64,000 bases of DNA from Hericium rajendrae (taxonomy: Eukaryota; Basidiomycota; Agaricomycetes; Russulales; Hericiaceae). Made by a program: the position numbers and the translations under genes. How positions within the stretch are numbered: the first letter of the stretch is position 1; the number at the start of each line of letters is the position of its first letter. The stretch covers positions 372,001 through 436,000 of the forward strand of contig CM065890.1 of assembly GCA_033439255.1 (NCBI GenBank). The letters run 5' to 3'. Below, piece after piece: positions 1 to 64,000 of the stretch. The notes under the pieces are model-generated. The model made no database searches, was not told where the DNA came from, and saw nothing but the letters and a program-made list of their open reading frames with translations.

Positions 1-644
1 ACCCGCCCTGTGTTGCAACAGGGTTGCCCCTGAAAGGCATTGCGCAATCATGGTACAGGCCCGGATCCGACTCCTCCCTCACACTCGCCGAGTTCTGCGA
101 CTACTTCCCTAAGTGGGTCTCTTCATACTACTCGCACCCAGGTTTCCATTCGCGCGACTACGACGGCATGTCCGAAACTTCCATCATCGATCCTCCGGCA
201 GATAAACGCCCATCGACCGAATGCATGTCGCTTGCGGATCAGGCGGCCACGCTCTGCCCGGGCGCGATTGACCGTTTGGAGCGTCCGCTGTTCGCCATGC
301 CTGCCGAGATCTTCCTCGATGCCACTCTGAAGCTGTTCGACAAGTCCCAGGAAAAGGCAACCGTGTGGCCGAACTGCAGGATTTATGTGGTATCTTGTGA
401 GGAGACAGGCTGGGAAGCTCTGCAAGGATGCTGGCAGCTCGAGGATCTCTATCTTCAAAAGAGAGAGAGCGGCGAGGTTGGTAGGGAACTGATCCCGTCT
501 GCCATGCCAGGATGCAATCATTTCGTGAGTGGCGATTGTCCTCAGTTATCGATGGGTATACTTACTACAGCGGGAGATCAGCCACACTGGGACAAGCCTG
601 AATTCACCTGCGAATTCTTCTCTCAATGCTTCGGGAAAGCGTAG
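1..644 (+). CDS. Alpha/beta-hydrolase, C-terminal part (5' end outside window)
   Basis: The open frame enters from the left edge and ends at TAG 642-644. The readable tail matches the C-terminal part of a fungal alpha/beta-hydrolase family. A beta-strand plus 'WEALQGCWQLEDLYLQK' helix leads to the GCNHFV motif that carries the catalytic His region, followed by HWDKPEF, which closes the fold. The best join between NHFV and GDQPHWD is a short intron of about 42 nt (529-570). The donor is weak (GTGGCG), so the exact boundary is uncertain; the frame is open even without splicing. The nucleophile and oxyanion region must lie to the left of the window. Substrate is unknown. The family assignment rests on motif order rather than a search. 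Confidence 0.6.
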   Translation, partial: PPCVATGLPLKGIAQSWYRPGSDSSLTLAEFCDYFPKWVSSYYSHPGFHSRDYDGMSETSIIDPPADKRPSTECMSLADQAATLCPGAIDRLERPLFAMPAEIFLDATLKLFDKSQEKATVWPNCRIYVVSCEETGWEALQGCWQLEDLYLQKRESGEVGRELIPSAMPGCNHFVSGDCPQLSMGILTTAGDQPHWDKPEFTCEFFSQCFGKA

Positions 645-1301
645 AAGACCTTTCATAGGGATGCACGATTCTGAACAGAACCAAGAGCGACTAATTTCTG
701 CCGTCATCGTTGTGCCTTCGTTATGTCATCCCTCTTCGTCGCCGCTCGAGGATTCCACTAATGTGCAGAAGCACGTTACGAACGTTCTGCACACAATTGT
801 TCATGAGATCACAATGGATCCTGCGCGGGGTGTTCTTCATTACTGTAGACTATCATTGGTCATGCGACATTTCCTTTTGTTTTATTCTGCTCACGATGGC
901 AACGGATGTGAGCGGGATGACAGAAGACGTTTATCATGTCGCAATCATATCGTGCCTTCCAGCCTGGTCCGTGTACAGCTGAGTCCATTTCATTGTTCGC
1001 CTTCGTGCCATCTATAGTTGCTCATGAATTCGAGCACCTCCTCCTCATCAACAACCAGCACGGACACTTACTTTTTCTCACATCAGACGTCTTCGAATGG
1101 AAGTCAACGATGGACGTGCAAGCCATGTCTGGTCAAATTGATTCCTGTCACGCACGCACCAAGCGCTCAAAATAATATACTTAGAACCAGGCCGGAGGTG
1201 GGTGCCACTTCTCTGTATCAATCTGCCAGTCCACCAATTTTGCACTACCATTCAGTCCCGCAGAAGACTACCGATCTCGCGCTGTTCGGCCTCGTATTTC
1301 T
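645..1301. other. Spacer without a recognised gene
   Basis: Only short overlapping frames are open and none shows a family motif. It separates the hydrolase from the decayed F-box gene. Confidence 0.5.
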
Positions 1302-2923
1302 ATGCTGAAGACCGGACTATATCGTCAAGGCGCAGAAGCAGCCAACGTTCTGGAAGAAGCCATCGACGCTGAGCTGACGGCCATACACACGTCCACCTCC
1401 GCCATAAAATCCTTGCGCAATACACGAGCCGCAACCCATCATTTCCCTCCTGAAGTACTCATGCGTATCTTCTGGTACTGTTCAAGAATTTCTGCCTCGT
1501 CGCAACAATCTCATCCGATACGAAAATCGGGAGATATTGCAGCGATGGGATCCACATTGGGTCAAGGTGACATATGTTTGCCGATACTGGCGTGACGCAG
1601 CTTTGCAGGACCCACGTCTTTGGGGGAAAACCATTACCTGTGACCTCCCTTTCCCGTGGCTCGAAGAGACTTTGAATCACTCGAAGCTGGCGCCCGTGTC
1701 CATCCGCCCCACATCTGGGTACAGAAATTCACTTGAACGCAGCCACGAAGTTAGTGTCCTTCTTTTAAAGCACCACCACCACATTCGCCATCTTCATTTA
1801 CGTGGGGGCTCGACATTATATGTGCTTCCCGTTACCGGCGCTCTGGGTCTGAGTCGTGCTCCAATATTAGAGACACTCACGCTGGAGCGGGATAGCCGCA
1901 ACGATTTAGCGGTGCTTCCTGACGAGACTATCGCTCACTATGCGCCTCGACTTCGTCAGATACGCCTCGTCGATCTGCTCCTACCTGCGATCCCATGCCT
2001 TGAAATTGCTTCTCAACTCCAACATGTAGACGTGACTATTTCCTTTCGCAGCAAATTCAAAAATGACTAACATCACTCGGAGAAATGCCCGCCCTATGGC
2101 ATAATCTTTTCTACTCTTCAGCATATGTCTGCTCTTCGGATACTGAGATTGAAGTGTTATTTACCTCCTTGCGCGGCTACTATCTTACCTAGTGAATACT
2201 TCAACCTGCCTTGTCTCGGAGAACTCGACCTAGATGACGGAGCTGCAGAAATTGCGCTCTTTCTCGAGCACCTCCGGATTCCCGCAACGACAAGCATCAA
2301 ATTACAGATAAGCTGTTTTATCTTTGAACGTATCGTTGTTCTGCTCGCATCTCCATTGCGTCACCACATGCCAGCAGCGCCGACCGTTCGAGCCCTCAGC
2401 ATCTCGCGTGATAATAGTGACGACCTGAGAGTCCGAAAAACGTAGTCGTCCATTCCATCCGAGGCAGCTCAGAATGACATGATTCTCGACCTGCAGTTCA
2501 TGGACAACTACGGTTCACACCATAACACTAAAGTTCCTGATGCGATTCGCCGGATTTGCAGCACGCTCTCCGTTGATGCTATGTCTTGGCTGGAATGCCG
2601 TTTATGGCCGGCCACCGAATGGAATCGCCAGCTTCCCGATGCTCGAGTTGCTTAAGGTCGCCCGCTCCACGTGGAAGCGGATCGGAATGATTCTTGTATG
2701 TCCTTTTCCTACAAGGAAACTTTCCGCCAACAGTGCCATCTTACAGCATCTGCACGAGCTCACGCTGCACAACCTCGACTTTGGTCCACCGCATTACACG
2801 TCTGAAGCCACATATATGTTGGGGGCGCTCCGGCGACGCAAGGCAGCATTGGAGAGGGTCCCGAAGTTGATCATCAGTTCGTGTGTTATGGTGGAACAAT
2901 GGGTGGAGGAGCTAGTACGGTAA
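1302..2923 (+). pseudogene. F-box/LRR protein, decayed copy A (paralogue of 42762-44537)
   Basis: The reading matches the F-box gene at 42762-44537 along its whole length. It has a helical start with 'EEAIDAELTAIH', the F-box core 'FPPEVLMRIFWYCS', then 'VTYVCRYWRDAALQDPRLWG', and leucine-rich segments to 'VPKLIISSCVMVEQWVEEL'. The open frame is broken. There is a frame change near 1482, inside the F-box. An in-frame TAA lies at 2068-2070, with the homologous reading resuming in the same frame after it. A TAG lies near 2443-2445, with a further frame change towards the last segment (2540-2923). F-box proteins normally bind Skp1 of SCF ubiquitin ligases and use repeats to choose substrates; this copy should make no full product. 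A functional short N-terminal fragment cannot be excluded but is unlikely. Confidence 0.8.
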
Positions 2924-3551
2924 GAAATGGAGGTTGAGTGGGATCGGCAGACAGAATCGCGGGGCTAGCAAGATAACAGGGGGCCGTCGTCATCGACTCG
3001 GGTCATGTACAGTAGCATCGATATATGATACATCCCGTAGATGAATTGCGTTGTCATAAGTCCATAGTATGGAGCGACAATTTTTTTCGTCGGCGAAACG
3101 TGGAGATAATCTATCATCTGATCAATCGATTCGCCGACATGCTGGCAGGCGGCAGCCACTCAGGCTCACATCCGATGTGACATCGAGGCTCCTCTTGCCT
3201 TTCAATCTTCCAGACTTGGCGTTCTGCCTTTTGTATCTGAGTATCATATGCACGACTCGCTCCGATCAACAATTACTGGTGCGATGTCCTGCGTTGCGCT
3301 CCTGGCCGCGGATCCATGCGATCTCCGAGTTGGTGAGTAGGCTGAGGATCGTTATGATCCATCTGATCTGATATACTCACGTTGACCGTCCGAGATTGAG
3401 AACGTTAGCCAGAATCCATATTACCACGATATGGAGAATCATGATCTTGTAGATGCATAATGTCGCGGCAAGTGATCACGATAATATAACGGTGGCACTA
3501 TTAACTATGACACTAACACAGACGAAGGCAAAGACATTGCAAGTCATCTAT
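2924..3551. other. Spacer without a recognised gene
   Basis: AT-richer than its neighbours, with only short frames open on both strands. No repeat or gene fragment was recognised. Confidence 0.5.
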
Positions 3552-4468
3552 CTAGAGTTCGTCGACAGGCCAAACCTCAGCATACTCTGCCCAATTGCTG
3601 GACGTTTCGTTCGCATAGGTGAAGTCATCGTCACCTGACGACGACCAGCCGACGGCGTCTTCGCCCCATCCATCATCGCTGTCGCTATCTGTGCCAGAGA
3701 TACTTGCCATCCAATCTCTCTTGAACTCCTCCTCCCAGCCTCCTCGTTTCGTGGTCTCCACCTCCTCTCTGCCTTCATCCAACATGCCGCGATGTAGGTC
3801 CGCACTATCCTCTATGGCCTCACAAATATGCAGATAGTCCTCGACGCCAAAGATGCCCTCCAGTTCGCTTCTCCGTCTTTGGACCCATTCCTTCGGCGGA
3901 AGTCCCCTCGTCACATACCTACCTTGCTCCTTATCTTCGGCGATCAGCAAGAGCAAGCCCGGTACCAGGACCTGCAGGAGATATACAAGGTCTTCGAGTG
4001 CTGCCGCGGCCGCGTCGATCTGCGCTGAATCGGTGATGGGAAGGAGCGCCGGCACCTCGAACATGTTTGCGAACATATCCGTCTGCTCCGGATCCATGAG
4101 CGCTGCGAGTGTGGCTGGCACGGCCAGCGTGCACGATCGCGATGTCAGCACGAAGAGGTCCTCCTGAATCCCACGTCTCAGTCAAGATTACCTCTTAATG
4201 CAGATTAGCCAGAGGCACGTACGACGGTGTTCTCATCCACCCATCCACCACCTTTGAGCAGTGCCTCTTTCGCGTCGAGCAGAAACTCGCACGCGCGGGC
4301 ATACGCTGCCTCGCCGGCGGGGGGCAAGCCGGTATAATCTGTCCAGAATGTGCAGTTGGTGGGCTCGAATTTGGCGTAGGTAGTATAGCGCGATCTCTGA
4401 CCCGCGTCGGAGTCGGATGAAGGGTCAGACCAATACGGAGAGGAATTGTAGACGAATGATAGATCCAT
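3552..4468 (-). CDS. Hypothetical protein, two exons, acidic C-terminus
   Basis: The start is the ATG at 4468 (MDLSFVYNSSPYWSDPSSD). Exon 1 runs 4468-4223, a 59 nt intron 4222-4164 has GTACGT and TTCAG ends, and exon 2 runs 4163-3552. Both exons are whole numbers of codons, giving about 285 residues. The middle has a hydrophobic helix around 'YLLQVLVPGLLLLIAEDK'. The last 60 residues are rich in Asp, Ser and Glu ('SGTDSDSDDGWGEDAVGW'), typical of a disordered tail. I recognise no family; it looks like an orphan basidiomycete protein. Clean splice phases and sustained coding character support a real gene. Confidence 0.65.
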
Positions 4469-5173
4469 GGCTAATGCGTATTGCTGCGTAGCTCGCAGTG
4501 AGGACGGTTTTTGGCAAGGGAGGAACCCTCGCGAATGTTTAAGTACCTCGCGCCCTTCGGTCAACAGGCTGCGATAACACGAGGCTTCTCCGCTGTACTG
4601 TTCGCCGTTATCCCTCGTCAAGACCCGAACCCTTCCCTGTCAGCATGCTGCGGCTCGCGTCCTACCCTATCTCGTGTCGCGTTCTACAGCCTATCTGAGT
4701 CCCATCATAGAAATCGCAGGCATACATGTAATAGAAGAAACGTGCAAGTGCTTCCTTTGTAGATTCTCGTCCAGGAAGAGGAAGCAAAGGACATGTGAGG
4801 CGGACAGTACGAGATCTTCGGGTTGCCGCGAGTAGCAGAGTGGAGAGAGGTAGCTGCGCAGGATCGACCGAACTAGCTCAATGCAATCGATAGGACTTCC
4901 CGGAGACAGAGCGGAGAGCAACCGAAGTGAGAACCTGTGGCTTAACGATGGCGAATGAAAGACAACGTGCGTGAAATGTTGCAGGGCGAGATCTATTCGT
5001 GAAAGCGCATCAAAATTCGACCGTCGGGATACTTATTTAGGAGCACCAGAATGGTCAATGATACGATTACTTTGCCGTGTACGCATAGCGCACATCAGCA
5101 CCTACAGATACGAAAACAAGGTCCGACGAAGCCCGGCAAAATCCCTCAACACCTCTGTCACGAGAACATACGC
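4469..5173. other. Spacer between two leftward genes
   Basis: No gene recognised. It should contain the promoter of the 3552-4468 gene and the 3' flank of the cupredoxin gene. Confidence 0.5.
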
Positions 5174-6356
5174 TCAAACAGACGTCGCCCGGGCAGTGGC
5201 CGTCGTCTCAACAGAGGAGACCGACGGAGCCGACGAAGTTGCCTGCCCGGTGCTGGTCTGACTGGTGGCCTGTCCAGTGCCCGTCTCGCTGGTGACCCGT
5301 CCCGTGCCCGTCTCGCTGGTAGCCTGCCCGGTGCCGGTCTGGCTGGTGGCCCGACCAGTGAGAGTCTCGCTGGTTGCCCGCCCGGTGCCGGTCTGACTAG
5401 TTGCCTGACCAGTGCCGGTCTGGCTAGTCGCCTTCCCGGTACTGGTCTGGCTGGTTACCTTCCCGGAACTGGTCCGGCTGGTTGCTTGTCCCGTGCCAGT
5501 CTGGCTGGTAGTCTTCTCAGACCCAGTTTGGCTTGTGACCTTCCCAGTGCTGGTCTGACTGGTGACCGGCTTAGAACTAGTCTGGCTGGTAATCTGACCA
5601 CTTCCAGTTTTGGTGGTGACCGTCCCGGTTCCAGTCTCGGTAGTAACTTTCCCTGTTCCGGTCTTGGTAGTGATCTGCCCGCTGCCAGTCTCGCTCGTTA
5701 CCTTCCCGGAAGCAGTCTGCTTCGCACTGCCTTGGAGGGAAGCGCCGATACCGAGTGCACTATCCAAGAAGGCCTGGAACGAGTGATTGGAGCCAGAAGC
5801 ATCAGCGTTCACGGCAAACACCATGCCTGCGCCGCAGTGAGAGCCGGCGGTGTTTGCCAACTGGCTGCAGTGCACAAAGATAGGACTGGTCTACGGCAAA
5901 GGCTTCAGAAATCATGGGAGAGGAAGAAAAAATACAAACTCACATCGTTCACAGTGATCTGGAAGGTCGGGCCCTGATTAGGGCCAGTCTTGTTGTCGAC
6001 AGGTTTGCTAACCCGATGTCAGCTGCCTTACATCGGCAAGAAGGAACCCGCTTACAAGCCTGAATCGAAACCGCCGGTCAACTTCGTGCAGGGCTCCTGG
6101 AAGCTGCTTTGCGTGACGGAATGATTATTTGAATTGAAATGAAAGGTGACATTGTCGCCGCTGTTCGCACTCTGGATAGTTATTCGTCAAAATGTCGAAA
6201 ACATCGACAGCACAGATTGTGATAGAGACGTACGATATTGTTGGGGTCGAAGACGAGCTTCCCATTGGGACCAACCTGGACGTCGAAATTCTTGCCGCCC
6301 CAGGCGAAAGCGCGTGATATAAAGGAAGCGACGAGGAGACCGGCAGAGAACAGCAT
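5174..6356 (-). CDS. Secreted cupredoxin-domain protein with Ser/Thr repeat tail
   Basis: Four exons read cleanly: 6356-6234, 6171-6056, 6007-5944 and 5890-5174, giving about 339 residues. The first ~19 residues form a signal peptide (MLFSAGLLVASFISRAFA). A cupredoxin fold follows. 'NNHSVTQSSFQEPC' supplies the first His, 'IFVHCSQL' the Cys, and 'GSHCGAGMVFAVN' the second His and the Met of a type I copper site. The family is the fungal extracellular serine-rich cupredoxin group, thought to act in the cell wall or matrix. From about residue 160 to near the end runs a tail of about 18 repeats of nine residues (TSxTGTGxA type), probably O-glycosylated. Relatives often end in a hydrophobic GPI-anchor signal. 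None is visible before the TGA at 5174, so this one may be freely secreted or lack its last exon. Confidence 0.82.
5225..5713 (-). repeat. 27-nt coding minisatellite in the cupredoxin tail
   Basis: About 18 head-to-tail copies of a 27 nt unit encode TSQTGTGQA-like nonapeptides. Units vary mainly in the third and eighth residue. The array stays in frame throughout. Confidence 0.85.
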
Positions 6357-9190
6357 GATGGCGTGCGTGAGACGAATGTGAAAGTGAGGCTTGTACGAAA
6401 GCTGAGTAGAGAGAGTCGGGGCGAAAATGCCGCTCCCTTATATGCCCAAGATCCTGCCAAGGATAGGAAACGACTGTGGAGTGGTGAGCAGATCCAATCT
6501 GTGTAGATTCAGCTGCTAGGTTCTAGCTCAAATAGCGGTAATGATCTGAGACATTCCGCTTGGTATCCGTAGCTACGACCGACGATGATATCTGGTATGG
6601 GAAATACTTATCCAGCTTCATGGACATATTGTCCTCCACGAGGTCAATATCCAAGGATGACTGCATAGTCTCGAAGTGTTGGCGGTTTGAATATGATGCT
6701 TAGCAGCGGAAGTGACGGATGTGGCAGATTATCCTAGAAAATAATTAGTGTCGGATGCATCCTGCCTGCCTCCGGAGAAACCTGGACAGCCAGCGTTGCA
6801 CGAGACAGAAGGCCCACATACGGTGATGTAAACCAATGCGTCGCGGAAGACATGTGCTATATGACCTGGCGGGCCGAAAGGCGTGGAGTAAATGGACCTT
6901 GAACCTCAAGAGAACAGACTTGATTCGAATCCTACTTTATCAGCAATTGCAGATCCGACCGCTGGGTGGGGCGAGTGGCTGCCATGAAATCCACTCATCT
7001 AGCCTCATCTCACGCGGAGTTCCGGTTTCCGATATGTACAAGCTAGCCGCGAACTCGCAGCTGTTTGATGGACACAATCGCCGAGTTTCAATGACCTTGA
7101 ACAATCGGTGATTTGAGACACAATTCCGTGCGGATGATTTACTTCCGCTTTGAACGCGACCACGCTGTCTAAACATAGACAGCATGGAACGCATTGTTTG
7201 CGATAGGTCTTCAATCTATGTGACCGCAAAAATGCCGCAGTGACAGGATGACTGTCCGCCATTTTCCGAGGATGCACTGGAACCATGCCGTGCATTGAGG
7301 AAAGATCCCATCGGCCACGTCGCCAGCGTCCTTCAACGAGAATGCAATCACCCCATACGGCGGGATATCGACGCGGTGAAGTTGCGGATCGCAGTGCCGT
7401 TATCAGTCTGCGTCCACAGGTCCTAGGCAAAATCTCAGAGATGATCTCGTCACCAAAGAGACTCTGAACGCCATACTCTGCACGTTGTCCATCTGCTCGA
7501 ATCCAGGGAGATTCTGCAAGATTGAGGAGCACGTTGGACATTCGGCTAGCGGCCTTTGAGTAGACGCGGAATTAGAATACGTGCTAGCACGACGACCGTC
7601 CCAAAGAAGCTTGGCCAGCTCCAATACTATGCCAGCAAGCTAAGGATTTGACCGCGACGAAGAGTTTGATCGCTTGCCTGCACCGGATGCGTTGCGTTGC
7701 TAGTCCAATCCGACTACAACGAAGATCGCCGCTGGAACCTATAAGCCGTTCGCGTCAAAGAATCCGAACTTCCAAACAGCGAGATCATATACTGCCCATC
7801 ATATCCTGACGGATGATATTTTCGAAAGAAACTGCCAGTTGAACTTGGTCGTGATCAAGATTCATAGTATTAAAGGCGAAACGTACTTGCACAGTCATCA
7901 TACTTGAGAGCCCCAGTCCTCGAGGAGCATTTCGGTGTCTTGTTCTCCGTTCTCGAATGAGACGAGGTAGCCAGCGCATGTGAACTAGCCGGAAACGATT
8001 TACTACATTAGCCGGAGAAAATGCCTTGAACGACTGGAATTGACCATCATGGATGGATTCACCCACAATTCCTGCGTTGCTGATATGCCGCCAGCATATC
8101 AGCGAAGCACTGACTGTGTAAAATCGAAACCTCCAATCCCAGAGCACGGAGCTGGCCTGTCAGACTCTTCATGCTGCTTGTAAATCTGGTTGTATCTTTA
8201 TTGTAATTCAGCACCACGTAAGGCTGAGCGCTGACGGATACCGTACCTGCGATCAGTTCACGAGGTGCGCTTCTGCTCTTCTCAGCCCGCACTACTCTGC
8301 GTAGCAAACGCATGAGACATGACCAGATTGGCTTTGATCTGCAGCAACGTGCGCGGAGCGGGTCTGCAGGGTAGTTTCCCTTCCCAAACATAGTCTGAAA
8401 ACGAATCCCACTAAGGGAAGTGTCAGCTTTTCTGTGGAATGAACGGTCGTCTCTTGCAACGCATGATCCAGAAAGCATTCAAAGTCGACCATTTAAGCAG
8501 AAGAGAACGGATATATGGTGTCTATGAAGAAGACACTCTGTCAGATGATGAGAGCCGAAGACAAGAAGAGATATTGCGGCGAGGACGCCGCGCTCGCTGG
8601 CGTTGCCGACGCGATCACGTGTACCATCATCTCGTTATATCGGGCGCCTATTTGTCTCTTGTTCTCGTTGCGTCGCCAAGGCCGATTTGCAGATCTGCCC
8701 TCAACAAACAGCCTTTCTACTTTAGCCGAGGTGAGCTCGTATCTCGCACGCCAACAAAAACCCATTGTCTTCAATAGTCAAACGCCCGGCTGTCGATCAG
8801 ATATGTCATGGCAACCAAGCGAGCTTGTCTTCCGAACAGCCGCTGGGACAACCTTTCCACCAGCTTATTGTTCTCTGAATATGTCACGGTATCGTCGTAT
8901 CTTGGGCCAACACGAAGGTCACCAGCCGAAGTGGACTGGCTATATAGCTGGCTCGGGCTAGGAGGCACAGCTTGTTGCATCTCTTCTCTCGGGCCTTCGC
9001 TTTGACTCTACGCTTTGACACTGCGATCATGGGCTATAAGACTCGCTCGCGCTTTGTTATCGAGGAGGAGCGCTGCTGCTTTCAAACTGTGACTCTCGTC
9101 AGTCCTTCTCTGTGTCTTTACTCTCTGGATGAGCAGAGATCTGGTCTCTCGACACTTTCGCATCACCCCGCTGAGGCTGTGGAAACTGTC
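6357..9190. other. Poorly readable stretch with possible decayed coding on the minus strand
   Basis: No intact gene could be supported. On the minus strand two stretches look like old coding sequence. One is 8478-7785, where 'YVVLNYNKDTTRFTSSMKSL' continues after a frame change near 8065 into 'DGQFQSFKAFSPANVVNRF'. The other is 7541-7005, which contains 'VQSLFGDEIISEIL', reminiscent of an F-box start. None can be assigned with confidence. Base composition is lower in GC than the flanking genes. The right end should hold the promoter of the 9191 gene. Confidence 0.35.
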
Positions 9191-10466
9191 ATGGGCTTTC
9201 TGAGCATCCTTTCCGCGTTTCGCTCGAAAGAAGACAAGGCAACCTCACTTGAGGTACGTACATGTCAAAGCTCTTTCTCGTCTCCTCGCTAATTACCTCC
9301 CTGCACAGACGGGCACTCACAGAGTCAGCGCTTGGTGCGCTGTTACATTACGTCGGGTTTTGACGAGAACAAAAGCGCCCTCTACCCCCGAGCCTCCCGT
9401 TTCCAAAGAGACAAACGATTGTGAAACTCTGGTTGTGGAAGATCCCGCAGCACGTGTGCCTCCTACTTCAGAGAAGCCCGTCGTCCCTCCGTCGAACTCT
9501 GCGAAGCATTCCCATCGCCGTGCTGCGTCCATCCGCAGCATGGCAGACATCCCGGGTGCCACTCCTCCAAAACCGAAGCCCTCCCTCCCTCAACTCCTCA
9601 CCGCACTTGACCAGTCGGTCATGCAACCAGTGAGCTCGACGTTCATGGATCCCGTTCGATTATGCTGATCGACAATTCCCAGCCGCGTGTCTCCAAGTCT
9701 ATGAAAAAACTGAGCACTCCGCATTGGAAGTGCCACATTATGCAGCCCTTAGAGGAGGTCGACGAGGATGTTGTGGAGGAGGAGCCGGAGGAGATGCCGC
9801 TCGTGATGCCTCCGGTGAACGCATCCCCGAGCTCGGTGCTGAAGAAGCGCGGTGGCATGACCGTGCTTGGGTTCATCAATGAAGATGAGGAAGAGGCAGA
9901 TGAGGAAGAAGATGCAGCGAGCGAGGACGAAGGCGATGCGGATGACTCGTTCTCCGGCTCGTCAGAGGACTCTTTTGAAGGTACGTTGGCGCGCTCATCC
10001 TGCATAGTTCTGCTCAATCTGACTAGTCGATTACGCAGGGGACTTAGACGCAGTCTACTATCCAGAAAGTCCAATGGCAGACAGTGCCGTCGGTTCAGCG
10101 CGTCCTCGGGTGTATGACCAGGATTACGACTCCAGCGAGGAGTTCGATAACTCTCCTTCAATTCGCCGCCGCCCGTCCACGCATGCATTTCGCTGTCCCC
10201 TCATCCGCAAGATGCACATGCTGCCGACCAAGAGACTTCCGAGCCCTTCCTGGCTGAGCAGCGACTCTTCATCGCCATCCCCGGGCCCGTCCTTCAGTGG
10301 TTCCTCGGAGTCCTCTCCAGCCACTTTTGAAACTGGCCTTGAAGATGAAGGCAGCAGGGAAGATCTCATCGCTACGAGAGCGAACATGAGTGGCCGGGAG
10401 TCGCGACTAGGGCATGTCTCCTCCCATTCGCCGGGACCCAACCCTTACGACGAAGACGAAGATTAA
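9191..10466 (+). CDS. Hypothetical acidic protein, four exons
   Basis: Exons 9191-9253, 9309-9629, 9683-9980 and 10027-10466 join in frame through introns of 46-55 nt with normal ends, giving about 373 residues. The start MGFLSILSAFRSKED is preferred. An upstream in-frame ATG at 9029 would add 54 residues. The middle is proline- and serine-rich with a short basic patch ('HSHRRAASIRSM'). A strongly acidic block follows ('EEVDEDVVEEEPEEMP', 'DEEEADEEEDAASEDEGD'), and a Ser-rich tail ends in DEDED. It is mostly disordered, with no known domain recognised. Probably fungus-specific and possibly nuclear, judging only from composition. Confidence 0.65.
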
Positions 10467-10758
10467 CGACTGAATGTACGAAAAAGACTGAAGCGCTTTG
10501 CATACCCTCTTTTCTTGGATCATCTTACATAGGCATTGTATTTCTACTGCAACTGTATTTTATTGGGCAATATCATCCTCATTCTCGTTCTCTCGAGTTG
10601 TTGGCGCGCCTCTCGACACTCTCTCGACGCCTAATCGGGCAAGTGCTGTAATTGCGGGCAATTGGAACTCCGCTCGCGCAAGGCTCACCGTCGTACACAA
10701 CGACGAACACGCTGCATCCCGCCATCGACCTCATCCCGCCAACGCGCACCCATCCACC

Positions 10759-11339
10759 ATGAAGCTCGTTAGGTGAGTACTATTCCGCTGTTTGGCCCAT
10801 GTATTCCATGCTGGGCATACCATCTACACGCCGTGCAACGACGCGCACGCGCCTGCCTACCATGTTTCTTTTCTCTCCAAAGATAGACCCCCAGAGCTCG
10901 CACTGACAACCTTGTCCACCTCCACAGATTTTTGATGAAATTGAACAACGAGACCGTAACGATCGAGCTCAAAAACGGCTCCGTAGTGCACGGCACCATC
11001 ACCGGTACGCCCCCTCCTCCCTCCCTCCCCCTACCCATCTCACGCGATCCCCCCATCGCAGGCGTGGACATGCAGATGAACACGCACCTGAAGACGGTCA
11101 AGATGAGCGCGCGGAACCGCGACCCCGCGTCGCTCGACTCGCTCTCGATCCGCGGGAATAACATCCGCTACTTCGTGCTCCCCGACTCGCTGCCGCTCGA
11201 CACACTGCTCGTCGACGATGCGCCGAAGCCGAAGAGCAAGAAGAAGGAGGAGGCGCGCGGGCGTGGGCGTGGGCGCGGTGGCGATAGGGGCGGGCGGGGC
11301 CCGCGTGGACGTGGGCGTGGGCGGGGACGAGGCTTTTAA
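10759..11339 (+). CDS. SMD1: Small nuclear ribonucleoprotein SmD1
   Basis: Three exons: 10759-10772 (14 nt), 10928-11004 and 11062-11339, giving 122 residues, the normal SmD1 length. Sm motif 1 is '[20 protein letters not shown]' and runs on to '[15 protein letters not shown]'. Sm motif 2 is '[19 protein letters not shown]'. The C-terminus is a Gly-Arg tail ([14 protein letters not shown]), the usual target of arginine methylation and SMN-type binding. The product joins the seven-member Sm ring on U1, U2, U4 and U5 snRNAs and so acts in pre-mRNA splicing. The gene is complete and convergent with GPI8. Identification is secure. Confidence 0.95.
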
Positions 11340-11635
11340 TCGGTGGGCGTTGATGTCCATAGATGGCGGACTGGAGGGGCGCAGGGGTTACAAGGATGAG
11401 GGAGCGCTCTCCGCGGAGAATAGTGCGTTGTGTCGATTGCTTGTCCATAAAATGCCGGCCATGCCGGTCGAGTTTGTATCATCTGTCTTTGTTTCTAATG
11501 CTATCGGCTTGTAGCGCTTTGGTGGCGCTTGATGTTACTATCAAATCCTCAGCAGATCTCAGTCGCTGCTGTTTCCACCAGAAACGAATAAATTACAGTG
11601 CAAGGTATGAGCAGAACATCCCATAAAATCTACTG

Positions 11636-13214
11636 TTATCTACGATTCCGGCCGTCATCTGTCGCCTTGTTGCCGAACGACCTTACCAACGGAACCAACG
11701 ATGCGAGAACCAACAACGAAGCCCACGCTCTCATCGTCGGTGGAATCGCAGCCGTACCCACGTCCTCAAAAAAGTCCTCGATCTCAACTGGCGCTTTTTC
11801 TTCCAGATTGCCACTCCCAGTCGACTGCGACGATGCCGAAGCATCAGGGCGCGCTGCGCTCAAGGCCGCCGCAGAGAAAACGCTCGGTTCGATACGTCCT
11901 GGATCTACCACCTCTGCGTGTGCGACGCCGCCAAAGAAGTCGGTGATGAGCGTGCGCTCCAGCGGCCTGCGAAAGAGATCCGACCGTATGCCCGGGTGCG
12001 AGCGAATGGCCACCGGATCGTAGGTGTCGAACTGTAAGACATTATTCGCATCAGCCTGCCTATGAAGAGATCGTGGGACACGCACGAGATCCTTCATGCT
12101 CGCTGAGCTCGTCTTGTTGATGCCCTCCATGTACTGCAGGATGAAGTGAGTATAGCTGTCGATGACTGCGACGCCGATGTCGTTGTCCGACTCGTACTAG
12201 GCATCTGCAGTTAGAACGATGCCAGTGAAGTCAACCCCGACCCCAAACGTACGGAGTAAGAGTTCTCATGTATCTGAGACGAGCCAGTCGCCAGGATGTT
12301 CGGCGAGTAGAACTTGGAGTACATGGTGTTGGCCTGGCACGTATCGATCATGAAGAATATCTCATTGTACCTAGCACACCCAAAGATCTCAGTTCAGATA
12401 CGGATGGAGGGACGGAGGGACGGCTCGCGCACCGCTTCTTCTGCCACATCTGCTCAAACGCATCCGCAATATCAAACGCACTAATCTCCTCATTATCCTG
12501 GAACTTCAAGAACTCATTCCCGCCATGCCCCGTCATATACACGAACACATTCGACCGGTCGTCCGTCAGCAGCCGCTTCGACCTTGGCACGGACGGCTCC
12601 ACGCGTCCTGCCCCCCTCAGCTTCAGCACGACACACGCACGCGAAGAAGGAAGCGGCGCACCGGTGAGGACGCGCAGGAAGTTCTCGACCGTGACTTCGT
12701 ATCCGCGGTAGTCGACCTCGATGTTCTCGCCGTACAGATCGAGGTGCCGCCCCGGGTTCGCGAAGACGCAGCCGGGGAAGCGGTTGCGCGCGTTGCAGGC
12801 GGCGTCGTCCGCGAGCATGAGGATGATGTTCGAGTCGGGGATCCCGAGGCGCTTCACGGTGCGGTACCTGCCAGACGCAAGCATGAGCGAACTTCAGCGC
12901 GACGAGCGGGGTGCGACGTACATTCCCAAAGCATTTGCCATGTGCTGAGGTCATTCTGTCAGCTCAGGTGTAAGATTTGAATAGATGAGGAGACGTACGC
13001 GATAGTTGAACCAGTATCGGGACGTGCATACTAGAACGGCCCAGTTGTTCGTGTGCGCCGACTCGGATCCCCGGCCGACTGCATTGCGGTCGAAGAACTG
13101 GTGTACGGCGGCTTTTTGTGCTGCAGTCGGATCCGCAGCTTTAATTTCGTGCACACCGAGAAGAACGAAGAGGGATAACGCTATGAAGCTGAGGAAGGAG
13201 AGATGTGCCCGCAT
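11636..13214 (-). CDS. GPI8: GPI-anchor transamidase catalytic subunit
   Basis: A multi-exon gene starts with a signal peptide ([20 protein letters not shown]). Exon 1 (13214-12999) reads to 'SRYWFNYR', and the next exon continues 'HMANALG' into '[19 protein letters not shown]'. The C13-type peptidase core is complete: '[17 protein letters not shown]' carries the catalytic His, and '[19 protein letters not shown]' (near 12330) carries the catalytic Cys. Near the C-terminus '[18 protein letters not shown]' is the single membrane span. GPI8 cleaves the C-terminal signal of GPI-anchored precursors in the ER lumen and transfers the anchor, working with GAA1, GPI16, GPI17 and GAB1. At least six exons are needed. 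A leftmost intron (about 12093-12040) removes a stretch after 'SMKDL', leading to '[19 protein letters not shown]'. Confidence 0.93.
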
Positions 13215-13456
13215 TGTTGGGTGAGCATGTCACCGTGGTGGTGGTAGAAGGTCAGTGGGTTGACGCGACACGCAACCTTCGCGTCTAATTGGCTTTCGGC
13301 AGCATCTCCCGCAATCTCAGACGCAGTTGTTTAGCAGAACAAAACATAGCTGATGGCATGTATTACAAGCAACGAAAAACACCAAGCAAAAATATTTAAC
13401 AAGAAGGTCTGCGACGCAAAACAAAGTACGTCGCAGCGGGAATAATCTGGACTATT

Positions 13457-14782
13457 TCACTTATCCCAACGACTCTTTCCATGCTTCCCACCTCCTGCCT
13501 GAGGAACAGACCCTCCGATGTAAGGGTTAAAGCGACCCGCTCGTCCACTTCCCAGCACGGCGCCCTGATGCGCCGCCGGAAAGCTATGCGGTTGGGCAGG
13601 TGGCTTCGGTGCCGGGCGAGACCCTGTGAAGTCGATCTTCGCTCGTTTGCCCGAACCTCGTGCAGCCTCCTGCTCTTCCATGCGAGCCTTCTGCTGCTCA
13701 GCTTTAGATCGCGAGAACAAGCAGAAGAGATCGTGCGGGCCAGGGTGACGGAGTCAAAGAGCCGTAGAGTTTAGACATGTAAAGCCGAAACGACGCCCAG
13801 AAAGCCAGTCCCAGAGCAAGACGCAGAAGCAAAATGATGGCAATGTCGTTGTTAGGGCATTGACTGCAAAAGCCGAAGAAAGTAGGTACCCACCGATTTT
13901 GTCGGCGTACCACTCTTCCTTGAGATCGTAGGGGTCCCAAACATCCTTCGGGAAATTTGTCGCGCGCTCGTCGACATTGACGAACTCCACCAGCTTGGCA
14001 TACAGGTGAGGGTTCCGAAAAGACCGGTTGGACATGAGCGAGTCGTTGAAGTGCTTGGGCTGGTTCGGGTCTCGCTTGAGCTCAAGAAAATGGGCAATCT
14101 TGGCCTGCCAATGATGCGTACATTGAGTGCAGGGGATAGATAGTGGATATTGGGGCGCGAAACGCACCTCTATGGCAGGATCAGGCGGGTCATCTGAGGG
14201 AGGGGGGATGCCCCAATCCGCGACGCCTGGTATTTCAGGTGGCCGCAGCAGGACGCGTAGGCGCGCCAGTTCGTCCGATTGCGCTGATTCTTGGTCGTCT
14301 TGGGATCGGGAGGTCGATCGCGCAGAGCCGCCCTTGTCCGAAGACGTGGATGCTTCTGGCTGGGATGGCTCTACGCCTTGCATCTCGACATCGGTTGAGA
14401 TGTGGGCGCGGGTGTTCGGTTTGGGATGGGCGGGTCGGCGGATTATGATTTGCGACTTCGAAGGGGCAGCAGATCGTCGTTCTGGCGAGCTTTCATGTAA
14501 GCGGAATGTTTCTCAGACACCGCCACGAACGGTCACTCACGTTCTGCAGGCATATCAGCGCCGCCCTTCAGCATTTTGTCCTGACACATCCAGAGAAACA
14601 ACAGCAGAAAAAGGGAAACGGCGGGTGCAGGGCCTGACAATAAAAACTCTCACATTATCTTCCCCATTTCTTGGGACAGCGCGTCCTTTCCCCTTTGCTT
14701 CACTCCTGCTCAACGAAGGCGGTTGGGTTTGCTCAGATTCACTCTGCGAGTCCTCCTCGTAGGAGACGAGGCCTAAAATCAT
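13457..14782 (-). CDS. SAP30BP/HCNGP-like transcription or splicing regulator
   Basis: Five exons: 14782-14654, 14580-14541, 14481-14168, 14104-13894 and 13701-13457, giving about 312 residues. The start [17 protein letters not shown] has the usual 'LV.Y..DSE' head of the family. The HCNGP core follows: '[14 protein letters not shown]', '[20 protein letters not shown]', '[19 protein letters not shown]' and '[20 protein letters not shown]'. The tail '[20 protein letters not shown]' leads to KIDFTG, the normal family ending. Known relatives interact with Sin3/SAP30 and splicing factors in the nucleus. The fourth intron (192 nt) is unusually long here and may hide a short extra exon. Confidence 0.82.
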
Positions 14783-15175
14783 ATTCAGTCTCTGTTCGAG
14801 CCCCTCGCCACTATCCCTGAGTGTCACGCACCGTTCATGCTGATGGAAATCGCAGGTGTGTTGTCGCTGTCTCGTTCCTGCCTCGTTATGTTGTGGTTGT
14901 GGTTGTGGTTGTGGTCGACAACGATGAGGCCGCCAATTGGCGTTCGTGAGACTGGCTGACACAGCAGAACCGAACCGCGGCCGAACCGTCGTCCGGTCCG
15001 CGTCAGCTGATGACGGACCGATCGGGCCGGCCGTAACGGGGAGCGTCATGGGGAAGATGCAGGACCCGCAGAACGGCAACGAGAACAAGCATAAAGAGGA
15101 CCGGTGAGCAGCTGGACATGGCCAGTCTGACCCCCCTTCTTTACCCCGTTTCGTCGGTTTATCTCTGTTTCAGCC

Positions 15176-17170
15176 ATGGCAGTGACGATCACGCACTATG
15201 AGACGCATGGTGAGTGCAGTCTGTGGTCCTGGTGAAGTCTGGACATGACATATCGTATTTAGACATCAGGTTCCCGACGTCCTTGAGCGGCGATGGAACC
15301 GATGCCATGTACGTTATACATGTTTCCTTTTCGCTTGCATCCTGACGTAGAGGGAACTTCAGGAACGTGGACTGCGATTACTCCGCAGCCTACGTTATCT
15401 TGTACACCTCGTCGCCAGACCTTACCGGGCAAGGTCTGACCTTCACCATTGGACGCGGCAACGACATTGTGAGCTACTTAAATATATTGCTTAACCATCT
15501 TTCTGAATGCGTGATCGCCAGGTCTGCCAAGCGATCAAGGAAGTCGCAAACCGTCTCATCGGCAAGGAGGTGGAATCCCTCTTCACCGACATGGGGAAGG
15601 CATGGGACTATCTCGTCGCCGATTCCCAGCTGCGCTGGTAATATTGCATCCCATATCACATTCATAAATTCTGACTAGTGGTGCAGGATCGGTCCAGAGA
15701 AGGGCGTCATTCACATCGCCACGGGAGCGGTCGACAACGCGCTCTGGGATCTCTTCGCCAAGTCGCGCAAGAAGCCCGTGTGGAAGCTCGTCGCAGACAT
15801 GACGCCCGTAACTCATCCTCTTTGACTCCATAAAGCTGCAGAAATAACGCCTGCAACAGGAAGAGTTCGTCAGAGCCACGACCTTCCGCTACATCACCGA
15901 CGTCATCACTCCCGAAGAAGCCGTCGCGATGCTCAAGGCCAAAGAAGCCGGCAAAAAAGAGCGCGAAGCCAAAGTCCGCGAAATCGGGTACGCCCCCCTC
16001 CCCTCCTCATCTCCACCCCAGTCGCGTCTTGGTCTCGTCGCGTTGACGTACCTTTAACTTTCTAACCACGTCCAGCTACCCCGCCTACATCACCTCCGCC
16101 GGCTGGCTCGGCTACTCCGACGAAAAGGTGATCCGCCTCACGAAAGAGGCCGTCGCGGCGGGCTTCAACCACTTCAAGATGAAGGTCGGCGCGAGCCGCG
16201 ACGACGACCTGCGCCGCGGGAGGCTCATCCGCTCCATCATCGACGACCCCGCGAATCTCCCCGCGGGCAAGGCGCCGCTCGACCCCGCCGCGCCCGAGCT
16301 GCAGGGCAAGAATGCAGGCCCGACGGGCGCGGTGCTCATGATCGATGCGAACCAGGTGTGGGACGTCGAGCCTGCGATCGAGTATGTCAAGTACCTCGAG
16401 GAGATCAAGCCCTGGTGCGCCTCTCTTCCCTTGACCTTGAGCCCAGGAATGGGCTCTGATTGGGGTTGTCGGTGTCGGGGGCAGGTTCATCGAGGAGCCG
16501 ACGGCGCCGGACGATGTGCTGGGCCACGCCGCGATCCGCAAGGCGCTGAAGCCATACAATATCGGCGTCGCGACGGGCGAGCACGCACACAACCGCATCA
16601 TCTTCAAGCAGCTGCTGCAGGCGGACGCCATTGACGTCTGCCAGATTGATTCCTGCCGCCTCGCCGGCGTTTCTGAGGTCCTGAGTGTCCTTCTTATGGC
16701 TGCAAAGTGCGTCTCTACGATCGTGCATGTCTGTTTCTTTTCTTTGATGCTGATTAGCGTCTAGGTTCGGCGTTCCCGTCTGCCCCCACGCTGGTGGCGT
16801 TGGACTGTGCGAGTACACGATCCATCTGAGGTACGTTGAAGTTGTCCTAGCTTGTCAGATTACCAGCTGACGGACCATGCCAGCCTGATCGACTACATCG
16901 TCGTCTCCGGAACCATGGAGCGCAACGCGCTCGAGTTCGTGTACCACCTGCACGAGCACTTCAAGCACCCCTGCACGCTCAACGAGCGCGCGCGCTACAA
17001 CGTCCCGAACCACCCCGAGGAGGGATACAGGTACGTCTGCGCATGAAATCGTGTCAGAACGAGCACCTACATGGTTTCACAGTATCGAGATCTACCCGTC
17101 GACCATCGCCGAATTCGAGTACCCAAACGGCACGTACTGGTCGCAGGCCGCAAAAGCCAAGGCGCAATGA
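15176..17170 (+). CDS. Enolase-superfamily sugar-acid dehydratase (L-fuconate/L-galactonate type)
   Basis: About ten short exons read continuously from [11 protein letters not shown] to '[11 protein letters not shown]'. Landmarks of the mandelate racemase group are all present. These are '[20 protein letters not shown]' continuing to IGRGND, '[20 protein letters not shown]', the base lysine in '[11 protein letters not shown]', metal ligands in '[11 protein letters not shown]', '[10 protein letters not shown]' and '[11 protein letters not shown]', and the catalytic His in '[16 protein letters not shown]'. The family dehydrates six-carbon sugar acids to 2-keto-3-deoxy products. In fungi the close relatives include L-galactonate dehydratase of D-galacturonate (pectin) breakdown, and in animals ENOSF1-type L-fuconate dehydratase. 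Substrate cannot be decided from sequence alone. The gene is complete and divergent from the SAP30BP-like gene. Confidence 0.88.
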
Positions 17171-17475
17171 AGGAAGGAAAGTTGTTGTAGATCATGTATT
17201 TGAATAAATAAGAGATGTAGTCGCTGTTGGCTCGGACACACAGCTGTACCTTAGATATAGGATACCAATTGAATAGCATCATGAAAGCAGACATACGGAG
17301 CGAGACTTTCCCGCGGTTAATATGGCAAGTCGTTGGGACTTCATTTCCAAGAGACAGCTGGCATACAGCCGCCTATATTCAATGATAGTTGTGTGGGCCC
17401 CGAGTGGAAGCTAAGCATGAGAGCAGATAATACAATACAAATCAGTGCACCATAGTCCAAGGAAGTCTCGCCTTG

Positions 17476-18496
17476 CTACATGTCGTCCACACTCCATGAG
17501 TAACTCTCCTGACCGAACCTCTTCCGCTCGTTCTGCCGTTGGAAGAGCTTGTTCTCAAAGCCAGTTCCTCGATCTGCGAAGCGAAGCATAAGATGATTAG
17601 AACCAGCCACCAAGTTGATGAATAAAGGAATTTGTACGCACCTACGCCATCCCATCTGTAACCAGGCTTGATGCCGAAGCGGTTTGGCGGTGGTGGTGGG
17701 CCAGTATATTCTGGTTTGCGAGGTCCCCTGCGGGACTTTTTCTAAATGCCGAACAGCAATGAGACGAATGTAAACGGAACAAAGTACTGATGAAACGTAC
17801 CGTCAAGAACCCAGCAGCGGGATCATTCCATCTCATCTGCTCCTTCTGCTGAATATTCAAATCCACATCCTCCACCGTCCTCGCAAACTCCTTCGTCCGC
17901 AACCTCTCCAACTCCCGCTTCCGCTCCTCCGCCTCCTCCCTCTGCACAAGCCCCTTCCCCCACTCCATCTTCTTCGCCTCCCGCTCCTCCTTCTCGCGCT
18001 TCTTCCTCGCCGCCTCCGCCTTCTCCGCCTTCGTATCGATCCTCCGCCCCGACACATCGCGATACACCGTCTCCTGCGCCGCCACCATCTCCTCGCGCGT
18101 GAGCCTCTCCTCCCTCACATCCTTCGCGCTCGGCAGCCGCTCCCTCAGCTCCTTCTTCGTCAGCAAACCCCCCGTGAACACCGTTTCCACGACCAGCGGC
18201 TCGTCCTCCGGGTTGGGCGCCGGCGGCGGCGTCGGCTCGCGCACGGTCTGCCAGCCCGAGTCCGCCACGCGCCGCTTCTTGAACCCGCGGTCCGACGCGA
18301 CGACCGCCTCCGCCGTGTCGTCCTCCTCCTCCGCCGCGGGCGCGCCCCAGCCGCCCTCGTCCTCCACGATCAGGGAGATGCCGTGGGAAGAGGACAGGTC
18401 GCCGTCGGCCTTGCGCTTCTTCTTCTTCTTCGTGCGCGCGAGGATCGCGTCTGCTTTGGGGCCGGACATGTACTTCTCGGCGAGGTAGGATTGCAT
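17476..18496 (-). CDS. BUD13: Pre-mRNA-splicing factor Bud13/Cwc26
   Basis: Three exons: 18496-17801, 17741-17642 and 17573-17476, giving about 297 residues. The N-terminus 'MQSYLAEKYMSGPKADAIL' is followed by a lysine-rich stretch. The conserved core is 'SGWQTVREPTPPPAPNPED', 'ETVYRDVSGRRIDTKAE', a long charged helix, and 'NIQQKEQMRWNDPAAGFL'. The family ending '[20 protein letters not shown]' is followed by RGTGFE. Bud13 forms the RES complex with Snu17/Ist3 and Pml1, which supports splicing and nuclear retention of unspliced RNA. The gene looks intact and is convergent with the dehydratase gene. Confidence 0.93.
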
Positions 18497-18927
18497 GGTC
18501 GTTAGGGGTGGGTATGGGGGTGTCTTTAAGGTGTATTCGGCGTTTCTATTGAACGAGTCGCTGGTATTAGTAAGGAGAATGGGCAGAGTGTGAGTGGATG
18601 TGATTCAGAGAGTCAGCGTCATGGAGGTCGAGTGCAAGGCGTGTGACACGATTGGTCACGTAAGCGTCACACATATATCCTTCGGACTGGCGCTTCAGCT
18701 TCAACTTGAACAAATTCATTACCTCCGACTCGTCTGTTGACTTTCTACTGAATGATCAAGCGTTGTCTCCAGATCTCCATAGGCATGGCAATGCGCGTAC
18801 GTTTCGGTATCAATTTGATCTCCTGAACTAGGCAAACACAAAAGAGCCGTGTTATTCGGGACACACTTCTGTCCCAGCGACTCGCCAAGTTACAGACCCA
18901 GTTCTCGAGCTACATGGACATTCACAG
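18497..18927. other. Spacer upstream of BUD13
   Basis: No gene recognised; it should contain the BUD13 promoter. Confidence 0.5.
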
Positions 18928-19410
18928 TCATCTTTGCACTGACCCATCGGACGAACACCTGGCTCCGACGATATTGAACACAGGTACGCTTGTACCACGT
19001 CTCGCAGCCCTCCCTAGCGAGTTCTCCATCACGCGTTCAACGGATTGGTAAAGCTTGTGTCTCTGGATGGGAGGCCGGAAGTCGAACGCGCCCTCGAGCC
19101 TGTGAATCGCCTGGATAACCCAAGCCCCAGGTGCACTCGCGATAAACACATGTTCATCCCTCATGAGATTGTCGATGGTTGCGAGACCGGCGGGGACGTT
19201 GCCCATGTGTATGACGCCTCGGAGGCCGCTCCAGCTGCTCAGCGGGAGGCAGTGGCGATCCGCGGATATCTTGCTCTGCCGCATTTGGCGCGGCTTGGTG
19301 TAGAGCACGACGTTGGGGTGGTCGTAGGAGACGGGATGGAAGGCGAGAGCCCAGGGCGATCCATCGTAGGAGTCGCCAAGCTTCACGATGCCGATGAGGC
19401 AGGATGGCAT
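18928..19410 (-). CDS. Fungal protein of unknown family, tandem copy 1
   Basis: A single exon of about 160 residues from MPSCLIGIVKLGDSYDG to the stop at 18928; the frame also stays open upstream to 19554. Key blocks are 'PWALAFHPVSYDHPNVVLYT', 'LRGVIHMGNVPAGL' and 'GAWVIQAIHRLEGA'. The neighbour at 19833-20441 has the same blocks in the same order ('PWTLVFHPVSYGHPDVLL', 'FHGVVHIGTIRIS', 'GAWAMRLLDAFEVAGAF'), so the two arose by tandem duplication. The arrangement of an HP/H block, a GVVHIG strand and a W-hydrophobic helix resembles small basidiomycete proteins of unknown function. I cannot name it. Confidence 0.6.
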   Translation of the reverse strand: MPSCLIGIVKLGDSYDGSPWALAFHPVSYDHPNVVLYTKPRQMRQSKISADRHCLPLSSWSGLRGVIHMGNVPAGLATIDNLMRDEHVFIASAPGAWVIQAIHRLEGAFDFRPPIQRHKLYQSVERVMENSLGRAARRGTSVPVFNIVGARCSSDGSVQR

Positions 19411-19832
19411 TGCGTCGGTATAATGATCAAGAATGTGAAAGGCTTGAGAGGTGAACGAGAAATGGCGAGGGCGGATTGAGCGAGGGTGAGTGGATTGCGC
19501 TTGCTGCAGCCCTCTTTTAAACTCAAGAGCGATGTAGCAGATCATGAGTGGCAAGGAGGCTTCAAAGCTCGATACAGTGCCACTGCTGGAGCAACAATGC
19601 CAATGCGCCTAACTTTTCTCGAGACGGGCCTCAGCATCTCGATGTAGCAGCACTGTCCTGCATTCATATTTTTAAGAGAAGTATCGTCAGCACAAATGCC
19701 CTCCCTTTGACTCGGCGCTATCGATACGAGGTTGATCATAAAGTGCAGAGAAAATATAAATAAGCTGTGTCCATTTGGGACAAGTCTGCAGTCCACAAAT
19801 CCAGCTCGAAGGGCCGGAAGCTGATTTACATC

Positions 19833-20441
19833 CTAATTACGACCCGACCACAGTGCAACCAACGGAACACGACGCAGGCAATGTTGATGAGGCCCAGGTA
19901 GATCAATCACGGGCACGCCGTCGCCACTCTCCTTCTTGAAAGGCTTGCTTGGCAGGTTGGAAATGGCGATCTGAACTGCGCAGAAGAACTCATCGGATTT
20001 CGAGATGGGACATGTAAAGGCACCTGCGACCTCGAATGCGTCCAATAGTCGCATGGCCCATGCTCCGGTCTGCGAAGAATCGATCTTCCGGACTTTGTTA
20101 GGTAGGGAAGGACAATTCTTGCAAAGATTGGCCGCGTTTCGAGAGATGAAGTCAACCAGATGCTCAGCGGAGATGCGAATGGTGCCGATGTGCACGACCC
20201 CATGGAAATGAAAAGTATCAGTTGAATGAAGAGGGCCTTCGTGGAGGCCAGGTTGTAGTCGATTGAGTACAGGGTAGCATAGCAGTACGTCCGGGTGTCC
20301 ATAAGAGACGGGATGGAAGACGAGGGTCCAGGGCATGCCTTTCGTGTGTCCATATTGGTCGCAAAGTGATGCTATTCCGACGCTGCACTGATATGTGTCA
20401 ATCGGATATGATGGGTTGACGGGTGTGGGCCAGTACGACAT
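19833..20441 (-). CDS. Fungal protein of unknown family, tandem copy 2
   Basis: A single exon of 202 residues starting MSYWPTPVNPSYPIDTYQC. It is the diverged partner of the gene at 18928-19410, with shared blocks 'FHPVSYGHPDVLL', 'GVVHIGTIRIS', 'TGAWAMRLLDAFEVAGAF' and a C-terminal 'GVPVIDLPG' matching 'SVPVFNIVG'. It has extra cysteines in the middle. Same orientation and ~420 bp spacing suggest unequal crossing-over. No signal peptide or membrane span. Function unknown. Confidence 0.6.
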   Translation of the reverse strand: MSYWPTPVNPSYPIDTYQCSVGIASLCDQYGHTKGMPWTLVFHPVSYGHPDVLLCYPVLNRLQPGLHEGPLHSTDTFHFHGVVHIGTIRISAEHLVDFISRNAANLCKNCPSLPNKVRKIDSSQTGAWAMRLLDAFEVAGAFTCPISKSDEFFCAVQIAISNLPSKPFKKESGDGVPVIDLPGPHQHCLRRVPLVALWSGRN

Positions 20442-20766
20442 TGGGTCTATGAGAGGGGATCGAGAATACGGAGATGGGAAAGGCGAGGAAAGGCGAAAAA
20501 AATATGGATAAGTAGCTTGATTTCATTTGTTGCAGTCCTGGATTTATACGCGAGAAGAAAGCTATGTGGACCCTAGAACAAAGAGCGATAGCTCCGGAGC
20601 CACACAATGCAATGCGTCCAAAATGTTTTGGTATCTTCATGGGAATCGGCGTGGAAATGGGATAGTGGTAGTACGCATTGATAATTCTGGATATGAGTGG
20701 GACAAATGCGAAGGGAAAAAAAGGTCGGGAACGCTATGTATCTGCGCGCGGCACTACGCCACTGAC
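20442..20766. other. Spacer before the first direct repeat
   Basis: No gene recognised. Confidence 0.5.
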
Positions 20767-20966
20767 TCTCGCCTAACGGACGATGCATAGTATACTCTTT
20801 GTACCACTTGCGCTTTGTATTCAGATTTCCTTGTACCTACTACTATCGATGTATCAGATCCAAGGTCAATGAATAGTCAGTTTTGAATACGCACCAAAGT
20901 TTCTGGGCTATGGGGGTCCTGAAAGGTGCCGGCTGTTCGAGTTCATCGCGAGGCCAACACGCGACT
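20767..20966 (+). repeat. Dispersed ~200 bp repeat, copy 1
   Basis: It begins TCTCGCCTAACGGACGATGC and ends near CACGCGACT. The same sequence recurs at 27872-28060 in the same orientation with few mismatches and one 11 bp indel. Flanking sequences differ on both sides, so both ends are well defined. Confidence 0.85.
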
Positions 20967-21170
20967 GACACGAAGAAAAACTGACGCGATCAAATACACA
21001 GGGACCCATAGAGTCAAATATGGCTGATAAGATTAGATCTCACAACAGCGATCCCCCTCGGGCATGAGCTGGCATGAGGTTGAAGCTACAACCTGACTAT
21101 CTTCTGCCTTGAACCCCGATATATTACAGCCCAGAAGACCCATGCCTTAGGCCTCTGAACTAGCGAAACG

Positions 21171-22110
21171 ATGCCCACACCGCAAAGACCGCGTCGACAG
21201 TCTCCACATCTCAACACAATCCCGTCCCCCCGCCCCGCGACCCCATCCGAGCTCTACTCAGACGCACGGACTCATGGCTATCAGGGCAGCAGCAGGACTG
21301 CGAAGCTTCCCAGAGTGACGCCGAGCGGCGGGGGCGCGATCTCGAAGAGCGAAGACGGCTCGCGATGCGTCGTGGCAGGCCGAGAATGTGAGTGGTCAGA
21401 CGGATAGACTCTGCCCCTAGCTTGTATGCATGTCTAGCGCTGCGCATTCTGCGCATGTCGGAGACACCGACGACGTTTTCTCCTGAGCATAAGGCTATGG
21501 TCGGGCGCGGTGGGCATCGCATTGATGGCTCGCGGAACTTTTGGGTCGGGAGCGGGCTCAAGATCGACAGCGTTAGCACGGACGTGGCTTGGTGTCGTCA
21601 AAGTATGTGGTAGTTTGACAACACTGGGAATAGGGACAACACTGACGTGTGATATAGATTTCTCCAATAAGATCTTGACCAGCGCACGGAATGGCGAGCT
21701 TATCATGTGGGATTTAGACAAGATGGGCTATTCGAAGTATGGTGCGTCTGGACGTGGAGTCTGGCTTCTGCTCCTGTCCTTTACTGAGGCAGAATATCAG
21801 AAAGAAGAGCTCGAGACCATCTCCGGTCCATTCATAAGGTCGTGGTCTCGCCGATCGTCCCTTACTATTATATGATTGACGATGACATACGGGTCTGGGT
21901 GCGTAAGAATGTGCACCCGTTCCTTTAACTTTCTTATGATTATTTCAGGTTCTACGAGACATCACAACCTCATCAATACGAATACACCATCCAACTTCCG
22001 TCCGAGCAATCGCCTTCTCACCCAGTTCCACCTATCCCGTCCAAGCAGTCGTAGGCCTCAACAACTGGGGGATTCCATCTGGCTGCAGCTGGTCTATATG
22101 CGGCTGCGAT
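21171..22110 (+). pseudogene. RTC1: Truncated WD40 protein RTC1/WDR24 (SEACIT/GATOR2 subunit)
   Basis: The first exon (21171-21387) begins with a Pro/Arg-rich head. Exons then read 'SLRILRMSE', 'GRGGHRIDGSRNFWVGSGLK', 'DSVSTDVAWCRQ', 'NKILTSARNGELIMWDLDK' and 'RRARDHLRSIHKVVVSPIV'. After a small internal loss comes 'LRDITTSSIRIHHPTSVRAI' and 'YPVQAVVGLNN'. These are the first WD40 blades of RTC1/WDR24, a regulator of TORC1 at the vacuole. Splice sites up to 21950 keep phase. The protein should go on for many hundred residues, but the similarity dissolves near 22100 and meets an unrelated fragment on the other strand. Blade sequence between 'PYYYM' and 'DDDIRVW' is also short. It is a 5' gene fragment, not a working gene. 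Confidence 0.8.
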
Positions 22111-22368
22111 CGTTTGAACTGCGCACGAGAGTGTCTCGCCGCCGCCGCCGTCCAGGCTTGCGCGAGGACGCGGCCGCACCCGCGTCGCCGCCGGCGCGGG
22201 GAACTGCCGTGAATCGTCAGCAGCATGTTCCGATCCGTCAACGGATCCCGGTACTGGCTCTCCGCCGCCAGCAACCACGCTGGTTCTTCGACAGCCGCTG
22301 CTCAATGTTCTCGCGGGCCATCGCTAGAGCCGTCTCGCAGCGGGGAATGAGATCCAAACGCATATGCA
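22111..22368. other. Junction between the RTC1 and SUV3 fragments
   Basis: GC-rich and not assigned. The minus strand could read 'LLAAESQYRDPLTDRNMLL' but no family is recognised and frames shift. Confidence 0.35.
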
Positions 22369-23290
22369 TCAGATACTCAACTGCGATAGCCCGTCGCGAG
22401 ACTTGTTGTACGCGAACGCCCTCGCCCTCGGATGCTTTTTCATCCCCACCTTCTTCCTCTCCCTGCCCTTCTTCAACAACCGCTCCATCGCAGCCTCCGT
22501 CGACCGCTTCAACACCGCCGCGTGTCCATAGTCAAAAAATGCGATCGGCAGCTGTATATGCAGCCACATATACGCCAGCACCACCTTGTGCAGCGACTCG
22601 AGCTCCTTCAGCGGCGCCGACACCTGGCCCAGCGGGCGGTCCGCGCGCATCGCGCCGAGCACGTCCTCGAGTGCATCGAGCAGGCCAACCTCCTCGAGGA
22701 CGCGCCGCAGGTCGACGTAGCGCGCGGGGCAGTACGCCCGGAGCATCGCCTCGACCGCCGCGCGGCACACCTCGTCGCTGTGCGGCATGGGCGTCATCTG
22801 GATCGTCGCGCGCTCCTCGAACGTCAGGCCCCGCACGAGCCGGTCGATGAACACCAGCACGCGGTCCTCGCGCGCGCTCGGCGCCATCACCGCGATGCTC
22901 GGCGCAAGGCGCGCCGCGTAGATGAGCGCGTCGCGCGCGTGCACGGTGCTCGCGTCGGGGGGCAGCGCGGACATCACGCGCTCGAAGACGCCGTTGAACC
23001 AGCCGACGAGGCCGTAGGGCAGGTAGGTGACGGGCGCGGCGAGGGCGGTGCGCAGGAAGGGGAGCTTCTGCTCGTGGAGCGTCGTCACGATGCCGGGTTC
23101 GCGGGTGTTGGCGTGTAATCCGAAACGACCTGCACGCCCGGCGATTTGCTTGACTTGCGAGGTAGAGAGCGGGCGGTCACAGTTGCCGTCGAATTCATTG
23201 CTAGTGCCGTTCGTCCGGACCTCGTCGTTGTGTACTGAATGCCGCGCGATGTTGTCGTCGTTAACGAGAGAAATTGGCGGGAAGGAAAGC
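22369..23290 (-). pseudogene. SUV3: Truncated mitochondrial RNA helicase SUV3, C-terminal third only
   Basis: The minus strand reads helicase motif VI as 'SQVKQIAGRAGRFGLHANT', then 'EPGIVTTLHEQKLPFLRTAL' and a long helical region. It ends with the SUV3-type C-terminal block 'LESLHKVVLAYMWLHIQLP' and stops at 22369. SUV3 is the DExH/D-box helicase of the mitochondrial degradosome. Motifs I to V should lie upstream (right), but 23291-23855 contains none of them, only a possible intron end near 23280. The open frame of 240-300 residues is intact, so the loss was by truncation rather than decay. A complete gene presumably exists elsewhere in the genome. Confidence 0.8.
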
Positions 23291-23855
23291 TAAGATAGGG
23301 TGAAGTAAACAGAGGTATGGTGGGGTGATCATGCAGTCACCGTGAAGAGCTCGCCTCACCGCAAAAATACAACTGTAAATACACAAAAATATTCCCGTGC
23401 CTCGTAACTCACCGCACGCTGCACACAGGTTTACACCGTCAACTTCTTGGCCTCGAGGAGCTCATCCCGGTGGTATTTATGCAGCCAGATGTTCCTATCG
23501 CCCTGAGATCCGACCGCGTACGTCCCATCATCGACGAGACCAGGAAACTACCATAAATGTCGACCTTGCAAAGCCGGGGCCCGGTAAGTTCCATCGGGGC
23601 TACAGGTACAACATACAACGAGCGAGCGGAGGCCTACTTTACAACTGTGTAGCTTGCGGACAACATCGCCAAGTCGTTCAGGACCATTCGGACGGTGCGC
23701 CCAATCACCCATCATCCGAGAGCGTTATCATGCTCCATATATACGTCGAGCATGCCTTCAAAGAAGGCAGATCTCCAGGTTTCTTGCTATCTGCCGCTCA
23801 TCATAAACGGAACCTGTCTTCGGGCACCGCCATTTCTGCTTCCATTCCGAGCCGC
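23291..23855. other. Spacer without a recognised gene
   Basis: It holds neither the missing SUV3 helicase motifs nor any other recognised gene. Confidence 0.5.
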
Positions 23856-24030
23856 TTCAGTACGACGGTTGGAACAGTCCAGAGAAATACTCACGTTAAT
23901 GATCTACCCGTACAGAGTATTTGCACAGCCACAACCAGCGCTAACGCGCTGGTGTCACCCGTAGTACGGATGCAACGGTCTCATGGTGAGACCGATGAAT
24001 CCGTATCGCCGCAAGCCGAATTAATCGAGC

Positions 24031-24105
24031 AAAATAATGGCTTGAGAAAGGATTGAACCCACAACATCACAGGAGAGTAAATACGCTAAAGCCACTGCAC
24101 CAAGA
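24031..24105 (-). ncRNA. tRNA-like Pol III unit, leftward
   Basis: Read on the minus strand: A-box-like TGGTGCAGTGG (24102-24092), B box GGGTTCAATCC (24060-24050) and a T4 run (24034-24031). Spacing suits a tRNA-derived promoter. The T-stem and acceptor stem pair badly, so this is a tRNA relic or SINE-like head rather than a working tRNA. Confidence 0.5.
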
Positions 24106-24449
24106 GGGCTATGTATATTGTTTTACCCGTATCTATATGATAGGATATCACTTCGACTTGGAGAATTTCGAAGATGTAAATGTCAAGGTCAGTGTAAAGA
24201 CCGATATATCAGTCCCACTTCCGAGCAAACATATACCTGCCAACTCAACCTAAACCCAACCCCAACCCAACTGCCAACCCCAACCCCAACCCAGCCCATC
24301 CCAACCTCAACCGGTGTGCACGCAAACGAGAGTATACAGTTACCGATAGATCTGTCTCACAGCTGATACTGATAGATCTGTACATTTGAATATCAGGGCA
24401 TGCGATACTAGACAGATAATATAATATTTGATTGTTATCTAAAGCAATC

Positions 24450-24532
24450 TGCCTTAGTGGCTAAGTTGTCTACGTTGTGTTTATGTTTTCTTATCGTGAG
24501 GCGTGGTTCGAGTCCCGCTCTAGCCTCTTTTT
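24450..24532 (+). ncRNA. tRNA-like Pol III unit, rightward
   Basis: A-box-like TGCCTTAGTGG (24450-24460), B box GGTTCGAGTCC (24505-24515) and T5 terminator-like run (24528-24532). The T-stem pairs only with a bulge. It points away from the leftward unit at 24031-24105 and reads into the right arm. Confidence 0.5.
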
Positions 24533-24629
24533 CAGCGGTAAAGACTATGATTGTGGCTGTGTAAATACTCTGTACGGGTAGATCGTTAACGTGAGTATTA
24601 CTCTAGACCGTTACAACCGTCCTACTGAA

Positions 24630-25332
24630 TACCTTCCCATTCCATCGAAATCCTCATCCTTGAGGACGCGAAATGAATGGACGCGTCGCGACACGATCAC
24701 ATGCTCTCCGCAAAAGGCAATCGGTCGAGGCTTGATGGGGACGGTGCTTGAGCCTTTTGTGTTCTGGAAACACAGTCCTCACTGCGTCTGAGTCCTCTCG
24801 ACAGCTTAGAAGAGCCTTTCTAGACCAGTCCTGCTATCGCAGCTGTGGTCCATTGCACTAAAGAGCTCAAAAAGAGCTTACAGGTGAGTCTGCTCGTGGT
24901 GAGTGTAGGACTAGGCGGAAAGCTGGAGGAAGGTCGAACATCCTGTTGATGCATGCTCCAATTGTTTCGCTGACAACCAAAGGGCCTATGCATGAGACAA
25001 TAACTCCGGGGGAATGCGGGTTTTATCATCCTTGAAAGGGATCCATGGTCGCAAAACGTTGGGCCCTGCCCTTCATTTCCCGCTCCCTGCCATGTCAACC
25101 AGTTGCTCTTCGCAGCCCCGCACCTCCCCTCGTCCAGGCGCTAGCTTTAAGGCCCTCCTCCTGGTTCGCCCTTCCAAAAAGAGAACAAGGGAATGAGAGA
25201 GCCAGTATGGCTTATAAACGGGAGGCAAAGCGCTGCTCACCTCAGGCTGGCACGTCCTCTCCGCCAGTGACATTCGCAGCTTGCGTCCTCCCACCATCCC
25301 ATCTGTTAACCGTCCAAATCGTCTGAGGAGAG
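24630..25332. other. Spacer and probable promoter region of the zinc-finger gene
   Basis: No gene recognised. Confidence 0.5.
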
Positions 25333-27580
25333 ATGCGCCTGCCGCTCAATCTCTTCGGTTTCCACGGCGCGGACAATAGAGCCGCGCCGTTGTCTTCCGC
25401 TGCTTTTGCAGCGCTCCCGTCCCCGGCCCAATCGACCTTGTTCTCCGATGTCCCGCAGGCCCATGTGGCATCTGATGCTTACTCTCCGACTTACCCTCCT
25501 GCTGAGCAATATGCCAACTTCTCTTCTGGCCCAATCGATACGGACTTGGGATCTTTGGGGCTCAAATGGAACGGGAGCCTGCTGAACGAATCAACTGCAA
25601 GCCCGCATCAGACAACTTCATACGACGGTGCTTACCTCTCTACCGCTGGCCCTTCGAGCTTCAACAAGCTCGCCACATACGCATTGCCAGACGCAACTGA
25701 ACCACAGCCAGCATACTACCCGCCAATTTATCCGCCCGCCACATCATCCATCAGCGACGTCGAATGCGGATTCAATACCTATCTCCCCGTCAGTCCTCTC
25801 TCGCCTTGCCACTTATCTTTGATTCACCCATCCTTGCTTCTTGCCCCTTTTCTGCGCTTTTGCGCTGTACCTTTCTTTCGTTCTACAGGAATCTGCGAAC
25901 CCCTCCTTCCTCTCCGACTGCTCAGCATGGCTTGGTCTCGCACCTGAAGAGTTTCCCCAGCTGGAAGAGCACCCAGAACCAGCTGAAACGGCATGCCCAG
26001 AGGATTGCTTCGACGTCACCGGCCTCCCACTCACGCCCCACGACTCGTCGCTGCAGACGCTCTACAACACGTCGCCATCGATGGCGTCCTACAACTTCTC
26101 GCCTTCGACGGCCTCCTACGACACATCGCCGTCCACTGCCTCCTTCGATGGAAACCTCTCTGAGCAATACCTCCCTCTGTACTCGCCGGCTGCTAAGTCT
26201 GTGGATTCCTGCTCGCCTACCTGGCCATCGAATGCGAGATCTATGTTGCCACCGAGTCGGACCGCCTACAACTCCTCGCCTTCGGCAGCGTCATACGACA
26301 CGCCTCCCTCGACAGCTTCCTTCAATGGCAGCCTCTCCGAGCAGTACCCCGCTCAATACTCGCCTGTGGCTACGTCCGTAGACTCCTGTTCTCCTACCTG
26401 GGCATCCAAAGCACAGCCTGTCCTGCCGTTGACTCGAATCGCCTACAACTCTTCGCCTTCGACAGTGTCCTATAACACGTCGCCTTCGACTGTCTCCTAC
26501 GACACGTCGCCCTCGATGGCTTCCTTCAACAGCAGCTTCTTCTCGCCAAACTTTGGTCCGTATCCGTACTCGCCTGCGGCTACGTCCGTGGACTCCTGCT
26601 CGCCTACCTGGCCATCGAGTGCGAAGCCTGTCCTGCTGCCGAATCAGTCAGCCTACAATGTCTCCCCTTCAACTGCTTCCTACGACACGTCTCCCTCCGC
26701 GGCTTCTTTCGACGGCAGCCTCTCCGAGCAGTACCGCGGCCCGTTCTCGCCTGCGGTTACGTCTGGAGACTCCTGTTCGCCTCCGTCGAGCGCGAAGCCC
26801 ATTCTGCCGCCGAGTGGTGGTACTTCTCTGGGCCGACCCGCGCGGCATGCGATCACTGGCGCGTCTTCCTGGCCTGTCGCAAGCTCGTCGAAGAGACGAT
26901 ACGAGGACGACGACGTTCTCGAGATGCCGAGGACGAAGAGGATCAAGGAGGTAGGCGAGTGTCAAGGGCTTGTCTGGCCGCCGCCTGTTGCGGGATCGTC
27001 GAAGAGGAGACTTGAAGACGATGAGGAGAGCGTCGAAGAGCCGCTGATGAAGAAGATGAGGAAGATGAGGAACAAGAAGCGTCCGGCACGTAGTGCTGAG
27101 ACGCAGGCGCGAAGGGTCTCTACGGAGGCCCTTCGCCCGCCCCAATTAGGATTTGCGGGTCCCTCGCGTGGAGAAATCTCCACGACTGAGGACCGCACAA
27201 AGTTTTCTAACTGCGAGGTCGAAGGGCCGGAGCAGACGACCTCCGGCTCGTCATCCCAGACCACGCAGGTTGAGAACGCAACCCCCGCACCCAGCGAGCC
27301 CATCCAGGCAGCCCCCGCGCCCAAGGAGCCACTCCGTTGCCCGATCACAGGATGCACCAACAGCACGGGCTACAAGCGCGCGGCGGAGCTCAACCGCCAC
27401 ATCCTCTGGTCGCACGTCAGGCCTGAGCTGAGGTGCCCGCGCTGCGCCGCGCGCATCTCGCGTCCCGATGCGCTCTACAGGCACTTGGAGACGGAGCACG
27501 GTTGCGAGAGACGCGCTGCGCACAGGGAGGCGAAGCCCATCGTGGACGCCGCGGTCGCCGCGGTCGGGTGGAGAGTGTGA
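25333..27580 (+). CDS. C2H2-type zinc-finger protein with repeated Ser/Tyr/Pro-rich region
   Basis: Two exons, 25333-25788 and 25889-27580, are joined through a 100 nt intron (GTCAGT donor), giving about 715 residues. The first ~200 residues are low complexity. Residues ~220-460 hold about four copies of a 60-70 residue unit built on 'SPSTASYDTSPS' and 'VDSCSPTWPSSAKP'. Lys/Arg clusters follow ('KKMRKMRNKKRP'), likely nuclear localisation signals. At the C-terminus two zinc fingers are visible: 'CPITGCTNSTGYKRAAELNR' with H..H after it, and 'CPRCAARISRPDALYRHLET' with a further His. It is probably a DNA-binding regulator of fungus-specific type. Targets cannot be inferred. Confidence 0.75.
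26046..26780 (+). repeat. In-frame ~200 bp repeats inside the zinc-finger gene
   Basis: About four diverged tandem units share TACGACACGTC and GTGGACTCCTGCTCGCCTAC motifs. All keep the reading frame and encode the repeated Ser/Tyr/Pro region. Confidence 0.7.
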
Positions 27581-27871
27581 GGGGGTTACGACGGACTGAG
27601 ACGACGTCTGCTTGCCTTTATACTTCTCTGCCCGTCGACGCGAGCGCCGATGCGATGATGTTTTTCCTTTAGAGGAACACAAGGACGCGAGCCCCAGATG
27701 GCGCGCGTTGTACTCTGCCCAGGGCGCCTTGTTCCAGAACGGGCAGGCACGGGCCTACTCGCCCTCGCGCATGCAGCGCGTCGGACGATGCTTGCTTTCG
27801 GGCACCTGCCCTTTGTTCGAATTGTTTATGCATACCTTTTCTTCTTTGGCTCTTTTCTGCTCTTTCTGGAT

Positions 27872-28060
27872 TCTCGCCTAACGGACGATGCATAGTGTAC
27901 TCTTTGTACCACTTGCGCTTTGTATTCAGATTTCCTTGTACCTATTACTATCGATGTATCAGATTCAAGGTCAGTTCTGAATACGCACCAAAGTGTTTGT
28001 GCTATGGGGATCCTGAAAGGTGTTGGCTGTTCGAGTTCATCGCGAGGCCCACACGCGACT
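27872..28060 (+). repeat. Dispersed ~200 bp repeat, copy 2
   Basis: Same orientation and same ends as 20767-20966; it lacks 11 bp present in the first copy. Between the copies lie the RTC1 and SUV3 fragments, the inverted-repeat element and the zinc-finger gene. Confidence 0.85.
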
Positions 28061-28381
28061 TCAGCCATTCCTCGATTTGAGGCAAACCCCTTGAGAACTT
28101 TGGGTGTGCAGACCAAGCGCTTTGGCACAGACTCACCTGCGAAATTGACGAGGAGTGAAGTGAAAGCCAACTTGACCCGGACTGACCGCCGACCGCCGAC
28201 AAATTGAAACAGACACGGCGAGATTCGACGGTCGAAGTCGGATGGCGAAGAGGATGTGGCTGAGAGATTGGACCTACAACGACCAACAAGACCATACACA
28301 AGTCGGAGCAGTGCTCCTGTGCAGGCACATTCCACTCCTTAGCACTGCTCGTCAACTTTCCAGGTTGTCTCCACATCCACC

Positions 28382-29958
28382 ATGGCTAGTCGAGCCCAAT
28401 CCTTCGAGGACCTGGCAACTTGGGGCGACTCTGTCCCTCATGTTATTCTTATGGACAATCTCAGTGAGGAGGAGGAGGACATGGTCGACCCCACATACAT
28501 GTAAGCTTCGCTCGAGCATTGGGTTTCGTTACCAACCCTTTGCCCTGCAGAGACCCTCGGCCTACCATCCCGGAAGTCGAGATGATAGACCGCACGGTGG
28601 CTGAGCTCGAAGCAAAGCTGGAGTCACTGCGATTGAAGAAGGCGCACCTACTCGCTATGCGCGCACTCATCGGAGGCATACCACCCGAGATCCTCTCCCG
28701 AATATTCGAGCTTGGCGTTCACGAGTGCAACCATCTTCTCCCGGTAATCTCGCTTGTGTCTCGACATTGGAGAGACGTTGCGCTCGCCACAGCGTCACTT
28801 TGGTCATACATCCGACTGGACCATGACTGGGGATACGCGCGCCACCCTGCCTTCCTCCGGAAGTTGAATACTTGCCTGCAGAGATCTCAGGCATGTAAAT
28901 TGGCTATAGATCTCGATTGTCGATATCTTGAGGCCACGTCCGAACTCCACCAAATCATGACCACGCTTGAGCCACACCTGGACCGTTGTTTTTCGTTCCA
29001 CATCTCCATCTCCGTCCCGGACAGGGACTGGATGTCGATCGTTCAAGAACACACTGCTTTGCTCGGACCGTCCCTCGAGCACTTGTTCATTCGACTAGAG
29101 TCAGAAGATCAGACGCCATTTACCTTCCTCTCCCAGCCCTGCCCGCGCCTCTCCTCCATCGTGCTTGAGAACACACAACTTACCTGCATCCGTACCGCCC
29201 TTCCTGCCCTCCGATCCCTACAACTCATTCGTGACGAGCGGTACCACTCCTTCTCCCGCATCTCTATCTCCTTTCGCGAACTTCTCGACCTGCTTAGCAC
29301 GACCCCAATGCTGACCGATCTCCGTGTGAAATCCGCGCTCTTCCTCCTCGACGGCACCGAGCCCATCTTCCATCCCTCCCCCGCCTTCGCCACTTTCCCC
29401 GAGCTCAAATCCCTAACCTTCGACAACGTCGACTCGAACAACGTCGCGCTCTTCCTCGAGTCCTCGCTCCTGCCCGCGCTCACGCGCCTCTCCGTCTGCA
29501 TGGACCCGCAGAGCGAAGAGAGCATGCAGTGGCTCATGCGCCTCGCGCTCGACAGCCCGCGGCGCTTCCCCGTCCTGCGCCACCTCGACCTGCGCTCGTG
29601 CAACATCGACGGCGCCGCGCTGCTCCCGTTCGTCCGCGCGCTGCAGCACCTCCCGCACCTCACCGCGCTCGGGCTCTCGAGCCCGCCGACGGGCCACATC
29701 GGCGCGCGCATCTTCGACATCCTCGCGCGCGCGCCGCCCGAGCCCGCGGCGCAGTGGCTGCTGCCCGCGCTGCAGGCGCTGTGCGTGCAGAACTGCAGGG
29801 ACGTGTCGGGGCACGAGCTGCTCACCGTCGTGCAGGCGCGCAACTGCAGCCCGGACGTGGCCAGCGTGCGGTATTTGAAGATTGCGCAGTGCTATGCGTT
29901 CGATGGGGACGTCATGGACCAGCTCACGCGGCTGGTGGACACCGTGCGTATCACTTGA
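28382..29958 (+). CDS. F-box protein with leucine-rich C-terminus
   Basis: Exon 1 is 28382-28500 (MASRAQSFEDLATWGD). A 50 nt intron with GTAAGC and CTGCAG ends follows, then exon 2 28551-29958, giving about 508 residues. A coiled 'ELEAKLESLRLKKAHLL' helix precedes the F-box 'GGIPPEILSRIFELGVHECN', which continues into 'VISLVSRHWRDVALATASLW'. The rest reads as irregular leucine-rich repeats ('LKSLTFDNVDSNNVALFLES', 'LRHLDLRSCNIDGAALLPF'). This is the usual layout of expanded agaricomycete F-box proteins, expected to dock substrates to an SCF ubiquitin ligase through Skp1. The gene is intact. It is only distantly similar to the F-box pair at 1302 and 42762. The 3' half is markedly GC-richer than the 5' half. 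Confidence 0.85.
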
Positions 29959-30567
29959 CGGTAAGTCCGTGGACGTTCGGGATGTCGTAGAGTGCGATGC
30001 TTATTCGTATCAGGTGACGGACGAGATCCGTCGCAGCGTCATTATCGCAACCAAACATCAAACAATTCTGCATCGCATCATCCCATCTCATTGCCCATCT
30101 GCTCATGGGCGAACGGACTCACTTGCATATACACACATCCTCTATCGATCTATCACCACCACGTATCCCGGATCCGTTCCCGTCTCCTCTCTGCTATGTC
30201 ACTACTGTTTTGATTATCTATGTACTACTCTTTCGACTCAGTTGTCTTCTTGTACCTATACTGATGTGTTGTTGTTTTCGCACCGGACTCCAACATATGC
30301 TTTCTTCTTCATCGGGCCTTGTACATTTGTCTAACTAGAATACACAACCGTGTTGTTTTTGATCTTGTTGAAATGAATGCACCTTATGATGAATTGAATC
30401 GCGCATGATGCCCAGCCGCTCCATCTCAGAACAGCTGTACGATTCCATGTCAATCTCGTCACAAGCTCTGTACCCATTCAGCAAGACGTAGCCTCGATAT
30501 CGACAACCAAATTTCCTTGCTGCAGGGTCCTATCAGACGATGACGAGCCACACGAACCGAAGAGCAC
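29959..30567. other. 3' flank of the F-box gene
   Basis: AT-richer and non-coding; no gene recognised. Confidence 0.5.
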
Positions 30568-31475
30568 TCATGAACGTCGAGAGCCGGCTCCGCGCGGTCG
30601 CACCGATATCGAACGCATTGGTCCCGCTCGCCTCGCACGCCTCTTGCGGACGGATGTCCCCGCCGAACTGCGCGATCTTGCAGTAGTTCTCAGGATGCGT
30701 CGCCGGGCATCTGCTCCGCCGATCAGCCGGTATCGCAGAGCAGGACGAACGCGTCGATGATTTTCACTTTGATCGTGGCCCCGCTGCAGGCGCCCGCCGT
30801 CTTGCCGTCGAGCAAGCTGGTGCCTACATTCCGTCTCAGGTAAATGGGCGTGAGGAAGGGGCGGTAGATCGGGGCTTACATCTGACGTTGAGGCACTGCA
30901 CAAGATAATAAAAGGACGGGCGACGACGGTAAGTAAAGGAATAGGACTCCCAGTGCCACAGACCTCCTCACCCGGACAAGCCGCTACAACATCCCCCATT
31001 CATCGACTTTTCAACAACAGACCGAAACGACGCACGGCCAACACAATCGATACAACCCCCCTGGCCATTGCTACAGTTCAAATCAGCACTGCAATTCAGC
31101 GTGGTTCTCGCGGGGAGAAAGACACCAGTTCACGGCGTTCATGGACCCTTCGCATTGGGCGCCAAGCCAGAGCGGCGAGAGATCGCTCATGGCGGCTGCG
31201 AAGATGTTGGTGCCTTGGCTGTTGTTCGGGGCGAAGCCTGTGCTCGGTTCGTTTGGTCAGCCGTACCCGCGAAAGGGACAGTCCGCGAGACCTACTGGTA
31301 CAGGCGACACCCGTCTGGGCATCGTATTAGAGCGGACATCACCTCGTGCTTGTCGAAACTTTGTGAATGAGAGCAGAGATGCATACGTCGTTGAAAGTGC
31401 TGAAATCCGAGACCGTGACGACCAAGGTGGTTCTCGCCAGTACGCCAAAGGCAATGACTAGAATTGAAGAGAGAT
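30568..31475 (-). pseudogene. Decayed secreted expansin/barwin-like gene (tentative)
   Basis: On the minus strand a signal-peptide-like start (MYLSSILVIAFGVLARTTLV) reads to 'VTVSDFSTFND' and a GTATGC donor. Further down come 'NNSQGTNIFAAAMSDLSPLW', then 'QCLNVRC', and after a possible intron 'DGKTAGACSGATIKVKIID', 'SRCPATHPENYCKIAQFGGD', and 'EACEASGTNAFDIGATARSR'. The order of Cys-rich blocks and 'VKIID' resembles a double-psi beta-barrel secreted protein such as expansin-like or barwin-like family members. The pieces lie in different frames with stops between them, including one between 'VKIIDAF' and 'RCPATHP', so no intact product is likely. The family name is a guess from motif order. 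Confidence 0.4.
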
Positions 31476-32019
31476 ACATACCGAGGTAGGATTCGTCGAA
31501 AGGGGTCTGCGGTCCGTGAAGGAGACTGTTCTCACCTGTCCTTTATGGGTACGACATCTTCTCGCTGTTTCTTTCACCGGGCGAACATCGGAACCAAGCG
31601 CGGGCGCGTGAGCGCACTGGTCAGAAGAGCTTGCGAGGAGTTGCACGGAGGCACGAAGAGACGCACCGCTGAGGAGCGCATGACCAGAGGCGTGGACTAT
31701 GATTGATCATACCGAGTTGCGCGACCGATCTCCGCATAGTGGGTTGTCGAATAATGCATGAGGACAAGTGGAAACACAAGAGAAAAGAGATCCAGCATCC
31801 CTGGGTAATCTTCCTACACGGAAAAGACGAACGTCGGCGTGCAACACGTCGCTTTTCAGATTATCTCGTGGGACATAAGAACCCAGCCCGTGTGCAGAAC
31901 CATACCTCCAGTAAACGCCCCTACGCTTTCTCGCGACAAAAACACGAGTCTAGCAGACACTCATGCCCGAAGCGCATATTTCATGGATTCAGCAAGCTTC
32001 AAGCTTCAAAATGGCTACC
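31476..32019. other. Spacer without a recognised gene
   Basis: Short open frames only. Confidence 0.45.
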
Positions 32020-33846
32020 TTATCCTGCGTCTCCACTCGCGCGCCCGACGCAGCGCAGACTAGGACCGTCATCCTGCAGCGGCACCGCAGGCCCAAACAC
32101 CACCGGGCTCCCCAGCGGCGAAAAACGCGGCGTGGACGGGGCGTCGCTCCGGCGGTCCGTGCCCGAGCTGGCAGACCGCGCGCGAACGCCGTCCGCGAAA
32201 GGGATATCCAGGTGCATGTCCTCTACCCCAGCCGCATTTTGAATGCATAAACGCGAAAAAGTGGGCAGACGACGTACTGCCGATGAATTTACAGCGGTTT
32301 GCTTTCTGCTGTGGGCATTTGGGGCCTTTCGGGCAGTAATGCCCGAGGATGCAGGCATCGCCGTCCGGACAGGGTCGATCTGCAATAATTGACATAGCAT
32401 CATGATGTACTGAACCGATGAATGTCCAGGAACGCCCGCACCTTTGTTTGCGATCGCGCAGGGGGTTTTCTTGATGTTGAGCCGCATCTCGAGGAGATTC
32501 TGCGGGGTGAGCCAGTAGTCGTGGCCGTAGCGGCACCGGGGGCCTTGTTTGCATTTCGCGAGGTAGTAGAACGTACATGGAGGCGGGGTGTCTGCATCCC
32601 AGATCAGCCAACGTGTGGGAATCGCAAGGAAGACGAGGAGGGTGCGTACGTTGATGTATAGTCTGCACTCCAAACCGTGATCAGCGATGCCAACGAGATG
32701 CGGGGGGCCTTACGAGTGCGGGATCGAGCGTCCGTGCGCCCTTGGGTGGCTCCTTTGCGTTTAAGTGTAAGTGAGCGGTGCGTAGTCGCTCAGTGTCCTG
32801 AGCTTCCGTAGGTGGCGACGTGTGCGTGTGCGCGTGTGTAGGTTTCATCACGACATTCGTCTGCAATTTCTGCGTCATGAACAGCCCGTCGATGTCGAGG
32901 TACGGGATGTTCAGCGCCTGCAGTTCGTTCGCGAGCTTGCTGTAGCCGCGACGTCGGCACGAGGAGCTTACCGCCGAAGTAGACTCTTGAGACTTGTGGA
33001 AAGCGGCTGAACACGCGCAGGCATTCTGGGGACGGATAGGACGTTCAGCAACGGACGAAATCGACAGTCATCTGATATACCTTAAATTTTGGAGTCCGCG
33101 GCCTCCTTGCCGCTCCCGACGTCGATGACGTTGAACAACGGCGAAGCTTGGTTCAGACCGACGACGAACCCGTCAAACTGCTCCGCAGAACAAACGCCAT
33201 TCTTCACAAGCGTCTCCATCAGCCCCTTCTTGTTGCAATACATCGACAACCACAGCTGGCTCCGCGCAGAAAGCGTCTCGTCGAAGCCAGCGACGTGGTC
33301 TGTGATCCCTTTCGTGAGCAGCATCGCCGCTTGTCTGCCGCCGGCCTGGCCGAGGCACCAGAGGTTCTGGGTGAATATGGTCCCGTCGCCGTCGATCAGG
33401 CATAGGAGGAGAGGGTTGTCGTCCTGAGAGATAGAGATTCGCCATGGGAAGTCTGGCTCGATGGGCAGACTGGCTTTGAGAGGAACTTACTTTCATGGAA
33501 TCGATGTTCCGCTCCAGGAGTGTAACGGTCCGTTTTAATGTCTTCTGCTCGGTCTCCGCGGTTCTGAAAGCGCCCTTCCACACGGACAGCTCGCGCTCGA
33601 GTTCTTCGACGCGTGCTTCAAGGGTCGCATTCTTCGAGACAGTATTTCGATAGATGTCTACAATATACGATATTGAGCAAAACCCGTCGAAAGAACCAAT
33701 TATATGTCGACCGACTTGATTGTTCTTCCAGCAGCTTGTCCCTAGATATCAAAGCAATATGCCATCACGTCCATTCGAGCTTCGCTGAGCTTCACTTACC
33801 AGCGAACGAAGTCAGCGTTGTGGTCCGGCTCCTGTTCCCCGCTCAT
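32020..33846 (-). pseudogene. CCCH zinc-finger protein with coiled-coil head, internally broken
   Basis: Exons from ATG 33846 read MSGEQEPDHNADFVRWDKLL and a coiled coil ('LEARVEELERELSVWK'). The family core follows: 'LLLCLIDGDGTIFTQNLW', 'QAGGRQAAMLLTKGITDHV', 'NVIDVGSGKEAADSKI'. There an in-frame TAA (33084-33082) sits where relatives have a codon, followed across an intron by 'ECLRVFSRFPQVSRVYFGG'. About 25 residues are then missing before 'YSKLANELQALNIPYLDIDG'. The C-terminal part is well preserved, with a 13 nt microexon (32662-32650) and CCCH fingers 'PPCTFYYLAKCKQGPRCRYG' and 'CPDGDACILGHYCPKGPKC'. This matches a fungal DUF7923-type plus CCCH architecture, presumably RNA-binding. The stop and the internal loss mark it as a young pseudogene. 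Confidence 0.82.
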
Positions 33847-34432
33847 CACAGAGCCGCTTGGCTTGTGGTACAGGTGCTGCACCAGTTATTCGACGTGATT
33901 TATTTCTGGAAGCCCTTGAGGCATGAATGGGGACGCCAGTCTTCAGGAAGGAGTCATGGCGTCGATGGTGATTTTTTCATGTTTCGTGGTCGACGTCGCA
34001 TATCAAATCCTCAAGGCCGGTTGCTGACCAGCAGTGATTACGCGCATCGGCAATAGCGCCCTGTGGCTGTGCACCAGCGCTTATCGATCTGCAGATGCAG
34101 AGACTCAGCTAGAGGACGCGAAGGAACACAAAACGACTATCTTCTGTGTGAGGTCTGATCGGAGACTAACGCGAAGGCACGGAAAGCATCCATGATTTTC
34201 TAAGGTTAACTGTAAATGATGCACAGTATAAATAAAGTGTAATCTGTACGAATCCAAAGCTATGTATGATATCACGATTGAAGCCTCGGAATGTCCGGAA
34301 AGAAACTATATCGTACAAGAGAGAGGATGCAGTAAACGCCAGGCGACTGCAGTGTATGAGATCCAAAAACCCGACATCGTCACACCAAATGAACGTTGGC
34401 ACGCCATAATGACACCGTGAGGGGTAGTACAT
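33847..34432. other. Spacer between the CCCH gene and SEC9
   Basis: No gene recognised; AT-richer towards 34.2-34.4 kb. Confidence 0.5.
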
Positions 34433-35643
34433 CTATCGGATGCGTTTGAGCTGAAGTACATGGGATTAGCTTAAAAGAGGATGACAACAGAGCGAGACGT
34501 ACCTTCTCCGTGTTGCGGAAGACCCTGTTGTCGAGGTTGACAGTCTTCTCCTCGATGCGCTCAATGCGGTTGTTCTGCTTGTCAAGTTCCTGTCCCATCG
34601 CGGATCCAAGAGCCTTCAGCCGCTTCGTCATGTCAGAAATCTCGTCGAGGTTGTCGTCCAGCTCATCCTCCATCTCGTCGTCAGACGCAGTGGATTCGAA
34701 CTGGAAACGCTTCCGCTGCTCCTGGCGCAGGGACAGCTGCGCGCCCGTCTTCATCCTCCGGCTGCCGCCGATGCCCTCGCCGTCGTCGCCATTGTCGGTG
34801 ACACCGTAGGTGGTGGCACGCCCGAGACGGTTCTGAGTCTCGCGGATGTCCATCATGGCCTTCTCGCGCTCATCACGCTCTTCCTCGTAGCGTGCCTGCA
34901 CCTTCGCCTCCTGTGCCGCACGCTTGGCGTCTTTATTGAACGTGATGACAGGACGGAAGATCGACCGGTTGAGCTGCTTCAACTCGTCAGTCTTGTCCTC
35001 GGCACGCTGCGAGTGGCCCTTGGACACGTCAAGATGGCGCTCGGTGTTCGCCAGCTTCTCTGCACGCAGGCTCGTAAACGTAATCCAGCAGGGTCGCACG
35101 ACACGCACCTGACTGATCGCCGAGCCGATTCACAGTGTTGCGTGCGGTCTCCTCGGCCTCGCGCGCAAGCCGCAGCGCATTCCGCGTCGAGTTCACGCTG
35201 TCCTGCTTCAGGAAGCGCGTCTGCTGCTTGATGCCCTCCACGTCCTCGTCATTCTCCTCGCCCGGCGTCGGCTCCGCGCCCAGCCCCGGCCCGTCCGTGA
35301 AGCGGTTCGGGCCGCCGCCCTCCCGCGGCTTGTAGCCCGCGAAGAGCTCGTTGCGGTCCTGGTCGAGGTTGGCCTGCCCGCGCGAGTACTGGTCGCCGAC
35401 GGGCGCATTGCGGGCGTATCTGTCGCGCGGCGCGCTGTACGGGTCGGAGGGCGGGGTATCGGGGGCGGACTTGCTGCCGTAGGGATTGTCGTACAGGCCG
35501 CCGTCGCGGCTGGGGATATATGTGGCCGCGGCTGAACGCACAGGCGGCCTAGGGGATGCGCTGTTGCTCCTGAGGTTGCCTGGTGCTGCCGATTCAACAG
35601 GAGGGATGAGGTTTTGTTCCTTGCGTTTGTTGAACCAAGACAT
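34433..35643 (-). CDS. SEC9: Plasma-membrane t-SNARE Sec9 (SNAP-25 type, Qbc)
   Basis: Exons 35643-35109, 35059-34503 and a tiny last exon 34450-34433 (LKRIR) give about 369 residues. The disordered N-terminus (MSWFNKRKEQNLIPPVESA) is typical. The Qb SNARE helix begins at 'EDVEGIKQQTRFLKQDSVNS' and has its zero-layer Gln in 'RLGDQSEKL'. The Qc helix begins at 'DDEMEDELDDNLDEISDMTK' with zero-layer Gln in 'QELDKQNNRIERI'. Sec9 pairs with the Sso/syntaxin and Snc/VAMP proteins to fuse secretory vesicles at the plasma membrane. All features are intact. A truncated inverted paralogue lies upstream at 36830-37597. Confidence 0.93.
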
Positions 35644-35711
35644 GGCGACGGGAGATGGAGGGGAGGGAGGGGGACGTGGTGATGCCCGTCGTCGTACAAC
35701 GCAGAAGAACG

Positions 35712-36185
35712 TGGCTGTGGCCAACTGCCTCAATGTCACCCCTGCTGAGTCATCAATACATCCGCCAAGATCACATAGATCTTATCTTATCTTTCCTGCT
35801 TCCTCACCGTCACGACAACTTCGACTTGCCAGTGAATCTACGCTATGCTGTCTGCCTCCGTCTATCTACCAATTCATGCGTTCTCACCATTTTGGAAAGG
35901 TGAGCACTTCTGATACGAGAAGGCCTGGTGCGTAGCCTGCGATCTGTCAATGTGGATCAATGTCAATGAGATCTAAACTACCACTAGATTGACCTTTTCT
36001 TGTAGCAATCAGGAACTCCGAAGGCATTTGCGGCCTAAACAAGTGGCCGTTGTCTACAGCAGTGTCGTGCTTAAGAGTGCATGAATCTACGATGGCATCC
36101 ATTTAATTCCGTCTTCAGTCCTCCTTCATCGGCAAGTTTGTGTTGTATTGATCTCGACCGTTCTGCATTATCTAAAGCGCCCTTT
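35712..36185 (+). repeat. SEC9-flanking intergenic duplication, copy A
   Basis: Shares ordered blocks with 37655-37965, including GCCAACTGCC, GATCTTATCTTATC, GGTGAGCACT and TGATCTCG...TTATCTAAAGC, in the same orientation but with many gaps. It is an old, diverged duplicate. The rest of 35644-36829 holds no recognised gene. Confidence 0.6.
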
Positions 36186-36829
36186 AGACCGGACTGGCAT
36201 CTCCCTTCGCAATGATGACAGTACGGCTGCCCCTCACCCTTCTGATGCCCATTGCCAACCGTCTTTCGTTATGTGGATAGCTATGACATCAAAATTCACA
36301 AGTCCCTCACCGTCAAGCTCCTACCATTCCGCCATTTCGTCAATTTCTGAACCATTGTCGCGGCACCAGTCGCTGCTAGTGCCGTCATCGCTATGCGTGC
36401 TTTGACTTCGAAGACATTGCGGGCCTTTTTCTGCCTTTTTGCGCGGGCGACCAGGCATCACAAAGTAGGTTCAGCAGCGATGGAGACGGTCCCGAGCGCA
36501 TGCAACCTGGCATTCCGAGATTCCAAGTACAGGATCATCATGCACTAGCTTGTGAGGAGTCGACTGCCATATTTTCCGTGCTTTCAACTTTTTTCTGGTC
36601 ACTGGCCAATTTTTCCGGGCCTCTCTAACCTAAATGGAGATCTCTGATAAAAGCGCTCGACAGATCGTCCTCAAATTTGGCACACAGCCCCTCCAGATTG
36701 AAAGATACTGTATTGATTCTGGCTGGTTACGGAGCTTACAGAATGCGGTCCAAACGCTATACCTTTGATCGCCCGTAGCTGTACGACGACGCACATCCCC
36801 CCACCCCTTCCCTTCCACTTTCTATCGCC

Positions 36830-37597
36830 ATGTCTCGACAGGGCGAAAACAGAGAGGACATAGAAAGCCTCGAGCAGCAGACGTGGTCCCTGAAGCAGGA
36901 CAGCGTGAACTCGACGCAGAATGCTCTGCAACTCGGCGACCAGTCAGGTGCGTGCGGTGCGACCCTGTGGGATTACGATTCACGAGCCTGCATGCAGAGG
37001 ACGTGGCGGACACCGGGCGCCATCTTGATGTGTCCAAGGGCCACTCGCAGCGTGCTGAGGACAAAACGGGTACGATGAAGCAGCTAAACCGGCTCTGTCC
37101 GGTCGTCACATTAAGTACTGCACAAGAGGCGAAGGTGCAGACGCAGTACGAGGATTGCGAAGAGCGCAAGAAGGCCGTAATGGACATTCGCGAGACTCAG
37201 AACCGTCTCGGGCGTGCCACAACCTACCAAATCACCGAAGACGGCGACGACAAGGGCATCGGTGGCAGCCAGAGGATGGAGACGGGGGCGCAACTTTCAC
37301 CGCGGAAGGAGCAGCGGAAGCGGTTCCCGTTCGAAGCCACTGCGTCTGATGGCGAGATGGAGGACGAGCTGGACGATAACTTGGATGCCGACATGATGCA
37401 ACGGCTGGAGGTTCTTAGATCTGCGATGGAACACGAGCTCAATGGCATGCAGGATAATTGTCTTGCGTATCGACGCGAGCGGAGCTCAGGAACAGAGGCA
37501 GGCAACATCGACAAACGCATCGAAAAGGTGTGCTTCTGCTCTGTTCCTTCCTCCGTGTTCATATCCTTATACATTTCAGCTCAAACGCATCAAATAG
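36830..37597 (+). CDS. Truncated Sec9-like paralogue with intact reading frame
   Basis: Three exons, 36830-36947, 36998-37527 and 37580-37597, match SEC9 exon for exon, including the 50 nt intron position and the 18 nt last exon (LKRIK). The product would be 221 residues. The start MSRQGENREDIESLEQQTWS lacks the SEC9 N-terminal 120 residues. The Qb helix keeps 'LKQDSVNSTQNAL' and the zero-layer Gln (GDQS) but has lost 15 residues between them, which breaks the heptad register. 'HLDVSKGHSQRAEDKT' is conserved. The Qc helix is conserved up to 'LDDNLDADMMQRLEVLRSAM', then diverges through its second half, probably by compensated frame changes. It may be a decaying duplicate or a divergent protein; the frame has no stop. 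Confidence 0.6.
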
Positions 37598-37654
37598 ATG
37601 TATTTTCTTTGCAATGTCATCAAGGCCTATCAGCCTCAGCGAAGAGATTCCGTC

Positions 37655-37965
37655 TAGTGGGCCAACTGCCGCTGAGTCAGCAATACATTTCTTAGAGATC
37701 GGCTTGATCTTATCTTATCCCCTAAACTGTCTTCTTGCTATCGTGAGCTTTACTATACGCTTCTTTATTTTTCTTTATTTTTCTTGCGGATGTCCGCAGC
37801 GATGGTGTTTAGGCCGTGCTAGCAAGAGGTGAGCACTATTTCTGACAGCGCCTCTCCTCGGACTGCTCCCGCTAAAAAGCCATTTCCAAATCCCATTCGT
37901 CGATGAGTGCGTCTCATGTTGATCTCGGCCGTAACGCGTTATCTAAAGCTCCAATCTTGGCCCTT
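37655..37965 (+). repeat. SEC9-flanking intergenic duplication, copy B
   Basis: Diverged partner of 35712-36185 in direct orientation. It lies 3' of the paralogue, whereas copy A lies 5' of SEC9. Confidence 0.55.
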
Positions 37966-38225
37966 GGCCGAAGTCTTATCTCCCCGCGCTCTATCTTGGA
38001 CGTGACCGCTGGATTGGCGGCGCAGTCTATCACTTGTGAACTCCCTAGGTGTTCTTATCATGACCGCGCGCGAATCCGTCGGGTCGCCTGACCAGTCCAT
38101 GGCAGGCCCCAATGAAAAGGGACAGTGATAAGAAGCACCGCGCTTTGGTATAAAGAGGCGTTCCCAAGACGCTTGGGTATCAAGCTCTCTTAGGTTCTCT
38201 CATCAAGACTCGAGCGGGTATTGCA

Positions 38226-40655
38226 ATGGCGACGAAGGCGAATTCTGTGCCGCACCCTACGCTGGTGAAGGTGAGTGCTAGTCTGAAATGCTCCGATTGA
38301 AGCCAGGAGGGCTCAGCTTCGCGACTCGGCGTCTAGGTCGACCCATTTGTGTAAGTGGTGTTATTGATGGCCTATGCACTTGACAACCTCACGCACGTCG
38401 CGTCTCCTCAGCCCGGCAGATCAACAGAAGGTCCGTAGGACTCGCCTCTCCAAAATGTCAGACTAACAACGCGCTGCAGGGCCTTCACAATCGTTGGCAG
38501 TCAGTATCAAATATCCCTACATCCGAAGGACTCTCAATAACGAGCTATTTATAGTCCTGACATCCCACCCGTCGCGACCGTCAAGCCCGGAGAAGTCTTC
38601 AAGATCGAATGCGTCGGTGCGTGGTTCCTCCCCCGACTCTTCCTGCAGCTCAAGAAAAGGTGCCATGCAGACTGGACTGGTGCCCAGATCGGCAACAACG
38701 ACAGTATGTCTACTTCCAACTCTTCCACAGCACATTATCAAGCATTTTGCTTTGGGTAGACAGTGATGACATCAAGAATGTCGATCTCACGAAGATACAC
38801 AATCTCTCGGGCCCGATCGCGGTCGAAGGCGCAGAGCCCGGCGATTGTCTCGTTGTCGATATCTTGGATGGTGCGTCGTCCTGGGCCCCTTCAATTATAT
38901 CATGGAGCATGATCTTGTACTAGTGACGCCTTTCGAGCAAATGCCATGGGGATATACGGTGTGTTCGGTCATAAATGTTCTGTTATCCATACCTAATCTA
39001 TATTCTACAGGGTATCTTCGAGCTCGAGAATGGCGGTGGTCTCTTCGGTAAGTGAAACGCACTCAGCTCCTCCAGCCTCCAGCTCACATCGCCCCAATCC
39101 AGCCAAAGAATTCCAAAGCCGCGCCTGCAAAGCCATCTGGGACTTCAAAGGTCCGTCTCCCCTGTTCCCCAAAACCCTTCTCTAACCCCCACCCAGGCAT
39201 CTACGCCACCTCGCGACACATCCCCGGCGTGCGCTTCGCCGGCGTCTCTCATCCGGGGCTGATCGGCACCGCGCCGTCCGCCGAACTGCTCGCGACGTGG
39301 AACGCGCGTGAGGGCGCGCTCATCGCCGCGCACGCGGACGCCGTCCCGGCCGTCGCGTTCCCGCCGCTCGCGAAGGGCGTGCATATCGGGCAGGACTTGC
39401 CCGAGGACGTGCGGGCGAAGATTGCCGCGGAGGGCGCGCGGACGGTCCCGGGGAGGGAGCACGGCGGGAACTGCGATGTGCGTGCGCTTGAGTGACAGTG
39501 TGGTTATGGTCTGATGCAGGAGTGCAGATTAAGAATCTGTCAAGGGGGTCGCGGTGCTACTTCCCTGTGTTCGTCAAGGGCGCAAACTTGTCAGTCGGTG
39601 ACCTCCACTTCTCCCAGGGCGACGTGAGTGCACCAGTTTAATTGGTATAATGCGGTGCTCATCTAGCCGTTCTCAAGGGCGAGGTTCGTACTTCCGAGAT
39701 CTCATTTACCCATCTGTCATGCCGACTGCAATGCACCTACTAGCTCACCTTCTGCGGTGCCATTGAGATGGTACGTCATATCTATTTCAATACTGAGAAT
39801 TTATCTTGAACAGCCTTCCCAATTCATAGGCCGGTATCATCACTTTTAGCACCAGCATCATCAAAGGCGGCGTGGAGAAGTTCGCGCTGAAGCAGCCCAT
39901 CTTCCTGCCCTCGCCGATCGACCCGCTCTATTCGTCGAAGCTCATCTTCGAGGGCATCAGCGTCGACTATCGTAGGCCTCACTTTTCTTACATATCACCT
40001 TCGCTTATTGACGCATTTGTCGGTAGACGGAGATGGGAAGCAATACAATATGGATGCGTATGCTTGGTTTGCTCTTCGTCTCGACTCATATTGATTTCAG
40101 CCGACGCCAGCACGGTTGCGTATAAGCAAGCTGCCCTCAACGCCATCGCGTACTTGCAAAAGGTACGCACCTCTCTTCGCCATCTCATTTACCAGCTCTT
40201 ACGATTGCGCTTCAGCTTGGCTTCAGTAAGCACCGTGTAACGTCCATCTGCAGCTACTCACCGCGTATCTAATGCGAACCACGATCAGCTCGCGAACAGG
40301 CCTGTGCGTACCTATCTGCATACCTTCGCAATCGCGCGCGCACGTCGCTAATATCCTCGCTCTAGATCTCCTCCTGTCTGCCGCACCCGTGGAGAGCCAC
40401 GTCGGCGCCGTAGTTGTGCGTGCCACGCCCCGCCCTCAGATAATCCACCTTGACGATACCTTCGTACCTAGGACTCCCCCAATGCATGCGTGACTCTCGC
40501 ACTGCCGCTCGGCATTTTCGACTTCGTCAGTCACTACGATCATTTCTCTTGCCGACGTGACACTGACATTAAAGCAGGACATCCTTCCGAAGGAGGAAGG
40601 CCTCACGAAACACGATCTCGGCCAGTGCGCGATCCGCACCGATGGCGTGCTCTAG
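38226..40655 (+). CDS. Formamidase (FmdA/AmdA family)
   Basis: About fifteen short exons read from MATKANSVPHPTLVKV to the TAG at 40655. Landmarks are 'PSVATVKPGEVFKIECVDWT', 'IHNLSGPIAVEGAEPGDCLV', 'WGYTGIFELENGGGLF', 'GIYATSRHIPGVRFAGVSHP', the family signature 'PGREHGGNCDIKNLSRGSRC' and 'VGDLHFSQGDGE'. The end is 'SAAPVESHVGAVV', 'ACVTLALPLGIFDF' and 'LTKHDLGQCAIRTDGVL'. The enzyme hydrolyses formamide to formate and ammonia and serves nitrogen supply; some members accept other short amides. It is a cytosolic homo-oligomer in known cases. No break was noticed, though some tiny exons were placed only by family similarity. Confidence 0.88.
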
Positions 40656-41166
40656 TTTGAAGTGAAGGAAACAGAACTAACAGAACTGGAAGGCAGAACG
40701 AACTAGTATGTATGCCGGGGCTGGGCTGAATGATGTTTGCATATCGTGTTGTAGGTTGTAGCGATGGCGAGGATCGTAAATTAGCTCTATGTATGACCAT
40801 CTCGCATGCGGGGCATGTGTCCTCGGTGGAAATCATACCGGAGCAGCAAACAGTCGTAGCGCGGCAACTCAGGTACGTATGCAAATAAGGGCCTTGCAGC
40901 GTAGCATGGCATCATCCTATCGATAGAACCATCCAACATGGTTACGCGCAAGGCGGCCTCCTTGAAGTGAATGAGTGATCCGTGAGACGGGCCATGGATA
41001 ACTAGGGAAGAATGTAGGACTCCTCATCGTCCAATAAAACCATGCATTGCAGCGAATGATATCAGATCCGTCCTCAATTACCTAGAACAAGCGTGTGGGT
41101 TGCAAACACACAACTCGCTCAACGTCCTGCGTTACAGAGTCAATGTCCCACCAACAGCAAGCATCG
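40656..41166. other. Spacer between convergent genes
   Basis: No gene recognised; 3' flanks of the formamidase and DNAJC17-like genes. Confidence 0.5.
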
Positions 41167-42508
41167 TCACTCGTTGGCCTCCTGTTCTCGGATCTCCTGT
41201 TCTAGCCGCTCGCGCTCCGCTTGACGAAGGCGCATGAGCGTGATGGCCTCGTAGTCAAGACCGCCCGGAGCCGGTGCAGTCTCTGGTGCCGCTGGCCGAG
41301 TATCGCCAAACCCTCCAAAACTTGGCTAGAAGAGACGATCAGCAACATAGACAGGCAAGTCAAGTATTAGCACTTACAAATGATGCAGGAAATGACGAGA
41401 ACGGAGCCTTCGACTTCGACTCGGATTCCTGCGGCAAAATGCCGATACCTGCACCTCCAGCAGGTGCAGCAGCCCCCTCTCCTCCTTTCGGTGATCGACT
41501 CGCCTCCTTGCCTTCGGGCAGACCATTGCCCAACTTGCCCATCTTCTTCAACCACCCCAGGATCGCCGGCTCCTTCCCCTCCGCCCAGCCGACCTCAATG
41601 TCTTTAAGCTCTCCTCGTCCCTTCGCACACACGGCAGCAAACGCATCTCCGATCCTCTGAAATGGTACAAGCGCGGTTGCATACTTTGGTGGCTTAGTAG
41701 GCGCTTTCTTTGGAGGCTTCATAGATAGCACGGTGGACGCCGTGTCCGTCGGTCCAAAGCGAGCGAGGAACGCGCTGAGGGCAGGTGCTGTCGTCAAAGT
41801 AGGATGGGTAGCAAGAGGGTATTTGAGTTTGATAGTCGTGTCCAGCTGGCCTATAGGTCGTGCATGTCAGAATACGCTGCAGTACAGAGTAGATGAAAAG
41901 CCATACCTAATGCAGGCGGCTCCATCTCCTCCCTCGCCTTCGCCTCAGCCCTCTCAGCCTCCTCATCCCTCCTCCTCAGCTCCCGCTCCCGCTCCTCCCT
42001 CAATCTCCGCCCCTCCTCCCGGATGCGCTCTGTCTCCTGCTCGCGCGCGCGCTCCTCCTTCGCCTGCTCCATCCGCGCCTTCTTGAACGCGCGCTCGCGC
42101 TCCTCGAGCTCCTCAACAAGCGTCTTCCGCTTCGCATCATAGTGCGCGTACCGTGTCTTGCGCGCCTCTTTGAGCCGCTGCTTCGCGTCGAGCGCGAGGC
42201 GCCGCAGTGGGTCGAGCAGCAGCTCATATGCCTGAGTTAGTTCGTGGAATTTGCGACCTATGGGTGCATTATAGTCAGCGCCGTTCCTGCAGAGACAGCT
42301 AAGAGAATACCTGCATCGGGATCATCTGGGTTCTAATACATAAATCATGAGCGACGTCCAGCTTGAGCACGGTATATTGCACACTCACCCGATCGGGATG
42401 CAGTTTGAGCGAGCGCTGGCGGTACGCTTTGCGTATGTCTGCCTCTGTCGCATCAATTCCGACCTGCATGAGCTCATACGCATTAGGTTCCTCGTCTGCG
42501 CTCGACAT
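41167..42508 (-). CDS. J-domain protein of the DNAJC17/Cwf23 type
   Basis: The start is ATG 42508 (MSSADEEPNAYELMQVGIDA). Exon 1 ends at 42389 after the J-domain HPD ('RSLKLHPDR'). A 22 nt microexon (42332-42311, NPDDPDA) follows, then the third exon from 42257 with 'KFHELTQAYELLLDPLRR'. A long Glu/Arg coiled coil ('RAREQETERIREEGRRLREE') leads to an RRM-like domain ('FLARFGPTDTASTVLS', 'ALVPFQRIGDAFAAVCAKGR'), the DNAJC17 layout. The last exon reads 'LMRLRQAERERLEQEIREQE'. Relatives are co-chaperones linked to the spliceosome. The HPD motif is intact, so stimulation of Hsp70 is expected. Confidence 0.85.
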
Positions 42509-42761
42509 GATTGTGGAGATAGGAATGGTTCGGCGTGCTCGAGTCGAAGTGCCCACAATAACGGCATCGGCTTGAGCAGTGGCGCCAAAGAAGACCAAAT
42601 AGTGGTCCACAATCTCCGCCAACTAGTTCACGAAGCAATCACGAAGTGTTCACGAGCAATTCGCGAGAGGCGAATCCCTGAGGAAGTACAGCAAAAAAGA
42701 TATTTGTACTGCATGATACTGTACAGTGAATTGACAGGATAGATCGACCATGGTACATGAT

Positions 42762-44537
42762 TCAATTCGACGGCATGGCATTCCACCAATTATACTTGTC
42801 CTCCACCAGAACCCACTCTACCTCGTCAATCTCCTGCCTCAGCTCCTCGATCCATTCCTGCTTCATAACACCCGAACAGACAATCAGCTTTGGAACTCTT
42901 CCCAATGCCGCCATTCTTTTCCTGAACGCCTCTAACAAATATCTGTACTCACACTTCCCCGGCTTCGCTTTCCGCGACTTCGGGGGCGGCGGGCCGAGGT
43001 CGAACCTATCGAGGATGAGCACGCGCAGGCGCTGCAGCATCGCGGCGTCCACAGAGAGCTTCTTTCCGCTCGTCGGTGATGTGAGGAGTCTCGCGAGGTG
43101 CTTCCCCGTAGACTCGAAGACCTTGAGGAACTCGAGCGCGGGGAAGGCCCTAAATAAGTCGACAAGATCCTCGTAGCTCCATTCTTCGATAGGTAAGAGT
43201 GAGCACTGCAGTCAGGTCACCGCGTCGACATCGAGCGCACGGTAGAACCGTCCAATAACGTCTGTCCCCGTCTGCTCTGATCGGGGAATTAGGCCACCGT
43301 CGATATCCACGTCAACGATCGTGTCCATCTCGGTCGCCTTGGACGGGACAAACGACCACAGTCTGACGTGGACGGATGCGTAGTGGCTGGACACGTAACA
43401 TGAAAGGCGCAGCGCCGGACACGGCGTCGGCGCCGCTTCCAGGTGTCGGCGCAACTGCGCTGCAAGGGCATGCGCGCCTTCGATAGGGCGCCCAGCACCG
43501 ACAGAGTGATCCGATCGCAACTTGATCCTGGTGGTCGCCGGGATCCGAAGACATTCCAGCAGGCGAGTGATTTCTGGGACGCCGTCGTCGACCTTGAGCT
43601 CTTCAAGGCGCGGCAGGCTGATAATGCATTCTCGGCTCGTGAATACGTCCGCTCCGCAAGGGGGCAGCGCAGTCTTCAGCCAAAGGATCCTAAGGGCGTG
43701 CATTTGCTGAAGAGTTGAAAGCAATGTGTTATAGGGTAAGCACTTATCCGAGAGGTGGAAGTCGTCGCTTCGGAATTTGTCGCGGGAGGATATCTGCAGG
43801 TCCAGGTGTTCGAGCCGAGAGACCGCCTCGGGGCAGAAAGCCGCAGGAAGAACATAATTGAAGAGCTGCACCCGACGAAGTCGAGGTGCACAGCGAGCAA
43901 AAACCTCATCGGGGAGCAATCCTACACCTTTGCGCACACGCTGTTCGAACTCGAGTGTCTCTAAAACAGGAGCACGACTCAAAGTCAGTGCTCCCATCAC
44001 AGCAGACATGTCACACGAGTCGCCGCCTTCCAAAGCGAGATGGCGAATATGACGGAGGTGCTTTGAAAGAAGGCTGTTGACTTCACCGTTAAATTGCAGT
44101 GGGTCACTGTCCCAATGAGATGCGAGGCGGATGGACGCAGGCACCAGTTTCGAGCGGTCCAAGGTCTCTTTGAACCAGCGGACAGGCAGGTGGCAGGCGA
44201 TGTTGCTTCCCCAGAGACGCGGATCCTGCAATGCGGCGTCGCGCCAGAAGCGACAAACATACGTCACCTTCATCCAGCCAGGATTCCACCGCTGCCACAG
44301 CTCCGAAGCCTCCTCTCTGCTACGACCAGAATGGCAATATGGAAGTTCTTGCAAGGAGCAGAACAAGAAGATACGCGTGAGCACTTCTGGGGGCAGTCGG
44401 CGGATGGCAGTCTGAGAGTTGCGCAGGGACTTCACGGCAGCAGTGGCAGTATAGATGGCTGCTAATTCAGAGTCGATAGCTTCCTTGAGGGCGCTGGCTG
44501 ATTCTGGGTCTTGGTGATAGAACCCGGTCTGCAGCAA
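42762..44537 (-). pseudogene. F-box/LRR protein, copy B, one premature TGA
   Basis: A long open frame from MLQTGFYHQDPESAS carries the F-box 'IRRLPPEVLTRIFLFCS', the 'KVTYVCRFWRDAALQDPRLW' block and leucine-rich repeats up to 'YRALDVDAVT'. There a TGA (43214-43212) interrupts. The same frame continues without loss as 'LQCSLLPIEEWSYEDLVDLF', 'LQRLRVLILDRFDLGPPPP' and 'VPKLIVCSGVMKQEWIEEL' to the stop at 42762. In copy A (1302-2923) the matching codon is TGG. The distance TGA to CAG is too short for an intron. The 441-residue N-terminal product could still be made, so this is either a very young pseudogene or a shortened gene. Confidence 0.8.
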
Positions 44538-44899
44538 GGCAATGCGGGGCTGGACAGCGCCAAGCCAATAACTTTGTGCGAGACTGGATAGTGAGGAACA
44601 TTTAGTAACCTGAAAGGTTGATACAGACGCACTACGGACCTTATGTCCCTGTTAGTCTGCGCGTTGGGCATGGTAGGAGTTGTCCGAAGAGACGTCATTC
44701 GAACGTCGATTGCTGATGTTGAACGCTTAGAGTCAAGAGGGATCAAGAGACACTTTGTGAACAATGAGAGTACCTGAACGTGACCGGCTACTGTGACTTG
44801 CTATTGTTGTCTGCTTATGAACATGCTCGTCATTGTGCAGGGTACTGAAGTGCATGTGCAATAAAGAATAGACGCACAATCAACGTACGTTTAGCAGGA
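44538..44899. other. Spacer between the F-box gene and the repeat island
   Basis: No gene recognised; should include the F-box gene promoter. Confidence 0.5.
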
Positions 44900-46495
44900 T
44901 ATGGCGGTTCGTTTGCACAAAAAATCAGCAGCGAGCAAATACATGGACGCGAGCAAACTTTTTCCGCGCGAGCAAACTTTCAGCGCGCGAGCAAAGATTT
45001 CAACGCGCGAGCAAAGATTTCGACGCGCGAACATATTCTTCAAGAGCGAACAAATATTCCTGCGAGAGCGAGCAAATACTCCTCAGTAGGAGAGCGAACA
45101 AAGATACCTTCATATTCGAAGTCCGAGCATAACTTACCTTGAAGAAACATCCTTTGAAGTTAAGTTCAGGAGCTACAATTGAACCTAACAAACTTCTATT
45201 ACGATATATCAAGACTATACACTACATAGTTCGATCCAAACGGCTGGTTACTTTAAATAAGGAAGCCACACAGCCGTCCCACCCCTGCACGCTGGCCGCC
45301 ACGGGATCTCGAGCCAGCTCGAGCCCCTACCTCGCCCGCCTGCCGCTGCGCCGTCGCTCCTCGCCCCGTTGTGCTCGTCTCCGCTCTTCGTTGCGCACGC
45401 GTGCCGTCACTCGTCGCTGCGCCTGCCACCGTTCCTCGCCCCACGCGCCTGCCTCCACTCCCCACCATGCATGCCCGCCGCACCTCCCCGCGTGGACCCG
45501 CGCCGCTGCGCCGTCGCTCCTCGGTCGTGCGCCCGCCTCAGCTCCTCACCGCGCCCGCGCGCCCGCCTCCGCTCGAGCTGGACCCACCGCTCGTCGCTGC
45601 GCCCGCCCGCCATCGCTCGTCGCTGCGCCCGCGCCCGCCACTCCTCGCCACATGCACGCGCCGCACCTCCCCACGCGCCCGCCGCCGTGCCATCGCTCCT
45701 CACCGCGCACGCGCACGCCTCCGCTTGTCGCTGTGCACGCGCATCGGCGCTCGTCACTGCGCGTGCCTGCCTCCGTTTGTCGCTGTGCATGCGCACTGCT
45801 CCCTGCCACGCGCCCGCCCCCCACCGCGCGCCCGGGCTTGCTCACCGCCGCGCGCCCGTGCCTGCACATCGCCGTGTCCGCTCGCTGCCATGCACGTGCC
45901 TTCTCACCGCTGCGGGTCCGCTGGCTCGCCGCCCTGGCTCTCCGCTGCGTGCTCGTACCTGCGTGCCCATGGTCGTACCCCGTCACGCACCCGCTCTCCA
46001 CCCCGCATGCTCTCTGCAGCGTGCTCACTCACTCACCGTCACGGGCTCGTATACTGCTGCGTGTCTGCTCACCATCGTGCGCCCTCTGCCACCCACTCGC
46101 TTCGCGCCTCGGCTCGCTCTTGCGATTGTGCGATTGTGGTGCGTGGCTCGTTGCACAGCGGCGACAGCGCACAGCGTTGCTTGGCTGACCTAGGCGCTGC
46201 TGCATGTCACGTCACGTTGCGGGCGTGGGAGCGAGTTTGTCGGGGCAGGTGCATGGCATCGGGGAGGGAGTCGGAAGTGGGCAATTGCGTGATGGCACGG
46301 GGCAGCCGTACGGGCAGGGACGGGGAAGGGGGGAAGGTGCAGGAGGGTGACGCGCGTGTTACGGTTCGAGATTCCCGAAACGGAAATTCGGGAATTGCCG
46401 AATGGCGTGGCTTGAAGGCCGAGCTCGCCGAAGCTTGAGGAGCAGCAGCATCGAGCAAGCTTTTGGAGGCATCTCATACTATAATTTATTGATGA
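44900..46495 (+). repeat. Left inverted arm of the Tc1-like element
   Basis: Subterminal GCGCGAGCAAA repeats (44940-45085), then a minisatellite (about 45290-46130), then a block around TTCGGGAATTGCCGAATGGC near 46390-46410. Long overlapping Ala/Pro/His/Arg frames in it come from base composition and are not genes. Confidence 0.8.
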
Positions 46496-46524
46496 TGATA
46501 CTACATGATGATTGTTAAACATGT

Positions 46525-47810
46525 CTATTTCAAAGCATTTATGAGGTTAAAAACCAGTCCTCCTTTTGTTTTTAAAACAGCCTTTACTCTATCTAGCATG
46601 CTCTTGATGTGGCTATCAACATCTTCTGTGGTGAGCACACCCCATGCAGTATATACAGCAGCTTTCAGCTGCTCGAGGATATTTAGAGGATGTAGAAGAG
46701 CACATATATAGATCTTGAGATTATGCCAAAGAGGCTCTATAGGATTGAGATCTGAAGAAGATGATAGATAAGAGAAGTACTAGATTAAATGACTGGTGAG
46801 CTAAAGATTTGTTGATTTGCTGGCATGTGATGATGCATTGTCCTGCTAAAACTTCATATAATCCCTTAGCTTGTCCATCTCCATATAAAAATGATAAACT
46901 ATAGATGTTGAAGATCTAATAATAAATGTGCAATGTTCTCAGTGCCTGGAATAAGTCACTGATATTATTCAGGCTGTACCTAATAATAAACATGCAGCAT
47001 TCTGAGTACAATATATGAGTATAGTGTTTGTCAATCAAAGAAGCTTGATGGTTCATTTGAGTACCTTAAATAAGTTACTGAGAGGAGCTGATCATGTCCT
47101 GCATCAATAACATCAGCACAAGGGGCTGAGAGAACTGTACAGTATATTATGTAATCAGTCTGAAGCTAAGCCCATAATCTAATCAATAGCAGATGCATTA
47201 GATAAGATAAGAAGAAATAGCACTATATTATGCTTTGGTTGAATGACCCAAACATAACAAGAAATCCTTCAAAAAGAGCTCCAGGATCTATTCTTGATAC
47301 TGCTTGAAGTTTATTCCTCCTTCCTTCTCATCAAGGTACTCCAGTGCAACTAATAGGCTCTTTTGCCCCTGCATGATGTACCCTCACACTATAACATGCA
47401 AGGAGGACAGCTTGAAGGTTGAGACAACACAATCCTCCTGAAGAACTTCATTCAAATACTATATAATATACACTCAGCTAGAGGTGTCACTGATGTAAAT
47501 GTAGCACTCATCTAACCAAATAATGTATCTTTAATCTTTCTCTGTCATCTGCCAACTATTCTGAGCTCATCTCATATGAGTCTTCTTCTGCTTCTCATGA
47601 AGATAGAGCATCTTTTTTGTAACACACTAGTAATGGCCTTTCTCATTAAAAATTTTTCAGATAGTGCTTGAGCTGATTTTTAGCTTTACTGACTTTTCAA
47701 TGATAGCAAATGGTTCTTGATGGTAATTTCAAGCTTCTTGCACTATCTAACACTTGATATGCTCTATGACCTTCAGTAAACAGCTACTTCATGATAAGGA
47801 ATGAGTAAAT
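46525..47810 (-). pseudogene. Tc1/mariner-type DDE transposase, RIP-like decay
   Basis: The minus strand keeps the family order. A helix-turn-helix reads 'ISSSTI-KIFNEKGHY' (about 47670). Then come 'HEKQKKTHMR' and 'IIWLDECYIYISD' with the first catalytic Asp (about 47510). Next are 'ALEYLDEKEGGINFKQYQE', 'QDNASSHASKS' with the second Asp (about 46840), and 'SSSSDLNPIEPLWHNLK' with the catalytic Glu (about 46740). It ends 'KGGLVFNLINALK' with TAG at 46527-46525. All three catalytic residues survive. At least nine in-frame stops interrupt it. They sit mostly at Trp positions (TGG to TGA, TAG or TAA) and at Gln or Arg positions (CAG to TAG, CGA to TGA), so all fit C:G to T:A change. Confidence 0.85.
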
Positions 47811-50639
47811 CTGATTATTTTGTACTTGTGAAAGAGATGCTAGGCAGTCAGCAAGAGGATGTTTTCTTGATTGACTATTTTGAAGATAGTGGTATCAGAT
47901 TTTATAGCACTAATAAAGTGATTTTTTCTCAGGATACCATGCTGAGTATAATGAGCTCTTATAAAGAGGTATGATAAAATTGCAAGTGATAAATGTGATA
48001 TAGTATGATATTAGCTCATAACATATTGCATGTTGCTTACATAGTTATCATAAATTTTGATAATCACAAGTATGTGCTACAAGATATTGTAACATACTAT
48101 AAGATAGTATAACATATCCTAAAATATTATAGAATGTCTCAAAATATCATAGAATATTATAAAATATGATACATATGCTGCAAGATATTATAGCATGCTG
48201 TACAATATAATAGTATATTATGAGATAGTATGACATATCTTAAAATATTATAGAATGTCTTAAGATATTTTAAGATGTCTCAGAATATCATAAAATATTA
48301 TATGATATGATATATGTGCTAAAATATATGGTATATATGCCTCTGTGTTCACACAAAGAGGAGCATTTGAGTTGTATTCAGTCACCTGTGCATTCCATTT
48401 TAAGCTAAATAATCTCCAAATGCTGATCACTCAATATTTTTAGATGGACAGTGGCTTATATTAGAGGATCACATACATGTAATGCTGCATGATGTGACAG
48501 CATCACAGAGCAATATAAAATCAAAAAAAAGGTACATATGCTCAGAGATATAATAGAGAACTTGAATTGAGATGAGGTAACTTACTATAGCAACATGTTA
48601 CAAGATATTAAATTATATACTGACCAACTTATAGCAATATGTAGAGAATTGCAAAATTGTAGCTTACAACTAAAATTTCTAAATAAGAAGACATGAAAAA
48701 AAAATTGATTTTATGCATATGACTATAATTATACTCAGAAGTTGGTCAAGGAGAACTCTGCAATCTAGTATATAATGATGTCAAGCTTACTTAGTATGAT
48801 TATATGAAATTATAATAGTGAATTATATGAAAGAAAATAGAAAGAGAGAGAAAACATTGAACATAACTTGTAACACCACTCAGCAGTTGCCAAAAACAGT
48901 ACCACAATAAATTTTGAACTAAAATTTTAAAAGCAATAAATTCAACCAAATTATTAGCAAAAAGATAAGGAGTAAGTACTTCCTTGTGGAGATTGTATTT
49001 TGCTGTCTGACACAGCAAGCTATTGCAAAGGAATACAGACAAATGTAATAAGATTAGATAACTCTTATAAGGAAATTGTTATCTACTACCAAAAGGTGAC
49101 TACTAGACAAAGCAGTTATATAGTGTCTACACCTCATATATGCATATATATTAGCCTTAAAAGATATCACTAGGTTTGCTATTCCTTGCCAATTTTCTTG
49201 TATTGATCCTTTTATTTAGCAACAAGGCCATTTCTACCAGTCCTAAACTTTGCCATTCAAGTACCTTTGGTGCATCAGGTCTGACTTTTCAAAAATTTGC
49301 GTTCTTTTTGCTCTTACTGACTATTTGTGCTATCTAATCTTGCTCTGCCCACTAGTCTGACTAGGTTTTCTATGAATAACTTGTAGGATCTCTATGCTGA
49401 TAGCTCTTAGCTTTTGTATCATGGTTACAATATGGGTCATCTAGGCAATCCATGTGATGCTCCTCAAGCATGCAAGTCTGAGTCAAAGCATAATAGTTGG
49501 TGAGTGCTGCATATTGCTCAATACTGATATGCAGCTTTATGATCTAAATGTCTATGACCTAAAAATTATACTTGATTGAACTACCAATCTAGCCTGTACA
49601 CAGTCAGCAATGCCAACAGTGAGTACAATGTTTAGTATTGAGTATTACTTAAATCTTACTCAGCAAGAATATATATCTCTATGAAGCATAGATATGTACA
49701 TAAAGTATTTTAGCTATGATGACTGAGTATAATATCATTTCAAATAAATTTGAAATTTTATTGAATCAACAGTATAGAAAGAAGCAATAAACTGAAAAAT
49801 GAGAATATAATATTATGACCAGAATAATTATGCTAGGTCCAGGGATAAGACAAGTGTACCAGATCAATTAACTTTGAGAACTTTTCTGATAGATTGTGAG
49901 CTGATTTTGTTGTTATAGAATTGTTATATATCTGGATAACAAATGCTATAGAGCTCAGTATTATGTAAGTTTTGCATGCTTTGCATTGCTCTACAATGCA
50001 TTCTATTCTACACACTTTTTCACTGATGACTCTATAAGTAAAGCTAAAGATTGGCATTTATATAATAAATGTACTTGTAAAGTTTTATATAATTTGAGTT
50101 CAGATTGACTTCTCAATGTCTGACACTTGTGACAAGTGAGCATAGATTGTGCAGTGTTTGTTTTTAATACTGGGATGCATGAGCTCAATTTGAGCTTTTA
50201 GGCATGCTAAATACTCTTTTTTAAGCTTGATTTTGTCATCTACAGTTCTTCATATGTCTATTGCTTTGTTATAACATTGTATGCTATATACTGTAGTAAA
50301 TTATATTTCTTTCATGCTTTCCAGTGGGCTCTTATATTATCCAGATCTTTACAATTTTCCTACATTCTAGTGTATAATTGTTATTTTTGATGTAAATTAA
50401 GCCTCAAGCCCTTGAATCAAGGTAAAACAAATTGTGGCTTTGCAATCATGTGTAGGATAGTAGTACCAAGCATTGAATATAACTCAATTTTTCAAATTCA
50501 CAAGACTGAGTACTTGATTGTACAAAACCTTAGGAGAACAGCCTAATTTGTCTGTATCTTTGTCATTCTACATTCAAATTTGCTCTAAACCTCTCATCAC
50601 TTCTCACTTACATGTTGAGCTAAAGTAGTAGTGTCATTG
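47811..50639. other. AT-rich, CpG-poor core of the Tc1-like element
   Basis: No recognisable gene. A tandem array of ATAAAATATTATA-like words lies at about 48040-48340. Scattered short frames only. CpG is almost absent over the whole stretch, in contrast to the arms. Confidence 0.6.
48040..48340 (+). repeat. AT-rich tandem array
   Basis: Irregular units of about 30-40 bp containing AAGATATTATA, ATAGAATGTCT and AAAATATTATA recur about eight times. Confidence 0.6.
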
Positions 50640-52080
50640 TCAATAAATTATAGTATGAAATGCCTTCAAAACCTTGCTCGATGCTGCTCCTCCTCAAGCT
50701 TCGGCAAGCTCGGCCTTCAAGCCACACCATTCGGCAATTCCCGAATTTCCGTTTCGGGAATCTCGAACCGTGACATGCACGTCACCCTCCCCCCTTCCCC
50801 GTCCCTCCCCGTATGGCCACCCTGCGCCATCGCGCCATTGCCCACTTCCGACTCCCCCTATGATGCCATGCACCTGCCCCGACAAACTTGCTCTCATGCC
50901 CGCAACGTGACGTGGCGCGCACCAGCGCTAAGGTCGGCCAAGCAACGCTGTGCGCTGTGCAACGAGCCACGCACTCAACCGCACAACCGCAAGAGCGGGC
51001 TGAGGCGCGGAGCGAGCGCGTGGCAGAGGGCGTGCGATGGTGAGCGGACGCGCAGCAGTGTACGAGCCCGTGACGGTGAGTGAGTGAGCACGCTGCAGAG
51101 AGCATGCGGGGTGGAGAGCAGGTGCGTGGCAGGGTACGACCACGGGCACGCAGGTACGAGCACGCAGCGGAGAGCCAGGGCGGCGAGCCAGCGAGCCCGC
51201 GGCAGTGAGCAGGCACGGGCGCGGCAGCGAGCGGACGTGGCAGTGTGCGGGCACGGGTGCGCGGCGGTGAGCGAGCCCAGGCGTGGGGTGAGGGGCAGGC
51301 GTGTGGTGCAGGGTGGGGGGCGGGTGCGTGCGCAGCGACGAGCGGAGGCACGCGCGTGTGCGCAGTGAGGAGCGACAGCGCGGCGGCGCGTGCATGGGGA
51401 GGTGCGGCGCGCGCATGTGGCGAGGAGCGGCAGGGCCGGGCGCAACGACGAGCGATGGCGGGCAGGCGCAGCGACGAGCGACTGTGCATTTGCACAGCGA
51501 AGAGCGGAGGCGGACACGTGGGGTGAGGAGCGATGGCGTGGCAGCGGGCGGCGGGGAGTGGAGGTGGGCGCGTGGGGCGAGGAATGGCAGGCATGCACAG
51601 CGACGAGCGACGGCGCGCGTGCGTGCGCAACGAAGAGCGGAGGCGAGTACAACGGGGCGAGGAGCGACGGTGCAGCGGCAGGTGGGCGGGGTAGGGGTTC
51701 GAGATGCCGTGGCGGCCAGCGTGCAGGGGCTGTATGGCTTCCTTAACTAAAGTAACCAGCCGTTTAGGTTGAACTATGTAGTGTATAGTCTTAACATATC
51801 ATAATAAAAGTTTGTTAGGTTCAATTGTAGCTCCTGAAGTTGACTTCAAAGGATGACCCTTCAAGGTAAGTTATGCTCAGACTTCGAATATGAGGGTATC
51901 TTTGTTCGCTCTCCTACTGAGGAGTATTTGCTCGCTCTCGCAGAAATATTTGTTCGCTCTTGAAGCTTGAAGAATATGTTCGCGCGTTGAAATTTGCTCG
52001 CGCATTTGAAAACTTTGCTCGCGCACCGAAACTTTGCTCGCGCGGAAAAAGTTTGCTCGCGCGCCAAAAGTTCGCTCGCT
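50640..52080 (-). repeat. Right inverted arm of the Tc1-like element
   Basis: Mirror of 44900-46495: the minisatellite at about 50980-51690, the unique block at about 51740-51890 and terminal GCGCGAGCAAA-type repeats up to 52080. It meets the head of a second copy at 52081. Confidence 0.8.
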
Positions 52081-52629
52081 ATTATGGCGGTTCGTTTGCA
52101 CAAAAAATCAGGAGCGAGCGAACTTTTGGCGCACGAGCAAACTTTTTCCGCGCGAGCAAAGTTTCGGTGCGCGAGCAAAGTTTTCAAATGCGTGAGCAAA
52201 TTTCGACGCGCGAACATATTCTTCAAGCTTCAAGAGCGAACAAATATTTCTGCGAGAGCGAGCAAATACTCCTCAGTAGGAGAGCGAACAAAGATACCCT
52301 CATATTCGAAGTCCGAGCATAACTTACCTTGAAGGGTCATCCTTTGAAGTCAACTTCAGGAGCTACAATTGAACCTAACAAACTTTTATTATGATATGTT
52401 AAGACTATACACTACATAGTTCAACCTAAACGGCTGGTTACTTTAGTTAAGGAAGCCATACAGCCCCTGCACGCTGGCCGCCACGGCATCTCGAACCCCT
52501 ACCCCGCCCACCTGCCGCTGCACCGTCGCTCCTCGCCCCGTTGTACTCGCCTCCGCTCTTCATTGCGCACGCACGCGCGCCGTCGCTCGTCGCTGCGCAT
52601 GCCTGCCATTCCTCGCCCCACGCGCCCGC
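52081..52629 (+). mobile_element. Second, truncated copy of the long-armed element
   Basis: Same order as the head of 44900-46495: terminal TATGGCGGTTCGTTTGCAC, the ~20 bp GCGCGAGCAAA repeats, the unique block and the first ~130 bp of minisatellite. It is cut off exactly where the LTR begins at 52630. It lies end to end with the first copy. Confidence 0.75.
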
Positions 52630-52837
52630 TGGAGTGGGGGCTGCGGGACACAGAGCAGGGTCAGGCAGAGGCAGAGCAGGGTCAGGCAGGGTTAGGAGCA
52701 GGGTTAGGAGCAGGGTTAGGCTAGGTTAGGAGCCGGAGTCAGCCGGAGTCGAGGCTTAGTCAGCGAGCATAGGCATAGGTAGAGAGTCTGTCGTAGCATA
52801 GGCCCTCATCATCATAGAGTCAGTCCTGCCCTCTCCA
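52630..52837 (+). repeat. 5' LTR of the Ty3/gypsy-type fossil
   Basis: 208 bp starting TGGAGTGGGGG and ending GCCCTCTCCA. It contains GCAGGGTTAGG repeats (about 52665-52735). Its end and a GAGGCTTAGTCAGC block resemble the LTR of the nested small element, so the two are related families. Confidence 0.75.
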
Positions 52838-52858
52838 TCTGGTGATGAGGAGTATGTT

Positions 52859-53700
52859 CAGTCACTTAGTGCATTGAGGGAATGCCAGACGAGCTTGACA
52901 AAGTGCCATTGTTGATTGGCCATCCTGCACTGGCCCGTCCGTCACAATGTAGCAGTCATCCAATGACAGGCCTGCCCTTCCTATGTACCAATGGGTCATT
53001 GTCCGGCCTCTAGTCATTTAATCTGTAGTGTCCATTCATCATTGACCGGCCTGTCCTCTGACGTCCATTAGATCATTGGCTGGCCCACTTGATCCCGCAG
53101 GATATCAGTTGCTCGGCCCGTCCTCTATCATCCATTGGGTCATCGACGGGCCTGTCCCCTTATAATGTCTACTGGTCATTCATCATTGACGGGCCCGTCC
53201 TCTGATGTCCAATGGGTCATTGGCTGGCCCTCTCGATCCTGCGGAATATCAATTGCTCGGCCGGTTCTCTATCATCCATTGGGTCATCGACGGACCTGTC
53301 CCCTTATAATGTCTACTGGTCATTCATCATTGACGGGCCCATCCTCTGATGTCCCATGGGTCATTGGCTGGCCTGCTCGATCTCACAGGTTGTCAATTGC
53401 TCGGCCGATCCTCTACCATTCATTGGATCATTGACAGGCCCGTCCTCTTACAATTTCTACTAGTCATTGAGTCATTGGCTGGCCCATCCTCTTACAATAC
53501 CACTGCATATTCATCATTGACTGGCCCGTCCTCTGACGTCCAATGGGTCATTGGCTGGCCTGTCCTTTAACAATGTCTACTGTACATTCATCATTGACGG
53601 GCCCGTTCTCCACTGTCTAATGGGTCATTGGCTGGTCCACTTGATCCTACAAGTTGTCAATTGCTCGGCCCATCCTCTACTGTCCAATGAGATGTTATTG
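52859..53700 (+). repeat. Outer arm repeats of the foldback element, left
   Basis: Several diverged units contain CATTGACGGGCCCGTCCTCT and ATGGGTCATTGGCTGGCC, mirrored at about 56790-57626. Confidence 0.75.
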
Positions 53701-54770
53701 GATCTCATAGAATCCTGCCAGACTCTGTCTTAGACATTTTCAGATCCCATGTGATCCCACGGGATTCTGTTTTGGACATTTTCAGATCCTATGAGATCCT
53801 GTGGGATTCTATCTTAGACATTTTTGAATCCCATGAAATTCCACAGGATTCTGTTTTAGACATTTTTGGATCCCATGGAATCCTGCAGGATTCTGTTTTA
53901 GACATTTTTGGGAATCCCGTGGGATTCTCTTTTGGACATTTTTGGATCCCATGGGATCCTATGGGATTTTGTTTTAGACATTTTTAGGGATCCTGTGGGA
54001 TTCTGTCTTAGACATTTTCTGACTACATGAAATCCCACGGGATTCAGTTTTAGACATTTTTGGAGATCCCGCGGGATTCTGTCTTAGTAGACATTTTCTA
54101 ACCACATGAAATCCCGCAGGATTTTGTTTTAGACATTTTTAGAGATCCCGCGGAATTCTCTTTTGGACATTTTTGGATCCCATGGGATCCCATGGGATTT
54201 TGTTTTAGACATTTTTAGGGATCCCACAGGATTCTGTCTTAGACATTTTCTGACTGCATGAAATCCCGCGGGATTCAGTTTTAGACATTTTCAGAGATCC
54301 CGTGGGATTCTGTCTTAGTAGACATTTTCTAATCACATGAAATCCCACGGAATTCTGTCTTAGACATTTTTAGGTATCCCGTAGGATTCTATCTTAGACA
54401 TTTTTTGACCACATGAAATTCTGCGGAATTCTGTTTTAGATGTTTTCAGATCCCATAGGATCTTGTGAGATTCTGTTTTAGACATTTTTAGATCCCATGA
54501 GATTCTGTCTTAGATATTTTCAGATTACATGAAATCTCACAGACTCTGTCTTAGACATTTTTGGATCCCATAAAATCTTGTCTTAGATGCTTTTAAATTT
54601 CATAGGATCAAATTATATGAGATGTTGTTTTAGACACTTTCAGATCCTATCATGGGATATTACAGGATTTTGTTTTGGATAATCCTGTGAAATCTCACCT
54701 TAGACACTTTTGGATCTTATGGAATTCTGTAGAATTCTGTTATATAGACTTTTGCTTCTTACATTAGCAA
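53700..54770 (+). repeat. ~40 bp satellite, left inner arm of the foldback element
   Basis: About 25 units of TTAGACATTTTxxGATCCC with GGGATTCTGT. They become more diverged and AT-rich towards the centre, and are mirrored at about 55620-56790. Confidence 0.8.
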
Positions 54771-55619
54771 GCATGGTCATTTTTTTGACTCATTGACAGT
54801 GGTCTGACTCATCTGAAAGTAGTCTGACAAGTAGTCTGACTTATGCAAATCAGACCATTGTCAGTGAGTCAGAAAAATGGTCATCTTTGCCTATCTCAGA
54901 TATATTTATCTAGAAATTCAATCTGAGATACCAGAATAGCAAAGTAACAAGTGATATGTAAAAATAGTGATATGTGTCTTGAAGTGTAGTACAATGTCAT
55001 CTGAGTGGTAGACAAGTGGTCTGACTGTCATAGCTGTCCTGGCTCACTTGCAAACTGCAAAATACTGGATAAAATGCTTTGTATAAAACAAAAATTTGTA
55101 AATATCTCAGTTAATTCTGATCCAATTGATATAAAAATGTTACTATATGAAAGGTCCTGAAAAACCTGCATCTAATCCAATATATTGCTAAACATATTCT
55201 CCAATTGAACCATAAAAAACTGCAATATACTGATTTGTACAATTTTTAAGTATAATATTTGTATCATGACCTCAACCAGTCCTTATATAACTTAATGCAT
55301 GTTATATTCAAATTGATTTTAAGGAATCATCTATCAAAGAATGCATATAGTTGTTTAAGCACACATTTTCATATTTGGTAGTTAATATAAGTAAAAAAGT
55401 GTTACATTTGAATTCAGCTCACAAAATGAAGCAAATATATATAGATATATTGTATAGTTAAGTACTAAACTTGGCATAATTGCTTATAGAACAATTTGGA
55501 TGTCAGATCTGAGCATAGCTTGAGATTCTTGGATAATTGCCAAATTGATAAATTACCATTGGATCTCATGAGATGACACTAAATCAGCATTTTGCAAAAT
55601 ATCATGGTAACTCAGGTGA

Positions 55620-56790
55620 AACCTTATAAATTTCAAAAGTATCTAAGACAAAATCCTACAAGACTTGATCTCATGAAATCCAAAAGCATCTAAGACAAGA
55701 TTTTATAAAATACAAAAAATATCTAACATAGAGTCCTACAAGATCTTATGAATCTAAAAACATCTAAAACATAATCTTGCAGGATTTTATGTAGTCTGAA
55801 AATGTCTAAACAGAATCCCGTGGGATTTCATGTGGTTAGAAAATGTCTACTAAGACAGAATCTTATGGGATCTCCAAAAATGTCTAAAACTGAATCCCGC
55901 GAGATTTCATGCAGTCAGAAAATGTCTAAGACAGAATCCTGTGGGATCCCTAAAAATGTCTAAAACAAAATCCTGTGGGATTTCATGTAGTTAGAAAATG
56001 TCTAAAATCGAATCCCGTGGGATTTCATGCAGTCAGAAAATGTCTAAGACAGAATCCCGTGGGATCTCCAAAAATGTCTAAAACTGAATCCCGCGGGATT
56101 TCATGCAGTCAGAAAATGTCTAAAACTGAATCCTGCGGGATTTCATATAGTCAGAAAATGTCTAAGACAGAATCCTGCAGGATCCCTAAAAATGTCTAAA
56201 ACAAAATCCCGTGGGATTTCATGTGGTTAGAAAATGTCTAAAATCGAATCTCGCGGGATTTCATGCAGTCAGAAAATGTCTAAGACAGAATCCCGTGGGA
56301 TCTCCAAAAATGTCTAAAACTGAATCCCGCGGGATTTCATGCAGTCAGAAAATGTCTAAGACAGAATCCTGTGGGATCCCTAAAAATGTCTAAAACAAAA
56401 TCCCGTAGGATTTCATGTGGTTAGAAAATGTCTAAAATCGAATCCCGCGGGATTTCATGCAGTCAGAAAATATCTAAGACAGAATCCCGCAGGATCCCTA
56501 AAAATGTCTAAAACAAAATCCCATAGGATCCCATGGGATCCAAAAATGTCCAAAAGAGAATCCCGCGGGATTCCCAAAAATGTCTAAAACAGAATCCTGC
56601 AGGATTCCATGGGATCCAAAAATGTCTAAAACAGAATCCTGTGGAATTTCATGGGATTCAAAAATGTCTAAGATAGAATCCCACAGGATCTCATAGGATC
56701 TGAAAATGTCCAAAACAGAATCCCGTGGGATCACATGGGATCTGAAAATGTCTAAGACAGAGTCTGGCAGGATTCCATGAGATCCAATAA
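55620..56790 (-). repeat. ~40 bp satellite, right inner arm of the foldback element
   Basis: Inverted counterpart of 53700-54770. A 78-residue frame opens in both arms with one residue difference, which gives a feel for the arm identity. Confidence 0.8.
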
Positions 56791-59700
56791 CATCTCATTG
56801 GACAGTAGAGGATGGGCCGAGCAATTGACAACTTGTAGGATCAAGTGGACCAGCCAATGACCCATTAGACAGTGGAGAACGGGCCCGTCAATGATGAATG
56901 TACAGTAGACATTGTTAAAGGACAGGCCAGCCAATGACCCATTGGACGTCAGAGGACGGGCCAGTCAATGATGAATATGCAGTGGTATTGTAAGAGGATG
57001 GGCCAGCCAATGACTCAATGACCAGTAGAAATTGTAAGAGGACGGGCCTGTCAATGATCCAATGAATGGTAGAGGATCGGCCGAGCAATTGACAACCTGC
57101 GAGATCGAGCAGGCCAGCCAATGACCCATGGGACATCAGAGGATGGGCCCGTCAATGATGAATGACCAGTAGACATTATAAGGGGACAGGCCCGTCGATG
57201 ACCCAATGGATGGTAGAGAACCGGCCGAGCAATTGACATTCCGCAGGATCGAGAGGGCCAGCCAATGACCCATTGGACATCAGAGGACAGGCCCGTCAAT
57301 GATGAATGACTAGTAGACATTATAAGGGGATGGGCCAGCCAATGACCCAATGGACGGTAGAGGACGGGCCAAGTAACTGATATCCTGCGGGATCAAGTGG
57401 GCCAGCCAATGATCCAATGGACATCAGAGGACAGGCCAGTCAATGATGAATGGACACTACAGATTAAATGACTAGAGGCCGGACAATGACCCATTGGTAC
57501 ATAGGAAGGGCAGGCCTGTCATTGGATGACTGCTACATTGTGACGGACGGGCCAGTGCAGGATGGCCAATCAACAATGGCACTTTGTCAGGTTCACCTGG
57601 CATTACCTCAATGCACTAAGTGACTGTTTTATGTGTGATGAGAGTGTGAGTTCGACATACGCAGCTCTGTCTTTGAGTCTTAGTGTCCTTTTTGTCGGGT
57701 GCTCTTTCCCTGTTCCAGTGTTCTCAGGTGTTCCAGCATCCTTCGGTGTCCTCGTGCCCTTATCACAATTCTAGCGCTCTCGTGTCGGAGATCGCAACCA
57801 ATCAAAGATATAGTCGTTCTCTCTTACCCTTCGCCCCATCGTTAAAGAAAATGACCAACTCACCAAACTGCATCCAGCCAAACCTCCTACGGCGAAACCA
57901 AAGAAAGCAAAGAAAGACCGTAAAGCCCACCCGCGCGATGTCCAAGGCCGTTTCATTACAGAGGAAGCAGCAGCGGAAGCCGCAAAGCTGTCGTCCCCCG
58001 ACTCTCCCGTCCTACCCCAGTCTGAAGGCTCGTTCGACTCGCCCGCCACAGGAACACCATTATCGTTCGGATACGAGTCCGGACAAGACTCGTGGACAGC
58101 GTCAGGATTCTCTAGCGCAGTCGCCAGTCACCTCTCAACCCGCGGACGCAACATTTCATTATCGGGTCGCCACCCTTACGGTGTCATCAACCTCAACAGC
58201 TCGCCGGAACGCGCCTCTGACACGCAGGCTGCTGAACCCGCCGACGCTTTAACCGGCATCGAGTTCGTCCTCCCCTCGTTTGACCCACCCGACGATCCCC
58301 CAGCCGCCGATTCCGACTTGGACGCCGAGCCCCCATCCCTCACGCGCGTTAAAGTGGAGGAGCCCGAAATCCGCCTGACACCAGCACACCCAGTCCCCAA
58401 AGTCGACCTCAGCGTAGCCCCGTCTCCGCAGCGATTGCCTTTCCCCACATTCACGCCCGCCACGCAGCTACAGCCACTTTCGCTACCGGCGTACACATCC
58501 GCACCGCTGTACGTACCTCCGCCTCCACCAACCCAACAGCCACCAGTCATGGCCACGACGCAGCCCGTCGCAGGCTTCCACGGGTTCTTTAGAGGCACCG
58601 ATGACGATGAGCACATGCTCGGGAACTTCCTCCGCCTCTACCAGCGCTACATGGAGAGCCTCGGCAAGTCGCCGGGTCCGGATTGGATGACGGGCTTCCC
58701 CAATTACCTCTACGAGGACTCGCCCGCTGAAGACTGGTACAAGGGCCTGATACCAGCAGCCTTAGTCGACTGGCCCACGTTCCACACCGCGTTCCTCGCA
58801 CGGTGGAAGCTCGCGAAGAAAGCCGTGAAGACGCCGGCCGAGCTCCAGCAGGAGATGCTCGAGTACCGCCTGAAAGCGGATGTTTTGGGCACGAAGGTCA
58901 TGGTCGGGGGCAGAGAAGTGTGGGCGCATGTCCAGTGGGCGACGCATATGCTCGAGCTGGCAGAGAAAGCGGGCATCGCCGCCTCCACGCAGAACATCTG
59001 GCTCATCAGGCGAGAACTTCCCGACCTCCTCAAAGAGTTCGTTTCCGAAACACACGCGGATTGGCCGGCGTTCGCGCAAACGGTCATCGACATCGACATC
59101 AGCAAGCTGCGCGACAAAGTCGAGGCCAAAAACCGCCGCGACAGCGAGCTCGCGCAAGTGCAAGCCACCATACACCGCCTCGAGTCCCAGTTCCAACACC
59201 TGAACACCGCGCCGGCTCCGTACCCGCCCGCCACCGCACCTCCGTACCGTCGATCGCCAGCAGGCCCCAGCCCTGCCGCCGCGCACCCACCCACTCCAGC
59301 GATGCAGGCGAACGTTAGCACGCCACTGAGGCGTGACGCGGTTCGCCAGGCCATGAACACGTTGCCGCACCATCCCGACACAGACACCGGCCGTGCCGCA
59401 TACCAGGCGCAACTCACCCGCTTCACCGAGACCCACAGTTTCAGCCCGTACGTCACTGAACGCACGCCCGTGCCCCTATGTCCCGGCACCGAGCCCCTGT
59501 GCTCAGGCGAATGCTGGTTCTGCGGCATGCAAGGCCACCGCGGGGACATGTGCAAGGCTCCGCCGGAAGCGCGCGTCCCGGACGTCGAACGCAAGTGGCG
59601 CTCGTACTGTCAACGGACGATGCGGGAAGCGGCGCCGCGCGTGCAGTATGTCGCAACGGACACGCCGTACGAGCCGAGGGTCTCATGGGTGGACAGTCTG

Positions 59701-61546
59701 GATCACGCGGATGAACGGTCAGGAAATGGACAAGGGCCGCCTGCTTAGAAGGAGGACAGGTGGCCCGGGAAATTTCTCACCCTAAACGTGCGGAGGTCCT
59801 CGCGACGGAAGAGGCGCGATGCGAGGACCGTTTCAATTGCCCCACAGCTACAGAGGCTTCAGAACGTACCATTGTACCTAGATTCGTGTTGACTCCGCAA
59901 TCGAACGTTTTTGATTTGTATGCTGTGGGTGCGATACCGGCGTCGGCGGACGGGAACGTCGCGCCGTTCGTGCACGAAGTCCGCTTGAGTGGACCGAAAG
60001 GAGAATGCACCAGAGTGTGAGCGCTATTCGATGACGGCGCCATGGTGGGGGCCATGTGCGCAACGGTTTTCCACAGAATCAAGCATCGCCTCGGAGAATG
60101 GGCGCCTTCCACGAAAACGCTTCGAATGGCGAAAGGTGCCAAAGTCGTATCAGAAGCCGTGTGGCATGGGAGAATAGAGCTGGACGGTGTGGGAGTACAG
60201 GGCTCCTTTGAGGTCTTCAATAGCGGCGGCGGATGGGCTTTCCTCTTCGGGAAACCACTCCTCCGCGCGTTCAACGCCATCCACGACTATCGGTCGGACA
60301 CCGTACAGGTTCATAGCGGCGAAGACGGCGCGACGACACTGCACAACCAGCTGCACGCACCTCTTTACGTGAGAGCCCACAAGACGAAGGGTGTTAACCT
60401 TCTCCTGGATTGGAAGCAGTTTAAAGACTTCATGGGGGGAGATAATCCCCCCTCGAGGCGAGTTTTGAGCCCCAATTCACGCGTCGAGAACTCAGCTGAC
60501 CCGTTTGACATGCGCACCGATGACGAGGAACCCCTAACCGCGTATATCGAAGAAGTTGCCGACGAACTACCTGCAGAAAAGGAGAGCACGGCAGAACCGA
60601 CGCCAGCCCGGAGGGTCACAGTTGAAGAAGTTGAGGACATCGACGCACCGAGGATGAAATGCGGCAGCGACCAGTGGAGTCGGATAGAAAATGCGCGCAC
60701 CAGGGGTCTGGGGAGCGAGTCGTCGCTCCCCGCGAGGGAAGTACCATCTCACCTAGACCAACTTCCCGCTCGCCCCCACGTTGACATCGAGCCTCCCTTA
60801 GCCCCGAATGGAGACCCGATATGGGACGTCAACGCACTCCTCGAGGGCGACGTCTTCACGCGGCACACCGACCCCTTCTTACCCGAACGCGTCGCACGCA
60901 TCTTAGAGGAAGTCACGATCGGTGACTCGCTGACGGACGAGGAAACGCACAAAGTCCAAGCATTGTTGGCTGAGTTCGCCGATTGCTTCGCGCTGTCGGT
61001 GGGCGAGGTCCGACATGCAGATGAGGCTGTCCACCAGCTAAACATACCGGAAGGGACCACGTTCAACGTCAAACCGAGGCAGCGCCCGCTAACGCCGCCT
61101 CAACGCCAGTACCTGAACCAGAAAGTCGACGAGATGCTTGAAGCAGGCATCATCGTACAAGTGCATCCATCGCAGGTCAAGGCCGTATCCCCGACCACTT
61201 TGGCGCAGAAGGCGCACGAGGGTGCTGGTCTCACACTACACGAACTCCAACACCGAGTGAACGATGAGTGTACGCGCGCGGGCATGCCGCCCGCCTTCGA
61301 CCTTCCACCACGACCCGCCGATGAGCCCCCCGAGCACAAACCCGTTGCCCCGCAGAAGTGGCGCATATGCCAGAACTTCAACGAGGTTAACAAAGTCACT
61401 GAAGTCGCACCGATGCCGCAAGGCGACATTCGCGCTAAACAACGGCGGTTAAGTGGCCACCGCTTCCTCTCGGTTTTCGATTTTGCCGCGGGATTCCACG
61501 CCCTCGAGATCGACGAGGAGTCGCGCCCATACACTGCATTTTACGT

Positions 61547-63929
61547 TGGGACAGTGGGTCTGGGGAGCACGAGAGGAGGCCACTAGCCGAGCTTAGTCAG
61601 CATCGTCCATAGCGAGGTTCCTCATGTGTAGCTAGCCTTCCTTATCGCATACCATCACTGGGCATAGCTATAGCCCTTGGCCTCTCCATGTGGTGATGAG
61701 AGTGTGATTCGACTCATTTCAGCTTCGAGTCGAGTCTGTCCTGTCTTTTTCTGGCTTTTTCGTCTTTTTTTCGTGCCAGTTTTCGTCTCTCGCGTCACAC
61801 CTCGTGTTTCGTTCACGCGCCTCGTATCGCGTGCCATTTCTCCTCGCTTTCCTGCGTCCTGCGACCCCTACCTGCGTTTTCTAGTGTCTAGCTCCCATCG
61901 CGTGTCCCGCGCGCCCATTTTCCGCACCCGCGAACCGTTTTCACGCCCCCACTGTCGCGTTCTACACCACAACACGAGCCCCGCACGATTACCCGATATG
62001 GGCAAGAACAAGCGCGCCGCGAAAGCTGCTTGGAGAGCAGCAGCAGCAGCAACTACAACGCTACCAGCAGCTACTCCGAGCCCCCCGCATTCGCTCGACA
62101 CGCACGCCGCCGCACCCGACGTCGGCGAACTCCCCGTGCGCACACCACAGCAACCACGTGAGAGCCCGACAGCGCCCGCAGCAGCCGCGCGTCCCGCGCA
62201 ATTCCCCGCACCCTCGCACGTTCGCGAGCCAACAGCTCCCGCTGCCGACGCCAAGCCCGCATCCACCGTTGAAGACGCAACGCAGACGCACGACGGCCAC
62301 GCGTCGTACGCGTGTCCCGCACGCCACGCCGCCCCATCCGCGTTAGCCGTGCCCACCTCCCCGTCCCGCGTTGACAACACGCCAGACGTGCTCGCAACCA
62401 CCACCCCTGATCCACACCACACGCACGACGGACACACACCGAACGCGTGTGCCGCGACACGCGAACGCGAACCCCGACCCGCACCAACCACGACCGCAGA
62501 CACCCAGCATGAGCCAGCCGCCGCCTCTCCGTCACAGCCCACGCAACCCACGCCGTTCCCGGCGCTGTCCACGCCCTCCACCGTTGCCATGGCCACGCTA
62601 GCAGCCTGCGTACACGCTGCAGGCCCACTGGCCTTTCTCGTCACGACACCCACGCACGCGTTCGACGATGAGTGTGCCGAACTCCCCGTCGCATCCGGCA
62701 GCCTCACGAGCCCCGCGCCCGCGATGCGCGCGCACGACCCACCTCCGCGTCTGGCGACGACCCGAGAGGAGATCCATCCAGATCTCCTCGCGCAGATCAT
62801 GGAAGACGGCCGGCGGTTGGAACGACGAGCGGCGAAGCTCCAGCCGCAAGACGAGGAGTGGAAAGCAGCATACCAGCAGGGATGGCACGAGGGGTATGAG
62901 ACGGGGCTCGATGACGGGTATTCGGAGGTAAGCCCTCCTCCCACACCCGTTCGTACCGACGTAGGCACGCAATCGGACGACCCCACGCCCCCGCTGGCCA
63001 CTCCTGCCAGCCCACGCCTCTTGACTCCACGCGTCGATGCAGCCGTGCAGGCTGATACCCTGCCCCGTTCACCTTGCTCGCATGTCGACCCGCGCATCCC
63101 GCCGCCCGCATCTCCGGCGCGCAGCATCGCTGTCGCCGTCGTTCAGACGGACGACGCCATCCCGCCCACCCGCATCGACTCCGCCTCCCAAACGCTCGTC
63201 AATGACACGATTCATGCCGATTCATGCCTGTTGATGCCCGCAATCGCATGTGCCCCACATACCCCTTCACTCGACGATATTCCGACGTCACACGCCTCTT
63301 TTACGACTCCTATTAATGACCCTTCAACAGCACATACGACTTTCCATTCATTCTCATGGGCAGACGACGTCGCGTCCCTTCCTGTCAATAATGTCACCCC
63401 GCTCGCCTTATCACCGACTCGGGATTTTTCAGTATTGCGTAGTCCTTCCTCACGGCCACCATTCGAGTCCCTCCAGCGTCGTGCACGTCGATCTCGCACA
63501 CGTCCTGCATGCCGTACTCGTTCACAGCCACCACCACCACCTCCGCCTCTTCCGATCATCACACGGTGCCATCCATCCGGTCTACGCACAGGTCGACCAT
63601 CAGTCACCATCCAATCATTGCCAGCTCCGACGCACGTGGTGCCACACGTAGCTCCTCTCGATTGGGATGCAGACCCACGTTTGTGTGAGCTGGGTCGTGT
63701 TCTTCAGGGTTTGGGTTGGGTTCGTTCTGGTTCTGGGTGAGGTTCTTCCGAGGCGACGAGGACGTCGCCATTTTCGAGGGGGGCACATGGGACAGTGGGT
63801 CTGGGGAGCACGAGAGGAGGCCACTAGCCGAGCTTAGTCAGCATCGTCCATAGCGAGGTTCCTCATGTGTAGCTAGCCTTCCTTATCGCATACCATCACT
63901 GGGCATAGCTATAGCCCTTGGCCTCTCCA
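61547..63929 (+). mobile_element. Small non-autonomous LTR element nested in the Ty3-type fossil
   Basis: Two 142 bp LTRs (61547-61688 and 63788-63929, TGGGACAGTGGG...CCTCTCCA) are identical as read. A 4 bp repeat ACGT flanks the insertion. The primer-site region starts TGTGGTGATGAG, and a purine tract (GAGGGGGG) precedes the 3' LTR. The interior has one open frame and no protease, RT or integrase, so it depends on another element, probably of the family it landed in. Identical LTRs mean a very recent insertion; it looks whole. Confidence 0.85.
61998..63740 (+). CDS. Open frame of the nested small LTR element (gag-like or unknown)
   Basis: About 580 residues from MGKNKRAAKAAWRAAAAATT. Ala/Pro/Thr-rich and largely disordered, with one helical charged block (from 'REEIHPDLLAQIMEDGRRLE' to about 'WHEGYETGLDDGYSE'). 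No zinc knuckle, protease or polymerase motif. The function is unknown; by position it corresponds to the gag slot of an LTR element. Confidence 0.5.
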   Translation: MGKNKRAAKAAWRAAAAATTTLPAATPSPPHSLDTHAAAPDVGELPVRTPQQPRESPTAPAAAARPAQFPAPSHVREPTAPAADAKPASTVEDATQTHDGHASYACPARHAAPSALAVPTSPSRVDNTPDVLATTTPDPHHTHDGHTPNACAATREREPRPAPTTTADTQHEPAAASPSQPTQPTPFPALSTPSTVAMATLAACVHAAGPLAFLVTTPTHAFDDECAELPVASGSLTSPAPAMRAHDPPPRLATTREEIHPDLLAQIMEDGRRLERRAAKLQPQDEEWKAAYQQGWHEGYETGLDDGYSEVSPPPTPVRTDVGTQSDDPTPPLATPASPRLLTPRVDAAVQADTLPRSPCSHVDPRIPPPASPARSIAVAVVQTDDAIPPTRIDSASQTLVNDTIHADSCLLMPAIACAPHTPSLDDIPTSHASFTTPINDPSTAHTTFHSFSWADDVASLPVNNVTPLALSPTRDFSVLRSPSSRPPFESLQRRARRSRTRPACRTRSQPPPPPPPLPIITRCHPSGLRTGRPSVTIQSLPAPTHVVPHVAPLDWDADPRLCELGRVLQGLGWVRSGSG

Positions 63930-64000
63930 ACGTCGAAGGCCGCGGGTTCTTCTGGTATATTCGCATGCCATTCGGACTTACTGGCGCGCCCGCATCGTTC

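Follow-up and report, generated by a model that had tools for sequence, protein, structure and literature searches.

Introduction

Kyakuja transposons of the KDZ superfamily make 7-bp target site duplications, lack terminal inverted repeats and carry a KDZ transposase and a CcTET-like TET/JBP gene in their large copies (Kojima 2025, PMC12730594; published systems are compared here through the parts of the cited accounts available to us). The element that we describe from the mushroom Hericium rajendrae shares all of these features. Two Laccaria families of Kyakuja are described as having 5'-CA..TG-3' termini, whereas the corresponding bases are found here at one end only, and the available part of that account mentions neither a long subterminal palindrome nor arms built of satellites nor a foldback form. 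The elements KDZ1-3 of Cryptococcus likewise have a KDZ transposase with a CxC-type domain and are active in a basidiomycete, but they are 9-11 kb long with terminal inverted repeats of 139-241 bp, make duplications of 8 bp (KDZ1) or 4-8 bp (KDZ2 and KDZ3), and have no foldback form in the account as available (PMC12810828). Marasmius oreades is, like Hericium, a mushroom with abundant KDZ elements, and its non-autonomous families were also sorted by ends and duplications; these are, however, mostly shorter than 1 kb, and KDZ ends there may overlap (PMC8290104).

Foldback architecture is known from other superfamilies. Galileo, a P-superfamily element of Drosophila, resembles the Hericium element in its foldback form, its long and internally repetitive arms, its 7-bp duplications, the opposite orientation of middle segments in two copies and its association with inversions, and the arm repeats of Galileo contain transposase-binding sites; it differs in its transposase, in inverted repeats that reach the very ends, and in that both duplications were exchanged in the 2z3 inversion, as expected of recombination (PMC2775673, PMC3573991, PMC3688188). 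Tetris, from two Drosophila species, is also a non-autonomous foldback with satellite-like tandem repeats in its arms, but its duplications are 8-10 bp and its autonomous partner was not found, according to the part of the report available (PMC4079207). Lastly, reversed-ends transposition of maize Ac/fAc produces inversions in which the ends of two different copies share a single new target duplication, the pattern that we report below; there it concerns an Ac/Ds element with an 8-bp duplication and was observed in new alleles, whereas here it is inferred from one genome (PMC8225341).

Results

A transposon with a subterminal satellite palindrome

The window, a stretch of 64,000 nucleotides of contig CM065890.1, contains a transposon of 4,786 bp (52850-57635) bounded by a perfect 7-bp duplication, TGATGAG. 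The features of the locus are as follows (position, strand, feature):

52630-52818, +, 5' terminal repeat of the host gypsy-type element
52843-52849, +, target site duplication, left copy, TGATGAG
52850-52858, -, side B terminus GAGTATGTT, outside the palindrome
52859-53700, +, left arm, outer part: unique end and 144-bp satellite
53712-54600, +, left arm, inner part: 42/76-bp satellite with CCGCGG core (arm self-match and tandem repeats)
54741-55640, -, AT-rich centre without long frames, CpG absent at 54751-55640; its orientation relative to the ends varies among copies
55763-56779, -, right arm, inner part: 42/76-bp satellite (tandem repeats)
56790-57626, -, right arm, outer part: 144-bp satellite and unique end (arm self-match and tandem repeats)
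57627-57635, -, side A terminus TTTTATGTG (family form TTTCATGTG)
57636-57642, +, target site duplication, right copy, TGATGAG

A self-comparison pairs the arms 52859-54060 and 56425-57626 in an ungapped alignment of 1,202 bp at 97% complementarity, and with gaps allowed 52859-54370 and 57626-56113 are 92% complementary. The initial annotation was thus right that there is a near-perfect palindrome, but the near-perfect part extends over about 1.2 kb and not 1.9 kb; nor is identity highest at the outside, as it had proposed, since successive 200-bp bins from the outside inwards give 0.97, 0.93, 0.985, 0.995, 0.995, 0.96, 0.86, 0.83 and 0.68. Its two repeat families in mirrored order are present in both arms, an outer satellite with a 144-bp period (53033-53492 and 56993-57452) and an inner one with a 42-bp period (53724-54503 and 55763-56779), around the gene-free, AT-rich centre that it described (31% G+C; an open reading frame scan found no frame of at least 150 aa inside the element). 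Long, internally repetitive inverted arms and a middle with little or no coding capacity are the attributes of the foldback class. Variation in the CCGCGG core of the inner satellite consists almost exclusively of transitions.

The element has inserted into an LTR element at the primer-site region, as first described, but this host is young rather than a fossil, because its 189-bp terminal repeats are identical (189/189 bases, the second copy at C13:438589-438777). Its RNase H domains lie just past the window edge; in Pfam searches its first frame gave no gag domain and its second a sub-threshold reverse transcriptase match. The outer limits of the terminal repeats are uncertain because the flanks, CCCGC before and CATCA after, do not form a matching duplication.

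Copies, target duplications and empty sites

The palindrome begins only inside two fixed 9-bp termini, CACATGAAA on side A and GAGTATGTT on side B, which do not form an inverted repeat; the side B 9-mer stands at the same place in the copies read, a few of them with one change. The copies show nine more element bases at the palindrome edge, followed by 7-bp duplications, which rules out a Mutator-like 9-bp duplication immediately beside the palindrome. The element reaches 9 bp past the palindrome on each side, and so the possible diverged duplication initially suggested at 52842-52856 and 57635-57648 contains a perfect one (52843-52849 and 57636-57642).

A genome search with the outer 200 bp, for other copies with empty sites and clean duplications, had been proposed at the outset as a check, and all three were found. 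Among the 40 of 88 candidates scored, and hence as a lower bound, there are at least 40 full-length matches, at least 38 of them outside the window copy; the absence of other copies, named by the initial annotation in its refuting condition, is thus contradicted. In the 19 contigs surveyed, the end motif occurs at 69 places, compared with none for a reversed control pattern, and these pair as 32 two-ended elements and 5 lone ends; a subtelomeric insertion present on C1, C17 and C18 counts once among independent insertions. Perfect 7-bp duplications flank 28 of the 32 two-ended elements (18/20 bounded short copies, a 23.6-kb element on C8 and 9/11 further pairs); they comprise 27 different sequences, from which no clear consensus emerges. 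At the window copy the joined flanks, with TGATGAG in single copy, match uninterrupted paralogues, and the empty site of a nested copy on C16 matches at 99.7% over 293 bp.

Near-identical arms are a recognised source of assembly mistakes. We nevertheless give practically no credence to a local inverted duplication or an assembly artefact here, given 27 different perfect duplications around copies in a 19-contig genome, together with empty sites. The window palindrome is a multi-copy insertion element with a long subterminal satellite palindrome and 7-bp target duplications, and the foldback-type transposition first proposed for it is borne out by these copies.

Large relatives with KDZ transposase and TET/JBP genes

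At seven places, paired ends of this type separated by 22-51 kb enclose matches to KDZ transposase and TET/JBP dioxygenase among the matches listed (150 of 223 candidates scored, so that the count is a lower bound). Within the same matches, each of the nine Tet_JBP matches with a 293-aa frame has a KDZ match about 2.4 kb away; seven of these frames lie between paired ends, and the other two are no more than about 26 kb from a lone end. The C8 element (L048) has the foldback's ends, inverted arms of about 2.2 kb with a similar satellite and a perfect 7/7 duplication, and it encodes Tet_JBP (8.9e-23), KDZ (PF18758, 6.9e-24) and CxC2 (2.8e-26; this test covered the C8 copy alone). In a PDB search of its TET/JBP protein the better of two matches, and the closest solved relative, is CcTet (1.6e-22); the gene is probably of the AG (CcTET-like) type.

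We consider it very probable that the window element is a non-autonomous KDZ foldback, with Kyakuja as its best assignment, that its middle flips and that its copies have apparently taken part in reversed-ends inversions. Because the same ends enclose the KDZ and TET/JBP matches, the element is best understood as a foldback derived from a Kyakuja-like KDZ transposon; one end begins with CA and the other with GA (..TC on the same strand), compared with the 5'-CA..TG-3' of two Laccaria families of Kyakuja. An unrelated transposase acting on merely similar ends, of the Mutator type, to which most foldbacks are assigned (PMC4079207, in the part available), or of the P type, in which Galileo also makes 7-bp duplications (PMC2775673, likewise), appears highly unlikely: the outermost bases do not form inverted repeats, the duplications are of 7 bp rather than 8-10 bp, and these same ends bound elements with KDZ matches. 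The KDZ transposase of the larger copies probably acts on both foldback and large copies through their common ends, and the outer satellite would serve as an array of transposase-binding sites.

The C8 copy, the one autonomous copy read, has no detectable similarity to the foldback's inner satellite or centre, and the outer 245 bp are 87-89% alike, so a closer autonomous partner may exist. Copies of 10-12 kb were rejected for this role; their long frames resemble gypsy pol by eye, a reverse transcriptase domain being confirmed in one of three (C2b). CCGCGG occurs 78 times in the C8 copy, against 4.2 expected, but just twice in 7.5 kb of another TET-KDZ region, and we discarded it as a general KDZ motif. 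The CpG-free foldback centre and the CCGCGG transitions had also suggested that TET-bearing copies are protected from CpG loss; this idea is unsupported because the outer 255 bp show no bias, with 94 sites that are CpG in C8 and TpG/CpA in foldbacks and 106 sites the opposite.

Exchanged arms and a reoriented middle

Sides A and B differ only in their outer 46 bp, whereas the next 590 bp of the arms have been exchanged between sides: differences of at least 0.5 are confined to the outer 46 bp, the maximum beyond is 0.45, and side cannot be told from the arm sequence at 46-640 bp from the ends. Past the first 100 bp this test leans on the alignment, satellite arms being difficult to align. Centre orientation splits 12 to 7 among the copies, irrespective of ancestry (n=19; copy C3c has no centre match and falls outside the count). 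The centre tree, of 19 of 20 rows (C16_outer_2 was dropped, a nested copy's centre being seen twice), has 7 orientation changes; just one of its branches is well supported, and on that support no more than 2 flips are strictly required. In two of the seven large insertions it is the coding interior that is flipped. The middle has been reoriented relative to the ends more than once; the inverted arms would recombine and undergo gene conversion with each other, causing both this flipping and the exchange of arms.

Neighbouring copies and candidate inversions

In two pairs of neighbouring copies, neither copy has its own duplication. Each pair shares one 7-mer, inverted in the genome (0.003 such pairs would be expected by chance); in both, the right flank of A equals the left flank of B and the other two flanks are unlike. 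One new inverted duplication at the ends of two copies, with other flanks unlike, is the pattern of reversed-ends transposition, and it is seen in two of two pairs. The pairs look like the ends of small chromosome inversions, with candidate segments C2:4143022-4172772 and C10:2100326-2139288. The transposase would join the ends of two different neighbouring copies, and this would invert the segment between donor and target.

Inversions by recombination between oppositely oriented Galileo copies have been published for Drosophila buzzatii, in the accounts as available to us. Ordinary homologous recombination of this kind could draw on the long, near-identical inverted arms and on the apparently frequent exchange between them. 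It exchanges both 7-mers, however, so that both should match inverted, and the single match in each pair argues against it; two successive recombinations predict a third copy with leftover unmatched flanks, but matching flanks are found at every one of the other 28 two-ended copies, and the four lone ends compared, of five (all but C17:2370), do not fit. The C10 target is contiguous in at least two paralogues (one checked base by base; 40 of 184 candidates scored, a lower bound), as either process would leave it, and no intact paralogue of L027/L040, a proposed reversed-ends target, was found in the genome. We regard recombination as an unlikely origin of the two segments and favour reversed-ends transposition.

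Discussion

We are modestly inclined towards a broader reading, in which the whole interior of a TET/JBP-carrying Kyakuja lineage, the autonomous gene cassette included, would be a recombinational flip-flop between satellite arms, the ends of about 46 bp would retain the polarity required by the transposase, and this enzyme would also make chromosome inversions by joining the ends of different copies.

The Hericium element would place a foldback family in the KDZ superfamily, a placement that we did not find described in those parts of the literature that our search reached. The palindromic form has a probable autonomous counterpart in this genome, unlike Tetris in the account available. The separation of a polar 46-bp end from freely exchanged arms bears on the reason that long inverted arms evolve in unrelated transposon superfamilies, and the two neighbour pairs provide two candidate natural inversions by a fungal DNA transposase.

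A family of foldback transposons

We have found that the palindrome in the window is a real transposon. Self-alignment of the window gives 1,202-bp arms (52859-54060 and 56425-57626) with 97% complementarity, bearing out the near-perfect palindrome described in the initial annotation, and a gapped arm alignment reaches 54370/56113 at 92%. Two satellite families do lie, as was claimed, in fixed mirrored order around a gene-free AT-rich centre, and no frame of at least 150 aa was found in the element. Arm identity had been said to be highest at the outside and to fall towards the centre; we find that it peaks in mid-arm (0.995; the two outermost bins have 0.93-0.97) and drops inward of about 54,050, and therefore the inward fall stands and the outer maximum does not.

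The initial annotation had proposed searching for further copies with the outer 200 bp. In the genome containing the window (46.8 Mb, 19 contigs) this gave at least 40 full-length matches, at least 38 of them outside the window copy (40 of 88 candidates scored). A 21-base end motif occurs at 69 genomic places, all with two or fewer mismatches, and its reversed control pattern occurs at none; the motifs pair by position and orientation into 32 two-ended elements and 5 lone ends. The copies read show the element reaching 9 bp past the palindrome on each side, where the termini, CACATGAAA on side A and GAGTATGTT on side B (one change in a few copies), are not inverted repeats of each other. Perfect 7-bp target duplications, of 27 different sequences without clear consensus, flank 28 of the 32 two-ended elements (18/20 short copies, a large element on contig C8 and 9/11 further pairs). 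At the window copy, 4,786 bp long, the suspected diverged duplication contains a perfect one, TGATGAG on both sides.

Empty sites, also suggested as a check, are present. Joining the flanks on either side of the window copy gives a sequence that aligns to paralogues, in one alignment each, over the junction at C3:1657545 (84%), C10:1978547 (78%) and C17:316701 (85%), ten further, shorter matches also span it, and a nested foldback on C16 has its empty site within the window copy (55523-55814, 99.7% over 293 bp). The duplications, empty sites and many copies bear out transposition rather than local inversion.

The interrupted region belongs to a gypsy-type element, immediately internal to its terminal repeat; the RNase H domains of this element are past the window edge. 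Its two terminal repeats are identical (189/189 bp), and thus the host is young and the foldback younger still; the host is not the LTR fossil it was taken for, although the fact that no matching duplication was found around it counts against a young host. We note that a second palindrome (51566-52627; 515-bp arms at 99%, 32-bp spacer) adjoins the 5' terminal repeat of the host; part of it has 10 genome matches, two being its own arms, and there is a diverged relative at 44900-46504. Two direct repeats of 142 bp, identical in sequence (61547-61688 and 63788-63929), enclose about 2.4 kb which, judged by position, seem to interrupt the host's reverse transcriptase.

Large copies with KDZ and TET/JBP genes

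Several pairs of family ends are separated by 22-51 kb, and one pair by 74 kb (C3:1395118-1469175); the latter, flanked by a perfect 7-bp duplication, CCAGATC, represents a very large element or else heavy nesting. The C8 copy (23,572 bp), a likely autonomous partner of the foldbacks, has the same ends as the foldback family, inverted arms of about 2.2 kb, an outer satellite similar to the foldback's and a second satellite with a different, 29-bp unit. It matches Tet_JBP (8.9e-23), CxC2 (2.8e-26) and KDZ (6.9e-24) domains, and among solved sequences its TET frame has two matches, CcTet (7vpn, 1.6e-22) and a JBP1/TET-domain protein (8jkk, 2.2e-22). Genome-wide there are 46 Tet_JBP matches and at least 172 KDZ matches. 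A KDZ match lies about 2.4 kb from the TET frame in all nine frames of 293 aa, seven of which are between paired family ends (C1, C2, C3, C4, C8, C14 and C18) and two, on C17, no more than about 26 kb from a lone end. We also note that the same insertion (flank GTTGCCG) lies near three contig ends (C1:2356, C17:2370 and C18:384793), apparently a subtelomeric duplication with a TET-KDZ element. Eight of the 46 Tet_JBP matches are weak, below the cut-off, and perhaps represent a divergent TET type; one (C9:549710-550021) is within a 25-kb copy.

Kyakuja elements are described by Kojima (PMC12730594) as having 7-bp duplications, CA..TG termini, no terminal inverted repeats and CcTET-like genes. 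The ends of the present family fit that account save that CA is found at one end only, and we therefore file it as KDZ, Kyakuja-like. The ends of the C8 and window copies match at 87-89% over about 245 bp; no similarity to the C8 copy is detectable in the inner satellite or the centre of the foldback. Because the ends are shared, we infer that the KDZ enzyme of the large copies moves the foldbacks.

In Galileo the arm repeats contain transposase-binding sites (PMC3688188), and by analogy the outer 144-bp satellite, whose form the foldbacks have in common with the autonomous copies, makes the better binding candidate. CCGCGG is present in the inner satellites of foldback and autonomous copies alike. 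If it is the older form, variation of this core in foldbacks is almost solely C to T and G to A, with transitions peaking at its two inner positions (699 and 678 of 1,410 sites, 20 copies). In the 18.5-kb interior of the C8 copy it is the top hexamer, with 78 occurrences in coding and non-coding parts where 4.2 are expected; in one other TET-KDZ region it is not. At element ends the data do not support the idea that TET has a protective role in cis.

Probable inversions and a reversible middle

Of the 32 two-ended elements, the four that lack a duplication of their own make up two neighbour pairs. Read from A to B, the flanks are CTAGTCC..CCGTAAC and CCGTAAC..TGAAGGT at loci L027 and L040, and GTCACGG..GAGGTCG and GAGGTCG..CCTGAGA in the C10 pair. 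Members of each pair lie in opposite genomic orientation and have one 7-mer in common, which sits at complementary ends and is genomically inverted (0.003 expected by chance over 24 flank pairs). This is the pattern of reversed-ends transposition with inversion, described for maize Ac (PMC8225341), in which ends from two neighbouring copies would be joined and the segment inverted. Judging from the flanks, transposase-made inversions are probable at both pairs. Ectopic recombination between copies could also have inverted the two segments, and the split C10 target, unbroken in at least two paralogues (C2:1149744, read base by base, and C11:725139), shows the breakpoint and fits either process; recombination, however, would swap both 7-mers, as reported for Galileo (PMC2775673), whereas each pair here has one in common, and we consider it unlikely. 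For the L027/L040 target no paralogue was found in the genome.

In the 20 short copies the outer ends cluster by side: the nearest neighbour is on the same side for 18/20 A ends and 19/20 B ends. At locus L025 both outer ends (260 bp) have one sequence, at 100% identity, as after gene conversion of the A side to B type. All columns with a side frequency difference of at least half lie within the outer 46 bp, and none of the next columns to 640 bp differs by that much (largest 0.45, 258 variable columns); inward of the polar ends the arms are exchanged between sides. The middle changes orientation: the 900-bp centre has one orientation in 12 copies and the opposite one in 7 (n=19). The centre tree requires 7 orientation changes, and bootstrap trees 6-7, which is not below the number with shuffled labels (mean 5.9); its well-supported branches alone force only 2 flips. 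Read by eye, the TET gene runs from A to B in C1, C3, C4, C8 and C17:461718 and in reverse in C2 and C14. With the subtelomeric insertion taken once, 2/7 large insertions thus have a flipped coding interior. We infer recombination between the arms as the cause; inverted arms that recombine would reverse the middle relative to the ends.

Discussion

Our verdict is that the family is a foldback form derived from a Kyakuja-like KDZ element. It has satellite arms and a reversible middle, and its transposase has probably made inversions. In the open-licence papers searched, we found no description of such a KDZ foldback.
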